A stretch of DNA of 64,000 nucleotides from Actinomycetota bacterium (GTDB lineage Bacteria; Actinomycetota; Geothermincolia; Geothermincolales; RBG-13-55-18). Each line of letters opens with the position of its first letter. Position 1 is the stretch's first letter. A program made the position numbers and the translations under genes. Under the pieces are notes generated by a model that was not told the DNA's origin, ran no database searches, and saw only the letters and a list, made by a program, of their open reading frames with translations. The DNA lies in the NCBI GenBank assembly GCA_014360655.1, contig JACIXC010000007.1, positions 1-64,000 on the forward strand, given 5' to 3'. Of the stretch, positions 1 through 64,000 are shown piece after piece.

Positions 1-401
1 ACGCTGGAGGAAGAAAGGCGGATGCCGTAGTCCCTCTTGAGGATCACCGCTATCTTGTGCTTGGACCAGGCGGGGTGCTCTCTCCTTAAGTCGCAGATGA
101 GCTGGATCGTCTGCCAGGGGATCTCCGAGACCCTTTTCCTTTTCGGGGTGCGGGGGAGGTCCTCCAGTCCCCTGAGCCCCCGTTTCAGGTACCTCTTCAG
201 CCACTTGTAGAAGGTGGTGGGGGAGATGGCGAAGTGGCGGCAGGTCATCCTGGCATTTCCGCAGCTGCGAAAGTGCTCTATCCAGCGCAGCCTCCTTCTG
301 GCCTCCCTGGAGAGGACCTCGCCCATCATTCTCTCCAACTCCCATTGATGGGGAAGCCTGGTGTGGTAGATACTAGTAGTGGTTCCAACTGAACCCTTCA
401 T
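1..401 (-). CDS. IS481-like transposase, N-terminal part (runs off window)
   Basis: Reading the minus strand from an ATG at 401 gives an open frame that stays open to the window edge, so only the first 133 codons are seen. The start follows an ideal AAGGAGG site five to six bases upstream. Around residues 50-75 there is a helix-turn-helix of the type that opens IS481-like transposases, with CRHFAISPTTFYKWLKRY followed by GLRGLEDLPRTPKRKR, and then a second basic segment (HPAWSKHKIAVILKRDYGIR). The catalytic DDE domain would lie outside the window. An internal ATG at 329 is possible, but it lacks so good a ribosome site. The family call rests on the HTH pattern; an orphan HTH protein is a less likely alternative. 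Confidence 0.8.
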   Translation of the reverse strand, partial: MKGSVGTTTSIYHTRLPHQWELERMMGEVLSREARRRLRWIEHFRSCGNARMTCRHFAISPTTFYKWLKRYLKRGLRGLEDLPRTPKRKRVSEIPWQTIQLICDLRREHPAWSKHKIAVILKRDYGIRLSSSS

Positions 402-402
402 T

Positions 403-458
403 TGGACACCTCCTTGCTCTGCTTCTTTTTTACACAAAGCAAGTATAGGGGGTGTCCA
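403..458. repeat. Inverted repeat around transposase ribosome-binding site
   Basis: TGGACACC (403-410) is exactly complementary to GGTGTCCA (451-458), and just inside it CTTGCT (413-418) pairs with AGCAAG (438-443). The left arms contain the transposase Shine-Dalgarno, so in minus-strand RNA a hairpin could hide it. The pair may also belong to the end of the insertion sequence. Confidence 0.6.
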
Positions 459-551
459 CCATGTTTCTGAACCCGGGCAGCCGGCGCCGGTTCACCCCTG
501 GTTTAATAAGCAGCGGCGAGCGCGAAAGGAGTGGCGCGTCGCGCCATCTCG

Positions 552-824
552 TCAATGCCTGCGTCCCCGCAGGAGCCAGGCGAGGAGCCTCACCGCCAGG
601 AGCAGCACCGCCGCTCCCACGAAGGCAACGAAGAAACTCCACCAGTTGAAGGCGAAGGTGACCTTCTCGTTCCGCAGGTAGGTGAAGATGAAGCCCCCGA
701 TGAACGCGCCGATGATCCCCACCACGGGGTTCAGGAGGCAACCGTATTTCTTCTTGGTGCCGGTGGCCACGCCCGCCAACCACCCGGCGAAAAACCCTAT
801 GACGATCCATCCAGCCAGCGACAT
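552..824 (-). CDS. GlsB/YeaQ/YmgE-type small membrane protein
   Basis: A 90-residue protein with three hydrophobic segments (about residues 4-20, 30-50 and 60-84). Glycine-rich motifs GWIVIGFFAGWLAG and NPVVGIIGAFIGGFIF match the transglycosylase-associated (GlsB/YeaQ) family of small inner-membrane proteins. In other bacteria these are linked to general stress, but the biochemical function is unknown. A charged RGRRH tail closes the protein. It lies alone between the transposase and a pyrimidine-rich tract. Length and spacing of the segments are normal for the family. The family assignment is solid; the role is not known. Confidence 0.85.
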   Translation of the reverse strand: MSLAGWIVIGFFAGWLAGVATGTKKKYGCLLNPVVGIIGAFIGGFIFTYLRNEKVTFAFNWWSFFVAFVGAAVLLLAVRLLAWLLRGRRH

Positions 825-840
825 GCCGGTAGCCCCCTAT

Positions 841-1159
841 TCTTCCAATTTTCCGCTTCTCGCTTGTCTCTCGCCCGTCTCTTCCCTTTCGCTTTCCCGT
901 CTCTTTCCTGCTTCTTCCCCTTCTTTTTCCTTTCCTTTTCCCATCTCTTCCCCGTCTCTTCGCTTTCTTTTTTCTTTCCTCTTCCCGTTTCTTCCCCCTC
1001 TCTTGCCCGACCCATCCCCATCCCTGACGCCCCTCTCATCCCCTGCCCTTCCCGTTCCCCTTATCCTCTTGTCCTTCCTTTTCTCGTGACCGCTTCCCGC
1101 TCGTTTCCCCTCCCGTTCCCCCTTCATCCCCTGCTCTTTTCGCTTTCTCCGCCTCGCCT
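841..1159. repeat. Low-complexity polypyrimidine tract
   Basis: Nearly the whole stretch on the plus strand is C and T, in short variants of ttcccctcttt and ctttcccgtctctt. No believable gene lies in it; the frames that stay open on either strand are only Lys/Glu/Arg- or Ser/Phe/Pro-rich by-products. It separates the small membrane protein from the next minus-strand gene. Confidence 0.85.
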
Positions 1160-1834
1160 TCACCCCTCTTGTTTCCCTTCCGCCCGCGCCATCTCCAGGG
1201 CTTTCTCCTCCAGCAGCTCGCTATAGCGCTCCCACTGTGACTTCTCCCCGTCGGGGGCGCGCCAGAGAACGAAACGGCAGGTCTCGGCGCCGGCAGGAAT
1301 GGTCTGGGTGAAGCGCACCTGCCAGTCGGTGAGCAGTCCTTTCTCCCTCACCGCCTCCAGCATGCCCTGCACGAAGTAGCGCTGCACGCGGCAGTCGAAG
1401 GCCCCGTAACAGTCCTGGTGGGGGCACCATAGGATGTGAAAGCTGACCTCGTCCTCGGAGTCTATGCTCGGCTCCTCCAGGGAAGCGTAGGCGATGCAGT
1501 TTACCACGGTGGCGAAAAAGCTGGCCGTCTCGGCGTCGGAGAGGCCCGCGGGCTTCTCCAGGTCCCCCATCATCTGCCTTCCCACATCCCTGCCCACCTC
1601 GACCAGGGCCTCCTTCACCACCCTCTGCCCCTCGGCGCCGAACTCGCGCTCGCACGCTTTCAGGATGCCTATCACCGCCATGGCCTGCATGGTGCCCCAT
1701 ACCCACAGGACGGAGGGGTCGAAGTCCGTCTTCGCCAGCACCTCCTCGCGCAACCTCCGCAACCCCTCCCGGTAGGGGAAATTGAACCTGAATTCCTTCC
1801 AGCTTTCCTCTGTCCGGTGTTCGTAATGCGCCAT
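1160..1834 (-). CDS. L-2-amino-thiazoline-4-carboxylate hydrolase-like protein
   Basis: A 224-residue soluble protein. The ATG at 1834 is chosen because GGGGAGG lies eight bases upstream; a GTG at 1858 is in frame but lacks a site. The C-terminal half holds the pattern I associate with the L-2-amino-thiazoline-4-carboxylic-acid-hydrolase-like family: an HILWCPHQDCYGAFDCRVQRYF segment with conserved cysteines and aromatic residues near the end of the protein, after a helical N-terminal half. Members are usually annotated by similarity only, and substrates of most are untested. Flanking pyrimidine tracts isolate it from other genes, so context gives no help. Family call moderate, function low. 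Confidence 0.55.
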   Translation of the reverse strand: MAHYEHRTEESWKEFRFNFPYREGLRRLREEVLAKTDFDPSVLWVWGTMQAMAVIGILKACEREFGAEGQRVVKEALVEVGRDVGRQMMGDLEKPAGLSDAETASFFATVVNCIAYASLEEPSIDSEDEVSFHILWCPHQDCYGAFDCRVQRYFVQGMLEAVREKGLLTDWQVRFTQTIPAGAETCRFVLWRAPDGEKSQWERYSELLEEKALEMARAEGKQEG

Positions 1835-1904
1835 CGTTTCGACCTCCCCGCTTTTCACGTGCGCGCTTCCCGGGCCTTGCCCGCCGGTCCCTATCAGCCT
1901 ATCA

Positions 1905-2262
1905 TCGAACTCCTTTTCCTTCCCCTTTCCCTCTAACTTCCCGCCTCCCGTTCCCCTCTAGCTTCCCGCTTTCTCTCCTCCTTCTCCCTTACTTTTCCCT
2001 CCTTCTCCCTTCCTGTTTCCCTCTTTCTCCCCTCCAGCTCCCCTCTTGTTTCCCGCTTTCTCTCCTCCTTCTCCCTTCCTTTTCCCTCCTTCTCCCTTCC
2101 TGTTTCCCCCTTTCTCCCCTCCAGCTCCCCTCTTGTTTCCCGCCTTCTCCCCTGCTTCTCCCCTCCTGTTCCACACCTCCCCCTCTTTAGCTTCCCTCTT
2201 TCTCCCCTCCCGTTCCCCTCCAGCTTCCCTCCAGCTTCCCCCTTGCTTCCCTTGGACGCAAT
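1905..2262. repeat. Tandem polypyrimidine repeat tract
   Basis: The plus strand is almost all C and T. It carries imperfect tandem copies of a unit about 75-80 bases long, containing ctcttgtttcccgctttctc and ctcctccttctcccttcc. On the minus strand it reads as repeats of Gly-Lys-Gln-Glu-Gly-like codons, but there is no gene-like start or composition. It sits immediately upstream of the preceding minus-strand gene, so its transcript leader would be purine-rich. Confidence 0.85.
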
Positions 2263-2852
2263 CCCGAGTATCGCCTCCCGAGCATGCCGCCGATGATACA
2301 CCCAGCCTTACTCGACCCTCGTTCTCCGCTCCTTGCGCGGCAGCGTTCACTACCCCCCTTTCGCCGCCTGTCGCTCCATTATTTCATTACCCCGTCTCCG
2401 CCGGCTGTCACTCCCCTATCATATTATGATGACGGGATATTCGTATGGCCGAGGATATGGACGGGATATGCCGGCGGAGCCGGTGACGGCGGACGGGGCA
2501 GGATACGGTTGCCGCGGAGCGATGACGCCTCGTTACGAGCCGCGTCGGCCGGCGATCTCGAAAAACTGCAAAGACAGAAGGGAGCGCCGGGCGCGAGGGT
2601 GGAGGCGCCAGGGCAAAGGAGGCCGGGCGAACCGCGACGCGTCGCGGGCAAGACATTTGCAGGGAGTTCGGCGAAGGGAAGGGCCGCGCGGTGAACCGCG
2701 GAACGATTCCGTTACGTCAAAAGGGCTGGCAGGGAAGAAGCCGGGCAAGGCGGTAACCGCAAGGGGGCGCGAGGGATAAGGAGGCCGAGCGAACCGCGGT
2801 GCGTGGCGGGCAAGGTGTTTATAAGAAGTTCGGCGAAGGGAAAGGAGCCGCG
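2263..2852. repeat. Gene-free stretch with an imperfect ~75-bp direct repeat
   Basis: I see no convincing gene here. Two related blocks, about 2614-2690 and 2775-2852, share the order aaggaggccg(g/a)gcgaaccgcg, a variable part, gcgggcaag, then agttcggcgaagggaa, about 161 bases apart. The second copy ends in the ribosome site and start codon of the lipoprotein gene that follows. Confidence 0.6.
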
Positions 2853-3641
2853 ATGAAAGGAGGCAGGTTGTCGAGAAACCGGTTATCGATAGAACCAAAG
2901 TTGCATGATGGAGTGTCACGGCACGGGCCGTCGCGGAATACATTCTTGCAGGACGGTCCGCCGGGGTATGGGCCCTCGCGCGAGAAGCTGTCGCTGGAAG
3001 GGCTGTCGCGAGGCCGCCTGCTGCGGTGGTGCGTCACGGTCTTGACGCTTTTCCTGCTTGCTTCCGCCGTTCTCCTCGCAGGATGCGGGAAGACCACGCC
3101 GGGCACGCAGGAGCAGGGAAAAGAAGGCCAGGGAAAGGAGGAAAAGGGGGGCGGGGAAGGGCAGGAAGGCCAGGGGGGTCCGGTCACGCTTACCCTCTAC
3201 TTCATGGAGGTGACCCCCACCGACTTCTACCTGGTTCCGGAGAAACGCACCATACCCTATACCCAGGCGGTGGCCCGCGCGGCCATGGAGGAGCTTTTCA
3301 AGGGCCCCGCGGAGGGAAGCGGGCTCAAGGCCATTTTTCCCAACACCGTCAAGGTGCTGGATATAAGCATCAAGGACGGCATCTGCACCCTCAACGTGAG
3401 CAAGGAGATCATCACCGACAAGGCCCAGCAGGGGGGTGCCGGAGCCGCGGTGGAAGACCTTGCCCTCACCTCCATCGCCAACACCCTGACCGAGTTCCCA
3501 ACCATCCAGAAGGTGAAGCTGCTGGTCGAGGGGCAGCAGAGCGGCATGGTGGACGGCCTCTTCATCGAGGATTTCTGGGGACACGTCGGCCTGCCCGAGT
3601 ACCTGGAGCGCGACATGTCGAAGGTGAAAGCCCCTTCTTGA
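2853..3641 (+). CDS. GerMN-domain lipoprotein
   Basis: A 262-residue protein. The ATG at 2853 has AAAGGAG just upstream. Residues 1-50 are an unusual polar stretch with three SR-G/N-L like repeats. A hydrophobic segment follows and ends in the lipobox LLAGC, so the mature protein is probably lipid-anchored on the outside of the membrane. Then comes a Gly/Glu/Gln-rich linker and a GerMN domain: VTLTLYFMEV, the VARAAMEELFKGP helix, and VKVLDISIKDGICTLNVSKE near the end. GerMN domains occur in spore-germination GerM and in actinobacterial lipoproteins such as LpqB. The exact job is not known. The extra residues before the signal segment could mean a later start that I cannot identify. Confidence 0.8.
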   Translation: MKGGRLSRNRLSIEPKLHDGVSRHGPSRNTFLQDGPPGYGPSREKLSLEGLSRGRLLRWCVTVLTLFLLASAVLLAGCGKTTPGTQEQGKEGQGKEEKGGGEGQEGQGGPVTLTLYFMEVTPTDFYLVPEKRTIPYTQAVARAAMEELFKGPAEGSGLKAIFPNTVKVLDISIKDGICTLNVSKEIITDKAQQGGAGAAVEDLALTSIANTLTEFPTIQKVKLLVEGQQSGMVDGLFIEDFWGHVGLPEYLERDMSKVKAPS

Positions 3642-3889
3642 GGGGAATGGCGGCCGCCGGTAAGAAAGGGTCGGAAAATCGCCCTCGGCCTTGAGTATGT
3701 AACGTCTTGAGGCAACGCGGAAGGCCCGCACCACGACGACCGCATGGGGACGCGGGATGAGCCGGAAGAAAGGCGATGGCACGCCCGCGCGGGAATGGCA
3801 TGGAAACGACGTGCCCGCACGGGGGTGGAATACGGGCGGACGCGAGGACAAGGTAAAGGCCGGAGACCTGCGCCCCGGCCTTGTTACGC

Positions 3890-3966
<77 letters not shown>

Positions 3967-4279
3967 TCGCTTTTCAAGTTCCCAATATTTTTCCACTGCA
4001 TTTTATATGTTACACGAAGAGGCATCAGAACAACAAGGGGGGTGCAGCCTAGCGGCGCCCTCGCCCGAGGCGCCTCCGCGGCGGGAAAGCGTCGCGCGCC
4101 CCCGCCTTTGGATGTGTCCGCCGGCGTTTATAATAGGCACTGTGAGGTGGGATGGGCGGCGGACATCGTCGTCGCCGCTGCGGGTAACCTTGTGAGGCGT
4201 TGCTCGGCCGAGAGCCGGCGGGGAAAGCGATGGGCGTTTTTGCGAACGGGGTCTTAAGAAACAGGGTTGAGGTGTCCTC

Positions 4280-4906
4280 ATGAGGATACTGGGAGGGCGT
4301 CGAGCGGTCTACATGGCAGTAAGCGTATCCGTGCTGCTCATCGTCGCCTTCGCCGTGCTCATGCCATATCTCTACGACCGGGTGAGGCGGGGCGCCGCGG
4401 AAGTGGAGGGCGCGAGCGCGGAGGCGGGCACATCCAGGCCCCTTACCCACGATGAGCTGCTCGGTCCCCCCCTTTCCTTCGAAACCCCGGCCTACATCAG
4501 CATCCCCGCCATAGGGCTGGACGAGGAGGTGCGCGAGGGGAGCGACGACGAGGAGGAGCTTTACGAGATCCTCGCGCTGGGACCCATTCACCTCCCACAC
4601 ACCGGCTTCCCCGGCTGGCCGGGCAACTGCGTCATCTCCGGCCACCGCACCACCAAGACCAGGCCCTTCAACCGCCTGGACGAGCTCAAGGCCGGCGATT
4701 CCATATACATCCGCAACCCCCGAGGCCTCTATGAATACCGGGTCTACGAGCTAAGATACATCGACCCCAGCGAGAACGTGACCCTGCAGACGGAGGAACC
4801 CATCCTCACCCTCACCACCTGTGCCCCGGAAGGGCAGGCCACGCAGCGCCTAGTGGTGCGTGCCTCCCTGCAGGGTTTCACCCCCGTGGAGGAGATGGAG
4901 CATTAA
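4280..4906 (+). CDS. Sortase family protein (class E-like)
   Basis: A 208-residue membrane-anchored transpeptidase. One transmembrane helix covers about residues 10-30, so the enzyme faces outward. The sortase core has the three catalytic residues: His122 in VISGHRTT, Cys181 in LTLTTCAP and Arg190 in QRLVV. Sortases cut a sorting signal in exported proteins and join them to the cell wall or to each other as pili. Class E is favoured because of the actinobacterial setting and the TLTTC motif; class D/F is possible. No LPxTG-like protein is encoded next to it, so its substrates are probably elsewhere. None of the repeat-rich exported proteins in this window ends in a recognisable sorting signal. 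Confidence 0.88.
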   Translation: MRILGGRRAVYMAVSVSVLLIVAFAVLMPYLYDRVRRGAAEVEGASAEAGTSRPLTHDELLGPPLSFETPAYISIPAIGLDEEVREGSDDEEELYEILALGPIHLPHTGFPGWPGNCVISGHRTTKTRPFNRLDELKAGDSIYIRNPRGLYEYRVYELRYIDPSENVTLQTEEPILTLTTCAPEGQATQRLVVRASLQGFTPVEEMEH

Positions 4907-4966
4907 GAGGAAGGGGGCAGGGACACACGGCGCATGGTGGTGCGCGCCTTCCGTGTACGCAGCGCT

Positions 4967-6070
4967 TTAGGTGGTGCTTATCTGCATTTCCAGGACGTGC
5001 GGTTCCGGCATACTCTGCTCGACCACCGCCTCCTGCCCCTCCAGTCCCTCGAAGACCGCCGCCACCATGCCCGCCAGGCGGGGAGGGAAGAACGGGTTCC
5101 CGACGCTCAGCTCCAGGTGCCCCACCCCGAAGTTGACGCTCAGGGGAATTCCGTATCCCCATGCGTACAGGCGCTCAAGGAGCTCGCGGTAGGTTTCTGC
5201 CCTGTCGTGTCCCCACAGGTCCTCCATTGTCTCCATATGGTAATTCTTGGTAATTTCATACAGCTCCTGCTCCAGGCTCCTTCCCACCGTCTTTTCCAGC
5301 TCGTGCAACACACCGAGCATGACGTGACCGGTGCTGAAGACCACCCGTCTTCCCTCGGGGAGGAGCTCGATACAGCCTTCCTCCTCCTTCCACGCCAGTG
5401 ATGTGAGGGAGGAAGGCACTCCGCAGCGGGGACAGGTCTCCCGCCGCGCTTCGCGGTCGGGAAAGGATGCAGCCGCCGCAAGCTCCTTCTTTGCAAGGCG
5501 CAGGTCCCGCAGGGCTTCCAGGTCCGGCTCCTCCTCCTCGATACCCTCGGGGAGGGGAGTCGCGGTGAGCAGGTAGTCCTCGCCCTCCCTCGTCCACGCC
5601 ATCTCCATGGGCACGCCGTCGACCATGGCGCAGAACCCCTTGGTCCCCCAGGCCAGGGAAAGTATGTCGAACGCGTTGGAGACCCTCAGCAGCACTACCT
5701 TGTGCCTGCGGTACTCGAGCAACTCGAGGTGGCCGAAACCGAAGAAAGCCAGTTCGTCGATGACCTTCTGCAGCAGGAAAGAGAAGGGCAGCCTGCGCAA
5801 CACCACGCCGCGCCAGCCGAAAAGGACGTTCTCCCCGAGGTAGTCGAGAACGGATGCCTTCTGGCCGCGGATGTAGGCACCGGAGATGGGTACCCCCAGC
5901 CTGTCCTCAAGCTCTTTCCACACGTAAGGGTAGTAATCGGCCTCGAAGAACACCATGCGCATGTCGGGATCGTGGCGTGAAAAAATGGTGCCGTTACCGG
6001 GCCACAGGAAACCCTTGGAAAGCCGCCTGGGCAATCCGCATGCCTTGCATCGTGGCAGGGCCATTTTCAC
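4967..6070 (-). CDS. Two-module CxxCG protein (paralogue A)
   Basis: A 367-residue protein of unknown function, starting at GTG 6070 or at the in-frame ATG 6064, which also has a suitable site (GGAAGGCAGG). It consists of two copies of a module of about 170 residues. Each copy opens with a Cys pair, CKACGLP near residue 8 and CPRCGVP near residue 216, then an aromatic W...G(T/C)I strand. A charged helix with a Leu-Glu-x2-(L/V)-G motif follows, and the copy ends with a G(F/V)GHLEL...N(A/P)F strand pair. Two other genes in this window (41154-42224 and 48405-49481) share this layout and length. The Cys pairs suggest zinc or another metal. There is no signal peptide or membrane helix. The fold may resemble V4R-type sensor domains, but that is only a guess. 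Confidence 0.8.
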   Translation of the reverse strand: MKMALPRCKACGLPRRLSKGFLWPGNGTIFSRHDPDMRMVFFEADYYPYVWKELEDRLGVPISGAYIRGQKASVLDYLGENVLFGWRGVVLRRLPFSFLLQKVIDELAFFGFGHLELLEYRRHKVVLLRVSNAFDILSLAWGTKGFCAMVDGVPMEMAWTREGEDYLLTATPLPEGIEEEEPDLEALRDLRLAKKELAAAASFPDREARRETCPRCGVPSSLTSLAWKEEEGCIELLPEGRRVVFSTGHVMLGVLHELEKTVGRSLEQELYEITKNYHMETMEDLWGHDRAETYRELLERLYAWGYGIPLSVNFGVGHLELSVGNPFFPPRLAGMVAAVFEGLEGQEAVVEQSMPEPHVLEMQISTT

Positions 6071-6379
6071 ACCTGCCTTCCGTGAACCTTGGTGCCCTCC
6101 AGGCCCAAGTCCAATCTCCCCACCGGTAAGCCTATCTTACTCGCTCGCACAACCGTTGTCATTAGCCGACGTCAAAAGGGCTGTCACATCGGGGCTTCCG
6201 TACGGGAACCCTTCGGCACGAGTGAACACCTTGCTCGGGGAGGATAACGGTGGGGGGCGGGGATGCGTCCAACCTTCCGAGTTCGCGAACGAACAGACCT
6301 GTCTTTCCCCCACCGTGTTCCGCGACCCGCAAGGCGGGCAACCCGCGGTCGCCTTGCAGCAGCTCCGCTGCGCGGTCTC
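6071..6379. other. Intergenic stretch without a recognised feature
   Basis: About 310 bases between two minus-strand genes. No open frame with gene-like character, RNA gene or clear hairpin terminator was found. Confidence 0.5.
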
Positions 6380-9289
6380 TCAAGGAGCCTGCGGGGTCGT
6401 CTCCGGCGCCAACGAGGCCATCTGGTCCAGGAGCTGGCTCAGCCTGCTCATCCTCTCACCGTAGGCCGCCCACTCTCCGTTGCGCAGGGCGGCCTGTGCC
6501 TCGTCATAGACCCGGTTGGCTTCCTGGATCAAGGCCACGAGATCTCCCCCGGGCTGCGGCTGGGGTTGCGGCTGGGGTTGCGGCTGGGGCTGGGGCTGTG
6601 GTCCCGCACCGAAAATGGCCTGCAGCGCCTCCTCGAGGGTGGGCTTCATCTCCACCTGCGTGCCATAGCCCACGATGACCCGCTTGAGCTGCGGTATGGC
6701 GGGATTTGTGGCCAGGAGGTAGAGGGGCTCAACGTAGATGAGGGAATCCTTGATGGGGATGACCAGGGTATTTCCCCGGATGACCCGTGAACCCGCCTGG
6801 TTCCACAGGGTTATCTGTTCCGAGATCTCCGTCTTCTGGTCCACCAGTGACTCGAACTGCTGCGTCCCGTTCACCAGCTTTCCCGCCGGGAAGGAGAAGT
6901 TCAGCAGCTCTCCGTAATGCGGAAAGTCACAGCGCGCCGCCACCCAGTCCACCATGTTGTCCTTGCCGCGAGGGTTGAAGGGGAGCATGAGGACCATCTC
7001 CTCCTTCTCCTCGCCGGGGATCTTGAGGATGATGTAGTAAGGCTTCACCTGCTGCGGCTCCGCGCCGGCGCCGTATGTCTCCGTGGAGACGTCCCACACG
7101 TCCTCCTTCTGGTAGAAGGCGCTGATATCGTCGATGTGATAGGTTCGGTACATCTCCATCTGCACAGAGAAGAGGTCCTCCGGATAGCGCAGGTGGCGCT
7201 TGATGTCCCCGGGCATCTCATCCATGGGGGTGAAGAGGTCGGGGAATATCTTTCCGTATGTTTGGGCGATGGGGTCTTTCTCGTCCACCAGGTAATAGGT
7301 GAGGGTCCCGTTGTAGGCGTCGATGACCACCTTCACCGAGTTGCGTATGTAGTTGAACTCGCCGTTATAGCGCTCGGAATAGGGGTAGAGGTCGCTGGTG
7401 GTGTAGGCGTCGATGATCCACATCAGCCTTCCGTCGTCGGTGACCACCAGGTAGGGATCGCCGTCAAGGCGCAGGAAAGGCGCCACCTCCAGCGCCCTGT
7501 CCCGGATGTTCCTGCGGAACATGATGCGCGACTCGCCCTTGATGTAACCGCTGAAGAGGAAGGTGATATCGCGGTTGCGTATGGAAAAGGCCACCCTCTT
7601 CAGGAAGTTGGAGACGGGTACGCCGCCCTCGCCCTCGTAGTAGGGCTCCACGAACTTGTTGGTGTTTCCCAGCGGATAATCTATTTCCTGGGCTCCCGTG
7701 CGCACCACCACGTAATCATGGGCCTTCTCGCCGTAATAGAGCTCCGGGCGTTTTATCTCCACGCCCAGCCCCTCCTGGGATTGCGGCGGGATGTCCTTGA
7801 TGACCAGCACCGGGTCTCCTTCCTGGGTGAGCTGGTTGGTGGGGCTCATCACCAGGCCGTAGCCGTGGGTGTAGGAGAGATGCTCGTTCTGCCAGGTGCG
7901 TGCATCCTCGCGCAGCTGGTCCACCACCAGCTCGCGACCGGATAAGAGCATCTGGGTGTACACGTCGTCGAAAACCGTGTAGCGATCCACGTCAGCATCG
8001 TTGAAGAAATACTCCTGCCGCAACAGCTGCCGCTGGCTATAGACCTGCTGTATAACGCGGGGGTCCCATAGGCGGATGTTGCTGACCGTGGTCCTGTTTG
8101 CCAGGATGTCATCGTAGGTCAGGTTCAACTCCGCCGGGAAGAGGCGCCTCTCCACCACCGCCTCCTCCCCTTCGTCCTGGATGCGGAAGGCGTCCTGGGT
8201 GGACTCGATGTTGCGTCCTATGTACTCGCTCTCGCGGGCGAGCTCCTTGGGCCTCACCACGTAGGTCTGCACGATGAAGGGGTAAAGCGAGCCGGCGAGG
8301 AGGGAAACCACCACTATGCCCACCAGGCCCGCCAGCGGCAGCCTCCATCCCCGGTAGCGTATGTTGAGGATGAAGAGCCCGGCGCAGACGAAGCACGTCG
8401 CGATGAGTATCCAGTACGCGGGTATCTGCGCGTGGACGTCGGTGTAGGTGGCACCCGTCACCGGGCCGCGCTGCGAATAAAGGAGGCCGAACATGCTGAG
8501 GCGGAAACGCCATGCCTGCAGCAGCAGCAGCGCCCCGGCCAGCACCGAGAGGTGGGCCTTGACGTGGGCCGCGAAGCGCTGTTTCCTGTCTCCGAAGTTG
8601 ATGGCGCCGTAGAGGAAATGGACCAACGCGGAAACGATGATGGTGAAGATGAGCGTGGTGAACAGCCAGCCGGTCAAGTAACGGAGGAAAGGATACTCGA
8701 AGACGTAGAAGCCTATGTCCTTACCGAAGACGGGATCGACCTTGCCGAAGGAGGCGTGGTTGAAATACTCGAGCGCGTTCTCCCATTGCCCGGCGGAGGC
8801 CCATCCGACGGCGAAGGCGATCAAGGCGGACACGATGAGCATACCCCGGTCCAGCCAGCGGCCGGCGCTCTCACGGAAGTTCTGCAGCGATTCCTCGATG
8901 GGGGTAAGCTTTCCTGCAGGCCTTTCGTAACGCGGCGTAAGCCTTCGCGCCAGGTATATGTTCCCGTAGAAGACGGCGAAGAATATGATGGCGAAAGCGA
9001 AGAAGAGCCAGATCTGCGTGGTGATCCTTTTCCAGAAGACGGAGGTATATCCCACTTCCTTGTACCAGAGGTAATCCGTGTAGAAGGTGGACAGCCAGGA
9101 GGCGCTGAGGATCAGTACCAGGAGCACCACTACGATTATGCCGACTATCCACTTGGTGCGGTTGCTGATCTTCCTCCACCTCGCGCCGAACCCTCCGCCT
9201 TCTCCCGCGCTCCTGCGGCGGAAGAAGAGCGGCGGCTCGCCGCCTCCTCCCTTGAAAAGGGAATCCCAGGGTGATCTTTCCTCCGGCAA
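6380..9289 (-). CDS. UPF0182 family large membrane protein
   Basis: A 969-residue protein from a TTG at 9289 with AGGAGG six bases upstream. The N-terminal third has about seven transmembrane helices, starting near residues 45-70, and includes the family motif FYTDYLWYKEVGYTSVFWKR. The long soluble part has typical UPF0182 (COG1615) motifs, for example PYLVVTDDGRLMWIIDAYTTS, YNGTLTYYLVDEKDPI and LPFNPRGKDNMVDWVAAR. A Pro-Gln repeat and a short helical tail close it. Members are common in Actinomycetota, cyanobacteria and clostridia; their function is not established. The total length is normal for the family. Confidence 0.93.
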   Translation of the reverse strand: MPEERSPWDSLFKGGGGEPPLFFRRRSAGEGGGFGARWRKISNRTKWIVGIIVVVLLVLILSASWLSTFYTDYLWYKEVGYTSVFWKRITTQIWLFFAFAIIFFAVFYGNIYLARRLTPRYERPAGKLTPIEESLQNFRESAGRWLDRGMLIVSALIAFAVGWASAGQWENALEYFNHASFGKVDPVFGKDIGFYVFEYPFLRYLTGWLFTTLIFTIIVSALVHFLYGAINFGDRKQRFAAHVKAHLSVLAGALLLLQAWRFRLSMFGLLYSQRGPVTGATYTDVHAQIPAYWILIATCFVCAGLFILNIRYRGWRLPLAGLVGIVVVSLLAGSLYPFIVQTYVVRPKELARESEYIGRNIESTQDAFRIQDEGEEAVVERRLFPAELNLTYDDILANRTTVSNIRLWDPRVIQQVYSQRQLLRQEYFFNDADVDRYTVFDDVYTQMLLSGRELVVDQLREDARTWQNEHLSYTHGYGLVMSPTNQLTQEGDPVLVIKDIPPQSQEGLGVEIKRPELYYGEKAHDYVVVRTGAQEIDYPLGNTNKFVEPYYEGEGGVPVSNFLKRVAFSIRNRDITFLFSGYIKGESRIMFRRNIRDRALEVAPFLRLDGDPYLVVTDDGRLMWIIDAYTTSDLYPYSERYNGEFNYIRNSVKVVIDAYNGTLTYYLVDEKDPIAQTYGKIFPDLFTPMDEMPGDIKRHLRYPEDLFSVQMEMYRTYHIDDISAFYQKEDVWDVSTETYGAGAEPQQVKPYYIILKIPGEEKEEMVLMLPFNPRGKDNMVDWVAARCDFPHYGELLNFSFPAGKLVNGTQQFESLVDQKTEISEQITLWNQAGSRVIRGNTLVIPIKDSLIYVEPLYLLATNPAIPQLKRVIVGYGTQVEMKPTLEEALQAIFGAGPQPQPQPQPQPQPQPQPGGDLVALIQEANRVYDEAQAALRNGEWAAYGERMSRLSQLLDQMASLAPETTPQAP
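6553..6602. repeat. Short tandem repeat encoding Pro-Gln
   Basis: Repeats of a ggctggggttgc-type unit inside the UPF0182 gene encode eight or so Pro-Gln pairs, a likely rigid linker before the C-terminal helix. The unit length is a multiple of three, so gain or loss of copies would keep the frame. Confidence 0.85.
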
Positions 9290-9521
9290 GACATTCCTCC
9301 TTGAACGGCTGTTGCCTGCTTATTTTGCTTCCAGTTAGATCATCTGCCTGCGAGCCTTCTGCCCGGCTCGCTCTCTCCCCCGCGAGATCCGTATCCGGTC
9401 ACGCCCCGCGCCTGCAGGCCCCCTATCTTGATCCATTCCCCCCGCGTTTCGCGGCCGCGCATGCCGGGACTCTAAGCCGCCCGCATTCCTTATTCTCTCT
9501 CCGTCTCTCTCCGCGCTCCCT

Positions 9522-10316
9522 TCACTCCACCCCTACGAGCTCCTTGTATGCCTTCACCACCGCCGGCAGGTTCTCTCCCGCCTTCCCCAAGCATACCAGG
9601 TCGGCCATGCTGTCGTGATGGGTGGTGACGGTGTTGAAGAAGATGAGGCGCCCCCCTCGCCGCTTGGTGTATTCGGGAAGCGCAGCCGCCGGATAGACCT
9701 CCAGGCTGCACCCGATGACCAGCATGAGGTCGGAGGTGGAAGCGAGCTCCGCCGCCCTGGCGAGCACACGGGAGTCCAGGGGTTCCCCGAAGAAGACCAC
9801 GTCCGGCTTGATGGCCGTCCCATCCTCGGGACAACAGGCCACGCATTCCCCTTCCCTGCTGAGCTCCTTTATCTCCTCCAGGCTGAAGACGCGCCTGCAT
9901 CGCATGCAGTGGCCGGTCCTGTGCGTGCCGTGCAACTCGAGCACCTCGGTGGTGCCGGCCCTCTGGTGCAGGTTGTCGATGTTCTGGGTGATAACCGCCC
10001 GGCATTTTCCTAATCTTTCCAACTCGGCCAGGGCGTAATGGGCCGGGTTGGGCTCCGCCCTTTCCAGGGTGGGGTTCAGTTCCTTGGCCATCTCGTAGAA
10101 GCGCTCCGGGTGGTTGATGAAGGACTCGTAGGTTCCGTAGAGCAGTGGGTCGTACTTGGTCCACAGGCCTCCCGGGGAGCGGAAGTCGGGTATGCCCGAC
10201 TCCACGGAGATCCCCGCTCCCGTAAGCGCCACGACCTGGCTGCTCTCCAGGAGCATCGCGGCCGCCTGCCGCACGCATTCCTCATCCACCATCTCTTCAC
10301 CAGCCGGACAGCTCAA
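9522..10316 (-). CDS. cobB: Sir2-family NAD-dependent protein deacylase (sirtuin)
   Basis: A 264-residue enzyme from a TTG at 10316 with AAGGAGG five bases upstream. Sirtuins remove acetyl or other acyl groups from lysines, consuming NAD. All landmarks are visible: GAGIS (33-37) and GIPDFRS for NAD binding, QNIDNLHQRAG (111-121), catalytic His129 in LELHG, zinc cysteines 137/140 and 158/161 or 162, and the substrate-binding loop PDVVFFGE (171-178). A TATAAT box lies about 34 bases upstream of the start on the same strand. The gene seems to be transcribed alone. The acyl specificity cannot be read from the sequence. Confidence 0.95.
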   Translation of the reverse strand: MSCPAGEEMVDEECVRQAAAMLLESSQVVALTGAGISVESGIPDFRSPGGLWTKYDPLLYGTYESFINHPERFYEMAKELNPTLERAEPNPAHYALAELERLGKCRAVITQNIDNLHQRAGTTEVLELHGTHRTGHCMRCRRVFSLEEIKELSREGECVACCPEDGTAIKPDVVFFGEPLDSRVLARAAELASTSDLMLVIGCSLEVYPAAALPEYTKRRGGRLIFFNTVTTHHDSMADLVCLGKAGENLPAVVKAYKELVGVE

Positions 10317-10349
10317 GTCACCCTCCTTGGCCTCGCATCCACGGTGAGA

Positions 10350-10355
10350 TTATAG
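10350..10355 (-). promoter_or_regulatory. Probable -10 box of the sirtuin gene
   Basis: TATAAT on the minus strand, 34 bases before the TTG start. It would give a short leader containing only the ribosome site. No good -35 hexamer is seen at normal spacing, so the promoter is tentative. Confidence 0.5.
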
Positions 10356-10492
10356 CACGCACCGACGGGAGGGTCGTTGGCACAGCTTGCGCCGGCAGGT
10401 GCTCTTTTCGCCATCCCGTCAGCGGCCCCCCGCCCGCCGCTTACCGCCTTCGTGCCCTCCTCCCCGCCGGTGGACATGCATGTCGATATGGC

Positions 10493-12205
10493 TCACAGGT
10501 TCATCCCCAGGGTGTTGTGTCCCCCGTCCCAACCCCCGCGGTAGAGAAAGTACATGGAGCGCTCGGCCACGATACCCCGTTGCGAGCTCACCTTGACGGC
10601 CACGTCCCTGCCCTCGCCCACCGCCTGGTTCACGTACACCGTCACCCTGCTCCCCGCCTGCACGTGCAGGTCCTGCCCCTGCACCTCTCCTCCCTGGAAA
10701 AAGTAGTCGATATGTACCTGCGCCTCCTGCGCGCCGGGGTTGGCCAGGCACAGCCACTCCTCGAAGCCGGCGCGGGTGGTGCCCTCGGCGAAGTACCACC
10801 TGTCGCTGGTCTCCGTGGCCCCCACCGTGATGTGGCCCCCGTCCCACGCCCCCCGGTAGGCGAAGTACATGGGGCGCTCGGCCACGATGGGTTGCGTGGA
10901 AACTATTTCCAGGGCCACGTCCTTTTCCGCGCCCACGGCGGAGTTGACGTCGATGCTCACCCGCCTTCGAGGGGCTATGAGCACGTCCTGCTGCATGGCC
11001 TCCCCCGTCGCTCCGCAATACCTCACCGTCACCTGCGCCTCCTGCGCGCCGGGGTTGGCCAGGCACAGCCACTCCTCGAAGCCGGCGCGCGTGGTGCCCT
11101 CGGCGAAGTACCACCTGTCGCTGGTCTCCGTGGCCCCCACCGTGATGTGGCCCCCGTCCCACGCCCCCCGGTAGGCGAAGTACATGGGGCGCTCGGCCAC
11201 GATGGGTTGCGTGGAGACTATTTCCAGGGCCACGTCCTTTTCCGCGCCCACGGCGGAGTTGACGTCGATGCTCACCCGCCTTCGAGGGGCTATGAGCACG
11301 TCCTGCTGCATGGCCTCCCCCGTCGCTCCGCAATACCTCACCGTCACCTGCGCCTCCTGCGCGCCGGGGTTGGCCAGGCACAGCCACTCCTCGAAGCCGG
11401 CGCGCGTGGTGCCCTCGGCGAAGTACCACCTGTCGCTGGCCTCCGTGGCGGGCACGGAGCAGTGGCCGCCCTTCCAGGAGCCCCCGTAATCGAAATAGAG
11501 GGAGCGTTCGGCGTATAGCCTCTGCGCCGCCGAGACGGAGAGCGAGACGTCGCGCCCCGAACCGATCTCGGAGTTCACGTTCACGGTGACGCGGGAGCGG
11601 GCGGGTAGATTGTAATAGCGGATGCGGTTAGCCCCCTGCGCCACCATGTAAGTGACGGTGGCCGTGTACTGGGAATCGTAGGGGTTGAGGATGGTCAGCC
11701 ACTCCTCGAAGCCGGCGCGCGTGGTGCCCTCGGCGAAGTAGGAAGTGAACTGGGGTTCCTGTTCATAAACCGTGAAGGGGTAAGGGTTGCTGTCCCCGAG
11801 CATGGTGGAGACCACCACCGGCCCGCTGGTCGCCCCCCCGGGGACGGCCACCAGTATGTAATTCTCGGACCACAGAGTGGCCGTGCCCGCGTCAACCCCG
11901 TTGAAGGTCACCCTGCTCAAGCCCGGGACCTGCAGGGCACCGAAATTCCTGCCCTGGATGGAAACGGGGGTGCCCGGCCAGGCGCCCGGGGGAAAGACGG
12001 CCTCTATCACCGGCGGCTCCAGCGGCTCCTGCGCTTCCGCCGGCACGGGAAAGGCCATGGCCACGGCCAGCGCCAGAGCCATTACCGCAAGGCCGGCGCC
12101 ACGACGCCGGGTGGGCGGCATCCCGGGGGGGTTCCGGCGGCGTTTTGCCGCGTGACGCCGGCCCGTCACCGTTCTTCCCTCCGCGCGTCGCATCCTCTTC
12201 TCCAC
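10493..12205 (-). CDS. Exported protein with IPT/TIG-like domain and WYFAEG surface repeats
   Basis: A 570-residue protein from a GTG at 12205 with an AAGGAAAG site. A basic N-terminus and a hydrophobic stretch (about residues 38-56, ending AEAQ) form a signal peptide. Residues about 62-150 look like an IPT/TIG immunoglobulin-like domain (PPVIEAVFPPGAWPGTPVSI then GRNFG). Then four modules of about 105 residues follow. Each has FAEGTTRAGFEEWL, an NP turn, a sugar-binding-like beta region with SRVTVNVN or RRVSIDVN, and (A)ER(P/S)(M/L)YF. Modules two and three are almost identical. The modules resemble what is annotated as DUF5719 in actinobacteria, but I cannot confirm this. There is no sorting signal or anchor. 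It is probably an extracellular or wall-associated beta-rich protein. Confidence 0.85.
   Translation of the reverse strand: MEKRMRRAEGRTVTGRRHAAKRRRNPPGMPPTRRRGAGLAVMALALAVAMAFPVPAEAQEPLEPPVIEAVFPPGAWPGTPVSIQGRNFGALQVPGLSRVTFNGVDAGTATLWSENYILVAVPGGATSGPVVVSTMLGDSNPYPFTVYEQEPQFTSYFAEGTTRAGFEEWLTILNPYDSQYTATVTYMVAQGANRIRYYNLPARSRVTVNVNSEIGSGRDVSLSVSAAQRLYAERSLYFDYGGSWKGGHCSVPATEASDRWYFAEGTTRAGFEEWLCLANPGAQEAQVTVRYCGATGEAMQQDVLIAPRRRVSIDVNSAVGAEKDVALEIVSTQPIVAERPMYFAYRGAWDGGHITVGATETSDRWYFAEGTTRAGFEEWLCLANPGAQEAQVTVRYCGATGEAMQQDVLIAPRRRVSIDVNSAVGAEKDVALEIVSTQPIVAERPMYFAYRGAWDGGHITVGATETSDRWYFAEGTTRAGFEEWLCLANPGAQEAQVHIDYFFQGGEVQGQDLHVQAGSRVTVYVNQAVGEGRDVAVKVSSQRGIVAERSMYFLYRGGWDGGHNTLGMNL
10720..11350. 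repeat. Two tandem 315-bp units, nearly identical
   Basis: Two successive 315-base units (10720-11034 and 11035-11349) within the exported repeat protein differ at only a few positions, for example a/g in gtgga(a/g)acta and g/c in gcg(g/c)gtggt. A third, diverging copy begins after them. The unit encodes exactly 105 residues. Such identity implies recent duplication or ongoing gene conversion. Confidence 0.9.
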
Positions 12206-12788
12206 CGCTTTCCTTCTCGCTCCGCCACCCCATCCGTCTCCGACACGTCCATTATAAACGCCGGTCCGACACGCAACCCATCCGCCCCCCGCAAAGAGGA
12301 GCGCGGGGTCGGGGAACCATGCGCCAGATGAACCATGGCCCGGACCGTCCGGGTGATGCGAGTCACCTTAACCGTGGTGACGGAGGGGGATCCCTTGACG
12401 GAGGCGTGGGCTGGATGATCGCAGGACTCCGCGGCTTCGTGGGTGCGGCACTGGAGCCGGGGCTCCCGTAACGGATGCGAGGGTTATCGCATATGTACGA
12501 AAAGCAAGGTCAGCATGACGGTCAAGGCGTTTTTCGCAGGGCCGCAGGGGTCCCTCGTGCCTTCTCGAAGCCGCCTGCGCCGAGATCCCATGCGTGCCCG
12601 GTAGGTGGGCACGAAAGGCGGTCGCAAGTTGTCCCGGAAATGCGGGCTTCCCGGGAAAGCCGCGCTTCCCGGGAAGCGATGCAGGCGATTTTCTACTATC
12701 TATGCAATCTACAATATAGACGATCCAGCCGCTACCGCACGGAACCTTCCAGGCAATACACGCCCGTCACGGTGTTTCCGCCACGATC
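12206..12788. other. Intergenic stretch with hairpins downstream of the 12789-13829 gene
   Basis: No believable gene. It includes the palindrome CGCTTCCCGGGAAGCG (12663-12678), a neighbouring GCTTCCCGGGAAAGC (12646-12660) and a hairpin CGTGCCC ... GGGCACG (12594-12614). Lying just after the stop of a minus-strand gene, they may end transcription, although no T-run follows. Confidence 0.45.
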
Positions 12789-13829
12789 CTACTTCTTCTC
12801 GCCCCCCGCCGGCGTGAACGACTTCATCACCACCAGGTTTTCGGCCGTCTCGAACACGGGATCGGTGTCGCCGACGACGCTGTCAACAACGGCCACGAAC
12901 CCAATCCCCTGCACCAGCCAGCCATAGTCTATGTAATGATGGCCGGCTCCGTCGCTCGCGTCGAAGCGCACGAGCACCGCGTCATGGGTTCCCGCCGGCG
13001 TCACGACCTTCCCCTCGGCTACGGCTTCCCAGGTCTTTCCGGGAATGGTGAAAGCGTACTTACCCTTCACGGTCACGGCGACCGCGTCCACGGAGCCGGT
13101 GCTGCCCACGCTTATGGGGAAACTCATCGGCGTCCTGGCCACGGGAGTCCTATGGTCATGGGGGCTCACGTAGCGGTACACCAGCTTTTCCGGTTTCTCG
13201 GACGCGACGTTATAGTACTCCTTGCTGTAACCCCACGTTTTCCAGGCCTTCCCGGCGGCGTCGTTGCTGCAGTAATAGTACCCCCATACGCGGTGGCCGC
13301 CGGAGAATACGCGGAGATAGCGTATGGCGTAGGTGGCCTCGGGGAATTCCGCCGCCTCCGGCGCCTGGTTTATGTCCACCACCTCCTCGGTATACTCAAT
13401 AGGGGTGGTCATGTTGAAGTACCAGGGGCCCTTGAGGTCGAAATAGACGGGGTTAAGGTGGCTGATGGCCTTCACGCTGTAGTAGTGGGACGACGCGAAG
13501 TTTATGGGGCTCACGCTGCTGGCATAGAGTCTCGCCGCGTCCCAGTACCCCAAGGCCCTGGTGCCGTTGATGTCGCCGTGGATGTCGTTCCACCAGTCGT
13601 CGGTGTAATGGACGGCCTTCTCTCCCACCTGCAGCTCCCAGTAATCGATGGTGAGGCCCTTGGCGGCCTGCTGCGACACCTGCTTCTCTTCCGCGGGCGG
13701 CACTCCCACCGGCTGTTCCTCCGCCCACACGGTGGCGTTCAGTGCCAGCAGCAGGGCCGCTAACAATGCCACCATGCCGGCGAGCACGGTCGCCCTCTTT
13801 CCCCTCTTTCCCTTCTCGGCTTTTTTCAT
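12789..13829 (-). CDS. Exported protein of unknown function
   Basis: A 346-residue protein. The ATG at 13829 follows GGAGGGGG; in-frame codons further upstream lack a site. The N-terminus MKKAEKGKRGKR plus a hydrophobic stretch to about residue 35 (ending VWAEE) is a classic signal peptide. The mature part has many aromatic residues (YWELQVGEKAVHYTDDWWND, HYYSVKAISHLNPVYFDLKGPWYFN) and no recognised domain. A run near the C-terminus (EAVAEGKVVTPAGTHDAVLVRFDASDG) resembles the beta sheet of proteins whose signal-dependent processing gives lipocalin-like folds, but the match is weak. The gene faces away from the response-regulator gene at 14156 across an AT-rich gap. No function is proposed. 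Confidence 0.75.
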   Translation of the reverse strand: MKKAEKGKRGKRATVLAGMVALLAALLLALNATVWAEEQPVGVPPAEEKQVSQQAAKGLTIDYWELQVGEKAVHYTDDWWNDIHGDINGTRALGYWDAARLYASSVSPINFASSHYYSVKAISHLNPVYFDLKGPWYFNMTTPIEYTEEVVDINQAPEAAEFPEATYAIRYLRVFSGGHRVWGYYYCSNDAAGKAWKTWGYSKEYYNVASEKPEKLVYRYVSPHDHRTPVARTPMSFPISVGSTGSVDAVAVTVKGKYAFTIPGKTWEAVAEGKVVTPAGTHDAVLVRFDASDGAGHHYIDYGWLVQGIGFVAVVDSVVGDTDPVFETAENLVVMKSFTPAGGEKK

Positions 13830-14155
13830 TACCACACCCCCTCCTTCACATCCTCTCCCCACCGGGGCGGTTCAAATCCGTCCGCGCCGTAAAGCCACGC
13901 CTCTTCATGCGATCCTTCACCCGCGTGCCGCGCGGCGCAACGCGCCGGCTGCGACGCGGGCGCCTCCCTTTTCCTCTTGTAATTTATGTAAAATATGTTA
14001 AACCGTGCCTGGCATCATGTCCACGTCATATATCCTTTTTCGGCTGCTTGCGTCGCTTCCTGAAGCGCCGCCCCCCTGCTGGACGATTACGCAAGACATC
14101 CGCGCCGCGCCGATTTGCGTTAAAATTAGCGTGTAGCGAAAAGGAGGGGGTCTGC
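13830..14155. promoter_or_regulatory. AT-rich divergent intergenic region
   Basis: This gap lies between two divergently read genes, so it should hold both promoters. The AT-rich part at about 13975-14000 and the ttaaaatta at about 14119-14128 are the likeliest -10 regions. Neither has a clear -35 partner, so no exact promoter is given. Confidence 0.4.
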
Positions 14156-15076
14156 ATGGAGGGAAGGATACTATTCGTCGACGACGAACCGGAGATCCTC
14201 AATGCGGTGAAGTTCTATCTCGAGGACGAGGACTTCGAGGTTTACGTGACCACCGAGGGCAACCGTGCGGTGGAGCTGGCGGAATCCCTGCGTCCCGACC
14301 TCATCATCCTCGACGTCATGATGCCGGTGATGGACGGGATACAGGTATGCCGCCAGCTGCGTTCCCGCACGCGCACGCGCATGATCCCCATAATCTTCCT
14401 CACGGCGCGCGAGTCGGTGGAGGACAAGATCAAGGGCCTGGAGGCCGGGGGCGTGGACTACATCACCAAGCCCTTCCACAACCAGGAGCTCATGGCCCGC
14501 ATCAAGGCGCACATCCGCCAGAGCCACGAGAACCTCTCCGGGCACCCGGTGACCGGCCTGCCCGGGGCTTCCACCATAGAGAAGGAAATCAACGGGCGCC
14601 TGCAACGGGGCGAGATCTTCGCCGCCGTCTTCGCGGCCATAGATCACCTGAGGGAATACCGCGACGCCTACGGGGTGAGCCGCGCGGACCGCGTGCTCGC
14701 CGCCTTCGCCCGCATGATCGAGGAGGAGGCCGCCGAGCGGGTGGGCGAGAGGGCTTTCATCGGCCAGCCCACCTACGAGGAGTTCCTTGTCCTCTGCCCC
14801 CCGGAGGTGGCGGAGCCGCTCTGCAAAGGCTTGGTGGAGCGCTTCGAGAAGGAGAAGGCGGATTTCTACTACGAGCAGCACCGCCAGCGGGGGGAGCTGC
14901 ACTACTACGATTACCGCGGCAATGCCGTGAGCGCCCCCCTGGTCAGGCTTTCCCTGGGCGGCGTATGCAACACCCGTCGTTTCCTCGCCACCTATAACGT
15001 CCTTGCGGAATGGGGCGCCCAGGCGGTCCTCAAGGCACGCGCGCACGAAGAGAGCGCCTTCGTCATCGAGGAGTGA
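14156..15076 (+). CDS. Response regulator with degenerate GGDEF-like output
   Basis: A 306-residue protein. The ATG at 14156 follows AAGGAGGGGG. Residues 1-120 are a receiver domain: acidic pair DD at 9-10, phospho-acceptor Asp53 in LIILDVMMP, and the Thr/Lys signature ITKPFH. The second half starts with a TGLPG motif typical of the opening of GGDEF domains, but where GGDEF should be it reads GQPTYEEF, so it should not make cyclic-di-GMP. It may bind nucleotide or act by protein contact. The next gene starts one base after this stop, so regulator, OmpR-type regulator and kinase probably form an operon. It could be a second target of the same kinase. Confidence 0.85.
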   Translation: MEGRILFVDDEPEILNAVKFYLEDEDFEVYVTTEGNRAVELAESLRPDLIILDVMMPVMDGIQVCRQLRSRTRTRMIPIIFLTARESVEDKIKGLEAGGVDYITKPFHNQELMARIKAHIRQSHENLSGHPVTGLPGASTIEKEINGRLQRGEIFAAVFAAIDHLREYRDAYGVSRADRVLAAFARMIEEEAAERVGERAFIGQPTYEEFLVLCPPEVAEPLCKGLVERFEKEKADFYYEQHRQRGELHYYDYRGNAVSAPLVRLSLGGVCNTRRFLATYNVLAEWGAQAVLKARAHEESAFVIEE

Positions 15077-15077
15077 A

Positions 15078-15770
15078 ATGGCCGGCGAACTCATCCTCGT
15101 CGTGGACGACGAGCCAAACATCACCGAGCTGGCCCGCCTCTACCTGGAAAAAGATGGATTCAGGGTGGCGGAGGCCCGCGACGGAGAAGAGGCGCTCCGC
15201 CTCTTCGAGGAGCTGCACCCCGCCCTCGTCGTCCTGGACATCATGATCCCGGAGCCGGACGGGTGGGAGGTGTGCAGGCGCATCCGGGCGCGCTCCAACC
15301 TCCCCATCATCATGCTCACCGCGCGCGAGGACGAGGTGGACAAGGTGGTGGGCCTGGAGCTGGGCGCCGACGATTATCTCACCAAGCCCTTCAGCCCCCG
15401 GGAGCTGGTGGCGAGGGTCAAGGCCGTCCTGCGCCGCACCCTTCCCCTTGCCGAATCCCGCGAGGTGCTCCACGTCGAGGACCTGGTGATCGACGCCTCC
15501 CGGCGCAAGGTCATGCAAGGCGAACGAGCCGTCGAACTCACCCCCCGCGAATTCGACCTCCTTTACGTCCTGGCCCTGAACCGGGGCATCGTCATGAGCC
15601 GCGAGAAGCTGCTGGAGAGGGTGTGGGGATACGATTACTACGGGGACACGCGCACCGTGGACGTCCACATCCGCCACATGCGCGAGAAACTCGGCGACAA
15701 CCCCCAGGAGCCTCGCTACGTGGAGACGGTATGGGGGGTGGGATACAAGTTCCGGGAAGGAAAGCGCTGA
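15078..15770 (+). CDS. OmpR/PhoB-family response regulator
   Basis: A 230-residue transcription factor. The ATG at 15078 lies one base after the previous stop, preceded by GAGGAG. The receiver domain has acidic residues 10-11, phospho-acceptor Asp54 (VVLDIMIP) and conserved Lys103 (YLTKPFSP). The C-terminal winged helix has the canonical ELTPREFDLLYVL, ERVWGYDYYGDTRTVDVHI and VWGVGYKF motifs. The kinase that follows after three bases is its probable partner. The target genes are not known; mutM downstream has its own palindrome and is separated by about 340 bases. Confidence 0.95.
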   Translation: MAGELILVVDDEPNITELARLYLEKDGFRVAEARDGEEALRLFEELHPALVVLDIMIPEPDGWEVCRRIRARSNLPIIMLTAREDEVDKVVGLELGADDYLTKPFSPRELVARVKAVLRRTLPLAESREVLHVEDLVIDASRRKVMQGERAVELTPREFDLLYVLALNRGIVMSREKLLERVWGYDYYGDTRTVDVHIRHMREKLGDNPQEPRYVETVWGVGYKFREGKR

Positions 15771-15773
15771 GCG

Positions 15774-17294
15774 ATGACCGCCGAAAGAGGTCCCCGTTTC
15801 CGAACCCTGCGCGCGAGGTTCCTCTTTTACTTGCTGGTCCTTGGCCTCCTGAGCCTTTTTCTCTTCGGCGCCCTCTTCGCCTTTTTCGCCTGGAGGGAAA
15901 ACGACCGCCTGGAGAAACGCGCGCGCGCCGAACTGGTGGAGCAGGCGAAGGAGATGGCGCGTGACCTGGAGGTGGCCTTCAACCTGGTGCAACGTTTTCC
16001 CGACCTGCCCGCGGCCAACCAGGAGCGCATCACCCAGCTCCTGCGCCTGGAGGGCAAGCTGGTGAACGCGGTCAGCGTGGTGGTGGACGCGCAGGGATAC
16101 GTGGTCGCCCCGCTCCCCCTGCCCCTGCGCTATCCCCGCCGCATCGCAGCGGACCTCCTGGCGGAAGACGAGGCAAGGGCGGTGGACGCAGACATATCTC
16201 CGCTGGGAAGCTGCCTGGTGGTGGCCATCCCCCTCAACATAGCCGCGGAACATTCCTACCATAACCTCGTGGTGGCGAAGAGAAGGGACCAGCTCCTGCA
16301 GGCGGGCGTGGGGGACCTTATCCGCTACCTGGCCATCGCCGGCGGCGCCGCCCTGGTCATCTCCGTCCTCCTCGCCCTCTACCTCAGCAACTACGTCACG
16401 CGTCCGCTGCACCGCCTGAGCCGCGCGGCCTGGGAGATGGCCCACGGGAACCTGGAGAGCAGGGTGGAGGTGGAGGGAAGGGACGAGATATCCTCGCTGG
16501 CCCGCTATTTCAACTACATGGCGGAACGCCTGCAGCGCGGTTACCAGCAGCAGAAGGAGTTCGTGGCCAACGTGTCTCACGAGATAAGGACCCCGCTCAC
16601 CTCCATCGAGGGTTTCACCCAGGCCCTGCTGGACGACATGGTGGAACGGGAGGACGAGAAGAAGCGCTACCTGCGCATCATTCAGGAGGAGACCCGGCGC
16701 CTGCAGCGGGTGCTCGCGCAGCTCCTGGCCCTCTCCCGCCTGGACGCCGGCGCATGGATACTGCATCCGGAGACCGTTTCGCTCCCCGATCTGCTGGGCG
16801 AGGTGCGGGAGAGACTGCGACCCCGGGCGGAGGATAAGGGCCTGGCCATCGAGCTCTTCCTCTCTCCCGCTCTGCGTCCGGTCGAGAGCGACCGCGTCGC
16901 CCTGGAGCAGGTGTTCACCAACATTCTGGACAATGCCGTCAAGTTCACCCCGCAAGGGGGCACGGTGCATGTCTCCGCGGACCCCCTGCCCCGGGGAGGG
17001 GCGCGCATCCAGGTGCGCGACAGCGGGCCCGGCATACCGGAGGAGGACCTGGAGCACATCTTCGACCGCTTCTTCCGCGTGGAGAGGTCGCGCTCCCAGC
17101 AGTACGGGGGCTCCGGCCTGGGGCTCGCCGTCTGCCGCGAGCTGGTTCGCCTGCTGGGGGGAAGGATCACCGCGTGGAGCCAGCCCGGCAAGGGGAGCGT
17201 GTTCACCGTTGAGCTTCCCGGCACCCTGCCGGAGATTCCCGGGGAGATGGGCGGCGCGGAACCCTTCCGGGGCTCCCCGCAGGACGGCGCCTAG
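15774..17294 (+). CDS. Membrane sensor histidine kinase
   Basis: A 506-residue kinase of the kind that pairs with OmpR-type regulators. Transmembrane helix 1 is at about 15-40 and helix 2 at about 183-205, enclosing an extracytoplasmic sensor of about 140 residues. A HAMP linker follows (YVTRPLHRLSRAAWEMAHGN). The dimerisation/phosphoacceptor helix has FVANVSHEIRTPLTSIEGF with His269. The ATP-binding domain shows N (LDNAVKFTPQGG), DSGPGIPEEDLEHIFDRFFR and GGSGLGLAV. It phosphorylates itself and then its partner regulator. The signal cannot be read from the sequence. The gene directly follows the OmpR-type gene. Confidence 0.95.
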   Translation: MTAERGPRFRTLRARFLFYLLVLGLLSLFLFGALFAFFAWRENDRLEKRARAELVEQAKEMARDLEVAFNLVQRFPDLPAANQERITQLLRLEGKLVNAVSVVVDAQGYVVAPLPLPLRYPRRIAADLLAEDEARAVDADISPLGSCLVVAIPLNIAAEHSYHNLVVAKRRDQLLQAGVGDLIRYLAIAGGAALVISVLLALYLSNYVTRPLHRLSRAAWEMAHGNLESRVEVEGRDEISSLARYFNYMAERLQRGYQQQKEFVANVSHEIRTPLTSIEGFTQALLDDMVEREDEKKRYLRIIQEETRRLQRVLAQLLALSRLDAGAWILHPETVSLPDLLGEVRERLRPRAEDKGLAIELFLSPALRPVESDRVALEQVFTNILDNAVKFTPQGGTVHVSADPLPRGGARIQVRDSGPGIPEEDLEHIFDRFFRVERSRSQQYGGSGLGLAVCRELVRLLGGRITAWSQPGKGSVFTVELPGTLPEIPGEMGGAEPFRGSPQDGA

Positions 17295-17499
17295 CGCGCT
17301 TCCCGGCTTCCGGCCGAGCGCGCGCAAGCGGACTCCCGTCCCGGAAGCCGCTGCGACACGGCGCGGCGGCTCGTGTCACTGAAAATCAGCAAGGCGGGCC
17401 GGTCAATGTCCGGCCAATATCCTCCGGTTACCGCCACCGTCATCACGCGCCGTCCGCCCCGCCGCCCCACGCGCTCCGCTACCATGGTGATAACCGTGG

Positions 17500-17517
17500 T
17501 CATGATCGTGATCATGA
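17500..17517. promoter_or_regulatory. Perfect 18-bp palindrome upstream of mutM
   Basis: TCATGATC-GT-GATCATGA is an 8-2-8 perfect inverted repeat, 120 bases before the mutM start, in an AT-rich island that continues with ggtcataatactattaatt. The rest of the gap between the kinase and mutM (17295-17636) holds nothing else. It could be an operator for a dimeric regulator. Confidence 0.5.
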
Positions 17518-17636
17518 TATCGGTCATAATACTATTAATTAAGGACGGGTGAGGACGCCGGCGCGGCGGCGCCGGGAAAGCTGAGCGCCGCCCTTATTGC
17601 CGGAGACACGTCCGGCACGTGGAGAGGGGAAGGCCT

Positions 17637-18458
17637 GTGCCCGAGCTTCCGGAAGTGGAGACCATACGCGGGCAGCTGGCACGGGAGCTGCGCGGTGCCC
17701 GCATCCTTTCCTGCGAGGTGTTTCTTCCCCGCCTGGTAAGATCTCCCACCACGTTGGGCTACCGCAGGGGGGTCAGGGGAAGGAAGGTGCGCGGGGTGAG
17801 GAGGCGGGGCAAGTACATCATCATCGCGCTGGACGGCGGGCGGGAGCTCGTCATCCACCTGGGCATGTCCGGCTCCCTGGTCCTGGTCCCGCGCGGCGCG
17901 GAGAGGCCCCGCCACACCCACATAGTCTTCCGTCTGGAGGACGGCAGGGACCTCCTCTACGTCGACCCGCGCACCTTCGGCGAGACGGCGCTGGTGCGCG
18001 ACGGCGACTACCGTTCCCTCCCCTCCCTTTCCAGGATGGGCCCTGAGCCGCTGGCGAAGGATTTCACCGCCGCACGACTGGCGCTCGCCCTGCATGGCAA
18101 GTGCAGGGTGAAGTCGGCGCTCCTGGACCAGGCGCGCCTGGCGGGGCTGGGGAACATCTACGCCGACGAGGCGCTGCACCGCGCGGGCATACATCCCCTG
18201 CGGCGCGCGGACACGCTGGATGCCGGTGAGGTCGCACGCCTGCACGCCGCCATCCGCGAGGTGCTCGCGGAGGCCCTGGCTGGCGGCGGCTCCTCGGTGA
18301 GCGACTACGTGGACCTGCAGGGAGAGAGGGGGAGCTTCCAGGAGCGACACCGCGTTTACCGTCGCGCCGGCGAGCCATGCCGGTCATGCGGTGGGATCAT
18401 ATGCCGGGAAAAGGTTTCCGGGCGCGGCACCTACTTCTGCCCACGCTGCCAGAGATAG
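17637..18458 (+). CDS. mutM: Formamidopyrimidine-DNA glycosylase
   Basis: A 273-residue DNA repair enzyme. The GTG at 17637 is chosen because the protein must begin with Pro after Met removal. The start PELPEVET gives the N-terminal catalytic proline and the glutamate that follows it. A conserved Lys is in RRRGKYIII, and the mid-domain has LGMSGSL. The helix-two-turn-helix is at ARLAGLGNIYADEALHRAGIHP. The C-terminal zinc finger has four cysteines: CRSCGG and CPRC, with YFC. The enzyme removes 8-oxoguanine and formamidopyrimidines from DNA and cuts the strand. The zinc finger is the Fpg type, not the zinc-less Nei type. It is monocistronic by spacing. Confidence 0.96.
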   Translation: MPELPEVETIRGQLARELRGARILSCEVFLPRLVRSPTTLGYRRGVRGRKVRGVRRRGKYIIIALDGGRELVIHLGMSGSLVLVPRGAERPRHTHIVFRLEDGRDLLYVDPRTFGETALVRDGDYRSLPSLSRMGPEPLAKDFTAARLALALHGKCRVKSALLDQARLAGLGNIYADEALHRAGIHPLRRADTLDAGEVARLHAAIREVLAEALAGGGSSVSDYVDLQGERGSFQERHRVYRRAGEPCRSCGGIICREKVSGRGTYFCPRCQR

Positions 18459-18807
18459 GGGAAAGCCCGCCCTTTTCTCGCCCTGCTCCCCTCCCGGGCA
18501 AGGTTTACTCACACGTCAAGTCGACCATACGCGAAAGAGCGGGCCGGGTGCCATTTTTTGGCAAGATAGCGAAATACTGATTGGCCCAGGGCTCGACCAT
18601 ACCCGAAAGACCGAGCCGGGTGCCATTCCGCGATCGCTGACCGTACAAATCGGGCATGACCCGGCAAGGCAGGAAACATGTCGGGGGGGCACCATGCGGT
18701 TGCAACGCGGATTGACGGCAGCGATGCCGCCGTAAGCCCGCCCCGGTTCCCAACGCCGGATGACGAAGGGGGCGGGTCCGGGCCCGCCCCCTTCGCAAGA
18801 GCGTTTT
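18459..18807. repeat. Gene-free stretch with a ~34-bp direct repeat
   Basis: Two copies at 18521-18554 and 18593-18626 share tcgaccatac(g/c)cgaaaga, then g/c variants, then gccgggtgccatt, with a 72-base offset. No open frame in the region is gene-like. A strong GC hairpin follows, next to the end of the minus-strand gene. Confidence 0.6.
18765..18794. terminator. GC-rich hairpin, probable transcription terminator
   Basis: gaagggggcggg pairs with cccgcccccttc across a short loop, a 12-base stem. It sits just beyond the stop of the minus-strand surface-repeat gene. A T-run (gcgttttt) follows only on the plus strand, so it may work in either direction. Confidence 0.6.
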
Positions 18808-20391
18808 TCAGTAGCTGCCGTAGCCTATGGAGCAGGAGCCACCGGACTTGAGGGACCCGTCGATAGGATCCCTGTAGGTGAAGTACATGGCCCGCTCCGC
18901 GACCACGCCGGCGATCATGCCGGCCTGGTACTCCGCGCTCGCCCCTCCCAACGTCTCCGCCTCGATCATGGTGGAGACGTCGGTCGCCGCCAGGGATGGG
19001 TCCTGGTCGTCAACCTTGATGGTCAGGCGGTAGTAGGCGGGCACGTCGTATTCCTTCTTCACCGTGTGGCCGCTGGGGGTCATGAAGGTGGCCTTGACCT
19101 TCATGGGGATGCTCATGGGGTTCATGACGCATACGTAGGTGTCGAAGGAGCCGCCGGTGTAACCCTCCGCCAGGAACCAGTAGTTGTAGGCGTGGGCTGC
19201 CCCGATGGAGGTGTGGCCATCGCTCGCCGTGCCGTAGCGGAAGTACATGGCCCGCTCCGCTACGACATACGCCGGCGTGGTGGTACCCGCCTTGTACGCC
19301 TGCACCTTGGTGGAGACGTCCGTCCCCTCCAGGCCGGGCACGGCGTCCACCTTGATGGTGTCGCGTGACCAGGGCTTAACGCCCGGGTGAGTCACGCTCA
19401 CCGGCGTGAAGCCCGGCTTGTTGGAGTAGAAGGTGTACACGATATCCACGTAGTCTCCGGACGGGTTCATGACCTCGACCCAGGTGTCGAAGTCCCCTCC
19501 CGTATAGCCCTCGGGGAGATACCACGTGGAAGCGGCGCTGGGCGCGCCCATGGAGCAGGACCCTCCCGCCTTCCCGTAGTAGTCGAAGTACATGGCCCTC
19601 TCCACCACCAGGCCCACGCCCCCGTTCGAGAAGACGTAGGTAGAGACCTCAGTGTTGTCGAACTTCACTTCCTGCCCGGTGCCGCCTCCGCCGGTGGCCG
19701 CGCCCACGTCCGCGATGAGGTTATCCGTGCCCTCCTTCCACACCAGGTCGTCGATCTTGATGGTCCTCCTGCGCTGCGCCGGCACCGAGGTCTTGAACAT
19801 GTAATACTGGTCGCTCCAGGGCACCAGCAGTTTCACGTACACGTCGTTGGCGTCCGTGTCCGTGGGGTTCATGAGCACCAGCCAGGTGTCGAAGCCGCCG
19901 CCCGTGTAACCCTCCGGGAGGTACCAGTAGCAGCTCGTGTCGGTCGCTCCGATGGAAGCATGCCCGCCGGCGCGAGCGGCGCCGCCCCCCTCGTACCTGA
20001 AATACATGGCCCTCTCGGCGATGATCCCGTCCCCCGTGGCGGTGACCATGGTGGCCACCTCCTTGTTCTTCAGCGCCGGGATGGAGTTCAGCAGCACCGA
20101 GGTCCTGGTCTCCTTGCCCAGCGGCAGGTCCATGTCCACGGGGTCACCGTCGTTGAGGAAGAAGCGCAGGTGCGCCGTGGCGTCGGTCTGGTTGGGGTTC
20201 TGGATGGTGATCCAGGTGTCGAAGTCCCCTCCCGTGTAGCCCTCCGCGAAATACCAGCCCGTGCTGCCGCAGCTTGCCCGGAACTCCTCTCCGTCGGCCG
20301 CCGGCGCGACGGCACCCGCCAATACCGTCGAGAACAAGATGAAAATGACGGGAAAGATGACGGGAAAGATGGCGTTTACCCTTTTTCGCAT
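18808..20391 (-). CDS. Exported protein with four WY(F/L)(A/P)EGYTGG surface modules
   Basis: A 527-residue protein with an AAGGAGGGG ribosome site. Residues 1-30 are a signal peptide that ends ...APAADG; an odd tandem FPVIFPVIF lies in its hydrophobic core. The mature protein has four modules of about 110-130 residues, each starting W(Y/F)(F/L)(A/P)EGYTGG(D/G/S)FDT(W/Y). Each contains an NP turn, a basic patch (RRRTIKID, YRLTIKVD) and ends VVERAMYF.Y. These modules are related to those of the proteins at 10493-12205 and 24254-26401 but are clearly diverged from each other, unlike theirs. There is no recognised anchor. It probably forms part of an extracellular layer or fibre. It ends next to a strong hairpin. 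Confidence 0.82.
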   Translation of the reverse strand: MRKRVNAIFPVIFPVIFILFSTVLAGAVAPAADGEEFRASCGSTGWYFAEGYTGGDFDTWITIQNPNQTDATAHLRFFLNDGDPVDMDLPLGKETRTSVLLNSIPALKNKEVATMVTATGDGIIAERAMYFRYEGGGAARAGGHASIGATDTSCYWYLPEGYTGGGFDTWLVLMNPTDTDANDVYVKLLVPWSDQYYMFKTSVPAQRRRTIKIDDLVWKEGTDNLIADVGAATGGGGTGQEVKFDNTEVSTYVFSNGGVGLVVERAMYFDYYGKAGGSCSMGAPSAASTWYLPEGYTGGDFDTWVEVMNPSGDYVDIVYTFYSNKPGFTPVSVTHPGVKPWSRDTIKVDAVPGLEGTDVSTKVQAYKAGTTTPAYVVAERAMYFRYGTASDGHTSIGAAHAYNYWFLAEGYTGGSFDTYVCVMNPMSIPMKVKATFMTPSGHTVKKEYDVPAYYRLTIKVDDQDPSLAATDVSTMIEAETLGGASAEYQAGMIAGVVAERAMYFTYRDPIDGSLKSGGSCSIGYGSY

Positions 20392-20950
20392 TTGGCATCC
20401 CCTCCTTGCGTACCACGGGGCCAGGGCGAGCCCCGTTCGGAAACCGTGCCTTTCCCTCGTCGACCTTACTCTCCCTCGGCGGCCTAAGCGATGGATCGCC
20501 GGTAAGAAAAGAACGCGAGGGCTCCGCCTTGCTTTTTCCTGCCGGCATCACCGATGAAAAGAGAACTATTAATTATTTTTTTCGACCGATTCAGCCTTCG
20601 TCTTTACCTTATGCCCGGACCCTAAGGCCCTTTACCGGACCTTTCATACATCCCGCCACGCGTTCTCTCGCGCCTCCCCTTATGGGCACCTCTATGAACC
20701 CTCGCCGCAGCCCGCTCTTATGCGCATGCGGGTCCCCGTAATGCGTGCTCCCGTGCTGTTTCCCGGTCCCGACGCTTGCCGGCCGCGGACCGGCGTCCCC
20801 GCGCCCGCGCTCCCACACGCGGGAAACACGATGCGGCGCGCTTGCGTCGCGTTCAGGCATGGGAGCGATATCCCTCGGAAAAGGGCGGCTCTGGGTACCC
20901 CTTGCACGGGTGAGGCGAAAGGCGGGCGACGGCGAGCGGTGCCGGGTCCT
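20392..20950. other. Intergenic stretch upstream of the four-module surface gene
   Basis: About 560 bases without a believable gene. An AT-rich patch at about 20562-20582 (aactattaattattttttt) is the likeliest site for a promoter of the minus-strand gene at 20391, which would give a leader of about 150 bases. I recognise no known riboswitch there. Confidence 0.4.
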
Positions 20951-23794
20951 TCATGACGACCAGGGGGACCCGTGGACGGGGTTGCGCAGGAGGCAGGCAG
21001 TGGCGCCGGCGGTCATCGCCAGTGCCTCCCGCGGACCTATGCTGGATTGCCCGTGGCGCCGCGGACGCATCTCCACCGCGATCTCGCTCACGCGATGTCC
21101 GGCCCGCGAGAGGAGCAACAGCCAGTAGGTTTCCGGATAACGCCGTGAAGCGCGGGAGGCGAGGAAGCTCATTGCCGCGCGGGAGTAAGCCTGGAAGCCG
21201 GAGGTGGGATCGCTGAAGGCACGGCGCGTGGCCGCTCTCAAGACGAGGCGGAAGTAAGCCATCCCCATGCGGCGGGGGAGAGATGTCCCTCCTCCGGAAG
21301 CGTTCCGGCCTTTCCCGTCCAGGAAACGCGAGCCTATCGCCACCTCCGCCTCGCCCCTCACGAGCGGTTCCAGCAGGGCGGGGATGCAGGCCGGCGGGTG
21401 CTGACCGTCACCGTCGAGACGCACCGCAAAGCGGTAGCCCCTGTACCAGGCGTAGGAGAGACCGCGGCGCATCATCTCCCCGATGCCGCGGTTACTGCTG
21501 GACCTGAGGACCGCGGCTCCAGCCGCGTAGGCCTTCCCGGAGGTACCGTCGCACGAGCCGTCGTCGAGAACCAGGACATCCACCTCCCCATACATCCACT
21601 TGATCTCCTGGACCAGCCGTCCCACGTTCTCCGCCTCGTTGTAGGCGGGTACGAGGAGCAGCGTCTCCTCGAGGACAGCATCCATGTCGCGCCCCTCGCC
21701 CTCCCCGCCGCCCGCGCGGGGCCCTTTGAGCCAGGCCTCCCCGAAGAGCGAAAGGGGGCCTTCCGCGCCCCCGTCGCATACGTCCTCTCCCGCACCGCTC
21801 CCGCCGGGCCTTCCTCCTGAACGGCCCCCGCAGCCCTCCTTACGGCCGAATGCCACTCCGCCTTCCTTGCCCCCTTCTCCCCTGCCGTGGAGACCTCCGC
21901 CATCGGCGCCGCGAGGGAACCCGCCGGGGCCCGTTTCTCCACCACCGCGTGGAAAGAGGGGTCCGCGGCGGCAGAGGTCCCAGAAGCATGCGGCCACGGC
22001 CAGCGCCAGCAGGGCATATGCGGCACCCAGGGGCACTGCGGCGCCGCATGGCCCGCTTGCAACGCCACGGTAGCCCTCACTCGCCAGCACCACGTACCGT
22101 CCCTCTCTTGCCACTATCTTCCAGCCGGGCGGACCTTCCGGCAAAGCGCCTGCCAGCGGGGCGGCTCCCCGTATAGCGGTTCCCCCCGGAGCAGCTCCCG
22201 TGGCGCCTCCTCCACGGACATCCCCCTGCGGGAAGGGCACTCGCGACGACCCGCCCGCCCCGCCTATCACCGCCAGGTCCGCGCCGCCAAGGCCCTCCAG
22301 GAGGCCGACCTCCTCCCCCGGCTGCACCTCGTGGAACATGCCGCGCGTCGCGTACCTTCCGGTCATGGCGTAAATGAGGTCACCGAGTCTTCCGTCGAGG
22401 ACGAAGACGACGTCGCCCTGCCGGCTGTTTTCCTGCACGGCGCACATCAGGGCCTCGTTCTCCCGCCCGAAGATTTCCTGGTCCGCTCCCGGCTGCCTGC
22501 CCGCCTCCTCCAGGCCCGTGAGCACCAGGAGGGAGGTGGGCGCGAGTTCCAGGCGCAGGGAATCACTTTTTTCCACCGGGAGGCCCGCAAACGGCGCCCC
22601 ATCCGCGCCGATGGGCGGCCGCGGGTTACCCGCAGCGAACGGCGCCCCGTCCAGGGGCGGACGCGCCGTCTCCCGCGCCGCCGGCGCGCTCCCCGGCAAT
22701 GCCCACGCCCGCGCCCCCGCGCCGCCCGCGTTCCTGGTCGTGAGCACGGGGTCCACCAGGAGGAGGAGCATCGCCGCGCCGACGGTGAGAAGGACGACCG
22801 CCGCGCGGGAGGAGGTGGCGGCGGCGCTGCGGCGCTCAAGGGCGCCGTGCAGGACCGCGCAGAGCCGGTCCAGCGCCACCGCGCCCAGCATGGCCAGGGG
22901 CAGGAAGGCATGTCCCTCCCAGAAACGGTTGGAGTAGAAGAAGGCTATGGGCACCATGGAGAGCAGGTAGGAGGGCAACAGGTAGTAAGTGCCTTTCCTG
23001 CGGTAGCAGACCACTGCTCCCGCCAGCGCCGCCAGCCACGCCAGTACGTGCACGACGAGGGCTCCGCCCCCGCCAGGCTCCGAGAAGTGCAGGCTGGATA
23101 GGTTGGTAATGATTACCAGGCCCCAGGGAAGGTACAGGAGGTAGGCGAGCGCCAGCGTGGCCGTTATCCTCTTCCAGTATCGCCGCCTGTGCGCGAGATA
23201 CACGACGAGCGCCAGCGCCGCCAGGTGCCCCAGCACCAGGTGGGCGTAGAGGCACATGGCGAGGAGCAGGCCTGCGGCGAGGGGCCGGTCTTTCTCCAGG
23301 GCCAGGAAGAGCAGGGGCGTCAGCACCAGGACCAGCGAGGCGGCGACGGTGATCCCCGTCTGCCAGAAGAAGGCGTAAGGAACGCACAGGAAGAGCAGGG
23401 AGAAGAAGGCGGCGCGCGCGCCGAAAAGCCGGCGCATCATCCACCAGGCGGCGAACATGATGAGGGGAAACATGACCAGGCAGACCAGGGTGGCTACGGC
23501 CTCCTGCGAGAGCCCCAGGTCCTGCAGCAGGGACATGCTCACGTGCAGCAGGGGCGGGTAGAGGTGGGGCCTGCCCTCGGGGGCGTAGTCCCAGAAATCC
23601 CACGTGGTCACGCCTCCCGCCTCCCGGAACCCCCGCGTGACCGCCATGTGGTAGGGGATGTCCAGGAAAACGGGATACATGGATACGTTCACCAGTATGA
23701 GTACGAGAAAGAGGAGCAGGAGTGCCGCGGAGGCCAGGTCCCAGCCATCCCGCCCCTTCAGCCACTCCCTGAATCCCGCGAGCCTTGCCCTCAA
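20951..23794 (-). CDS. Fusion of polytopic membrane protein and GT2 glycosyltransferase
   Basis: A 947-residue protein from a TTG at 23794 with GGGAGG upstream. Residues about 20-345 hold ten or more transmembrane helices, with an early DIPYHMAVTRGF loop and HLYPPLLH motif as in GT-C-type sugar transferases. A long low-complexity Gly/Ala-rich part follows (about 345-690). From about 700 there is a complete family 2 glycosyltransferase: LLLVPAYNEAENVGRLV, VLVLDDGSCDGT, VRLDGDGQHPP and a GSRFLDGKG segment. That domain is like polyprenyl-phosphate sugar synthases, which make the lipid-linked sugar that a GT-C enzyme uses. So one chain may make and use the donor. Sugar and acceptor are unknown. 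An assembly error joining two genes looks unlikely, as the frame is open throughout. Confidence 0.82.
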   Translation of the reverse strand: MRARLAGFREWLKGRDGWDLASAALLLLFLVLILVNVSMYPVFLDIPYHMAVTRGFREAGGVTTWDFWDYAPEGRPHLYPPLLHVSMSLLQDLGLSQEAVATLVCLVMFPLIMFAAWWMMRRLFGARAAFFSLLFLCVPYAFFWQTGITVAASLVLVLTPLLFLALEKDRPLAAGLLLAMCLYAHLVLGHLAALALVVYLAHRRRYWKRITATLALAYLLYLPWGLVIITNLSSLHFSEPGGGGALVVHVLAWLAALAGAVVCYRRKGTYYLLPSYLLSMVPIAFFYSNRFWEGHAFLPLAMLGAVALDRLCAVLHGALERRSAAATSSRAAVVLLTVGAAMLLLLVDPVLTTRNAGGAGARAWALPGSAPAARETARPPLDGAPFAAGNPRPPIGADGAPFAGLPVEKSDSLRLELAPTSLLVLTGLEEAGRQPGADQEIFGRENEALMCAVQENSRQGDVVFVLDGRLGDLIYAMTGRYATRGMFHEVQPGEEVGLLEGLGGADLAVIGGAGGSSRVPFPQGDVRGGGATGAAPGGTAIRGAAPLAGALPEGPPGWKIVAREGRYVVLASEGYRGVASGPCGAAVPLGAAYALLALAVAACFWDLCRRGPLFPRGGGETGPGGFPRGADGGGLHGRGEGGKEGGVAFGRKEGCGGRSGGRPGGSGAGEDVCDGGAEGPLSLFGEAWLKGPRAGGGEGEGRDMDAVLEETLLLVPAYNEAENVGRLVQEIKWMYGEVDVLVLDDGSCDGTSGKAYAAGAAVLRSSSNRGIGEMMRRGLSYAWYRGYRFAVRLDGDGQHPPACIPALLEPLVRGEAEVAIGSRFLDGKGRNASGGGTSLPRRMGMAYFRLVLRAATRRAFSDPTSGFQAYSRAAMSFLASRASRRYPETYWLLLLSRAGHRVSEIAVEMRPRRHGQSSIGPREALAMTAGATACLLRNPVHGSPWSS

Positions 23795-23948
23795 GATCTA
23801 CCTCCCTTTCTCAGCCCCCATTCTTTCCGCTTCCCGCATATATCGCTTTCTCTTGCCCTATCTTCGCCCCCAGCGGTTAACGCTCCCTTGTGAAAATGTA
23901 AAGAAAGGATTAAGGATGTGATCGCCCTTTGGCGCAGGCGGCCCGGCC

Positions 23949-24215
23949 GCCGGAAGGAGGACGGATACGCACCCACCCAGCCCGGGGAACTACAGGGTCG
24001 GTCGCAGCGAGGACGCCTTACCCAAGGTTTCGGATTAATGAGAAAGGCACGCGGCGCCGAGCGTGACCGTTACCCTGAGGCCCCGGGCCGGAAGAAGGAC
24101 GGATACGCACCCACCCAGCCCGGGGAACTACAGGGTCGGTCGCAGCGAGCCTGCGAGCGAGACCGTTACCCGGCGGCCCGGCCGCCGGAAGAAGAACGCA
24201 TACGCACACAACAGG
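23949..24215. repeat. Direct repeat of ~60 bp in two and a half copies
   Basis: cggaag(g/a)aggacggatacgc, acccacccagcccgggg, aactacagggtcggtcgcag occur at 23949-24010 and again at 24087-24148, 138 bases apart. A part copy (ggccgccggaagaagaacgcatacgcac) is at about 24182-24212. gaccgttaccc also recurs. The stretch lies just after the stop of the DUF362/surface-repeat gene; no gene is seen in it. Confidence 0.7.
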
Positions 24216-24253
24216 CACAAGACGGCGCCCGACCCCCTGCGCCCGGGGCACGG

Positions 24254-26401
24254 TCAGCGGGGGAGGCGGAAGTACATGGGGCGCTCCGCCACCGTGGGCA
24301 GGGAGGTGTGCACGTGCACCGAGAGGTCCCTTCCCGGTCCCAGGAGGTGGTTGACGTTCACCGTGGTGCGGGAGTGGGGCGGAAGCCAGATGCGGTGGGG
24401 GGTGACCTCCCCCTGCGCTCCGTAGAAGGTGAGGTCGGCCGCCACCGCCTCCCCCTGCGGGTTCTGCAGGCACAGCCATTCCTCGAAGCCCTCCCGCGTG
24501 GTGCCCTCGGCGAAGTACCAGTCGCAGCGGGCCTCCCCCGTGCCCAGCACGCAGTGGCCGCCGGACCAGGAGCCGCGGTAGAGGAAGTACATGGGGCGCT
24601 CCGCCACCGTGGGCAGGGAGGTGTGCACGTGCACCGAGAGGTCCCTTCCCGGTCCCAGGAGGTGGTTGACGTTCACCGTGGTGCGGGAGTGGGGCGGAAG
24701 CCAGATGCGGTGGGGGGTGACCTCCCCCTGCGCTCCGTAGAAGGTGAGGTCGGCCGCCACCGCCTCCCCCTGCGGGTTCTGCAGGCACAGCCATTCCTCG
24801 AAGCCCTCCCGCGTGGTGCCCTCGGCGAAGTACCAGTCGCAGCGGGCCTCCCCCGTGCCCAGCACGCAGTGGCCGCCGGACCAGTCCGCCAGCCACCTCA
24901 TGTCGCGAAGGTGCACCGTAATGCGCGTCGGATCCAGGGTTACGTCATGCCCCCCGGCGGCGAGCACTCTCGCCGTGGACTCGAGCATGATGCGCAGGGC
25001 GTTGTAGGGATAGCCGGTGTTGCGCGTGCCGTCATGGTAAGGATTGGTATTCTCACCGAAGGGGGTATCCGGATCATGCCTCCCGTAGCCGCTCACCGGG
25101 AGGAGGACGTGCTTGGCGGCGTACCAGTCCAGGGCCACGGGGTCCGTCCCCGCCAGCAGGATGTCGGTGCGCACCGCCTTGGAGTAGGGGCCCGCCGGGC
25201 CGTCGGGATGGGAGGGGCTCACCCAGATGGCGTCCAGTATGTTCAGGCAGGGATAGATGACCTCGTTCATCATCCTTCCCATGAAACCGTTGAAGATGAG
25301 GTCGTGATGGACGTTGGTGGTCATGTGGATGCTGGGCACGCCCATGAAGTTCTTCAGGCAGGCGGTGACCCCCGTCGCGTTGTGCGACTTCAGGACGGGA
25401 ACGTTGATGAGCTTCATCCTGCTCTTGTCGTAGCCGCTCCCGGTCCAGATGCCGTGACGCAGGGAGACGCAGGTGCCCCTCCCGGTGATGAACTTGGGGT
25501 AGGAGACGTTGTTGCCCAGGTTCACGTAGCCCTGCCGGAAGTCGCCTACGTCGAACTCTCCCACCAGGTTGTCGGTGAAGGACCACCAGCTCGAGGCGGA
25601 GACGCGGGAGGGGTCCCCGAAGGAATCCACCACCGCCCGGAAGGACTGGCGGGTGTCCTCGGCATTGTTCCTGACCTGGTCGTAATCCGGCCCCCCCTCG
25701 CAGTTCTCCACCACCACCACCTCGCCGGTGAAGCCGTCCGGATGCTCCAGGACGGCGGCGATCAACCCCTTCACCACGTCGGTATTGGTCATCCCCCTCT
25801 GGTCAAAGGCCGCGTTGACCTTGATGAGCACCACGTCGTCGCGGGCGATGAGCCCGCCCGGCCCCGCGCCGTTCCCGTACCTGTCGCTGCGGTAGAGGAA
25901 AAGCCCGCCCTCGCCCATGTAATGCACCAGGGCGTCCACGCCCGGATGGTGAGAGCTCCCCGGCACGGGCCGCGGGACGTGGTTGACCACGAAGATGTCG
26001 TGCGCCGTGGAGGGATCCGCCGCCTGCCAGGTCGCGGGGAGGAGGGAGGCGGCACGCACCCGCGCCTCGGCGACGTCCGGGAGAGAGGCCACTGCTCTCG
26101 CCGGCGCCTGTCCGCCCAGCGAGAGCGGCAGCACGGCCAGGAAGAGCAGCAGCAGTGGCACCGCCCGCGCCCTGCAATTCAGCGTCCGCCTGAAGGACGC
26201 CGCGCACCAGGCCCCTCCCAGCGCGAGCAACCATCCCGAATGGACCATGGCCGCCTGCTGGCACGGGTAACGCAGGCGCGAGGGCTTGCGCCCGCTCCTG
26301 ATGACAAGCCACAGGAGGCAGAGGAAGGAGAAGAGCGGGTAGGTGATCCCTGCCAGTAAGCTTCCGGTGGATCTCCGCGGCGACCTCCGGGGCGTGCTCA
26401 T
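24254..26401 (-). CDS. DUF362 domain protein fused to WYFAEG surface repeats
   Basis: A 715-residue protein if begun at ATG 26401; the frame is open up to GTG 26500, and no start has a good ribosome site. The chosen start gives MSTPRRSPRRS before three membrane helices, between which lies the LRYPCQQAA motif I associate with some DUF362 proteins. Then comes a DUF362 domain: DDVVLIKVNAA, VVVVENCEGGPDYDQ, LINVPVLKSHNATGVTACLKNFMGVPS and a PVALDWYAAKHVL end. After about residue 500 come two copies of the 105-residue WYFAEGTTREGFEEWL module, nearly identical. DUF362 domains elsewhere are tied to metal or redox proteins but have no settled activity. The fusion to export-type repeats suggests an extracytoplasmic place for the domain. 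Confidence 0.82.
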   Translation of the reverse strand: MSTPRRSPRRSTGSLLAGITYPLFSFLCLLWLVIRSGRKPSRLRYPCQQAAMVHSGWLLALGGAWCAASFRRTLNCRARAVPLLLLFLAVLPLSLGGQAPARAVASLPDVAEARVRAASLLPATWQAADPSTAHDIFVVNHVPRPVPGSSHHPGVDALVHYMGEGGLFLYRSDRYGNGAGPGGLIARDDVVLIKVNAAFDQRGMTNTDVVKGLIAAVLEHPDGFTGEVVVVENCEGGPDYDQVRNNAEDTRQSFRAVVDSFGDPSRVSASSWWSFTDNLVGEFDVGDFRQGYVNLGNNVSYPKFITGRGTCVSLRHGIWTGSGYDKSRMKLINVPVLKSHNATGVTACLKNFMGVPSIHMTTNVHHDLIFNGFMGRMMNEVIYPCLNILDAIWVSPSHPDGPAGPYSKAVRTDILLAGTDPVALDWYAAKHVLLPVSGYGRHDPDTPFGENTNPYHDGTRNTGYPYNALRIMLESTARVLAAGGHDVTLDPTRITVHLRDMRWLADWSGGHCVLGTGEARCDWYFAEGTTREGFEEWLCLQNPQGEAVAADLTFYGAQGEVTPHRIWLPPHSRTTVNVNHLLGPGRDLSVHVHTSLPTVAERPMYFLYRGSWSGGHCVLGTGEARCDWYFAEGTTREGFEEWLCLQNPQGEAVAADLTFYGAQGEVTPHRIWLPPHSRTTVNVNHLLGPGRDLSVHVHTSLPTVAERPMYFRLPR
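24271..24885. repeat. Two tandem 315-bp units, about identical over 300 bp
   Basis: The unit at 24271-24570 is repeated with an offset of exactly 315 bases at 24586-24885. No differences are visible by eye along most of its length. The period equals that of the repeats at 10720-11350, though the sequences differ. The units encode the two C-terminal modules of the DUF362 fusion. Confidence 0.9.
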
Positions 26402-26738
26402 CGGCGCACCATGCGGCGAGCCCAGCGGCATTCGCACGTGCCGCCGCCCCGCGGCTTCCGCGACCTTTCCCTTCCCGCCACACGCGTCATCCATGGGCAC
26501 CGTTCCGCGCGCCGGGGAGTCGCCTTCAAAGGCGGGCTCACGATCGGGCTTTCAACCCGGCTCCACAACCGGGCCTTACGATCCGTCCCTGCGCCATCCC
26601 CCGTGTCTTCCAGTATAGCAATCCCCGATCCCGGGCGCAGCGGCACGGAAACGCCCGGCGCAGCACCGCGGACACGTGCCGCCGACACGGAACGGAGCGG
26701 CCGGGGAATACGCGTGAAGGAGCGCACGGCGCCTGCAC

Positions 26739-28049
26739 TCAAACACCGTACCTCAAGAAGGCGGTAACGGCGCTTGCCTGGCGGAACCACAACTGCGTGA
26801 GGAGGGCGTAGGCGTAGAGGAGGGCGCCCTGTCCCCGCAGTATGCCGAGCTCATGCCGCGCGGTGAAGACGGCCCCCGCGCCCACCAACCCCGGATAAAG
26901 GCTGGAGACGACGAGAAAGGCGGCGAAGGGCGGCCATCCCACCTTACCCAGCGCGAAGAAGGCCACGGTGACGACATAGCAGAACAAGCCGAGGATAGGC
27001 ATCAGGTTCACCAGAAGCCAGAAGGCGGGAAGCTGCACCATCCCCAGGTAACCGTACCCCGGCCTGAAGAGCATGTCCCTTCCCGACCACATGGCCTCGA
27101 CCACCCCCTTGCGCAGGCGGCTGTATCCCCGGAAGTGCTCACGCCAGCTGCGGGGGAAAGGCCTCCGCAACGTTACCCGGGGCAGCAGGGCGAAGCGGTA
27201 GGGCTTCTTCTCGCCACGCATCAGGCGGTGGAGGCGCACGGCCATGTCCATCTCCGCCTCGAGCGTGGCAGACCCCGCGCGGAACCCCCCCGCCTTCAGG
27301 AGGTCTTCCCTGCGGTATATCACCAGTGAACCGGACATGACGGGGGGTCCACCGAGGGAGGGGGCACCGGCCAGGTAGCCCAGCTGCATGCGCAGGGATT
27401 CCATGAAGGAGAACCTCGCCATGCGACCGGGCGGCAGAAGGTGATCCTCCTCCATCTCCGAGGGAACCTCCACCCCCATGGCCGCGACCGTCTCCTCCCC
27501 GCCCTCCATGAAGGGCTTCACCAGGCACAACAAGGCGTCCTCCTCCAGGTAAGGTTCCCCGTCGAGGACGGCGAAGAGCGGGTAGCGGGCCAGGTTCAAG
27601 GCAAGGTTCAGGAAAGAGCTGCCGTCCCCTTCCGCCACGACGAGGAGGAGGCGACGGTCCCCGCTCTGGTAGATCTCCCGCGGTTCCGGCGAGGCCGTGA
27701 AACGCCTGAACACCCTGTCCAGCCGTCGGAGGTAATAAGCCTCCACTATGGCCTCCAGCCTCTCGTCATCCCCGTGGGCGGCAATGATGAGCTCCAGCTG
27801 GGGGAAGCGCTGGCCCAGCAGGTGGTCGATCCACTGCACCGCGTCTCCCTCTACCGCGCTGAGGTCGCCGACCAGCGTGACCGGGGGCACCAGGGTGCTG
27901 CGCGTGAGGCGGTGTGCCTCCTCGAGGTATCCCATCTTATTCCATCTCAGGGCCGACCTGTATCCCAGGGCCAGGTGAAGAAGGTGGGTGCTGTAGATGA
28001 AGAAATAATACGCGACGGCGACATAGACCAGCAGATGGTAGACGCTCAC
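26739..28049 (-). CDS. Membrane family 2 glycosyltransferase
   Basis: A 436-residue protein from GTG 28049. The first 30 residues form a membrane helix. The transferase core spans about 50-290: FPQLELIIAAHGDDE for the nucleotide site, PLFAVLDGEPYLEEDALL as a variant of the DxD region, SGSLVIYRREDLLKAGGF and a probable catalytic AEMDMAVRLH. Three to four more helices follow a W/R-rich motif (FPRSWREHFRGYSRLRKG) that stands where processive enzymes have QxxRW. It belongs to the cellulose/chitin/poly-GlcNAc synthase-like type, but the active-site acids are partly replaced, so activity is uncertain. The HEAT-repeat gene before it ends 17 bases away, so the two probably work together. Confidence 0.8.
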   Translation of the reverse strand: MSVYHLLVYVAVAYYFFIYSTHLLHLALGYRSALRWNKMGYLEEAHRLTRSTLVPPVTLVGDLSAVEGDAVQWIDHLLGQRFPQLELIIAAHGDDERLEAIVEAYYLRRLDRVFRRFTASPEPREIYQSGDRRLLLVVAEGDGSSFLNLALNLARYPLFAVLDGEPYLEEDALLCLVKPFMEGGEETVAAMGVEVPSEMEEDHLLPPGRMARFSFMESLRMQLGYLAGAPSLGGPPVMSGSLVIYRREDLLKAGGFRAGSATLEAEMDMAVRLHRLMRGEKKPYRFALLPRVTLRRPFPRSWREHFRGYSRLRKGVVEAMWSGRDMLFRPGYGYLGMVQLPAFWLLVNLMPILGLFCYVVTVAFFALGKVGWPPFAAFLVVSSLYPGLVGAGAVFTARHELGILRGQGALLYAYALLTQLWFRQASAVTAFLRYGV

Positions 28050-28066
28050 CTGTCTCCTCGCTCGCG

Positions 28067-29455
28067 CTACGGAACCTTCCCGCCCGTCTCCTCCCGGCCC
28101 GGCTGGTCGCCTCTCGCACCCTCTCGACCCGCTTCCTCACGGCCCGGTTCCTCGGGCTGACCCTCTCCTCGCTCGCCCTTTCCCGCGCCGTCACCGTTCC
28201 CCTGCGAGGCGGCGAAACCCGCGACCTTCTTCCTCACCGTATCCAGCAGGGGATGCTCGACGCCCTCGAGAAGGGAAAGGAACCCCGCCACCACGGACCT
28301 CTCCCGGGAACGGAGGATGAAATCCGCGATGCAGCCCACCCGCCCCATCTCCGCCATGCGCCGCACGGCCCGTCCCCTGTCGAGATCGAGGTTTCCTTCC
28401 CTCATCTCCGTGGCCGCCATCTCCACCAGCCCGGCTTCTTCCAGGGCCTGCGCGGCGGTTTCGCGCGCGAACCTGTCCCCATCCCACAGGGCTTCCTGCA
28501 GCGCACGTTCACCCGCCTCACCCAACTCCTGCAGGGCCGCGGCGGCGTTCTGCCTCACCCACCAGGAAGCGTCGCGCAGGGCCGCGGCCAGCGCCGTCGC
28601 GTCCTCCCCGTTCCCTAAAAGGCCCAGCGCCTTCGCAGCCTGGCAGCGCACCTCCCAGGCCTCGTCCCGCAGGGCTTCCCGCAGCGCGGGGCGAGACACG
28701 TGATGCCTCAGCCTGCCCAGGGAGGAGGCGGCACGGGCACGCACGTCGACCTCGGGATCGCGCAACGCTTCCTCCAGCAGCGACGCCTCCTCGTTCCCTC
28801 CCACCGTGCCCGCCACCTCGGCGGCGAAAGCACGGCACGCCGCGTTCTCGTCCCGCAGCAGCTCGCAAAGGACCAGGTGGCATTCGTCACCCATCTCCTC
28901 CATTGCCTCGGCCACCTTCTCCCACGCCCAGCGGTCGCTCGCGCCCAGCACCTCGCACATGGCCTTGAGGGCGGGCAGCGTCCCCATCCTGCCCAGCGCG
29001 AAGAGGGCCGCCTCCCTCACCTCCTCCCTGGGGTCGGTGAGCAGTTCCTTGAGGGGGGCGACGGCCTCGGGGTCCCCTATCCTTCCCAGGCGGCGGGCGG
29101 CCTGCGACCTCCGGGACTTCGAGCGGGAGCGGAGCTGGCGCAATCTCTTCTCCGCGTATCCCCTGGTGCGGTAGACCTGTATCACCTTTTCCTTCCATTC
29201 CCCTTCCGCCTCGTCACCCATTCTCAGGAGAACCTCCTCGAGGGCTACCTCGTCCGGCTCCGGCAGCAGCGAGCGCATGGCTTCCTCGGGGCTCAGCTTG
29301 GGCAGGGCGGCATAGAGGATGGTCTCGTAGTTGCGCATGGTCTCGAGCCTGCGCGCCCTCCTGTAGATGCCGATGATGCGCACCAGGAGGTAGAAAGCGG
29401 TGGCCGCCAGGGCGATGACGATGAGGAGCAGGAGGTAAAAGAGTATCACTCCCAT
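28067..29455 (-). CDS. Membrane-anchored HEAT-repeat protein
   Basis: A 462-residue protein with one N-terminal transmembrane helix (residues 4-27) and a cytoplasmic part. From about residue 130 to 400 there are HEAT/PBS-lyase-type helical repeats of about 31 residues, such as RLGRIGDPEAVAPLKELL, EVREAALFALGRMG, DVRARAASSLGRLR and EVRCQAAKALGLLG. These make a curved scaffold for binding proteins. The C-terminal tail is low complexity, rich in Gly, Glu and Arg. The neighbour glycosyltransferase follows after 17 bases. A scaffold for that enzyme is inferred from context only. Confidence 0.85.
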   Translation of the reverse strand: MGVILFYLLLLIVIALAATAFYLLVRIIGIYRRARRLETMRNYETILYAALPKLSPEEAMRSLLPEPDEVALEEVLLRMGDEAEGEWKEKVIQVYRTRGYAEKRLRQLRSRSKSRRSQAARRLGRIGDPEAVAPLKELLTDPREEVREAALFALGRMGTLPALKAMCEVLGASDRWAWEKVAEAMEEMGDECHLVLCELLRDENAACRAFAAEVAGTVGGNEEASLLEEALRDPEVDVRARAASSLGRLRHHVSRPALREALRDEAWEVRCQAAKALGLLGNGEDATALAAALRDASWWVRQNAAAALQELGEAGERALQEALWDGDRFARETAAQALEEAGLVEMAATEMREGNLDLDRGRAVRRMAEMGRVGCIADFILRSRERSVVAGFLSLLEGVEHPLLDTVRKKVAGFAASQGNGDGAGKGERGEGQPEEPGREEAGREGARGDQPGREETGGKVP

Positions 29456-29707
29456 GCGTTCACCTGTCCCGCCCTTCTCGCTTATCCCGAAACGTCATTC
29501 CCCGGCCGCTCGTTACCTGCTCGTTATATTATAATGATCTCCGCCCGCTCATGCGGCAACGAGGCTTCCACGGCGGGCCAGGGGGCGGGAGGCGCCGGAC
29601 GGGCACAAGGGAGCAAGGGAAGCGAATACGGGGGCGCCGGGTCCTCGCACGGTATGGCAAGGACAAAGGGAATGCAGACATCAGAGCAGTCGGGAAGGGG
29701 AGGCGGG

Positions 29708-30553
29708 ATGATCATCGACGCGCACACGCACCTGTTCCCCGACCGCGCCCGGCTGCGTCCCTCTTCACTCCCGGAGGATGAGGTCGCCTTCCGGCTCATG
29801 TTCGCGAGCGGCGGGCAGCGCATGGTCTCTCCAGGGGAGATGCTGGAGGAGATGGACGCGGCAGGGGTGCGCGCGGCGGTGATCTGCCCCTTTCCCTGGA
29901 CCACCCCCGCCTGCTGCGCGGAGAACAACGACCACGTGCTGGCGGCGGCCCGCTCCCACCCCGGACGCTTCATCCCCTTCGCGGTGGTTAACCCCGCGCG
30001 CGGAAACGAGGCCCTGGCCGAGGCCAGGCGCTGCCTGGAGGCGGGGGCGCGCGGCCTTGGCGAGCTGCACGCCCAGCCCCAGGGATTCGACCCCCTCGAC
30101 GAGTCCCTGCTTGCTCCCCTGGTGAGGCTGGCCATGGAATACGACGTCCCCCTGCTCATCCACGTGAACGAGCCGGTAGGCCACGTCTATCCCGGCAAGG
30201 GCCCCGTGACCCCGGAGGTGATCTACCGCTTCGTGCTCACCTTCCCGGAGGTGAAGCTCCTGCTGCCGCACTGGGGCGGCGGCCTCCCCTTCTACGAGAT
30301 GATGCCGGAGGTGGCGGAGGCCTGCCGCAACGTGTGGTACGACACCGCCGCCTCCCCCTTCCTTTACCATCCCCGCATCTTCCGCCTGGCCTCCGCGGCG
30401 GCGGGGGGCCACAAGGTCCTCTTCGGGACGGATTACCCGCTGCTCCCTTACCCGCGCACCCTCGCGGACGCCGCGGAGGGGCTGGGTGACGATCCCGCGC
30501 GCGAGGCGGTCATGGGCGGCAACGCAGCGCGCCTCTTCGCCCTGGAGCCCTGA
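29708..30553 (+). CDS. Amidohydrolase-family (TIM-barrel) metal hydrolase
   Basis: A 281-residue enzyme. The frame is open far upstream, but the ATG at 29708 is clear: GGGGAGGC precedes it and the protein then begins MIIDAHTHLF, the metal-binding HxH motif of the amidohydrolase-2 family. Further metal and active-site residues are His in LLIHVNEP, His in LLLPHWGG, and Asp in VLFGTDYPL. It ends with GNAARLF, the usual family end. Members hydrolyse or decarboxylate small substrates; the substrate is unknown. It appears to be monocistronic. Confidence 0.88.
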   Translation: MIIDAHTHLFPDRARLRPSSLPEDEVAFRLMFASGGQRMVSPGEMLEEMDAAGVRAAVICPFPWTTPACCAENNDHVLAAARSHPGRFIPFAVVNPARGNEALAEARRCLEAGARGLGELHAQPQGFDPLDESLLAPLVRLAMEYDVPLLIHVNEPVGHVYPGKGPVTPEVIYRFVLTFPEVKLLLPHWGGGLPFYEMMPEVAEACRNVWYDTAASPFLYHPRIFRLASAAAGGHKVLFGTDYPLLPYPRTLADAAEGLGDDPAREAVMGGNAARLFALEP

Positions 30554-30735
30554 GGCCGGGCCGCGGAGGCTGCTCTGTCCATCCCCCGGGCGAACCTGCC
30601 GATACATGCAAGGGCGGTCGCATGGCAAGGGCGCTCGCATCAAGTGCGGTCGCACGCGATATCGCGAGGGGAGGCTGCGGCGGGAGGTCGCGAAAGGCCG
30701 CGACGGCGAAGGACGCGCAAGCGGGGAGGAGAGGG

Positions 30736-30822
30736 TAAAGGCATGACAGCAGGAAGGGTTTGCGAAAGTCGCGTGGGGGGAGTAAAGGCATGACGGCAGG
30801 AAGGGGTTGCGAAAGTCGCGTA
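30736..30822. repeat. Tandem direct repeat of ~40 bp
   Basis: taaaggcatgac(a/g)gcagg, then aaggg(g)tttgcgaaagtcgcgt, present at 30736-30774 and 30783-30822. The offset is 47 bases. It is between the amidohydrolase and the DUF3048 gene; no coding is seen. Confidence 0.7.
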
Positions 30823-30952
30823 AATGTTGGAAGGTAACATGCGGCGGACGTGCGGGATGTACGACGGATCGGCAGGCCCGCGGAAGGAGGCGGGCGGCAC
30901 GGGGATGAAGGATGGATATGGAATGAGGCACACAAGGGAAGGAGAGCAGACG

Positions 30953-32092
30953 ATGTACGCGTTGAACTCGGCACACCGCAGGCTGCGGGCGCGCAAACGG
31001 CCGCGCCCATCGCTGCCGGCATACATCCTCGTCCCGGTCCTCGTCCTGGCGATGGTCATCACCGTGGTGGGGTGCTCGGCGGCGAAGCCCGCGCAGGACG
31101 ACCAACCTGTTCCCGAGCCGGAAAAGCCCGCCGTCAACCCGCTCACCGGCGAGGTGGTGTCATCGTGGGAGGTGGTGATGAGGCGGCCGCTGGCGGTGAA
31201 GGTGGAGAACGACCCCAAGGCCAGGCCGCAGAGCGGCATCGTGGACGCCGACCTGGTCTTCGAGGAACTGGTGGAGGGCGGTGTCACCCGCTTCATCTGC
31301 ATCTTCCTCTCCAGGGACCCGCAGGTCATCGGGCCCACCAGGAGCGCCAGGCCTTCGGACATCGACATCGTCTCCTTCCTCGACCCCCTGCTCATCTGCA
31401 GCGGGGGAGCTCCGCAGGTGATGTCCTTGGTCAGGGCCTCGGGGCTGAAGTACATCGAGGAGGACGGCTCCCATTTCTGGCGGGACCGCTCCCGCCGGGC
31501 GCCCCATAACCTCTATACCAGCAGCGAGCTGCTGCGGCGCTTCCTCGCGGAAAGCGGGGACGATTACCACGAGCTTCCGGAAAGCGGGCTGGTCTTCGCG
31601 GAGCCGGCGGCGAAAGAGGAGGGCGCCACAGGGGAAGATCCCGCCGGCGGGGAGGGCGGCGCGGAAGGAGGGAGCGTCATGGTCTCCCCCGCCACCACCA
31701 TCGAGATACCCTACAAGGCCCCGGCCTGTGTCGCCTCCTACCAGTACGATGCGGCGAGCGACACCTACCTGCACTCCATCAGCGGTTCCCCGCACACGGA
31801 CCTCACCACCGGAAGGAGGGTGGCCCCGCGTAACGTCATAGTGCAGTTCGTGACCACGAGCGGCAGCGGCATCCGCGACGTCACTGGCTCCGAAACCCCA
31901 AACATGCAGGTCATCGGGAGCGGGAAATGCCTGGTCTTCTGCGGAGGAGAGGTGCACCACGGCACCTGGAAGAAGGCCAACCGGTCGTCCCCCACCCTCT
32001 TCCTTGACGAGAAGGGGAACCTCATCCCCCTGCGACCGGGACAGACCTGGATCCACCTGGTGACGGAGTCCATAGGCGCGAACTACAAGTGA
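30953..32092 (+). CDS. DUF3048 (YerB-type) lipoprotein
   Basis: A 379-residue protein. The ATG at 30953 follows GGGAAGGAG at the usual distance; the open frame upstream is not used. A membrane segment ends in the lipobox TVVGC at about residue 39, so the protein is lipid-anchored outside the membrane. The DUF3048 domain has its hallmark run: NPLTGE, PLAVKVENDPKARPQSGI, ADLVFEELVEGGVTRF and SARPSDIDIV. The C-terminal end is GQTWIHLV. YerB of Bacillus is the best-known relative, and its function is not established. An acidic Gly/Glu-rich insert is at about 218-240. Confidence 0.9.
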   Translation: MYALNSAHRRLRARKRPRPSLPAYILVPVLVLAMVITVVGCSAAKPAQDDQPVPEPEKPAVNPLTGEVVSSWEVVMRRPLAVKVENDPKARPQSGIVDADLVFEELVEGGVTRFICIFLSRDPQVIGPTRSARPSDIDIVSFLDPLLICSGGAPQVMSLVRASGLKYIEEDGSHFWRDRSRRAPHNLYTSSELLRRFLAESGDDYHELPESGLVFAEPAAKEEGATGEDPAGGEGGAEGGSVMVSPATTIEIPYKAPACVASYQYDAASDTYLHSISGSPHTDLTTGRRVAPRNVIVQFVTTSGSGIRDVTGSETPNMQVIGSGKCLVFCGGEVHHGTWKKANRSSPTLFLDEKGNLIPLRPGQTWIHLVTESIGANYK

Positions 32093-32335
32093 AGGACGGG
32101 GTGAAGGAAAGCGAGTAAGGGGAGGCAGGGCAAGCGCGGTGGGGAAAGGGGCAGGGGCAGGTCGTGCTCCCCTTTCGGCACATCTCGCAGCGTGCCTCAA
32201 GCATGGCCCGGCAGGCATAAGACATGTTCACAAGACATGTTCGCACCGGAGGAAACCCCCGGCATATCGGCATGTAGAATACGCATAAACCCCCATAAGG
32301 AAATACAGGTAAACCGGAAGGGCCAAGCCCGCGCT

Positions 32336-33271
32336 TCAGGGTATGCGCAGCCTGCCGGAGCGCCTGCAGCGACGGTAGTACCACACTCCGTGCAGGTTCT
32401 GGTAGGACCAGGCGAGGCGTATCAACCAGGGCAGGCGCGGGATCCAGAAGCCGTCCGGAGGATCTTCGACGGGAGCCAGGCGCCCGGGCTGCACCTCGGC
32501 CACGGCGATGCCCTCCCCCTCCTCCCGCGACAACCCCGCCAGCACCTCGCCGGTCGCGTCCACCACCATGGTCTCGCCAAGGTAAAAGGAGCGGTAGGGC
32601 AGGCCGGGTAAGAGCGGCATGCGCGCGACGAAATCCCCGGCATGCGCCGCGTGTACCACCGGCACCCCCAGCATGCGCGCCATGCGCACCGGCGTCTCGC
32701 GCATGATTTCCAGGTTGCGGCGGTGGGCGCTCTTCTTGCCGGGAAGGGGTATGGCGCGGTCCGGCACCGTCCACCAGCAGGAGCCCCCCACCAGGAGGTC
32801 CACCCTGTCCCTCAGCCTGCGCACCGTGCGCGTGCGCACCAGCTCCCAGCACAAGGCGACCCCCACCGGCCCCAGCGGGGTCTCCAGGATACCGTCGTCC
32901 TTTCCGCCGAGGTAGTAGCAGTTTTCCCACATGGTAGGCTGGTCCTTCTCGTGCACGGCGTAGCCGCCGTCAGGGAAGGCGAGCACGAAAGCGTTGTAAT
33001 TATCGCCGCCCCGCGAGGCGATGAAGGAGCCTCCCACGTAACCGCCGTGCCGCCGTGCAGCGCCCCGCAGCATCTCCAGCGCCGGTCCCTCGAAGGGAAG
33101 GGCGGCGCGTAGCATGTCGGGATGGAAGGCCACCCCGCTGGTGAAGAACTCCGGGAGGATGACCATCTCGCATCCCCGCGCGAATGCCTCGTCCACCAGC
33201 GCGGCGGCACGCTCCAGGTTGTGCTCCACGTCGGCCAGGCGCGCCTTCATCTGCACTGCGGCAACCTTCAT
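32336..33271 (-). CDS. Carbon-nitrogen hydrolase (nitrilase superfamily)
   Basis: A 311-residue enzyme. The ATG at 33271 (MKVAAVQMK) fits the family start. The catalytic triad is complete: Glu41 in VILPEFF, Lys109 in VHEKDQP and Cys141 in ALCWE. These enzymes cleave amide or nitrile C-N bonds; many act on omega-amides, N-carbamoyl amines or acyl-amino acids. A typical C-terminal strand GETMVVDATGEVLAG is present. The end is longer and more basic than most (WYYRRCRRSGR), without a function. The substrate cannot be told. It converges with the DUF3048 gene. Confidence 0.9.
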   Translation of the reverse strand: MKVAAVQMKARLADVEHNLERAAALVDEAFARGCEMVILPEFFTSGVAFHPDMLRAALPFEGPALEMLRGAARRHGGYVGGSFIASRGGDNYNAFVLAFPDGGYAVHEKDQPTMWENCYYLGGKDDGILETPLGPVGVALCWELVRTRTVRRLRDRVDLLVGGSCWWTVPDRAIPLPGKKSAHRRNLEIMRETPVRMARMLGVPVVHAAHAGDFVARMPLLPGLPYRSFYLGETMVVDATGEVLAGLSREEGEGIAVAEVQPGRLAPVEDPPDGFWIPRLPWLIRLAWSYQNLHGVWYYRRCRRSGRLRIP

Positions 33272-33421
33272 CCTGCGTTTCCCCCTCCTTCTCATGCAGA
33301 CCAGAACCACCGCTCAAGGCAGGACCGGCGCCGTTGCCGATCTCGCCCTCCTTTTTTCTTCCTCCCTCGCCCGGTCCCGCCCGCGCGAAGGATACCGGCC
33401 ATATCCTCCACGGGTCGAGAT

Positions 33422-34129
33422 TCACGCGAAGCCGCCAGAGAGCAGGAGATCCGGCAGCTCCTCGAGGCTCGTTATCACCGCGCAGTCCGGCTTGTCGGCC
33501 AGACCCCAGCGGTCGAGGAGCACGGGGTGGATGCCCGCCGCGCGCGCCCCGAGCACGTCCGCGTAATAGTGGTCGCCCACGTGCACCGCCTCCCGCGGCC
33601 GCAACCCGAGGCGGTCCAGTGCTGCCTGGAAGATGGAGGCCTCGGGCTTGATGCGCCCCAGGTTGGCGGAGCTGATGACGAACTCCAGGTAGCGGCTGAG
33701 GCCCAGGTGGTGGCAGAGGCCCGGGAGGCGCACGTCCCAATTGGAAATTATTCCCATATGCATGCCCATCTCCCGCAGCCTTTCCATGGCGGGGATGACA
33801 TCGGGGTAGAGGGCCCAGCGCTCCCCCTTGCCGAACTCGTCGTAGAGCTCCCTTCCCAGGGCGGGAGGCGAGGCTACGCCCACCTCCTCCACCGCCAGGG
33901 CGTACATCTCGCTCCACATGGCCGCCGCCTCTTCCTCCGACGCCCAGAAGGTGTCGTCGGCCCAGTAGCGCTCCTCGTAGTAGCGCTCCGCCCTCTCCAG
34001 GCCCTTCCTCACCGCCTCGAGGGGCGGGTGGTAACCGTGCCCGGCGAGGACCTCCGCGCACACCTCCTCCACGGAGGGATGCGGCAGGAGCAACGTGTTC
34101 CCGGCGTCGAAGAACACCGCCCTGATCAC
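33422..34129 (-). CDS. HAD-superfamily (subfamily IA) hydrolase
   Basis: A 235-residue phosphatase-like protein from GTG 34129. Motif I is FFDAGNTLL with the nucleophile Asp8 region, motif II is IISNW, motif III the Lys in GRIKPEASIF, and motif IV GDHYYADVLGARAAG. A helical cap lies between motifs I and II. These enzymes usually dephosphorylate small metabolites. The substrate is not known. The open frame extends upstream for about 70 codons of Gly/Arg-rich sequence, which I do not consider real. Its promoter would lie in the pyrimidine tract shared with murT. Confidence 0.88.
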   Translation of the reverse strand: MIRAVFFDAGNTLLLPHPSVEEVCAEVLAGHGYHPPLEAVRKGLERAERYYEERYWADDTFWASEEEAAAMWSEMYALAVEEVGVASPPALGRELYDEFGKGERWALYPDVIPAMERLREMGMHMGIISNWDVRLPGLCHHLGLSRYLEFVISSANLGRIKPEASIFQAALDRLGLRPREAVHVGDHYYADVLGARAAGIHPVLLDRWGLADKPDCAVITSLEELPDLLLSGGFA

Positions 34130-34309
34130 GGTATCTTTCCTTCCCGTTTGCTCGTCCCCACAAGGATCTTCACAAGGCGATTGTAACAGGAAACGCCGAC
34201 GCCCGTGGTCCCCGCTGCCACCGGTGCCGTCCTTTCCCGTGCTCTCCCCGCCACATCCCCGGACTTTACCTTCAGCTCCGCCGCTTCCCCACAGGCTTCC
34301 CGCCCGCTT

Positions 34310-34480
34310 TTCGCCTTGCCGTCCACTTCCTTTCGGCTTCCTTATCACCTACATGTCGCCTACTTTCCGCTTCCTTGTTGCTTGCTTTCCGCTTCCTTGC
34401 CGCCTCCTTCCCTCCTCCTTTCCGCCTCCTTGCCTCCTCCCCGCCGCCTTCTTTTCGCCTCCCCATCACTTCCGCCCCGC
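34310..34480. repeat. Pyrimidine-rich repeat tract before murT
   Basis: The plus strand is almost all C/T with short units such as tttccgcttccttg in several imperfect copies. It lies between the divergent HAD hydrolase and murT and reaches to within 20 bases of the murT start, so it is in or near both promoters. Confidence 0.75.
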
Positions 34481-34499
34481 GAACCTATACAATGGTGGC

Positions 34500-35891
34500 A
34501 TGAAACTGCGACTTGCGGCCGCGGTGGCGGCGGGAAAGGCGACCACCTGGATCTCGCGTCGCCTGGGAATGGGGGCGGGCTCCAACTTCCCGGGCCGGGT
34601 CATGCTGCGCCTGGACCCGCATGCCCCCGAGGAGATGGCCTCCCGCCTTCCCCGCGGGTGCGTGCTGGTCAGCGGCACCAACGGCAAGACCACCACCTCC
34701 AACCTCCTTGCGGCCATGCTGCGCGAGGGCGGGATGCGCCCCGTGCACAACCGCGTGGGAGCCAACCTCATCACCGGCATCACCGCCGCCCTGGCCCAGG
34801 CCTCGGACCTGGCGGGGAACCCGCGCGGGGACATCGGCCTCTTCGAGGTGGACGAGGCCACCCTCCCCGCCGCCGTCGCCCGCCTGCGCCCTCGCCTGGT
34901 AATAATCACCAACCTGTTCCGCGACCAGCTGGACCGCTACGGCGAGCTGGAGACGCTGGCGCGCAAGATGGACGGCGCCCTGGGTGCGCTCGCCCCCGAC
35001 GCCGCCGTCCTCCTCAACGCCGACGATCCCCTGGTGGCCTCGCTGGGAAGGGAAAGCCGCGCTTCCCTGCATTACTACGGCATAGAATGCGAGGAGGTCA
35101 CCGAGACCTCCTTGCGCCACGCCGCCGATTCCAAGCACTGCCGCACCTGCGGGACGGCGCTGACCTTCTCGGCGCATTACTTCGCTCACATGGGAAAATA
35201 TCGCTGCCCGCGCTGCGGCTCCACGCGCCCCCAGGCGAGCTTCACCGCCTTGCGCGTGAGGCCGCGGGGAAGTGCGGGAAGCGAGGTCCTGCTCTCCACG
35301 CCGCAATGGGAGGTGGACCTGCACCTCGGCCTCCCCGGCCTCTATAACGTGCACAACCTGCTGGCCGCCGCGGGAGGGGCCTGCCTCCTCGGCCTGGGCC
35401 GGGAAGAGGTGGAAAAGGGGGTCGCGGGCTACGCCACCGCCTTCGGCAGGGGGGAGCGCATCCCCGTTGACGGGCGCGAGCTCTTCCTGGTGCTCTCCAA
35501 GAACCCCACGGGGTTCAACGAGGTCATCCGCACCCTCAAGGGGGAGGGAACGGGGCTGGTGGTGCTGGCGGCCCTGAACGACCGCATAGCCGACGGGCGC
35601 GACGTCTCCTGGATATGGGACGTGGACTTCGAGGAGCTGGCACCCCTGCCCCGCTGCCTGGTAGCCACGGGGACCCGCGCTCACGACATGGCCCTGCGCA
35701 TGAAGTACGCCGGGCTGGATCCCTCCCGCCTCGAAGTGCGCGGCGACCTCAAGGAGGCCCTGCGAACCGCCCTGGGAAGGGCGCGGGAAGGGGAGACCGT
35801 GTACGCCCTCACCACCTACACCGCCACCCTGGACCTGCGCCGCCTCCTCTCCCGCATGGGGGCGGCTCCCGCGCTCTGGGAGGGGAGGTGA
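34500..35891 (+). CDS. murT: Lipid II isoglutaminyl synthase, MurT subunit
   Basis: A 463-residue Mur-ligase-like enzyme; ATG at 34500. With GatD it amidates D-glutamate of lipid II to D-isoglutamine during peptidoglycan synthesis. The ATP-binding P-loop is VSGTNGKTTTS (GTNGKTT at 59-65). A central Mur motif is FEVDEATLP. An inserted zinc ribbon carries Cys214, Cys217, Cys236 and Cys239 (CRTC and CPRC), a hallmark of MurT. The C-terminal DUF1727 region has LVLSKNPTGFNEVIRTL and LNDRIADGRDVSWIWDVDFE. gatD follows after four bases. A pyrimidine tract precedes the gene. Confidence 0.95.
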   Translation: MKLRLAAAVAAGKATTWISRRLGMGAGSNFPGRVMLRLDPHAPEEMASRLPRGCVLVSGTNGKTTTSNLLAAMLREGGMRPVHNRVGANLITGITAALAQASDLAGNPRGDIGLFEVDEATLPAAVARLRPRLVIITNLFRDQLDRYGELETLARKMDGALGALAPDAAVLLNADDPLVASLGRESRASLHYYGIECEEVTETSLRHAADSKHCRTCGTALTFSAHYFAHMGKYRCPRCGSTRPQASFTALRVRPRGSAGSEVLLSTPQWEVDLHLGLPGLYNVHNLLAAAGGACLLGLGREEVEKGVAGYATAFGRGERIPVDGRELFLVLSKNPTGFNEVIRTLKGEGTGLVVLAALNDRIADGRDVSWIWDVDFEELAPLPRCLVATGTRAHDMALRMKYAGLDPSRLEVRGDLKEALRTALGRAREGETVYALTTYTATLDLRRLLSRMGAAPALWEGR

Positions 35892-35895
35892 GGAC

Positions 35896-36696
35896 GTGAA
35901 GGGCCTCGACCTGCGCATCTGCCATCTCTACCCGGAGCTCATGAACATATACGGCGACCGGGGCAACGTCATCGCCCTGGTACGGCGCTGCGCGTGGCGG
36001 GGCATCGAGGTCACGGTTACCGCCCTGAGCCTGGGCGATCCCCTCGATCCCGAGCGTTACGACCTCTTCTTTATCGGCGGCGGCCAGGACCGCGAGCAGA
36101 TGCTGGTCTGCGAGGACCTTTCCGCCGAGAAGGGCGCGGCCCTGCGGCAGGCGGTTGAGGGCGGCGCCGCCCTGCTCTCCATCTGCGGCGGCTACCAGTT
36201 GCTGGGGAAGAGTTTCCTCACCTGGACGGGAGAGTACCTGCCCGGCATCTCGCTCTTCGACGCGGAGACGGTGGGAGGCGACACCCGTTTCATCGGCAAC
36301 GTGGCCGTGCATTGCGAGCTCTCGGGGGCCGAGGGAGAGCTGGTGGGGTTCGAGAACCATTCCGGGCGTACCCGCCTGGGTCCGGGATGCCAGCCGCTGG
36401 GCAAGGTCATCCGCGGTCACGGCAACAACGGCGAGGACGGGACGGAGGGCTGCGTTTACCGCAACGCCATCGGCACCTACCTGCACGGCTCCCTTCTCCC
36501 CAAGAACCCCCGCCTGGCGGACTGGCTCCTCCTGCACGCCCTGCGGAGGCGGCACGGGCTGGAGGCGCTGCCGCCCCTCGACGACGCCCTGGAGGAGGCC
36601 GCCCACCGCGCCGCCCTCGACCTGGTGCGCCGGGAGAGGAGCACGGCCGGCGGGTCCTGGAAGATACGGTCACCATGGCGGAAAGGGAAGTCCTGA
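35896..36696 (+). CDS. gatD: Lipid II isoglutaminyl synthase, GatD subunit
   Basis: A 266-residue class I glutamine amidotransferase from GTG 35896, with GGAGG upstream. It supplies ammonia from glutamine to MurT. The family start is ICHLYPELMNIYGDRGN. The nucleophile is Cys97 in LLSICGGYQLLG and the catalytic His197 is in GTYLHGSLLPKNP. The Cys-His pair with no obvious Glu is normal for GatD. It lies four bases after murT and is surely co-transcribed. The last 30 residues are basic and outside the usual core. Confidence 0.95.
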   Translation: MKGLDLRICHLYPELMNIYGDRGNVIALVRRCAWRGIEVTVTALSLGDPLDPERYDLFFIGGGQDREQMLVCEDLSAEKGAALRQAVEGGAALLSICGGYQLLGKSFLTWTGEYLPGISLFDAETVGGDTRFIGNVAVHCELSGAEGELVGFENHSGRTRLGPGCQPLGKVIRGHGNNGEDGTEGCVYRNAIGTYLHGSLLPKNPRLADWLLLHALRRRHGLEALPPLDDALEEAAHRAALDLVRRERSTAGGSWKIRSPWRKGKS

Positions 36697-36720
36697 CGGG
36701 AAAGGGAAAAGGAGCTTGGC

Positions 36721-37950
36721 ATGCGTTACCTGATCATCGGCAACGGGGGGGCGGGAGTACGCGCCGCCCAGGTCATCCGCGAGCGCGATCCCGAGGGCGA
36801 CATCACCTTGGTGGACAGGGAGCCCTATCCCTGCTACTACCGCATGCGCCTGCCGGATTACATCAGCGGGTGGAGAAAACGCGACTTCGTCTTCCTGGTC
36901 TCGAAGGACTTCTACCGCGAGAAGCGCATCCGTTTCATGGCTGAGGAGAGCGTGACCGCGCTGCGGCCCGATCGGCACGAGGCGGTCCTCTCTTCCGGCG
37001 AGGCTCTGCCCTACGACCGGCTGCTCATAGCCTCCGGGGCCCGCCCGCGGGAGCTCGCCGTACCGGGCGCCGATCTCGACGGCGTGGTTTACCTGCGCAC
37101 CCTCGAGCAGGCGGAGGACATCATCCGCCGCGGCCGGGAGGCCCGGTGCGCCGTGGCCCTGGGGGGCGGGCTGCTGGGAGTGGAGCTGGCACGGTCCTTC
37201 AACGAGATGGGGCTGGAGACCCACTATCTCATCCGCGAGGACCGCTTCTGGCCCCAGATGCTGGATGCCGCCGGCTCGGCCCTGGTGGAAAGGGTGCTCG
37301 CGGAGAAGGGCATCGTATTGCACAAGGAGGAGGGGATCGAGGAGGTGCGGGGGAAGGATGGCCTGGTACGCGGCGTGCTCACCACCTCGGGCGGGGAACT
37401 GGAGGCCGACATGGTTGGGGTGGCCATCGGCGTGGTCTCCAACCTCGAGTTCCTGGAGGGCAGCGGGGTGGAGAGCGACCGCGGGGTCATCGTCGACGAC
37501 CGCCTGCGCTCCAGCCTCCCCGACATCTACGCCGCCGGCGACGTGGCGCAAGCCCTGGACGTCGCCTCCGGCGAGCACCGCGTGGTCACCTCTTGGCTCA
37601 ACGCCCAGCGGCAGGGGGAGGTGGCGGGGACCAACATGAGCGGAGGAGACGCGGCCCTGGAAGGGGTGGTGCCCTACAACGTCATCGTCATCTACAAGCT
37701 GCCGGTGGCCTGCATCGGGCTGGACCTGCCGCCCGACGAGGAGGGCTACGAGATCCTCACCGGGGACTATCCCAGGGACGGGAAATACCGCAAGCTGGTG
37801 CTGCGTGACGGCGTCCTGGTGGGCGCCACCTTCATCGGGGACATAGGCGAGGCGAGGTCCGCGGAGGAGCTCATCCGCAAGCGCGCCGACCTCTCTCCCT
37901 GGCGCGACCGCCTCTTCCGGGAGGACTTCAACCTTCGCCAGATCGCCTGA
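36721..37950 (+). CDS. FAD-dependent pyridine nucleotide-disulfide oxidoreductase
   Basis: A 409-residue flavoprotein. The ATG at 36721 follows AAAAGGAGC. The FAD site is YLIIGNGGAGVRAAQVIRE, with the second FAD contact IYAAGDVAQ. The NAD(P)H site is VALGGGLLGVELARSFNEMG. No redox-active CxxxxC pair is seen, so it resembles the nitrite/rubredoxin/ferredoxin reductase-like branch that passes electrons to a partner protein. A ferredoxin gene follows after a promoter. The end has an SCP-like tail (EDFNLRQIA). Partner and substrate unknown. It may share a transcript with gatD, 24 bases upstream. Confidence 0.9.
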   Translation: MRYLIIGNGGAGVRAAQVIRERDPEGDITLVDREPYPCYYRMRLPDYISGWRKRDFVFLVSKDFYREKRIRFMAEESVTALRPDRHEAVLSSGEALPYDRLLIASGARPRELAVPGADLDGVVYLRTLEQAEDIIRRGREARCAVALGGGLLGVELARSFNEMGLETHYLIREDRFWPQMLDAAGSALVERVLAEKGIVLHKEEGIEEVRGKDGLVRGVLTTSGGELEADMVGVAIGVVSNLEFLEGSGVESDRGVIVDDRLRSSLPDIYAAGDVAQALDVASGEHRVVTSWLNAQRQGEVAGTNMSGGDAALEGVVPYNVIVIYKLPVACIGLDLPPDEEGYEILTGDYPRDGKYRKLVLRDGVLVGATFIGDIGEARSAEELIRKRADLSPWRDRLFREDFNLRQIA

Positions 37951-38137
37951 CCCTCCGCTTTTGTTCTTCCCGAGGGAAGCACCTCTGGGCCGCCCCCCGT
38001 CGTAGCCTTGAACCCGGGGGTATTAAGGCCCAGGGGGGTGTTACGACGCAAAGCCGGTCCGGGCTTCCGTGCCCTGCGACAGCCACAAGGGTCTTCCCCG
38101 CTGCAGGCCCGGAGGCAGGGAGAAAGTGATTTTCCTG

Positions 38138-38166
38138 TTGCCTGGCCATCCTCTCTGTGCTATAGA
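38138..38166 (+). promoter_or_regulatory. Promoter of the ferredoxin gene
   Basis: TTGCCT (38138-38143), 17 bases, then TATAGA (38161-38166), close to the housekeeping sigma consensus with ideal spacing. It lies 54 bases before the ATG of the ferredoxin gene. Confidence 0.8.
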
Positions 38167-38219
38167 ATATGAGGAGTTCGGGCCCTGGAAAAAACGAGGT
38201 TAGAGAAGGAGGAGTTTTC

Positions 38220-38417
38220 ATGGGAGAGCCAAGCGACAAGAGGCCGGTCATCGACGAGGACGAGTGCACGGGTTGCGGGCTGTGCGTGGACGAGTGCCCC
38301 AACGACGTTCTTGAGCTAAACGACGACGACGTGGCCTTCGTGGCGCGTCCCGAGGATTGCGACGGCTGCGGCACCTGCGCCGAGGAGTGCCCCTCCGAGG
38401 CCATCTCCATGGAGTAA
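38220..38417 (+). CDS. 2[4Fe-4S] ferredoxin
   Basis: A 65-residue electron carrier. The ATG at 38220 follows AAGGAGGAG. Cluster motifs: CTGCGLCVDECP (Cys16, 19, 22, 26) and CDGCGTCAEECP (Cys47, 50, 53, 57), the order of a bacterial double-cubane ferredoxin. Both clusters should be 4Fe-4S. The protein is very acidic outside the motifs (DDD at 35-37). A promoter before and a strong terminator after show it is a single-gene unit. It may serve the FAD oxidoreductase encoded upstream. Confidence 0.95.
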   Translation: MGEPSDKRPVIDEDECTGCGLCVDECPNDVLELNDDDVAFVARPEDCDGCGTCAEECPSEAISME

Positions 38418-38434
38418 GCGCGGAAAACCGCAGC

Positions 38435-38457
38435 GGGGAGCAACTGCTCCCCTTTTT
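38435..38457 (+). terminator. Rho-independent terminator after ferredoxin gene
   Basis: GGGGAGC-AACT-GCTCCCC followed by TTTTTT. A textbook hairpin with a T-run, 17 bases after the stop. Confidence 0.92.
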
Positions 38458-38473
38458 TCCTCTAAGGTAAAAA

Positions 38474-39193
38474 ATGGAAGAGAAGAAGAACGGGTCCTCC
38501 AGGGTAAACATCTTCTGGAAAATCCCCATGTTCGAGTTCCTGGAGGCGGAGGAGCTGGACCGCCTTTACTCGCTCTGCACCACCGAGACCTTCCCCAAGG
38601 GCGAGTACATCTTCCTCGAATGCGACCCCCCACGCAAGCTCTACGTGGTGGTCAAGGGCGAGGTGAAGCTGCTCAAGCAGACCGAGGACGGCAGGGAGAT
38701 GATCGTCGAGATGGCCTACCCGGGGGAGATCTTCGGGGAGGAGGCCATCTTCGACGGGCAGCCCTACCCCATGACGGCGCAGGCGCTGGACGACGTGGAG
38801 GTGCTGAGCATCTCCCGCAGCGACTTCTTCGCCTTCCTGCGCGACAACCCCGACCTCGCCCTGGAGATCATCACGGAGCTCGGGACGCGCCTGCGGGAGG
38901 CGCAGAACACCATCCGCGCCCTGGCCATGGAAAGGGTGGAGTGGCGCATCGCGCGCGTGCTGCTCATGCTGTCGCGCAAGGCGGGGACGGCGGGAAAGGA
39001 CGGGGTGAGCATAGACCTGCCCCTCACCCGCCAGGACATCGCGGACATGGCCGCCACCACGGTGGAGACCGCCATCAGGGTGCTCTCCAACTTCAAGAAA
39101 CTGGGCCTTGTGGACACGGACAAGGGCCGGATCGTCCTCCGGGACAGGAAGAAGCTGGAGGACATGGTGAGCGAGGGCTGCTCCCAGGGTTGA
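38474..39193 (+). CDS. Crp/Fnr-family transcription regulator
   Basis: A 239-residue regulator. It has a cyclic-nucleotide-type beta roll (FPKGEYIFLECDPPRKLYVVVKGEVKL and GEIFGEEAIFDG), a dimerisation helix (ITELGTRLREAQNTIRAL) and a winged helix-turn-helix (LTRQDIADMAATTVETAIRVLSNFKKLGLV). The N-terminus lacks the four cysteines of an FNR iron-sulfur sensor, and the cAMP-contact Arg-Ser pair is not evident, so the signal is unknown. It begins just after the ferredoxin terminator and so needs its own promoter. Its Cys37 is single. Confidence 0.92.
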   Translation: MEEKKNGSSRVNIFWKIPMFEFLEAEELDRLYSLCTTETFPKGEYIFLECDPPRKLYVVVKGEVKLLKQTEDGREMIVEMAYPGEIFGEEAIFDGQPYPMTAQALDDVEVLSISRSDFFAFLRDNPDLALEIITELGTRLREAQNTIRALAMERVEWRIARVLLMLSRKAGTAGKDGVSIDLPLTRQDIADMAATTVETAIRVLSNFKKLGLVDTDKGRIVLRDRKKLEDMVSEGCSQG

Positions 39194-39464
39194 GCAGCGC
39201 CGCAAGTGACGTAAGGGCCGCCGTCACTGGCCTGCCCTCCCGTATGGCCCCGGACCTCAAGACCGCTTCCCGGAAATCCCGTCTCGCCGACGGCACGGGA
39301 CGTGCCTGCGAGCCCCCGCGCATCCCCTGAGCAAGGTCATGGTGGCCCCGCGGCGATGCGCGTATGCTGTGGCCGAAGTCGTCGGAAGCCCGCGCGTATC
39401 TTGCCCGGGGCGGAACGTGCCCGAGATGGGACACATCCGAGATAGAACGAAGGAGGAGGCTCGC

Positions 39465-39722
39465 ATGACGGAGGTCAGACTGTATTCCACCCCCACCTGC
39501 CCGTACTGCCGCATGGCCAAGGATTTCCTGGAGAAGGAGGGAGTGCCCTTCACCGTGGTGGATGTCTCGCAGGACGAGAAGGCCGCCAGGGAGATGGTGG
39601 ACAGGAGCGGGCAGATGGGCGTGCCCGTCATGGAGGTGGAGAACACCATCATCGTGGGCTTCGACCGCGGCGCCTACCGCAAGGCGCTGTCCGACGCCGG
39701 GCTCCTATCCCCGGGGTCGTAG
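39465..39722 (+). CDS. Glutaredoxin-like protein (NrdH/Grx type)
   Basis: An 85-residue redox protein; ATG 39465 after AAGGAGGAGG. Active site TCPYC (Cys12, Cys15) lies after the first strand. The cis-proline is in MGVPVMEVENT, and the GFDRGAYRKAL end fits the family. It may reduce disulfides, possibly those of ribonucleotide reductase, using glutathione, thioredoxin reductase or another donor. The longer frame upstream is not used. The following gene begins 64 bases on, and its role here is unclear. Confidence 0.92.
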   Translation: MTEVRLYSTPTCPYCRMAKDFLEKEGVPFTVVDVSQDEKAAREMVDRSGQMGVPVMEVENTIIVGFDRGAYRKALSDAGLLSPGS

Positions 39723-39786
39723 CCGGCCGCCAGGTGCAAGGCCCGCCCGAAAACGGTAAAAAGAGGGGAAAGGGAAGGAAAGACTC

Positions 39787-40812
39787 TTGGGAGCGCAGAA
39801 CCCCCTGTGCATCGACATACCCCTGGCCACCACGGCCATGGGCATCCTGCCCCACCGCGATCCCGAAAGGGCGCTCGACCTGGCCTTCTCCCTGGACATC
39901 CCCTTCTGGCCCCACCTCCCCAACATCTCCTATTCCGAGGACACCTACGTGCTCACGGTTCGCGGCATGCCGGGAACGACGGTGGATCACGAGGGCCTGC
40001 GCATCCTCTTCGACGAGGACGCTTTCTACGCCGGGCTGGACGATTACCTGTCGCTCGAGCCTCACGCCGACGTCTTCGCGGTGGACCCGGACGAGTCGGC
40101 CACCTACGCGGGTTTCCTCGAGCGGGCTTCCGCGGAATACCCAGCCCTGCGCGGCCAGTTCATGGGCCCCATCTCCCTGTGCCTCATGGTGAGGGACGCC
40201 GAGGGAAAGCCCATCATCTACCGCGACGACGCCCGCGAGGTGGCCGTGCGCCACGTGGCCTCGCGCGTCAACCGCCAGCTGCGAGACCTGCGGGAGATCA
40301 ATCCGCGCTCCTTCGTGTGGGTGGACGAGCCCGGGCTGGAGTTCCTCTTCACCGGCATCACCGGCTACCCGGCCGAGCGCGCCCGCGGCGACCTCGCCCT
40401 GTTCCTCTCCCTGCTGGAAGGGCCACGCGGGGTGCACCTCTGCGGCAATCCCGACTGGGATTTCCTGCTGCAGTCGGACGTGGACCTCATCTCCCTCGAC
40501 GCCTACAACAACCGCGACATCCTCGTGGGCTACGGCCCCGGCATCGCCCGCCTCTTCGCGCGCGGCGGCGGCGTCGCCTGGGGGGCGGTCCCCACCCACA
40601 GCGAGCTGCTCGCGAACGAAAGCCCGCGCGGCCTCGCCGACCGCCTGTCGGTGATATGGGAGAAACTGGAAGGAGAGGGTCTGGACAGGGATGCCGTGGC
40701 GGGCGCTTCCCTGCTCACCCCCGCCACCTGCTGCCTGGTGAATCCGGACCTCACCGCCACCGTGGAGAAGGCCTTCGCCATGCTTAAAGAGGTACGTGAG
40801 CTACTCTTATAG
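39787..40812 (+). CDS. MetE/UROD-like TIM-barrel protein
   Basis: A 341-residue protein from TTG 39787, with GGGAAGGAAAG upstream. It has features of the C-terminal catalytic domain of cobalamin-independent methionine synthase: GQFMGPISLCLMV, FVWVDEPGLEFLF, a GVHLCGNPDWDFL segment giving a possible HxC zinc pair, VDLISLDAYN, WGAVPTHSELL and a late TPATCCL cysteine. The MetE N-terminal domain is absent. Such short proteins transfer methyl groups in some archaea and anaerobes (MetE core, corrinoid proteins), but their substrates vary. No corrinoid protein is next to it. The enzyme family is likely, the reaction unknown. Confidence 0.75.
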   Translation: MGAQNPLCIDIPLATTAMGILPHRDPERALDLAFSLDIPFWPHLPNISYSEDTYVLTVRGMPGTTVDHEGLRILFDEDAFYAGLDDYLSLEPHADVFAVDPDESATYAGFLERASAEYPALRGQFMGPISLCLMVRDAEGKPIIYRDDAREVAVRHVASRVNRQLRDLREINPRSFVWVDEPGLEFLFTGITGYPAERARGDLALFLSLLEGPRGVHLCGNPDWDFLLQSDVDLISLDAYNNRDILVGYGPGIARLFARGGGVAWGAVPTHSELLANESPRGLADRLSVIWEKLEGEGLDRDAVAGASLLTPATCCLVNPDLTATVEKAFAMLKEVRELLL

Positions 40813-40872
40813 GTAAATCTGGAATACGAACGTTATCTTGAAACTTCAGGTGAGCCCATTTCGCGACACGAT

Positions 40873-41028
40873 CTAATGCTTTGTACCCTTCTCTTTCTTA
40901 GCGCTTCTCTGTTGTCGATTCTTGGGCTTCCACGCTATGCGCCAAAAGTAGAGGTTGCCTAGAAAAGTCCTTTCCGCATTGGGCCTCGGCCTGTCATCGG
41001 GGACCATGGTGAAGCGTTCTTTGGGCAT
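40873..41028 (-). CDS. Possible small basic protein (51 residues)
   Basis: Reading down from ATG 41028 to TAG at 40873 gives 51 residues, with GGAAAGG close upstream. Sequence landmarks are MPKERFTMVPDD, ERTFLGNLYFWRIAWKP and a Lys-rich end. It is in a stretch of lower GC than its neighbours. No family is recognised. The rest of the 340-base gap (40813-41153) contains nothing else. It might be chance, or a relic of a mobile gene. Confidence 0.4.
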   Translation of the reverse strand: MPKERFTMVPDDRPRPNAERTFLGNLYFWRIAWKPKNRQQRSAKKEKGTKH

Positions 41029-41153
41029 GGCCTTGCCTTTCCTTGCCCGGTTTTCTGGTCAGTCTCCCTCGTGGATACCAATCGATACGGATAATCCAAG
41101 GGGTCGCGAAGGGCGGGGCGGGGAACCGGCCGGCGTCCTGGCCTGGAAGAGCG

Positions 41154-42224
41154 TCAGCGGGGCCTGACCTCCACCTCCAGGACCCCGTCCTCGTGGTACT
41201 GCCAGTCGACGCTCGAGTCAACCGACATCCCCATCTCGTAAAAACCCTGGGCGATCCCCACGAGCATGAGGGGCAGGGCAGCGTTCTCCACCCGCACGTG
41301 CATGCCGCGCCTCTTCACGACGAGCTCCGTGAGATTGCCCAGCCCCCGCAGGGCGAGCCGCTCCCTGAAATTCTCCTCCCCCGCCACGGCGTCCGCAAGG
41401 CCGAAGAAACCGCTCCGGGTGAAGCGACGCTGCGCCTCCACCACGGCACGGGGTATGATATCCCCCAGCTCCGACTCCAGCTCATCGAAGACGGGTTGGA
41501 TGAGGGCGTTTCCCTGGATGCACATGCGCCTCCCCGTTTCCCTGTCTACGATCACTCCCCTGTCGGGATACCACGCGAACCCGGACAGGGCCCTGGGACC
41601 ACCGCAGGATGCGCACTTCTCCAGCTCCGTGCCTCCCTCCCGGTGCTCGTAAGGTTCGAAGTGCAGCCTCCCCTTCAACTCATCGGGGTGCGGGGAGGGG
41701 AAGGTGGTGATGTGGTAAAGCCCGGGGGAGACCTCCTCGTAGGAATAACCTTGGTCGACCCCGGTCAGGGCCTCTATGGCACCTACGTGGGCGGCTACGC
41801 AGAAGGGCAGGGAATACGGTTCGCTTATGCTCACCGTGTCGTAGTCCTGGTCGTCTCCCTCGAAACGCATATCCACCCTCTCGTACCTCCCGGTGCCGTT
41901 CAACGCCCCGAGTTCCCGGAAGGCCGCCTCGATGGGTTCGTAGTCCATCTCCCTCCGCGCTATCTTCTCCCGCACCTCCCCGGGGACGAAGGCCCTGAGG
42001 TACACGCGGTAAGCCCTGCGGGACGCGGCGATCACCATGCGCTCCAGCGGCACGCCGATTATCTCCTCTATGCCGCGGAACAGGGGGTCCAGGTTCTCCG
42101 TTTCCAGGAAGAGTATGCGGCTTCTCCGGTCCCTGGCCTGCACTATGTCGCCGTTGTTCAGCCAGAGCTGCTCGCCGGTTATAAGCCTTGGGACCCCGCA
42201 TTCGGGGCATGATTCGATATTCAT
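41154..42224 (-). CDS. Two-module CxxCG protein (paralogue B)
   Basis: A 356-residue soluble protein of unknown function. It opens MNIESCPECGVPRL and has the same module again near residue 190, CASCGGPRALSGFAWYPDRGVIVDRETGRR. Each module goes on with a helix containing LES-ELG or IEE-IIGVP, a helix pair, then RGLGNLTELV...VRVENA...GIAQGFYE, parallel to paralogues A and C. The layout, length and the position of Cys pairs are shared, but identity is low. No signal peptide or membrane helix. The gene is not obviously in an operon. Function cannot be given. Confidence 0.8.
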   Translation of the reverse strand: MNIESCPECGVPRLITGEQLWLNNGDIVQARDRRSRILFLETENLDPLFRGIEEIIGVPLERMVIAASRRAYRVYLRAFVPGEVREKIARREMDYEPIEAAFRELGALNGTGRYERVDMRFEGDDQDYDTVSISEPYSLPFCVAAHVGAIEALTGVDQGYSYEEVSPGLYHITTFPSPHPDELKGRLHFEPYEHREGGTELEKCASCGGPRALSGFAWYPDRGVIVDRETGRRMCIQGNALIQPVFDELESELGDIIPRAVVEAQRRFTRSGFFGLADAVAGEENFRERLALRGLGNLTELVVKRRGMHVRVENAALPLMLVGIAQGFYEMGMSVDSSVDWQYHEDGVLEVEVRPR

Positions 42225-42546
42225 CGTTCCGCTACCTCGCCTTCCGCTTTCGCCGCTCGAAGCACCAAGCGATCACTACTGAACATCTATCGACAAAGTC
42301 GTGGCCGACTTTTAGCGCGGGCCTCCGGCGCGGGCCCTCGGCGCAGGCCTCGCATTCGCTGTTGCTCTCCGCCCAGCTTCACCGCCCTCGCCGCCTGGGC
42401 TGGAAAGCGAGCCTCCCTGACCGCTCCGCACGCTCCTCCCGCTAGTCTCGCGTTCGCGACGCACCATCCCGCCAAGCCGCGAGACAGGACCATGGAACGG
42501 GGGTGAAAGGGAAGACGGCGACCCTGGGCTCGCCCGCACGTGGATC

Positions 42547-42587
42547 ACGACGCAACGTGACGTCGTCGCGTTGTCACGCCGCGTCGT
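42547..42587. promoter_or_regulatory. 41-bp interrupted palindrome upstream of nrdJ
   Basis: ACGACGC, two bases, CGTGAC, an 11-base centre, then GTCACG, two bases, GCGTCGT: 13 matching pairs. It is in the 470-base gap (42225-42696) between divergently read genes and 110 bases before the nrdJ start. It does not resemble an NrdR box or a B12 riboswitch. The rest of the gap holds no gene I can support. Confidence 0.6.
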
Positions 42588-42696
42588 AAAGGTCACCGGG
42601 GGCGGGTAAAATGAACGGGTAAGGAGTAGAAGAGAGGGCGACGCATTCCCCGCGAGCGGGGAGGGCGGCAGGCAGAGGCGCAAGGGACAGGAAAGG

Positions 42697-44814
42697 ATGA
42701 CGGAGATGTCCATGGAGATGATACGCAAGCGGGACGGCGCGGTGGTCCCCTTCGAGACGGAGAAGATCGCGGCCGCCATCCGCAAGGCGCTAGCGGCGGT
42801 GGGCGAGGGTGACCCCTCGCAGGCCGAGGCCCTCGCCGGGGAGGTCGTCGCCAGGCTGGAGCGGCGCTACGCGGGGGACGTCCCCACGGTGGAGGAGGTC
42901 CAGGACCTGGTGGAGGAGACCCTCATCGAGAAGGGACTTCCCCGCACCGCCAAGTCCTACATACTCTACCGGGAACGGCGCGCTGAGATACGCCGCACCA
43001 AGGATTTCCTTGGCGTCAAGGACGAGCTGAAGCTCACCGTCAACGCCGTCAACGTGCTCAAGAAACGCTACCTCCTCAAGGACGAGAGGGGCCAGGTGGT
43101 GGAGACCCCCGACCAGATGTTCCGCCGCGTGGCACGGGCGGTGGCGGCGGCCGAGTCCCTCTACGACCCGCAGGCCGACACCGTCGCCTGGGAGGAGGAG
43201 TTCTACCGCCTCATGGTCTCCCTGGAATTTCTTCCCAACTCGCCCACCCTCATGAACGCGGGCACCGAGGTGGGGCAGCTCTCCGCATGCTTCGTCCTCC
43301 CCGTGGAGGACTCCATCCCCGGCATCTTCGACGCGGTCAAGAACATGGCCCTGGTGCACAAGTCGGGAGGCGGGACGGGGTTCTCCTTCTCCCGCCTGCG
43401 CCCCAAGGGCGACGTGGTGCAGTCCACCATGGGCATCGCCTCGGGTCCCGTCTCCTTCATGCGCATCTTCGACGTCACCACGGAGATCATCCGCCAGGGA
43501 GGGCGGCGGCGGGGCGCGAACATGGGCATCCTGCGCTGCGATCACCCGGACATCCTGGACTTCATCACCGCCAAGGACCAGGAGGGCTTCCTCTCCAACT
43601 TCAACCTCTCCGTGGGCATCAGCGACGACTTCATGGAGGCCCTGGAGAAGGACGAGGTCTATTTCCTCCGCAACCCGCGCAGCGGGGCGGTGACCGGCAC
43701 CCTGCACGCCCGCGACGTCTTTAACCTCATCGTCACCCAGGCCTGGCGCACCGGCGATCCCGGGCTGATCTTCCTGGACACCATCAACCGCTCCAACCCC
43801 ACCCCTCACCTGGGGGAGATAGAATCCACCAATCCCTGCGGGGAGCAGCCCCTGCTGCCCTGGGAGAGCTGCAACCTGGGCTCCATCAACCTCAAGGCCA
43901 TGGTGCGCGATGGAAGGTTGGACCGGGAGAGGCTCCGCCACGCCATCCACACCGCCGTGCGCTTCCTGGACGACGTCATCGACGTCAACCGCTGGCCTCT
44001 CCCGGAGACGGAGAAGGTGACCAGGGGCAACCGCAAGATAGGCCTGGGGGTCATGGGCTTCGCCGACGCCCTGCTCATGATGGGCATCCCCTACAATTCG
44101 GAGGAGGGGCTGCAGGCGGCGAAGGATATCGCCTCCTTCCTAGAGGAGGAATCCCACCTGGCCAGCTCGCGGCTGGCGGCGGAGCGGGGCAACTTCCCCA
44201 ACTACGCGGGGTCGGTGTGGGAGAAGCGTGGCGTGCCCATGCGCAACGCCACCACGGTGACCATCGCCCCGACCGGCACCATCAGCATCATCGCCGGCTG
44301 CTCCTCGGGCATCGAGCCCATCTTCGCCATCGCCTTCGTGAGAAACGTCATCGAGGGCACCCAGCTCATGGAGGTCAACCCCGTCTTCGAGTCCGTGGCG
44401 CGGGAGAGGGGCTTCTACGGAAACGACCTCATGATGGACATCGCGCGCAGCGGGACCCTGCAGCACCTGGATGGCGTACCCGAGGACGTGAAGCGCGTCT
44501 TCGTCACCGCCTTCGACATCGCGCCCTCGTGGCACGTGCGCATGCAGGCGGCCTTCCAGGAGCACTGCGACAACGCGGTGTCCAAGACCGTCAACTTCCC
44601 CTCCGACGCCTCCATAGACGACATAGAGGAGGCCTACCTCCTTGCCTACCGCCTTGGATGCAAGGGGATAACCGTCTACCGCTACGGGAGCAAGCGCGAG
44701 CAGGTCCTCTACCTGGGAAGCGACTCCATGGTGAGGCTCCTGGAGAGGCCCGAGTACACCACCGCGGAGTCGGAGTACGCCGGCGGCTGCCCTACGCCCC
44801 TCTGTTTCTTCTGA
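42697..44814 (+). CDS. nrdJ: Adenosylcobalamin-dependent (class II) ribonucleotide reductase
   Basis: A 705-residue enzyme that makes deoxyribonucleotides with coenzyme B12, so it needs no oxygen. Residues 5-95 are an ATP-cone (IRKRDGAVVPFETEKIAAAI). The barrel has SACFVLP, GGGTGFSFSRLRP, RRRGANMGIL, the catalytic NPCGEQPLLPWESCNLGSINL region with its Asn-Cys-Glu-Cys set, and PTGTISIIAGCSSGIEP. It ends GGCPTPLCFF, the mobile cysteine pair that takes electrons from thioredoxin or glutaredoxin. No diiron partner subunit is encoded nearby, in line with class II. It sits with a DUF166 gene 37 bases downstream. Confidence 0.96.
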   Translation: MTEMSMEMIRKRDGAVVPFETEKIAAAIRKALAAVGEGDPSQAEALAGEVVARLERRYAGDVPTVEEVQDLVEETLIEKGLPRTAKSYILYRERRAEIRRTKDFLGVKDELKLTVNAVNVLKKRYLLKDERGQVVETPDQMFRRVARAVAAAESLYDPQADTVAWEEEFYRLMVSLEFLPNSPTLMNAGTEVGQLSACFVLPVEDSIPGIFDAVKNMALVHKSGGGTGFSFSRLRPKGDVVQSTMGIASGPVSFMRIFDVTTEIIRQGGRRRGANMGILRCDHPDILDFITAKDQEGFLSNFNLSVGISDDFMEALEKDEVYFLRNPRSGAVTGTLHARDVFNLIVTQAWRTGDPGLIFLDTINRSNPTPHLGEIESTNPCGEQPLLPWESCNLGSINLKAMVRDGRLDRERLRHAIHTAVRFLDDVIDVNRWPLPETEKVTRGNRKIGLGVMGFADALLMMGIPYNSEEGLQAAKDIASFLEEESHLASSRLAAERGNFPNYAGSVWEKRGVPMRNATTVTIAPTGTISIIAGCSSGIEPIFAIAFVRNVIEGTQLMEVNPVFESVARERGFYGNDLMMDIARSGTLQHLDGVPEDVKRVFVTAFDIAPSWHVRMQAAFQEHCDNAVSKTVNFPSDASIDDIEEAYLLAYRLGCKGITVYRYGSKREQVLYLGSDSMVRLLERPEYTTAESEYAGGCPTPLCFF

Positions 44815-44851
44815 GCAAGGGAGACGCGGTAAGAGGGGGCTGAACGCCGGC

Positions 44852-45700
44852 ATGAAGCTCCTCGTCATCTACTGCGGCGGCCCGGTACCCTCCAGGCGCG
44901 ACCCCTTCTCGGTGGCCTTCGACGACACCTTCGCCCTGCGCTTCCTGAGCCACCTGGTCAACGAGGAGGGGTACTGCAACGGCTGCGGCGTTCTCTGCGA
45001 CCACTGCCGCGACACCTACGGGATCGACTTCTCCGGCGACATCGTGGACATCCTGCAGCTGCCGCCCGTTCTCCCCTATTATCTCGATGATCCGCTGGAG
45101 CTCCTGGGGAAAACGCTCCCTCCCCACGAGGCGACGGTGGCGGTGAACGTCCACCAGGAAGTCCTTCTCTCCCTGCCCGCGGCAGCCGCGGAGGCCGGCT
45201 CCCGCGTGCTCATCGTTCCCTCCGAGGCACCGGGATGGGTGGGGCGCTGGGTGCGCGGCCAGGTGAGGAAGGCCTGTCGCGAGCTCGGGGTGGGTTGCGC
45301 CTTCCCCAAGCCCTTCTGCTCCCTGGCCCCCGGGATACATCCCGCCGTGGACGAGTTCATGGACCATTTCCGCGTCGGCCGGCCCAGCCTGGAGCTGGTC
45401 ATGGGGGAGGGTTACATCCGGGAGGCGCGGGTGCTGCGCAGCGCCCCCTGCGGCAACACCTACTACGTCGCCTTCAACCTCAAGGGGGCCCCGGCGGACC
45501 CCACGGTGGCGGAGACGGTGGCCAAGTACTGGCACAGCTTTCCCTGCGTGGCCTCCATGGAGATGGACGGCGAACTCGGGGAGACGGTCCTGCACGTGGG
45601 AGGGTTCATGCATTACCGCGCCGTGCAGGAGGCCCTGGCCGCTGTGGGGGTAGCGGTGGAGCTCCCCACATCCCCCGCCCTGGCGCGCCTCGGGGCGTGA
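44852..45700 (+). CDS. DUF166 family protein
   Basis: A 282-residue protein with CxxC-type pairs near the N-terminus (GYCNGCGVLCDHCRDTYG) and further cysteines (KPFCSL, SAPCGNTYYVAF), so metal binding is likely. The start MKLLVIYCGG and the ending beta-rich HSFPCVASMEM are typical. DUF166 proteins are best known from methanogens, where some are labelled as thymidylate-synthase-related by old annotation; I know of no proof. It probably shares a transcript with nrdJ, whose stop is 37 bases upstream, which is at least compatible with nucleotide metabolism. Confidence 0.75.
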   Translation: MKLLVIYCGGPVPSRRDPFSVAFDDTFALRFLSHLVNEEGYCNGCGVLCDHCRDTYGIDFSGDIVDILQLPPVLPYYLDDPLELLGKTLPPHEATVAVNVHQEVLLSLPAAAAEAGSRVLIVPSEAPGWVGRWVRGQVRKACRELGVGCAFPKPFCSLAPGIHPAVDEFMDHFRVGRPSLELVMGEGYIREARVLRSAPCGNTYYVAFNLKGAPADPTVAETVAKYWHSFPCVASMEMDGELGETVLHVGGFMHYRAVQEALAAVGVAVELPTSPALARLGA

Positions 45701-45891
45701 GCCGCGGTCACGGCGGCCCGGCTTGATTGCGCAGAGGGACGCTCTATGGGAAAATATGGTCGGCCCGTGAAGGAGCTGCACGGCGGGCTAAACAAGGCCT
45801 GCGCGCTTACCGAGATATTGTATGGACGCGTTCGGTGCGCGGCACGCGGACGGAGAAGCGGTAAGCGGTAGAGAGCTAGCGAGGTGCCTGC

Positions 45892-46581
45892 ATGGCGGAG
45901 AAGACGATACTCATCGCCGATGACGACCCCAACATCCGCCGCCTCATCGCGGAGCTCATGGCGTCGGAGGGCTACAGGGTGCTCACCGCCGAGGACGGCG
46001 AGGAGGCCATGCGCATCTGCGAGGAGGAGCATCCCGACCTCATCATCCTGGACATCATCATGCCCAAGGTGGACGGCATGGAGGTCTGCCGGCGCCTGCG
46101 CGACGAGACCGCGGCCCCCATCATCTTCCTGACCGCCAAGGACGACATAACCGACTTGGTGAGCGGGCTGGCCATCGGGGGCGACGACTACATCACCAAG
46201 CCCTTCAAGGGGGCGGAGCTCATCGCCCGCGTCAAGGCGGCGTTGCGCCGGGCGGACATGGTGCGCGACTCCACGGATAAGGAGGAATACGTCTCCATCG
46301 GCGGGCTGGAGATAGACCGCAGGAGGCGCGAGGTGTCCCTGGACGACCGGCCGGTCGAGCTGACCCAGACGGAATTCGACCTCCTGTGGCTCCTGGCCAG
46401 CCACCGCGGCACCGTCTTCTCGCGCAAGGACATCGTGAAGGCGCTGTGGGGCTACGATGACCCGGGCATCTCGCGGGCCATCGACACCCACATCGCGCGG
46501 CTGCGCAAGAAGATCGAGCGCGACTCATCCAACCCGGAGTTCATCAAGACGGTCACGGGCGTCGGCTACAAGTTCTTCTGA
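45892..46581 (+). CDS. OmpR/PhoB-family response regulator (orphan)
   Basis: A 229-residue regulator. Receiver: acidic cluster 10-12, phospho-acceptor Asp54 in LIILDIIMP, Lys103 in YITKPFKG. Winged helix: ELTQTEFDLLWLLASHRG, KALWGYDDPGISRAIDTHI and VTGVGYKFF. No histidine kinase gene is beside it, so the partner is elsewhere. An AGCGAGG sequence precedes the ATG. It is not in an operon with the next gene, which is in lower-GC DNA. Confidence 0.93.
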   Translation: MAEKTILIADDDPNIRRLIAELMASEGYRVLTAEDGEEAMRICEEEHPDLIILDIIMPKVDGMEVCRRLRDETAAPIIFLTAKDDITDLVSGLAIGGDDYITKPFKGAELIARVKAALRRADMVRDSTDKEEYVSIGGLEIDRRRREVSLDDRPVELTQTEFDLLWLLASHRGTVFSRKDIVKALWGYDDPGISRAIDTHIARLRKKIERDSSNPEFIKTVTGVGYKFF

Positions 46582-46783
46582 GCCGCTCACCGAGATGACG
46601 CCCGCTTAGCTTCGCCGCGTGAAACGCGAAAAAGACGCGGGGGTCTTATCGACACCGGGCAAAGACGGTAGGGAGCGAGGTCGCTGGGCGGAAGGAGTGG
46701 GGAAGGCAGAAAACCCACGCCTGAAGAGAGTATCCTTTCCGCCCAAATCACCAGGCGACCGGCCTGAGGGGGTGTCTCGCCGG

Positions 46784-47854
46784 ATGAGCGAAACGGACAT
46801 CATGGCTTTCACGTTTATCTTGCTCGGCGCCCTTGGCACGTTGGGCTTTTACTACGTCTACTGGTCCGCGATGCGGAGATCCCTGCAGGGTAGCGGTGAA
46901 CTCCTGGAAAAAGGGGATCGTCACGAGTTCACGGTCGCGGTGAGGATATTGTTAGGCAAGAGGCTCTCCGGGAACCCCTTATATGCTTCCCTTCCCCCGG
47001 CCAACGACCGTGAGCTATACGAGTACTTCCGCAAGTGGTCACAGGGGTTGGGAAAGAGCTTCTGGAAGGCTTTCCTGCTCTCCCTTGCCGTTCAGTTCGC
47101 AGCGGGGATCGTCACCATCTCCCTCTTTGTCGTTTTTTCCTACGACACCGGGAAACCGCCCCTTGCAAAATCCCTCTTACACCAGTCCCTTTTCCTGCTC
47201 GCCTGCATTGTTTCGGTGGTCGCGATAATCCTTCTCCTTACCCTACGCATGAACGGAAGAATGGCCACCCTACGGGCCGTCGACGAGCGATTCCGCGAGC
47301 TTATGAACACGGACCAAGAGATGCCGGCACGGATAACTCCGGAGGAGCGGCATTACCAGGAATGCAGGCTGCACACCATCTCCTCCACGCCTTTCCTGCT
47401 CACCAACGAGGACATACGGGCAACGCCCCCTTCCTTGTGCGAAGCAAGCATGTTGTTGAAGAGCGGCGTCGCCATCCTTATCGGTATATTCATCTTCATG
47501 CTTATAATCGCGCTAGGTCTCGCTGCGACGGAGTTGCTGCACCTAAGCGACGCGAGTTTCGGCATCTTCTTCATGCTTGGCGTAGTAGCCATTCTCGTCA
47601 CGTGGACCGCTCTGCTTATCTACTGGGAAGTAAAGAGGCAGCGAAAGTCGGGGAGGAAACCGGGGCTCCGCTCGGTAAAAGCGGAGATAGCGGGCTATCC
47701 AGATCCTCTCTTCCCCCGCTTCGAGGATTTCTCCTCCGTGAGGAACCCCTATCCTGCAAGACACGAGGAGATAACCTGCCCGCAATGTGGAGCGCGTATC
47801 TCAGGAAGCAACAGATTCTGCATCCGTTGTGGGGTCATGCTGCCGCGATCCTGA
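46784..47854 (+). CDS. Membrane protein with C-terminal zinc ribbon
   Basis: A 356-residue protein from ATG 46784 (MSETDIMAF); the upstream open frame has no good start. There are about five transmembrane helices (near 8-26, 95-117, 130-150, 230-258, 268-288), and at the C-terminus a zinc ribbon CPQCGARISGSNRFCIRCG with four cysteines. No known family is recognised; zinc-ribbon membrane proteins of this type are widespread and of unknown function. Codon use is less GC-rich than in most neighbours (agc/ata/tta appear often), so this gene and the following gap may have been acquired. Confidence 0.7.
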   Translation: MSETDIMAFTFILLGALGTLGFYYVYWSAMRRSLQGSGELLEKGDRHEFTVAVRILLGKRLSGNPLYASLPPANDRELYEYFRKWSQGLGKSFWKAFLLSLAVQFAAGIVTISLFVVFSYDTGKPPLAKSLLHQSLFLLACIVSVVAIILLLTLRMNGRMATLRAVDERFRELMNTDQEMPARITPEERHYQECRLHTISSTPFLLTNEDIRATPPSLCEASMLLKSGVAILIGIFIFMLIIALGLAATELLHLSDASFGIFFMLGVVAILVTWTALLIYWEVKRQRKSGRKPGLRSVKAEIAGYPDPLFPRFEDFSSVRNPYPARHEEITCPQCGARISGSNRFCIRCGVMLPRS

Positions 47855-48404
47855 AGCAGTCCCGCACCCTCTGATTCCCGGGCCGGAGACGAACGGTGGA
47901 TGTCTTCCGTCCCTCCCGGAGCCGGCCTGCGCCCTTGCCGCAGTCGGCACTCGACCCGGAGCACTGCGCTGCCTTCATGTGTCGGGGTGGAGGGTTCAAA
48001 TGCAAGGGAAGAGATCGCTGACATAAGGGACGAGATCGCCGTCCTGGCGTGCACGCCGGCTGCAATTAGTGACGACCACTATATCGGGCCTCGCAAGAGG
48101 GCGCTCACTCTTTTTCTTGTCAAGTCGCCCATTTCAAGACGGCGCGACCGCGAGTATATGGAACCTCGCGGCGCGCCGCTGTTGCGAGTTCCCGCCGGGC
48201 TGCCGTTTCCGCCACGGTTCATCAACTTTGCATATCCCCTTGTAGCGATGACGTTACCGACCGGTAAAAGGCTATAAAGTCGCGGGCGCTTCGTTAACGA
48301 TAATAACCTTGGGTCCGACTTGCATGACCGAGGATTCAATCTGCCCTTGCGCGGGAAGAGATCTCGGGCTTGCACATAGAAAAGCGTATAAGGGGGATGG
48401 CAAG
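47855..48404. other. Intergenic stretch, mixed composition, with tRNA-like relic
   Basis: About 550 bases of lower-GC DNA. No open frame is convincing. It includes the tRNA-like fragment listed separately (47966-48001). Confidence 0.5.
47966..48001 (+). pseudogene. tRNA-Val-like fragment
   Basis: gcgctgccttca, then 13 diverged bases, then agggttcaaat. The same blocks in the same order and about the same distance are in the intact tRNA-Val at 49846-49882 (anticodon stem to T-loop). No acceptor stem is present, so it cannot work. It might be a relic of a duplication or recombination at the tRNA gene, or chance similarity. Confidence 0.4.
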
Positions 48405-49481
48405 GTGTCCGCCAGTTGCGACCTCTGCGGCGTTCCCGCCATAATCCCGAAGACCCACCGCTGGGAGAACGGCTGCATCGTCAACAGGGCGAGCGGCAAC
48501 GCCAACTTCAGCATCTACGAAGCCGACTTCCACAACGGGCTTTTCGAGGACCTGGAGCGTCGCATGGGGCCCTTTATCCACCGCATGGTGTACATCGCCG
48601 GCAGGATAGCCGCCGCCGGTATAGCCAAAAACCTCTTCAGCGACCACCCCGTTGCGCAGAGGCTCATGTTCAGGACGCCCATTTACCGGCGCACGCAGAA
48701 ATCCCTCATCCTCTTCGCCAGGGCCATCGGCATGGGAAAGATAGAGCTGCTCGGGCACCGCAAGGGGAAGATGGGGGCCGTCAGGGTCACCAACCCCTTC
48801 CACCTGGCCCACTGCACGGCGGTCATCCTGGGAGGGCTGGACGTCATTTACGGGTTCCCGGCCGCCTTCACCGCCCGCGCCGAGGGCGACAGCTACGTGG
48901 GGGAGCTAGTCGTGGGGAAAAGGGACGAGGTGGCGAGCGACGAGGCCTACCTCAGGCTGGCCTCGCAGAAGCTCCTGCCCTCGAACACGGCCGACGGGTG
49001 GTCGCTTCCGTCGTGCGGGCGCTGCGGGGTTCCCCGCGAGGTCGGTGAGCTCTTCCGCTTCGACCTCGCGGAAGGGGTCATAGAGGAGAGGGCGACGGGG
49101 AGCCGGCATATCTTCTACGGCCACCAGTCCCTGAACGCCATCCTCCGCGAATTCGAGCGGGAACTGGGCCCCGAGGTAAGGGAATTCTTCGTGCGGGCGG
49201 AAAAGGAAAACTTCGCCGCCAAGCTCTCTTCCCGCGCAGTGAGCGACGGGCTGTGGGACGAGGAGAACCTCCGCCGCTACCTTGCTCTCAGGGGAATGGG
49301 TTTCCTGTCCCGCATGGAGGATGGGGAGGGCCATACCATCTTCGAGATCCGCAACGTCTTCACGCCCACCGTGGTGGCGGGACGCCTGACGGCCCTGTGG
49401 GAACACGAAAAGGGGAAAGCGGCGGCGGCCTCATACCACCATGAAGGAAATGCCCTGCGGCTGGAAATGACCCCCTCGTGA
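48405..49481 (+). CDS. Two-module CxxCG protein (paralogue C)
   Basis: A 358-residue protein. The GTG at 48405 is chosen because AGGGGG lies eight bases upstream and because it puts CDLCGVP near the N-terminus, as in paralogues A and B; an ATG at 48324 would add residues with no counterpart. The second module begins CGRCGVPREVG near residue 200. Both modules have the LE-x2-(M/L)G helix (FEDLERRMGP, REFERELGPE), and the second has a RGMGFLSR...IFEIRNVF...GRLTALWE end. No membrane or signal segment. Function unknown, but its conserved layout across three genes supports a real family. Confidence 0.8.
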   Translation: MSASCDLCGVPAIIPKTHRWENGCIVNRASGNANFSIYEADFHNGLFEDLERRMGPFIHRMVYIAGRIAAAGIAKNLFSDHPVAQRLMFRTPIYRRTQKSLILFARAIGMGKIELLGHRKGKMGAVRVTNPFHLAHCTAVILGGLDVIYGFPAAFTARAEGDSYVGELVVGKRDEVASDEAYLRLASQKLLPSNTADGWSLPSCGRCGVPREVGELFRFDLAEGVIEERATGSRHIFYGHQSLNAILREFERELGPEVREFFVRAEKENFAAKLSSRAVSDGLWDEENLRRYLALRGMGFLSRMEDGEGHTIFEIRNVFTPTVVAGRLTALWEHEKGKAAAASYHHEGNALRLEMTPS

Positions 49482-49823
49482 TCGACGTGCCGTGTCCGCG
49501 AACCGCTGCTGCTCCAGGCCTGCCGCTCCCGCTCCGATAAGAATCGTTGGCCGGCGACGCGTCCCCGCCAGGCTCTCAGGAATGCCGTAACGTTTCGGTA
49601 GGCGCTTCAGGTTGAAAAGGATTGAGAGGCAGCCCTGTCATCCTGGCAAAACAAGCAATTTCGACAAGAGGGAAGAAGTGATCTCTCAAGTGTTCGATCT
49701 GGGAAACATAGTACAACGTATTGTATGGGAAGTGAATGGGGTCGAGGACCTCCAAGGTGTCTAGGTCTCTAGGTGCCCAGGTTCAAATCTCGTGCGCGTT
49801 CTGCTAACATATTATCTTGCGTC
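49482..49823. other. Gap upstream of tRNA-Val
   Basis: No gene is seen. Near its end, 49771-49797 reads like a lone T-arm (gcccaggttcaaatctcg) but without pairing stems. It may hold the tRNA promoter, which is not clear. Confidence 0.4.
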
Positions 49824-49898
49824 GGGCGCTTAGCTCAGCGGGAGAGCGCTGCCTTCACACGGCAGAGGTCGAGGGTTCAAATCCCCCAGCGCCCACCA
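49824..49898 (+). tRNA. tRNA-Val (CAC)
   Basis: Seventy-five bases including encoded CCA. Acceptor GGGCGCT/AGCGCCC pairs fully. D-arm GCTC AGCGGGA GAGC. Anticodon stem CTGCC/GGCAG encloses loop TTCACAC, anticodon CAC for valine codon GUG. The T-arm stem GAGGG/CCCCC has one A-C mismatch around TTCAAAT. A terminator follows. Confidence 0.93.
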
Positions 49899-49902
49899 GA
49901 AA

Positions 49903-49926
49903 AGAGGGCCCACGGGCCCTTTTCTG
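49903..49926 (+). terminator. Terminator after tRNA-Val
   Basis: GGGCCC-AC-GGGCCC stem with flanking aaaag/cttttct pairing, and a T-rich end (ttttctgtatatata). Confidence 0.8.
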
Positions 49927-50113
49927 TATATATAGCCGCGCAGCGAATGCGATAGCCGTGACCGCGAGGCCGCAGCTCAACAGGAGAGGTACATCACGAT
50001 CACGTTGTATGATCATCGCGGCCATCTATTAAAAAGCCGCGGCTATTTACCGAAACACTCTAATGTTCAATGGGATCACACCATGTCGGTCACGAGACAG
50101 GCGGTAAACGATC

Positions 50114-50995
50114 GTGAGAATAACCTGCGTGGCTCCCTATGATTTCCGCCTCTCATGGAGGATGTTCACCGCTTTCTCCGGCTCCTGCGCGTCCTCCTAC
50201 GGTGCCCTTGCCGCCTGGTGGGAGGAGAAACCCACCCTCCTTAACCTGCAGCAGACCAGCGAAGACCCTCCCGTGGTGGAGGTCATAGCTCACCCCCTTC
50301 CGCGCAAAAGCAGGCTGTTCTTGGATCACATGCGTCGGATCCTGCACGCGGACCTGTACCTGGATCCTTTCTACCGGGCCGCGGAGAAAGAACCGAGGCT
50401 GCGGGAAGTGACCGCCGACCTCAGGGGCCTGAAACCCGTGCGTCCCCCCGATATATTCCAGATGATGGTGATCGCCCTCAGCGAACAGCAGGTGTCCATG
50501 ACCGCCGCGCTGGCCACGCGCGAGCGCATCATCTCCTCCTTCGGAACCGCGATAGGGCGCCTGACCGCCTTCCCGCGGCCCGAGACCCTGGCCGCGGCGG
50601 ACGTACGGGAGCTGCGATCCTGCGGCCTCTCCCTGCGCAAGGCGGAATCCCTGCGCGAGCTGGCGCGCCTCTTTGCCAGCGGAGAAGTAGATCCCGAGGC
50701 CTGGAAAGACATGGAAGACAGGGAACTGGTGGAACTGCTCACCTCCCTGCAGGGCGTGGGCCAGTGGACGGCGGAATACGTTCTCCTGCGCGGCCTGGGA
50801 AGGCTGGACGTGGTTCCCGCCTCCGACCTCGGGGTGCGCAGGGCGGTGGGGGCATACCTGGCCGGAGGCGGCGTCCCCTCCGAAGCCGAGGTGCGCGAGA
50901 TCCTGCGACCCTTGTCTCCCTGGCGCGGCCTGGCCGCCTTCTACCTCCTCGCGCATCAGCGCAGGAGCCAGATGGGGCTGGACCAGGCGCAGTGA
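50114..50995 (+). CDS. AlkA/OGG-like DNA glycosylase (HhH-GPD)
   Basis: A 293-residue base-excision repair enzyme. Residues 1-100 form an AlkA-type N-terminal domain; LSEQQVSM at 122-129 is the usual start of the catalytic part. The helix-hairpin-helix is LTSLQGVGQWTAEYVLLRGLG (209-229) and the catalytic acid is Asp238 in VPASDLGVRR. No Lys replaces the Gln in the hairpin, so it should be monofunctional, as in AlkA that removes 3-methyladenine and related alkylated bases. There is no iron-sulfur cluster. Its last 40 bases overlap the end of the opposing DUF3604 gene. Confidence 0.9.
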   Translation: MRITCVAPYDFRLSWRMFTAFSGSCASSYGALAAWWEEKPTLLNLQQTSEDPPVVEVIAHPLPRKSRLFLDHMRRILHADLYLDPFYRAAEKEPRLREVTADLRGLKPVRPPDIFQMMVIALSEQQVSMTAALATRERIISSFGTAIGRLTAFPRPETLAAADVRELRSCGLSLRKAESLRELARLFASGEVDPEAWKDMEDRELVELLTSLQGVGQWTAEYVLLRGLGRLDVVPASDLGVRRAVGAYLAGGGVPSEAEVREILRPLSPWRGLAAFYLLAHQRRSQMGLDQAQ

Positions 50996-53169
50996 CCGTC
51001 CTCCTGCTCCACCCGCAGGTAATAGATCCTCTCTCCCGCCGCCTCCGCGGCCGCCCCGCCGCACGACCTCCCCGCCGGCTCCCCGTCCACGAGATCGAAC
51101 GCGACCTCCCTTCCCCCGCGCGCGGACCAGGCTACCGACCACCTGCCCCCCTCGCAGCGCATGAGCTCCACCGCGCGCAGCGGCGCCGTCCCCGCCACGC
51201 GTCCGCGCAGCCTGGGCGGCGCGGGGGATACGTATTCCGACCCCATGGGATGCCCGTCGGCGAAGAACTCCAGGAGGATGCGCGCCCCAGATGTCCCGTA
51301 GGTGCGCCGGTTCCACAGCGCCCTCCATATCCCCTCGTAGCTCAGCTCCTCCGCCCACACGGCGGCGAGTCCCCGGGGATATACGTCGACCGGGTGGATG
51401 CGTTCGTCCACGGCGTAATCGTGACGGTCGCTGCCGGCGATCACCCCCAGGCGCAGGCCGGCAGCCAGGGCTTCCTGGAAATAATTACCATATCCCGCGG
51501 GAACGCGGTCGTCGCGCAGGCGGGTCGGGAACCATCCGCGCGGATCGCCGTGGGTGACGGGGAAGGGACCCTCGTAGCTCTCGGAGGCGCCGTGCATGCT
51601 GTAGATCTCCACCAGTCTCTGCTGCGGATTGGCGGCGTCCCACCAGGTATAGGCGGGAGGCACCCTCATCCTCACGAACTTGGCCCAGTTTAAGGGGAGG
51701 AGGAAGATGCGCCGCCAGGCGGTGTGGTGGGGTATGACCAGGGCATCGTGCCCGGCCAGGCAGCGTTCCAGCTTCCACGGGTCATCGCTGCGCGGGTCCG
51801 GCCACCCGTAGGGACGCGGCTCCCGCTCGCCGGGAGCGAAGAAGACGCCGCGGTGCCCGAACCCGTGGTGTGACCACTCGTAGCCGAGCAGCGCCACGAA
51901 GCGCCCCGGCTGGTCGAACTCCCGCTGCAGCTCCCGCACCAGCTCCCACTCCTCCTCCCGCCCCGAGGGCTCGAAGGCCTCCATGGTGTCGTGCATGGTG
52001 ACGGCCGCGAAGTCCAGGGCTTCCGCGTCCCGGGCCAGGCGGTAGTACTCCCGCGGCTCCAGGGTGCCGTCACAGAGGGCGGTATGCGCGTGCAGGTCTC
52101 CCCAGAAGAGGCGCAGGCCTTCCCCGAAACCGGGGAAACACGCGGGGTTGCTCTCCCCCGCGATATCCCCCGCCTCGGCCCGCACCCGGTACGTGCCGGG
52201 AGCGGTCGCCCTGCAATGGACGACCACCACGCCCCGGTCCTCCTCGCGGAAGACCGCCTCCTCCGGCGCCTCCATCCCCGCCGGCACGAGCAGGCGCGCC
52301 CTTCCCGCGAAGGCAGGGTCGAGGTCGCCCCTGCCGTCCACGGCGCGCAGCACCAGCCGCCCCCTCCCCTCCCCGTCAAAAGAGGAGAGCACCGGCTGCA
52401 GGGCCACCGCCTTTCCTCCCACCGCCCGCAGCGACGGGCTCTCGGCGATGAGGCGGTAGTTCCCCGTCCCCCTTTCATCCACCTCCACCGCCAGCTCCAC
52501 GCGCGAGGGGTGGGGCGGGCATCTCCAGCCCCTGCTCCCGCGTCCGCGATCGCCCACGGTCACGAGGATCTCGTCCCCTTCCCGCAGGCGACCGCCTCTA
52601 ACCCTTATGCGTATCTTGCGCTCCTCCAGGTACAGGTAGGCGATGTCCAGGGCCTCCAGCTTCATGCCGCAGCGGCGCAGGAACTCACGGCCCAGGAAGC
52701 GGAGGCCGGCCCGCAGGGGGAAATACCCATGGGGAGCCACTTCCAGGCGGGCGCCGCCGCTTGTGCGCAGGGAACAGCTGTAATAATTCGGCAGGCGGGG
52801 GAAAAGGTTCTGCACCGCACCCCATCCGTGCCCGTACAGGAAAGCCGTTCGCCTTCCGCGGGAGCCGAAATCAAGTAGCCTGCACAGCGCCACCTTGATC
52901 CCGCCGTCCTCGCTTATGCCGCCCGGCCCGCAGCGGAAGCGCAGGGTGACCGTGACCGGGCTTACTCCCGCCCGCACCGTGGAGGGCGTGACCTCCGCCG
53001 TGCCCGGGGCCGTCTCCGTGGACGGCCCGGGCTTGCGCCCGCACCGGAAGGACCCGGGGTCGCGCAGGAAATCCACGACCCCCCAGGCCAGCACGCCGGC
53101 CGCGGCGCACGCCAGCGCCGCCGCCGCTCTCCCCGCCCTTCTCAGCGATTTCCTCAATCCAGACTCCAT
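50956..53169 (-). CDS. DUF3604/PHP-type metallohydrolase-like protein with N-terminal membrane segment
   Basis: A 737-residue protein. A membrane helix (about residues 12-31) suggests an external or anchored place. Residues about 40-350 are beta-rich and of no known family. From about 370 a PHP-type metal site begins with LFWGDLHAHTALCDG, then FAAVTMHDTM, ALLGYEWSHHGFGHR, VIPHHTA, EIYSMHGASE and GVIAGSDRHDYAVDERI; this matches DUF3604, a PHP-like phosphoesterase group of unknown substrate. It is the last gene of the minus-strand series headed by lexA, but there is no clear link to repair. Ends overlap the alkA-like gene by 40 bases. Confidence 0.85.
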   Translation of the reverse strand: MESGLRKSLRRAGRAAAALACAAAGVLAWGVVDFLRDPGSFRCGRKPGPSTETAPGTAEVTPSTVRAGVSPVTVTLRFRCGPGGISEDGGIKVALCRLLDFGSRGRRTAFLYGHGWGAVQNLFPRLPNYYSCSLRTSGGARLEVAPHGYFPLRAGLRFLGREFLRRCGMKLEALDIAYLYLEERKIRIRVRGGRLREGDEILVTVGDRGRGSRGWRCPPHPSRVELAVEVDERGTGNYRLIAESPSLRAVGGKAVALQPVLSSFDGEGRGRLVLRAVDGRGDLDPAFAGRARLLVPAGMEAPEEAVFREEDRGVVVVHCRATAPGTYRVRAEAGDIAGESNPACFPGFGEGLRLFWGDLHAHTALCDGTLEPREYYRLARDAEALDFAAVTMHDTMEAFEPSGREEEWELVRELQREFDQPGRFVALLGYEWSHHGFGHRGVFFAPGEREPRPYGWPDPRSDDPWKLERCLAGHDALVIPHHTAWRRIFLLPLNWAKFVRMRVPPAYTWWDAANPQQRLVEIYSMHGASESYEGPFPVTHGDPRGWFPTRLRDDRVPAGYGNYFQEALAAGLRLGVIAGSDRHDYAVDERIHPVDVYPRGLAAVWAEELSYEGIWRALWNRRTYGTSGARILLEFFADGHPMGSEYVSPAPPRLRGRVAGTAPLRAVELMRCEGGRWSVAWSARGGREVAFDLVDGEPAGRSCGGAAAEAAGERIYYLRVEQEDGHCAWSSPIWLLR

Positions 53170-53253
53170 GCACGCATTCGGCGATGACTTATCGAAGAGC
53201 GCTTCCCGCGGGAGGGCACGCGGGTATCTCCCGCGCTCGCCCGCCCGTGCCTC

Positions 53254-53415
53254 CTACGCCTGCCCCTTTCCCCCGCAGCCGTTACACGGCAGCCGGCCGC
53301 TTCCCCCGCAGTTATCGCATTTCACCGACCCCGCCAGCATGGGTATCATCCCGTTTCCCTTGCAGGTTGGGCAGTACACCCATCCGCGACCTCCGCACAT
53401 GGTACATCTCGCCAT
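53254..53415 (-). CDS. Small DnaJ-type zinc-finger protein (four CxxCxGxG motifs)
   Basis: A 53-residue protein from ATG 53415 to TAG 53254, with AAAGGAGG eight bases upstream. It consists of almost nothing but four zinc-finger motifs of the DnaJ central domain: CTMCGGRG, CPTCKGNG, CDNCGGSG and CNGCGGKG. They are in two pairs with the normal spacing, so two zinc ions should be held. The J-domain and peptide-binding domains are absent. Stand-alone proteins of this type can act in thiol chemistry or assist folding (BSD2-like in plants), but no function is known here. It lies between DUF2284 and DUF3604 genes on the same strand. Confidence 0.88.
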   Translation of the reverse strand: MARCTMCGGRGWVYCPTCKGNGMIPMLAGSVKCDNCGGSGRLPCNGCGGKGQA

Positions 53416-53495
53416 CCAGGGCCCTCCTTTCCCCTATTCCAGCCTGCATTATCCGAACGCCGTCATCCGCCGCGTCCTCATGCCGTCCCGACCCC

Positions 53496-53987
53496 TTACT
53501 CCAGGAACACGAAGGCATATCGGTTCTGCCTCTGTTCCCTGTGGGTGAGGACCTCTATGGGTAAGCCGAAGCGGCGCACCGTGGCATAGACGTCGATGCC
53601 CAGGAAATCCTCTCCCGGGCGCGCCTTCTCGGGGTGGGCGCATTCCCGCCGCGACACGGCCTCGCAGGTCTCGCATCCGTGGCAGTCGTAGAGGGCGAAG
53701 GCCCAGTAATGGCCGTCGAGGAAGGCGGCGCGTTCCACCTCCCAGGCGATCTCGTTGGCCTGTTCCTTGACGTGCGTGTGGATGAGAAGCGCCTTGTCGT
53801 AGCGGCGCAGGAGCGGCTCGGCTTCCCACGGCTTGATGAGGTCGGGGGAGCATTTCAGCTGGCCGAACTCGGGACACCCCCAGGCGCACTTCAGGTAGGT
53901 GCGCGGGTCGAAGACGATGTCCGACACGCCGATGAGCAGGGCATGCAGCGCTCCCATGCCCGTGGCCATATTCACATATCTTTCCAT
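53496..53987 (-). CDS. DUF2284 predicted metal-binding protein
   Basis: A 163-residue protein from ATG 53987, with AGGTAGGA upstream. Cysteine-rich pattern as in DUF2284: LKCAWGCPEFGQLKCSPDLIKPWE near the N-terminus and LYDCHGCETCEAVSRRECAHPEKARP in the second half, a ferredoxin-like C-x2-C-x2-C set. Between them is HVKEQANEIAWEVERAAFLDG. It probably binds an iron-sulfur cluster or zinc. A typical ending is VYATVRRFGLPIEVL. It is 178 bases after dinB and 80 bases before the small zinc-finger gene. Function unknown. Confidence 0.85.
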   Translation of the reverse strand: MERYVNMATGMGALHALLIGVSDIVFDPRTYLKCAWGCPEFGQLKCSPDLIKPWEAEPLLRRYDKALLIHTHVKEQANEIAWEVERAAFLDGHYWAFALYDCHGCETCEAVSRRECAHPEKARPGEDFLGIDVYATVRRFGLPIEVLTHREQRQNRYAFVFLE

Positions 53988-54164
53988 CACGGATCCTACC
54001 TCCCGTTCTTTTCCTCCCGACATCCGCGGGGACGCCCCCGGCCCGCCGACCGCCCACGCGGGGTGCCGCGTCCCCGGCGGCCGCGCTTCCCCCGGCATGC
54101 CCCGAGGCACGCCGCGGGCGGCCGTAGGCGCGGCCCTCGCCGCCCGGCGCCCCCCCGCGGCGCC

Positions 54165-55466
54165 TCAGCGGGCGAGGTTCATGCCGGAGAGGGCGAAGTC
54201 CCCCAGCAGGGAGGCGCGGGTGACCGCCCCCTCTCCGTAACGGTCGCGGATGGCGTCCAGGGCGGCGGTGAGCCTCTCCTCCCTGCCGTCCATGATATCC
54301 CATATGGTCACCTGCCTGCCTTCCTCCCGCCGGCGCAACTGCGAGACGGAGACCCCCACCGTGGTCACCGGCTCCGTCCACAGGCCGCAGGAGGCCTCCC
54401 GCCGCAGCAGGTCGCGCGCCGCCTCGTAGACCGGCGACGGGAGGTCGGTGTACCCGGGCAGGGTGCGGGCGCGGGCGTATCCCAGGGCGTAGCCGACGCG
54501 CAGGCGCAGGCTCACCGTCCTTCCCAGGTAGCCCTCCCGGCGCATGCGGCGGGTGACGGCGTCGCACAGCCCCAGCAGGGTGTTCTCCAGGTACTCCAGG
54601 TCGCGGGTGCCGCCGCGCAGGGAAAGGCTGTGGCCGAAGGATCTCATCTCCTCGCCCTCGCCCCCGCGCATCACCGGCCCGGAGTCCCGGCCGTGGGCCG
54701 CCTCCCACAGCAGGCTCCCCACCACCCCGAACTTCCACTGCAGCACCTCCCGCGGCGCGCGCGCCAGGTCCCCGACGGTCTCTATGCCCATGGCCCGGAG
54801 GTGGCGGCGCATGCGCGCGCCCACCCCCACCAGCCTGTCCACGGGGAGGGGGGCGAGTATGTCCGGGAGCTGTTCCGGGAGGACCAGGGTCAGCCCGTCC
54901 GGCTTCCGGAACTCGGAGGCCATCTTGGCCACCAGCTTGTTGGGGCCGATGCCCACGGAGGCGGTGAGGCCCAGCTCACGCCGTATCTCCTCCTTCAGCC
55001 TCCCGCCCACCCGCAGGGCCTCCTCCCAGCGCCTCCCCCCCGGAGGGTACCGGCGCAGCAGGGGCGTGAGGTCCACGAAGAGCTCGTCTATGGAAAAAAC
55101 TTCCACACGATGGGAGAGCCGTTCGCAGATGCGCCGCAGGCGCCGGGCGTTGTCCAGGTACTTGGGGATGTCGGCATGGACGAAAAAGGCGTGCGGACAG
55201 CGGTTGCGCGCCTCCCACACCGACATGCCCGCCTTTATCCCCCAGCGGCGGGCCTCGTAGGAGGCGGTGGCCACCACCCCGTGGGAGCAGAAATCGCTGG
55301 AGGTGTGGCAGACCACCAGGGGGCGGCCGCGGTAAAGGGGCGCGTCCCTCTGCTCCACGGAGGCGAAATAGGCGTCCATGTCCAGGTGGAGGACGCAGCG
55401 CCCCTCCCCTTCCCTCCGCCCCCGGTCGGCCGCCCGCAGCAGGCCGCGCGTGACGTACTGCGTCAT
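54165..55466 (-). CDS. dinB: Y-family DNA polymerase (DinB, Pol IV)
   Basis: A 433-residue translesion polymerase. Catalytic acids: Asp29 and Asp31 in LHLDMDAYFASVEQ, and Asp127-Glu128 in VFSIDELFVDL. The steric-gate Phe/Tyr is in DAYFAS. Further Y-family signs are YEARRWGIKAGMSVWEA and TASVGIGPNKLVAKMAS, an HhH thumb (DRLVGVGARMRRHLRAMGIETVGDL), and the little-finger domain. No clear beta-clamp motif stands at the very end (FALSGMNLAR). It starts 24 bases after the DUF6504-like gene and is probably co-transcribed from the lexA promoter or its own. Some actinobacteria have ImuB there; here the catalytic residues are all present. Confidence 0.94.
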   Translation of the reverse strand: MTQYVTRGLLRAADRGRREGEGRCVLHLDMDAYFASVEQRDAPLYRGRPLVVCHTSSDFCSHGVVATASYEARRWGIKAGMSVWEARNRCPHAFFVHADIPKYLDNARRLRRICERLSHRVEVFSIDELFVDLTPLLRRYPPGGRRWEEALRVGGRLKEEIRRELGLTASVGIGPNKLVAKMASEFRKPDGLTLVLPEQLPDILAPLPVDRLVGVGARMRRHLRAMGIETVGDLARAPREVLQWKFGVVGSLLWEAAHGRDSGPVMRGGEGEEMRSFGHSLSLRGGTRDLEYLENTLLGLCDAVTRRMRREGYLGRTVSLRLRVGYALGYARARTLPGYTDLPSPVYEAARDLLRREASCGLWTEPVTTVGVSVSQLRRREEGRQVTIWDIMDGREERLTAALDAIRDRYGEGAVTRASLLGDFALSGMNLAR

Positions 55467-55490
55467 GCCCCTCCCCTCTGTACCTCGCCG

Positions 55491-55742
55491 CTATCCCTCG
55501 CTGTGCACCCGCACCAGGCTCCACCTCATGCCGTCGGTGGAGAAGCGGAGCTCGTAGACCTCCGGGGTGTCGCTCATCACCGAGTAGTGGAGCTCGAGGT
55601 AGCGCCCCTTCATGTCGCGGTAACTCCCCAGCACCCTGCGGACGCGGTACTGGCGGCCGCGCCACAGGAAGGCGGTGGGCCGCAGCTTCCCGCCGCGGAA
55701 GACCGCCGACACGTCCACCGGTTCCTCTACCAGGGTGACCAT
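55491..55742 (-). CDS. DUF6504-like protein
   Basis: An 83-residue protein. The ATG at 55742 has AAGGAG at five bases; ATGs further upstream give a longer, less likely N-terminus. It has a small beta-barrel pattern: EEPVDVSAVFRGGKLRPTAFLWRGRQYRVRRVLGSYRD..., then YLELHYSVMSDTPEVYELRFST, WSLVRVHSEG. This pattern is found in actinobacteria as DUF6504, often next to error-prone polymerase genes. The family name is from memory of that pattern. It precedes dinB by 24 bases. Confidence 0.75.
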   Translation of the reverse strand: MVTLVEEPVDVSAVFRGGKLRPTAFLWRGRQYRVRRVLGSYRDMKGRYLELHYSVMSDTPEVYELRFSTDGMRWSLVRVHSEG

Positions 55743-55933
55743 CTTCTCCTTCCTCCCCGTCGTTCCTGCCGCCATGGCCACGCGCCCCCGCCGGGCGCCC
55801 GGGCACCAACCCCGGCAAGGCGCGGGCCTCACGCCCCGACGAGGGACGCAGGGAGGGCATGCGCCCTCCCTGGATGCCTCTTCCGCGCGACCCGCGTCCC
55901 GCACGCCGCGCGGGCCGTCGCCTCAACTCACCT

Positions 55934-56539
55934 TCATACCCTCTCCCGCAGCAGCGACACCACCTTTCCCGCCACCCTCACCTCCGCCTCCCCCTTCCTC
56001 ACCCGCAACGGGGCGTAGCGGGGATTGGAGGGATGCAGCTCCACCGTCTCCCCCCGGCGGCGCAACCGTTTCACGGTGGCTTCCCCGTCCACCAGCGCCA
56101 CCACTATCTCCCCCTCCGCGACGTCAGCGCCGGGATCCACCACCACCAGGTCGCCGTCGCAGATCCCGTCGCCGGCCATGCTGTCTCCCTTCACCCGCAG
56201 GAGGAACCTGCCCTTCCCTCCCCAGCGCGCGGGGACCGGCAGCCACTCCTCCACCTCCTCGGAGGCATAGCGCAACGGTCCCGCCGGGACCTCGCCCACC
56301 AGGGGCAGGTAGGCCACGCCTCCCCGCAGCGTGTCCCGCACCTGGATGGCGCGCGCGCCGGGGGCGCGGGAGATGCATCCCTTCCTCTCCAGTGCCTCCA
56401 GGTGCCGGAGGGCCCCCCGCGTGGAGGAAAGGCCGAGGGCCTCGCAAAGCTCGCGCACGCTGGGCGGGTATCCCCTCCTCTCCAGCGTTTCCAGGACGAA
56501 TTCCAGCGCCTCCTCCTGGCGGGGCGTGAGTTCCTCCAT
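55934..56539 (-). CDS. lexA: LexA repressor
   Basis: A 201-residue SOS repressor. The ATG at 56539 follows GGGAGG and GGAGG. N-terminal winged helix: LTPRQEEALEFVLETLERRGYPPSVRELCEALGLSS. The autocleavage site is Ala86-Gly87 in GEVPAGP. The catalytic pair is Ser120 (VKGDSM) and Lys157 (ATVKR). On DNA damage, RecA filaments stimulate self-cleavage and the SOS genes are released. The promoter carries two perfect palindromes in and over the -10/-35 region, so it should repress itself. The following genes on this strand include a translesion polymerase. Confidence 0.96.
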   Translation of the reverse strand: MEELTPRQEEALEFVLETLERRGYPPSVRELCEALGLSSTRGALRHLEALERKGCISRAPGARAIQVRDTLRGGVAYLPLVGEVPAGPLRYASEEVEEWLPVPARWGGKGRFLLRVKGDSMAGDGICDGDLVVVDPGADVAEGEIVVALVDGEATVKRLRRRGETVELHPSNPRYAPLRVRKGEAEVRVAGKVVSLLRERV

Positions 56540-56560
56540 CCTCCGACACCTCCCGCCTCC

Positions 56561-56589
56561 ATTATAGTAAACATCTGTTTAATAGTAAA
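56561..56589 (-). promoter_or_regulatory. lexA promoter
   Basis: On the minus strand: -35 TTTACT (56584-56589), a 17-base spacer, -10 TATAAT (56561-56566). It lies 22 bases before the lexA ATG. Confidence 0.8.
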
Positions 56590-56599
56590 CACCTGTTTA
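56568..56599. promoter_or_regulatory. Tandem LexA operators (two perfect palindromes)
   Basis: TAAACA-TC-TGTTTA at 56568-56581 and TAAACA-CC-TGTTTA at 56586-56599, centre-to-centre 18 bases. Both are perfect 6-2-6 inverted repeats. The first is exactly inside the -35/-10 spacer, the second overlaps the -35 box. They differ from the usual CGAAC-N4-GTTCG of many Gram-positives and so may be the LexA site of this lineage. Confidence 0.85.
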
Positions 56600-56939
56600 T
56601 GCAACCCCGCCCCCGGGGCCGCGACGGCCCCGCGGCCGTCGCATCGCGCGCGACCCGCCGTGACGCCACCCAGCCCGTGACCCGCGGTGATGCCCTCCCG
56701 TCCCGGACCAGCCGCGACGGCGCGCGGGCCCACGAAGGGAGGGGGCGCTCCGGGAGAGAAGAGAAGGAATCCCCACCTCGCGCGTGGTAGAAAACCATGG
56801 TCGCGCTCCTCCCCCGCGCCCCCACGCGGCCCGCGACCGCATGCAGGTTTCAAAGGCGGGGGATGGGGGTAAATAGTTGGTGGACCTCGCCGTAGCGGGA
56901 TCAAGGTAGTGTTTCCGAAGAAATGCTGGAGGTGAAAAA
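56600..56939. other. Gap between divergent lexA and zinc-ribbon genes
   Basis: A GC-rich 340-base stretch. Overlapping open frames are only composition effects. It should hold the promoter of the gene at 56940; gtagcggga-tcaaggtagtg near 56890-56911 gives no clear -10/-35. Confidence 0.4.
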
Positions 56940-57098
56940 ATGGTGAGGGGACCTCACGGACATGAGAAGACGAGCGTCGAGGTGTTGAGGGTTCTCTGTC
57001 CGAAGTGCAACACCCGGGTGTCCATCGAACCGGGAGAGGATAAGGCCAAGTGCAGCAAGTGCGGCACGGTCGTTAAGCGCCCCTCCAAGCCCAAGTAG
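56940..57098 (+). CDS. Small zinc-ribbon protein (52 residues)
   Basis: A 52-residue protein from ATG 56940 to TAG 57098, with GGAGGTGAAAA upstream, too short for most gene finders. Four cysteines in CPKCNTRVSIEPGEDKAKCSKC form a zinc ribbon, with basic ends (MVRGPHGHEK and VVKRPSKPK). Such small ribbons can bind nucleic acid or another protein. It lies 68 bases before the STAS/anti-sigma pair on the same strand. A co-regulated role with them is only inferred. Confidence 0.82.
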   Translation: MVRGPHGHEKTSVEVLRVLCPKCNTRVSIEPGEDKAKCSKCGTVVKRPSKPK

Positions 57099-57166
57099 GA
57101 GACCCCACGCTTGGAGCGGCTTTCCCCTGCGGGGGAAGGAGATGAAGCGATACTCGAGAGTCGACC

Positions 57167-57538
57167 ATGGATGAAGAGACGAGAGAAGGCTCGGAGCTCG
57201 ACGTAACCCTGGAAAACCTCGGCGACCTGGCCCTCATCGTGCTATCGGGCGAGGTGGACGTGTACAGCGCGCCGAAGCTGCGCAACGTCATACGCGATCT
57301 CGTGGACGAGGGAAAATACCGCGTGGTGGTGGACCTGGAAAAAGTTGCCTTCATGGACAGCACCGGCCTGGGGGTCCTGGTGGGCGGCCTCAAGAGGGTC
57401 AAGCACCACCAGGGAGAGCTGGGCATCATCTGTAACCAGGAGAGGATACTGCGCATTTTCCGCATTACCGGTCTTACCAAGGTGTTTCCCATCTACCGGT
57501 CACGGGAGGACCTGCTGGCGAACATCGAGGGGGCGTGA
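57167..57538 (+). CDS. STAS-domain anti-sigma factor antagonist
   Basis: A 123-residue protein of the SpoIIAA/RsbV type. It has GEVDVYSAPKLRNVIRDLV, VVVDLEKVAFMDSTGLGVLVGGLKR with the phosphorylatable Ser in MDSTGLG, and a helix-strand end. In the unphosphorylated form such proteins bind the anti-sigma kinase and free the sigma factor. Its stop codon overlaps the start of the next gene, an RsbW-type kinase, so the two form a functional pair. The regulated sigma factor is not encoded next to them. Confidence 0.93.
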   Translation: MDEETREGSELDVTLENLGDLALIVLSGEVDVYSAPKLRNVIRDLVDEGKYRVVVDLEKVAFMDSTGLGVLVGGLKRVKHHQGELGIICNQERILRIFRITGLTKVFPIYRSREDLLANIEGA

Positions 57539-57981
57539 ACTTGGGCCGGGAAAGGGACACCGCCTTCGAGCTGGAGATGCCGGCAAAGGCGAAGTACGTG
57601 AGCCTGGCGCGGCTGCTGGCCGGGTCCATCGCCCGCCGCATGAACTTCAGCGAGGATTGCATAGACGACCTCAAGATAGCCGTCTCGGAGATGTGCACCA
57701 ACGCCATCGTGCACACGGGTAACGGCACCGCGGAGAAGCCCGCCATCCTCGTGCGCTTCCTGGCCGGCGAGGATCGCCTCACCATCGAGGTCAGGGACCG
57801 GGGACCGGGTTTTGACCCCGACCTCGTCCTCGGCTGCGAGGGCGGCGACCTCCTGGACAAGGGCTTCGGCATCCCCCTTATCCGGAGCCTGGTGGACGTC
57901 TTCGAGTGCGACTCCCACCCCCAGGGCGGGACGGTGGTGAGCGTAACCAAGTACCTCCACCCGGAGAAAAAGGATACCTGA
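57535..57981 (+). CDS. RsbW/SpoIIAB-like anti-sigma serine kinase
   Basis: A 148-residue GHKL-type kinase from GTG 57535, overlapping the previous stop (GTGA). It has FSEDCIDDLKIAVSEMCTNAIVH (N box), VRDRGPGFDPDL (G1) and GFGIPLIRSLVD (G2), the ATP site of this family. It should bind a sigma factor and phosphorylate the STAS protein encoded just upstream. The missing partner sigma factor may lie elsewhere in the genome, or the pair may control another output, as in some actinobacteria. Confidence 0.92.
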   Translation: MNLGRERDTAFELEMPAKAKYVSLARLLAGSIARRMNFSEDCIDDLKIAVSEMCTNAIVHTGNGTAEKPAILVRFLAGEDRLTIEVRDRGPGFDPDLVLGCEGGDLLDKGFGIPLIRSLVDVFECDSHPQGGTVVSVTKYLHPEKKDT

Positions 57982-58193
57982 GGCCTTCCTTCCGCGCAGG
58001 GTCCCCGCCGCCGCTGCGTTCACGTAACCGGGCGTGTCGCCGGCGGAGGCGATCGTCGCGCCTTTGAGGGCCTCGCAAGGGAAAACGGTCGGCGCACCGC
58101 GCGGAAACGCGCGGGAGCGGAGAGGGCGGGCCCGGTGGCTACGTCACGGCAGGAGGGCCCGCTCGTAGATGACGCTGGAGGCAAAGCAAGGGG

Positions 58194-58901
58194 ATGCGCG
58201 GTGATGGCGAGAGGAACCGGGAAAGGGTGGTGGGCGTGACGGAAGAGGACCGCTATGCCAGGCTGCGCCGCAAGATGGTCCGCCAGCAGATCGCCGACCG
58301 CGGCGTGCGCGACCCCCGCGTGCTGGATGCCATGCTACGCGTTCCCCGCCACCTCTTCGTCCCGGAGGACATCCGTTACCGCGCCTACGACGACTGCCCG
58401 CTACCCATAGAGGAAGGGCAGACCATAAGCCAGCCTTACATGGTGGCGTGGATGAGCGAGCTCCTGGAGCTGAGGGGCACGGAGAAGGTGCTGGAAATAG
58501 GCACGGGTTCCGGCTACCAGGCGGCGATCCTCTGCGAACTGGCACGCGAGGTCTATTCCGTCGAGTTGCATCCACGCCTAGCGCGGGAGGCTGGGGAGAG
58601 ACTGCGCGCCCTCGGTTACACGAACTTCAGCATCCGCGTGGGTGACGGCACCCTCGGCTGGCCCGAAAAGGCGCCCTTCGACGGCATAATGGTCACCGCC
58701 GGAGCTCCCTCCGTGCCCCAGCCCCTGCTGGAACAGCTGGCGGACGGTGGGCGGCTGGTCATTCCCGTGGGACCCGCGGGCATGCAGATGCTCACCGTGG
58801 TGCGCAGGACGGGAAACAGCTTCCAGACCTCGGAGGAAGGCTCCTGCATCTTCGTGCCCCTGGTAGGCAAGCACGGCTGGAGGCGCGACGCCGCTTATTG
58901 A
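58194..58901 (+). CDS. pcm: Protein-L-isoaspartate O-methyltransferase
   Basis: A 235-residue repair enzyme; start at ATG 58194 next to AAGGGG, with an in-frame GTG at 58236 as alternative. It methylates abnormal isoaspartate residues of aged proteins using S-adenosylmethionine. Family motifs: RHLFVPEDIRYRAYDDCPLPIEEGQTISQPYMVAWM, VLEIGTGSGYQAAILCELA and VYSVELHPRLA for SAM, FDGIMVTAGAPSVPQPLLEQL, and GGRLVIPVG. Monocistronic by spacing. Length normal. Confidence 0.94.
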   Translation: MRGDGERNRERVVGVTEEDRYARLRRKMVRQQIADRGVRDPRVLDAMLRVPRHLFVPEDIRYRAYDDCPLPIEEGQTISQPYMVAWMSELLELRGTEKVLEIGTGSGYQAAILCELAREVYSVELHPRLAREAGERLRALGYTNFSIRVGDGTLGWPEKAPFDGIMVTAGAPSVPQPLLEQLADGGRLVIPVGPAGMQMLTVVRRTGNSFQTSEEGSCIFVPLVGKHGWRRDAAY

Positions 58902-58998
58902 CGGCGGGACTGCCCGCCGCAGGCGGGGCCGCAACGACGCGTAGGACGCCTTCTCCCCCGGCGCCGCGGGCAGGATTGCCGGGTGATATAATCGTCGC

Positions 58999-59718
58999 AT
59001 GCGCGAGATCGTGGTGGTGATGCCGACATATAACGAGAGGGAGAACCTGGAGCGCATGGTCGCGGCGGTTCTCGCTCAACCCCTCGACCTCTCCATACTC
59101 GTCGTGGACGACAACTCCCCCGACGGCACCGGGGAGATCGCCGACCGCCTGGCCGCCGGCGACGAACGGGTGGAGGTCCTGCACCGTCCGGGCAAGAGCG
59201 GCCTGGGGACCGCTTACCGCGCCGGTTTCCGCCACGCGCTGCAAGGGGGGGCGCAGTACCTGTTCGAGATAGACGCCGACTTCTCGCACAATCCGGACGA
59301 CATCCCCCGCCTCTACGCCGCCGCCCGGGAAGCGGACGCCGCAGTCGGCTCCCGCTACGTCAGGGGGGGCGGTTGCGAGAACTGGAGCCTCTATCGCTGG
59401 ATGATCAGCCGGGGCGGCAACCTCTACACAAAGCTGGTGGCGCGCACGCGCACGGTGGACACCACCTCCGGCTTCCGCTGCTACACGCGCCGCGTCCTCG
59501 AGGCCATACCCCTCGACCGCGTGACCTCGCAGGGATACGCCTTCCAGATCGAGATGACCTTCGTCGCCGAGGCCCTGGGCTTCCGCATCGTGGAGGTGCC
59601 CATCATCTTCACAGACCGCAAGGGGGGAGAGTCGAAGATGAGCGCCGACATATTCTGGGAAGGCCTCAGGGTCGTCTGGGGGCTGCGCAGGAAGTACGCG
59701 GACCTGCTCCGAGGCTGA
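58999..59718 (+). CDS. Polyprenol-phosphate mannose synthase-like GT2
   Basis: A 239-residue family 2 glycosyltransferase of the Dpm1 type, without a membrane helix. Nucleotide site VVVMPTYNERENLERMV, DDNSPDGTGEIAD, and metal site FEIDADFSHNPDDIP. The RxxS/GSRYVRGG and SKMSADIFWEGL motifs fit the family, and TTSGFRCYTRR is typical. It moves a sugar, most often mannose from GDP-mannose, to a polyprenyl phosphate for use in protein or lipid glycosylation. A related domain is part of the large fusion at 20951-23794. Confidence 0.9.
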   Translation: MREIVVVMPTYNERENLERMVAAVLAQPLDLSILVVDDNSPDGTGEIADRLAAGDERVEVLHRPGKSGLGTAYRAGFRHALQGGAQYLFEIDADFSHNPDDIPRLYAAAREADAAVGSRYVRGGGCENWSLYRWMISRGGNLYTKLVARTRTVDTTSGFRCYTRRVLEAIPLDRVTSQGYAFQIEMTFVAEALGFRIVEVPIIFTDRKGGESKMSADIFWEGLRVVWGLRRKYADLLRG

Positions 59719-59818
59719 GTGCGCCGCCCGGCGCGCCCGGAACGCCCGCTCCGCCCTCGCCGGCAAGGGCGCCCGGTGGGAGGGCGGCGATCGCCGCCGT
59801 CATGACGCGCGGAGGGAA

Positions 59819-61171
59819 TCACCCGTTCTCCGCCGCCAACTCCTCCGAGAACAGGCAGAGGCTGTTGGGCCCCTCCCTCCTGGCCGCGGCCAGCGCCTGC
59901 ATGGCCTTCTTCACCAGGTCCTGCTCGTTGTCGGCATTGGCGGGGTAGGAAGCCACTCCCGCGCACATGGTAAGGGTTTCCACTTCCTTCCTTTCCCGGG
60001 AAGGAAAGGGGTACTCCTCCATCACCTTGCGTATGCGCTCCGCCAGCCGCATGGCCCCCAACCTCCTGGTCTCCGGCAGGAGCAGCGCGAAGAGGTGGTC
60101 CCCGAAACGCGCGGCTGTGTCCACCTCCCTGGTGTTGCGCCTTATGATGCTGCCTACGTCCGAGAGGGCGAAATCCCCCATGAAGCGGCCGTTCCTCTCC
60201 ACGTAGCCCGCAAAATCGTCGATCTCCAGGAAGACCAGGCAAACGTTGAGGCTGTAGCGGCGCGCGCGGCAGATCTCCTCGTGCAGACGTTGCTGGAAGT
60301 AATTGGCATTATAGAGTCCGCTGACCGTGTCCTTGACCACGTTGGTCTCCAGCTCCGAGTAGAGCCTTGCGATGAGCACGGCCAGCCCGGCCTGGTCGGC
60401 CAGCAGGGTGAGCACCGGCATGCTGCTCGTGTTGAAGATGTCCCGGTTGAAGCCCAGGGCGATGATCCCCACCACCCTTCCCTCCGCGCGCATGGGCATG
60501 GCCAGGAGGCGCCTGACCGGCGCGCCCCGCAGGTGGTCGAATTCCTCCATGTCGGGACCTATTTCCCTCTGGACGATGACCCCCGCATCGAACGCCTTGC
60601 CGCACAAGGAGTTCGCGATGCTCAGGGTCTTCCCCACCATGCCCTCGATACCGTCCCCCCTCGCCAGCACCACGCGCAGGCTGTCCACCTCCTCGCCTGG
60701 CATGAGCACCATGCCAACCCCCTCACCGGAAAAGGCAAGCGCCCTGTCCAGGAGCTGCGAGAGTTTCGGCACGGGGTCGGAATACGCTTCGACCACGTTG
60801 ACGCTGGCGCAGATGGAGGTTACCTCGCCCAGGTCATGCCTCAGTCGCCGGTTTTCCTCCAGCCTCGCGGAGATCGAAAGGAGCAGTTCCGTTAGCGGCA
60901 CTTTTTTCCTTAGATCCAGCACCTGGCAGCCCTCCGGCAGGTTCTTCGGCTCCTCCGCTTCCCCCGCCAGCAAGAGTAGGTCGGGCTTGCCTTCACGCAG
61001 TAGCTTCCCCCGCGAGCCGTAAAGGACGGGCGGCTCGAGCGATCCGGGCCACCGCTCCGGGACCTTCTTCCCCAGGAACCCGACCACCTCCACGCCCTCG
61101 AGGGAAGACAGGGCGCCCGCCAGGCGCGCACAACTGTCATCGAACCCCAGGAAAGCCAGCCTGATACTCAT
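59819..61171 (-). CDS. GAF domain protein with degenerate GGDEF domain
   Basis: A 450-residue protein from ATG 61171 (MSIRLAFLGFDDS). N-terminal 110 residues resemble a Rossmann- or receiver-like fold with PDLLLLAGEAEEP, but no known family is sure. A GAF domain covers about 125-290 (LRGAPVRRLLAMPMRAEGRVVGIIAL). Then a GGDEF fold runs from KDTVSGLYNANYFQQRLHEEI to the end. At the active site it reads AARFGDHLFALLLPET instead of GGDEF, so cyclic-di-GMP synthesis is very unlikely. The usual metal Asp is kept in FLEIDDF. It may serve as a nucleotide or effector sensor. No neighbour shows its signal. Confidence 0.85.
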   Translation of the reverse strand: MSIRLAFLGFDDSCARLAGALSSLEGVEVVGFLGKKVPERWPGSLEPPVLYGSRGKLLREGKPDLLLLAGEAEEPKNLPEGCQVLDLRKKVPLTELLLSISARLEENRRLRHDLGEVTSICASVNVVEAYSDPVPKLSQLLDRALAFSGEGVGMVLMPGEEVDSLRVVLARGDGIEGMVGKTLSIANSLCGKAFDAGVIVQREIGPDMEEFDHLRGAPVRRLLAMPMRAEGRVVGIIALGFNRDIFNTSSMPVLTLLADQAGLAVLIARLYSELETNVVKDTVSGLYNANYFQQRLHEEICRARRYSLNVCLVFLEIDDFAGYVERNGRFMGDFALSDVGSIIRRNTREVDTAARFGDHLFALLLPETRRLGAMRLAERIRKVMEEYPFPSRERKEVETLTMCAGVASYPANADNEQDLVKKAMQALAAARREGPNSLCLFSEELAAENG

Positions 61172-61454
61172 GCCGCCCCTGCCTCTCGCGCAGTTCCGCC
61201 GCAAGCATATCGCCCGACAACATTTTAGCCCGACAACATTTTATATACTGCCTTTTATCGAACGCAATCTACACCGGGTTTAGGATGTGATGAGCCCCCG
61301 GCGGGAGGGGGAACGTACGCTCAGCCCATCAGGCGGGGCGGCGCCGCTATCGAGATGCCGTGCAGGCCGCTTTATCGCCGTCCCGCGTCCCGTCGTTGTC
61401 CCGGTGCCGCCCGCACGCCGCCGTTTCCAGCTACTTCCCGCATCATCGCACCGC

Positions 61455-62591
61455 TTACCCACTCCGTTCCTCTCTTCCCTCCCCTTCCTCCTCTTCCTCC
61501 TCCAGCTCGCGACCGCCAACGATCACGCGCGGCAGGGTGGTCGCAAGCAGGCTGACCACGCCCACCGCCAGCAGGATGAAGAAGAGCGTCTTCGAGGCCA
61601 CGAACTCCAGTGAAAGGGCGATGCCGGTCAGGAGGGCCGTCCACAGGTAGATGATGAGCACCGCCTGTCGCTGCGAGTGGCCGATGTAGAGAAGGCGGTG
61701 GTGTATGTGTTCCTTGTCCGCGTAATGGAAGGGCTTTCCCTTGCGGGCCCGGCGCAGGATGGCCAGCCCGGTGTCGGCGATGGGGACCGCGAGGATGATC
61801 ATGGGGGTGAAGAGGGTCGCGACCGCGGTGCGCTTGAGGATGCCCTGTATGCTGAGGGCCCCCAGCATGAAGCCCAGGAACATGGCGCCGGAATCGCCCA
61901 TGAAGATGTTCGCGGGGTGGAAGTTGTAGCGGAGGAAGCCCAGGCAAGCGCCGCCCACCGCCGCGGAGACCACCATGGCCTGGAGGGTGTTGGGGTCTCC
62001 GCCTATGCGCGAACCGTAATAGAAGAAGGCCGCGGCGGTGATGAGGGAGACACCCGCCGCAAGGCCGTCCAGCCCGTCGATGAGGTTGATGATGTTGGTT
62101 AACGCCACGACCCACAACACGGTGAGCAGGATGGAGAGGACGGGGCTCCCCGTGAGGTCGATGACGTTGCCGCGGGGAAGGGCCAGGGTGGTTATCTCCA
62201 CGCCGAAGGAGATGAGGACCAAAGCGGCCATCACCTGCCCGGCCAGCTTCATCCACGGGGAGAGGTGCCGCATGTCGTCCACGGCGCCCAGCACGGCCAC
62301 GAAGGTGGCGGCGACGATGATTCCCAGAAGCTGGTAGGAGGAGAGGGCCTCGCTCATGCCCCTCGGTCCGGCAAGGGATGGGGCGGCCACCACCAGGACC
62401 TTCACCGCGAGGACGGAGACGATCACCGACAGGAGTATGGCAAGACCTCCCAGCGAGGGGGTGGGGTTTTCGTGCACCTTGCGGTCATGGGGCATGTCCA
62501 CGGCGTCCACCCATACCGCCAGGCGGCGGGCGGCGGGGGTTAGAAAGAGGACCAGCACCAGGGACACCGCGAAGGAAATGGCGTATATCAA
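61455..62591 (-). CDS. WecA/TagO-type undecaprenyl-phosphate sugar-1-phosphate transferase
   Basis: A 378-residue enzyme from TTG 62591, whose site GGGAGG is seen upstream; the open frame further upstream overlaps the dCMP deaminase and is not used. It has about ten or eleven transmembrane helices. Motifs: [56 protein letters not shown] and KEHIHHRLL, the HIHH motif typical of WecA/TagO. It makes lipid-linked N-acetylhexosamine that starts wall polymers or O-chains. A Glu-rich tail ([14 protein letters not shown]) closes it. The start overlaps the end of the deaminase gene. Confidence 0.93.
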
Positions 62592-63049
62592 GGAGAGTCC
62601 TCCCGGCCGCGTATGCGCTCCACGAGCATTCCCGCCTCCCTCGCCAGCTCGTCGGCAAGCTCGTCTTCGTACCCTTCCCGGTAACAGACACGCGAGATAC
62701 CGGCGTTGATGAGCATCTTGGTGCAGAGGACGCAGGGTTTGTGGGTGCAGTACAGGGTCCCGCCCCGCACCGCCGTCCCGTGCAGCGCCGCCTGGATGAT
62801 GGCGTTCTGTTCCGCGTGCAACCCGCGGCACAGTTCGTGCCGCTCGCCCGGGGCCACGCCGCGGTCCTCCCTGAGGCAACCAACCTCCTCGCAGTGGGGA
62901 AGGCCGGCGGGGGCCCCGTTGTAACCGGAGGAGACGATGCGTTTCTCGACCACGATTATGCAACCCACGTGCCGCCGCAGGCAGGTGGAGCGCGTGGACA
63001 CCTGCCCGGCTATGGACATGAAATACTCTTCCCAACTGGGCCTGCCCAT
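62588..63049 (-). CDS. dCMP/CMP deaminase family protein
   Basis: A 153-residue zinc enzyme. The ATG at 63049 ([10 protein letters not shown]) follows GAGGAG; an upstream ATG at 63097 would overlap glyA. Zinc and catalysis: His78-Ala-Glu80 (HAEQNAI) and PCVLC with Cys106 and Cys109. An extra pair of cysteines ([10 protein letters not shown]) fits dCMP deaminases of the ComEB type. It turns dCMP into dUMP, the precursor of thymidylate. It is 34 bases after glyA, the source of the folate used by thymidylate synthase, and the wecA-like gene starts at its stop. Confidence 0.92.
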
Positions 63050-63083
63050 GGAGAACTCCTCGCCGCTCCTCCCGCCGTGAGCC

Positions 63084-64000
63084 TCAGAGGTGCTCATAGA
63101 GAGGGAAACCCGCCAGCAGCTCGTCAACCCTGCCGCGCACGCGGCGCAGCACGTCCTGCGAGCCCATGTTGTCGATGACCGTGGCGATGAGCCCCGCTAT
63201 CTCCACCATCTCCGGCTCCCGCATGCCCCGGGTGGTGACGGCGGGGGTGCCCAGCCGTATGCCGCTGGTGACCGCGGGCGGCTTGTCGTCGAAGGGCACG
63301 TTGTTCTTGTTAACGGTTATCCGCACCGCGTCCAGGGCTTCCTCCACCTCCCTGCCCGTGAGACCACGGGGCCGCAGGTCCACCAGGAGCAGGTGTGTGT
63401 CCGTGCCCCCGGAAACGACGCGCAGGCCGTGCTCCATGAGGGCTTCGGCCAGCGCCCTGGCGTTGCTCACCACCTGCCTCTGGTAGGCCGCGAACTCCGG
63501 CTGCGCGGCCTCCTCGAGCGCCACTGCCTTGGCCGCGATGATGTGCATGAGGGGGCCGCCCTGCACCCCGGGGAAGACGGCATGGTCGAGGTCCTGCGCG
63601 TATTCGGCGCGGCACAGTATCATCCCACCCCGCGGACCGCGCAGCGTCTTATGGGTGGTGGTGGTCACGAACTCCGCGTGGGGTACCGGGTCGCTGTGTA
63701 TCCTGGCCGCCACCAGGCCGGCGAAATGGGCCATGTCCACCATGAGAAGCGCCCCCACCTCGTCGGCGATCTCCCGGAAGGCGCGGAAATCGATGTCGCG
63801 CGGATAGGCGCTGGCCCCGGCGATGATGAGGCGGGGACGGCATTTCCTGGCGATCTCCGCTATCTCCCCGTAATCGAGCCTCTCCGTGTCCCGGTTCACG
63901 CCGTAGAAATGAGCCCGGTAGAGCGCGCCGCTGATGTTGGCATGGGTGCCGTGGGTCAGGTGACCCCCCGCCGCCTTGTCCATGCCCAGGATGACGTCGC
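63084..64000 (-). CDS. glyA: Serine hydroxymethyltransferase, C-terminal part (runs off window)
   Basis: The last 305 codons of the PLP enzyme that splits serine to glycine and loads tetrahydrofolate with a one-carbon unit. The window cuts it at the right edge. Motifs: [12 protein letters not shown] at the cut, [34 protein letters not shown] with the cofactor Asp/His, and the Schiff-base lysine in [15 protein letters not shown]-terminal [14 protein letters not shown] is also typical. It is followed by the dCMP deaminase, which supports a nucleotide/one-carbon operon. Confidence 0.96.

Follow-up and report, generated by a model that had tools for sequence, protein, structure and literature searches.

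As read from the sequences of its members, an uncultured, largely hot-spring order of Actinomycetota (Candidatus Solincola/Geothermincola) has a real variant of the Gram-positive LexA box, TAAAC-N4-GTTTA, which runs through the whole order and is placed at the lexA promoter in autoregulatory geometry. These palindromes are very probably LexA operators of a lineage-specific form, through which the repressor would silence its own gene in an SOS response consisting of a single operon. The element was followed from one window, a term used here for the whole 64,000-nucleotide stretch of DNA that was analyzed. The genome to which it belongs (2.97 Mb in 35 contigs) was placed in the Candidatus Solincola group via named relatives, the best of which shares 92% LexA identity. 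The relevant features of the window are as follows.

54165..55466, minus strand: dinB (PF00817/PF11799)
55491..55742, minus strand: DUF6504 gene, likely start MVTLVEEP, with the ORF open up to 55904 (PF20114, 3e-08)
55934..56539, minus strand: lexA, 201 aa (TIGR00498, PF01726, PF00717)
56561..56566, minus strand: -10 hexamer TATAAT, promoter match; TATAAT in 14 of 14 family promoters
56568..56581: predicted proximal operator, TAAACAGATGTTTA in the lexA direction, within the -35/-10 spacer; exact, 0–1 mismatch in 16 of 16 relatives
56584..56589, minus strand: -35 hexamer TTTACT, promoter pattern match
56586..56599: predicted distal operator TAAAC-N4-GTTTA, TAAACAGGTGTTTA in the lexA direction, overlapping the -35; exact, perfect in 14 of 14 two-site relatives

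Both palindromes (TAAACATCTGTTTA, 56568-56581; TAAACACCTGTTTA, 56586-56599) are exact, and their starts lie 18 bp apart, just as a first-pass annotation of this DNA had described them at a gene that is a genuine lexA. TTTACT-N17-TATAAT is the only sigma70-type promoter match on the minus strand between 56400 and 56800 (0.1 in shuffled sequences). The distal palindrome shares 4 bp with the -35 hexamer TTTACT, in agreement with the overlap first noted. The proximal palindrome falls within the 17-bp spacer and covers 14 of its 17 bases, so the original wording "exactly fills" was slightly generous. Promoter elements are AT-rich, and the palindromes might be ascribed to this richness or simply to chance. 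With up to two mismatches allowed, however, these are the only two matches in the window, where 0.09 would be expected, and two were found in none of 100 shuffles. The probability of a chance origin is practically nil, since conservation of the promoter in register, over three families, already refutes it.

This conservation was assessed in 16 lexA genes, all that were found in the order, comprising 14 two-site promoters of one family and those of two basal genera. All 16 promoters align gap-free from the distal site to the -10. The distal TAAAC-N4-GTTTAC is invariant in the 14 two-site promoters, the proximal site has no more than one mismatch in any of the 16, and upstream of the distal site the family promoters consist of sequence without conservation. 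The motif originally proposed, TAAACA-N2-TGTTTA, holds for its outer TAAAC and GTTTA, which are constrained, but not for its inner A..T pair, which is free to vary among relatives; the constrained element is therefore TAAAC-N4-GTTTA(C). In many relatives the box extends outward to GTA; several family members, and the window at both of its sites, lack the G at the outer end of the left arm.

The two basal genera (Candidatus Geothermincola, L031, and L032) possess a single site, which lies behind TTGACA within the 17-bp spacer. This arrangement suggests that the distal site may have arisen over the -35 within the family, where the distal operator appears to be built over an ancestral TTGACA box. 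The same two genera bear on which palindrome is the operator. In many of the promoters a 6+6 palindrome, TGTTTA-N4-TAAACA, stands between the two sites and might be taken as the functional unit; yet it is absent from both basal genera, which have one TAAAC-N4-GTTTA, and it is broken in several family members whose distal site stays perfect. The single spacer site thus fixes the register, and the central palindrome, an extremely improbable operator, was ruled out.

The protein encoded behind this promoter has the hallmarks of LexA. It scores 195 bits against TIGR00498 (cut-off 111), with 80.6 bits for the PF01726 wHTH domain and 110.3 bits for the PF00717 S24 peptidase. The cleavage site A86-G87 and the Ser/Lys dyad S120 and K157 are kept, equivalent to Ala84-Gly85, Ser119, and Lys156 of E. 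coli LexA (PMC3091678), and the cleavage and catalytic residues are invariant in 12 LexA proteins of the order.

The Gram-positive LexA box, also known as the Cheo or SOS box, is CGAAC-N4-GTTCG (PMC3091678), and that of Streptomyces is tCGAAC-N4-GNNCGa (PMC9380542). The order's sites share with the Gram-positive box the N4 spacing, the AAC-N4-GTT core, an inverted repeat of 14–16 bp, and the position over the promoter. They differ in having an outer TA (GTA) for CG (tCG), a change fixed order-wide: all 14 distal sites read TA...TA where the Gram-positive box has CG...CG. The half-site (G)TAAAC would then be the Gram-positive (t)CGAAC with its outer bases changed. The first-pass annotation went too far in calling the sequence unlike the common Gram-positive SOS box, because AAC-N4-GTT is kept and only the outer CG is swapped for TA; its suggestion of a lineage-specific LexA site is supported. 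The core change from GAAC to AAAC is not unique to the order, as lexA promoters of Lachnospiraceae carry CAAAC-N4-GTTTG. The two boxes have the AAAC-N4-GTTT core in common, but the outer base in Lachnospiraceae is C rather than T, and the helix there, KSTSSVFSHL, is that of the Gram-positive clade. In most of the Lachnospiraceae loci (L168-L184), the box is situated ~35 bp 5′ of lexA. No earlier report of the order's box, or of LexA in Solincola/Geothermincolia, was found in the open literature that was searched.

E. coli LexA contacts DNA through helix residues 39, 41, 42, 44, and 45 (PMC3091678). In the LexA of the window, the recognition helix is S39-T-R-G-A-L-R-H-L47, and the order as a whole has S39-T-R41-G42-A-(L/Q/M)44-R45-H, whereas L033, a LexA from the phylum that is canonical for the Gram-positive type, reads S-T-S-T-V-H-S-H. 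Residues 41, 42, 44, and 45 differ from Gram-positive LexA, and all of these except 44 are invariant in the order, so that the difference in the recognition helix anticipated from the promoter is present as STRG..RHL. In a tree of 98 rows, the order's LexA proteins form one clade (100/98), located outside the clade of other Actinomycetota and Bacillota LexA (24 rows, 100/98); the resolution of this tree does not extend to the deeper branches. As part of the overall explanation favored here, the variant half-site would, in all likelihood, be read by the STRG..RHL helix peculiar to this clade.

AT-rich palindromes also serve other repressors, such as those of the ArsR type, and a different regulator might bind the two sites and control lexA. 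Against this, the element recurs at lexA only, throughout the order, and matches the known LexA box in its N4 spacing and AAC-N4-GTT core. Furthermore, other LexA clades with related helices carry related GTnnnC-N4-GnnnAC elements in the same place. Binding by such a regulator is, accordingly, highly improbable, and LexA is retained as the predicted ligand. The arrangement would be one of self-repression, as first proposed, with an operator geometry that is conserved at the lexA promoter across the order. Tandem LexA operators for negative autoregulation are likewise found at the lexA promoter of E. coli (PMC9210283), but there the box is CTGT-N8-ACAG and LexA controls ~40 genes, versus one visible operon here.

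That the visible regulon is so small follows from searches for the element elsewhere. TAAAC-N4-GTTTA occurs three times exactly in the window's genome: twice at lexA and once at C1:208973, a match that was rejected as a promoter site since it falls within a DNA-methylase ORF. Exact matches across the order's 18 genomes number 32, with 24 at lexA; none of the remaining 8, inspected singly, recurs at a gene, and their number is at chance level (11 for a reversed-pattern control). When one mismatch is allowed, the window's own genome yields 15 matches versus 10 for the reversed control, none of them 5′ of an identified repair gene except for one NUDIX gene, which was dismissed as a target because its site is not conserved in relatives. 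Sites C1:204619, C11:50604, and C8:38261 were also rejected, being coding, at a 3′ end, or without a recurrent gene. A looser motif set gave 45 matches, i.e., below the 66 of its control. At uvrA of the same genome there is no site, the best match having three mismatches, and the recA promoters of the order that were examined (L016, L080-L091) have no LexA-type palindrome or operator; instead, they share TTGTCA-N17-TATAAT. The tightly conserved core of these recA promoters consists of TTGTCA, a C-rich spacer, and GAAATATAAT. A separate pair of AT-rich palindromes, TAAACCCAGGTTAA and TAAACAATAATTTA, lies 16 bp apart at G000:C3:17906-17935 (L070, L012), 5′ of a gene for an ArsR-like repressor, and is probably that repressor's own operator.

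Repair genes, recA and uvrA among them, had been expected to carry the motif too, with its absence there named as grounds for refutation. It was found before no other repair gene; the LexA site is not thereby refuted, given that no part of any lexA promoter in the order is better conserved than this element. What the absence does argue against is a wide regulon built on TAAAC-N4-GTTTA. LexA could conceivably bind here and also run a wider SOS regulon via degenerate boxes, with only the autoregulatory sites being near-perfect. Weaker boxes might escape a strict pattern, several LexA targets of Streptomyces venezuelae have imperfect boxes (PMC9380542), and a few one-mismatch sites do lie near genes in the window's genome. 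Yet the one-mismatch count is close to its control and the looser count below it, the order's conserved recA promoter is without such an element, and neither uvrA nor the NUDIX gene offers a sound candidate, which leaves the wider regulon unlikely.

Since lexA alone carries the element, it defines an SOS regulon of essentially one operon. The gene order lexA-DUF6504-dinB is kept in the contigs of 13 of 13 named relatives, and the window's genome yielded no Y-family DNA polymerase gene other than dinB, which is located two genes 3′ of lexA. Downstream of lexA, no promoter or terminator match was seen as far as the end of dinB. The gap of ~190 bp between lexA and DUF6504 (using the likely start of the latter) leaves the co-transcription of the three genes presumptive. 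The DUF6504 protein, which in the order is always encoded between lexA and dinB (13/13), is a candidate accessory of the polymerase.

Under the preferred explanation, LexA would bind as one dimer per site, in the -35/-10 spacer at the proximal site and over the -35 at the distal one, and the two together would block RNA polymerase from the lexA promoter. Upon DNA damage, RecA on single-stranded DNA would provoke self-cleavage of LexA at A86-G87 by S120 and K157, the promoter would open, and lexA, DUF6504, and dinB would be expressed. LexA may thus control only itself and the error-prone polymerase encoded just behind it. Minimal SOS-like circuits of repressor and polymerase are known from HdiR of Lactococcus and UmuDAb of Acinetobacter (PMC8565304); there, as in the proposed circuit, a repressor that cleaves itself governs nothing beyond its own gene and that of a translesion polymerase. 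They differ in that a true LexA would act here, with recA outside the visible regulon. Since the prediction of a wide regulon failed, the circuit is more unusual than first proposed.

A different element was noticed at lexA in two sister families of the same class (f4 and f5; L038-L045, L185-L194). There, each of 10 genomes out of 10 has TTTTCGGTTTTTGTTCGG exactly once and without mismatch; wherever lexA was located, the sequence stands behind TTGATT in the promoter of that gene. The sequence is a direct repeat, TTTC-N7-GTTC, with an 11-bp period. In the lexA promoters of these families, TTGATTTTCGGTTTTTGTTCGG is conserved. Their LexA proteins belong to another lineage, with the helix SSVATVAEHL, and their repeat is close to the alphaproteobacterial LexA box GTTC-N7-GTTC (PMC8565304), even though the lineage is actinobacterial.

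A further pattern concerns helix residue 45. Among the fetched loci, boxes start with GT and end with AC in the six LexA clades that combine Arg45 with a clear promoter palindrome, whereas about five clades with Ser, Ala, or Gly at this position have no GT..AC (Fisher p ~0.002, for a grouping made after seeing the data and clades that are not fully independent). For these reasons, the relation between residue 45 and the outer bases is a lead and not a result. Arg, and often Lys, at residue 45 accompanies GTAAAC, GTATTC, GTGAAC, GTATAC, GTTACT, and GTTGAC boxes (L017-L046, L117-L184). A class-wide reading is possible, if tentative and rather less than probable: the LexA regulon would have shrunk to lexA's own promoter, with recA outside, in two unrelated LexA lineages, one using (G)TAAAC-N4-GTTTA(C) in the window's order and the other the Alphaproteobacteria-like TTTC-N7-GTTC of 11-bp period in the sister families, and residue 45 (Arg/Lys) would set the outer GT..AC.

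LexA is a standard case of a repressor whose DNA word has changed in evolution. The promoter series from this order displays a variant LexA word together with its matching helix. If the regulon is truly one operon, the order would possess a natural minimal SOS circuit made up of a repressor and one translesion polymerase, and the relation between residue 45 and the outer bases of the box would be directly testable.
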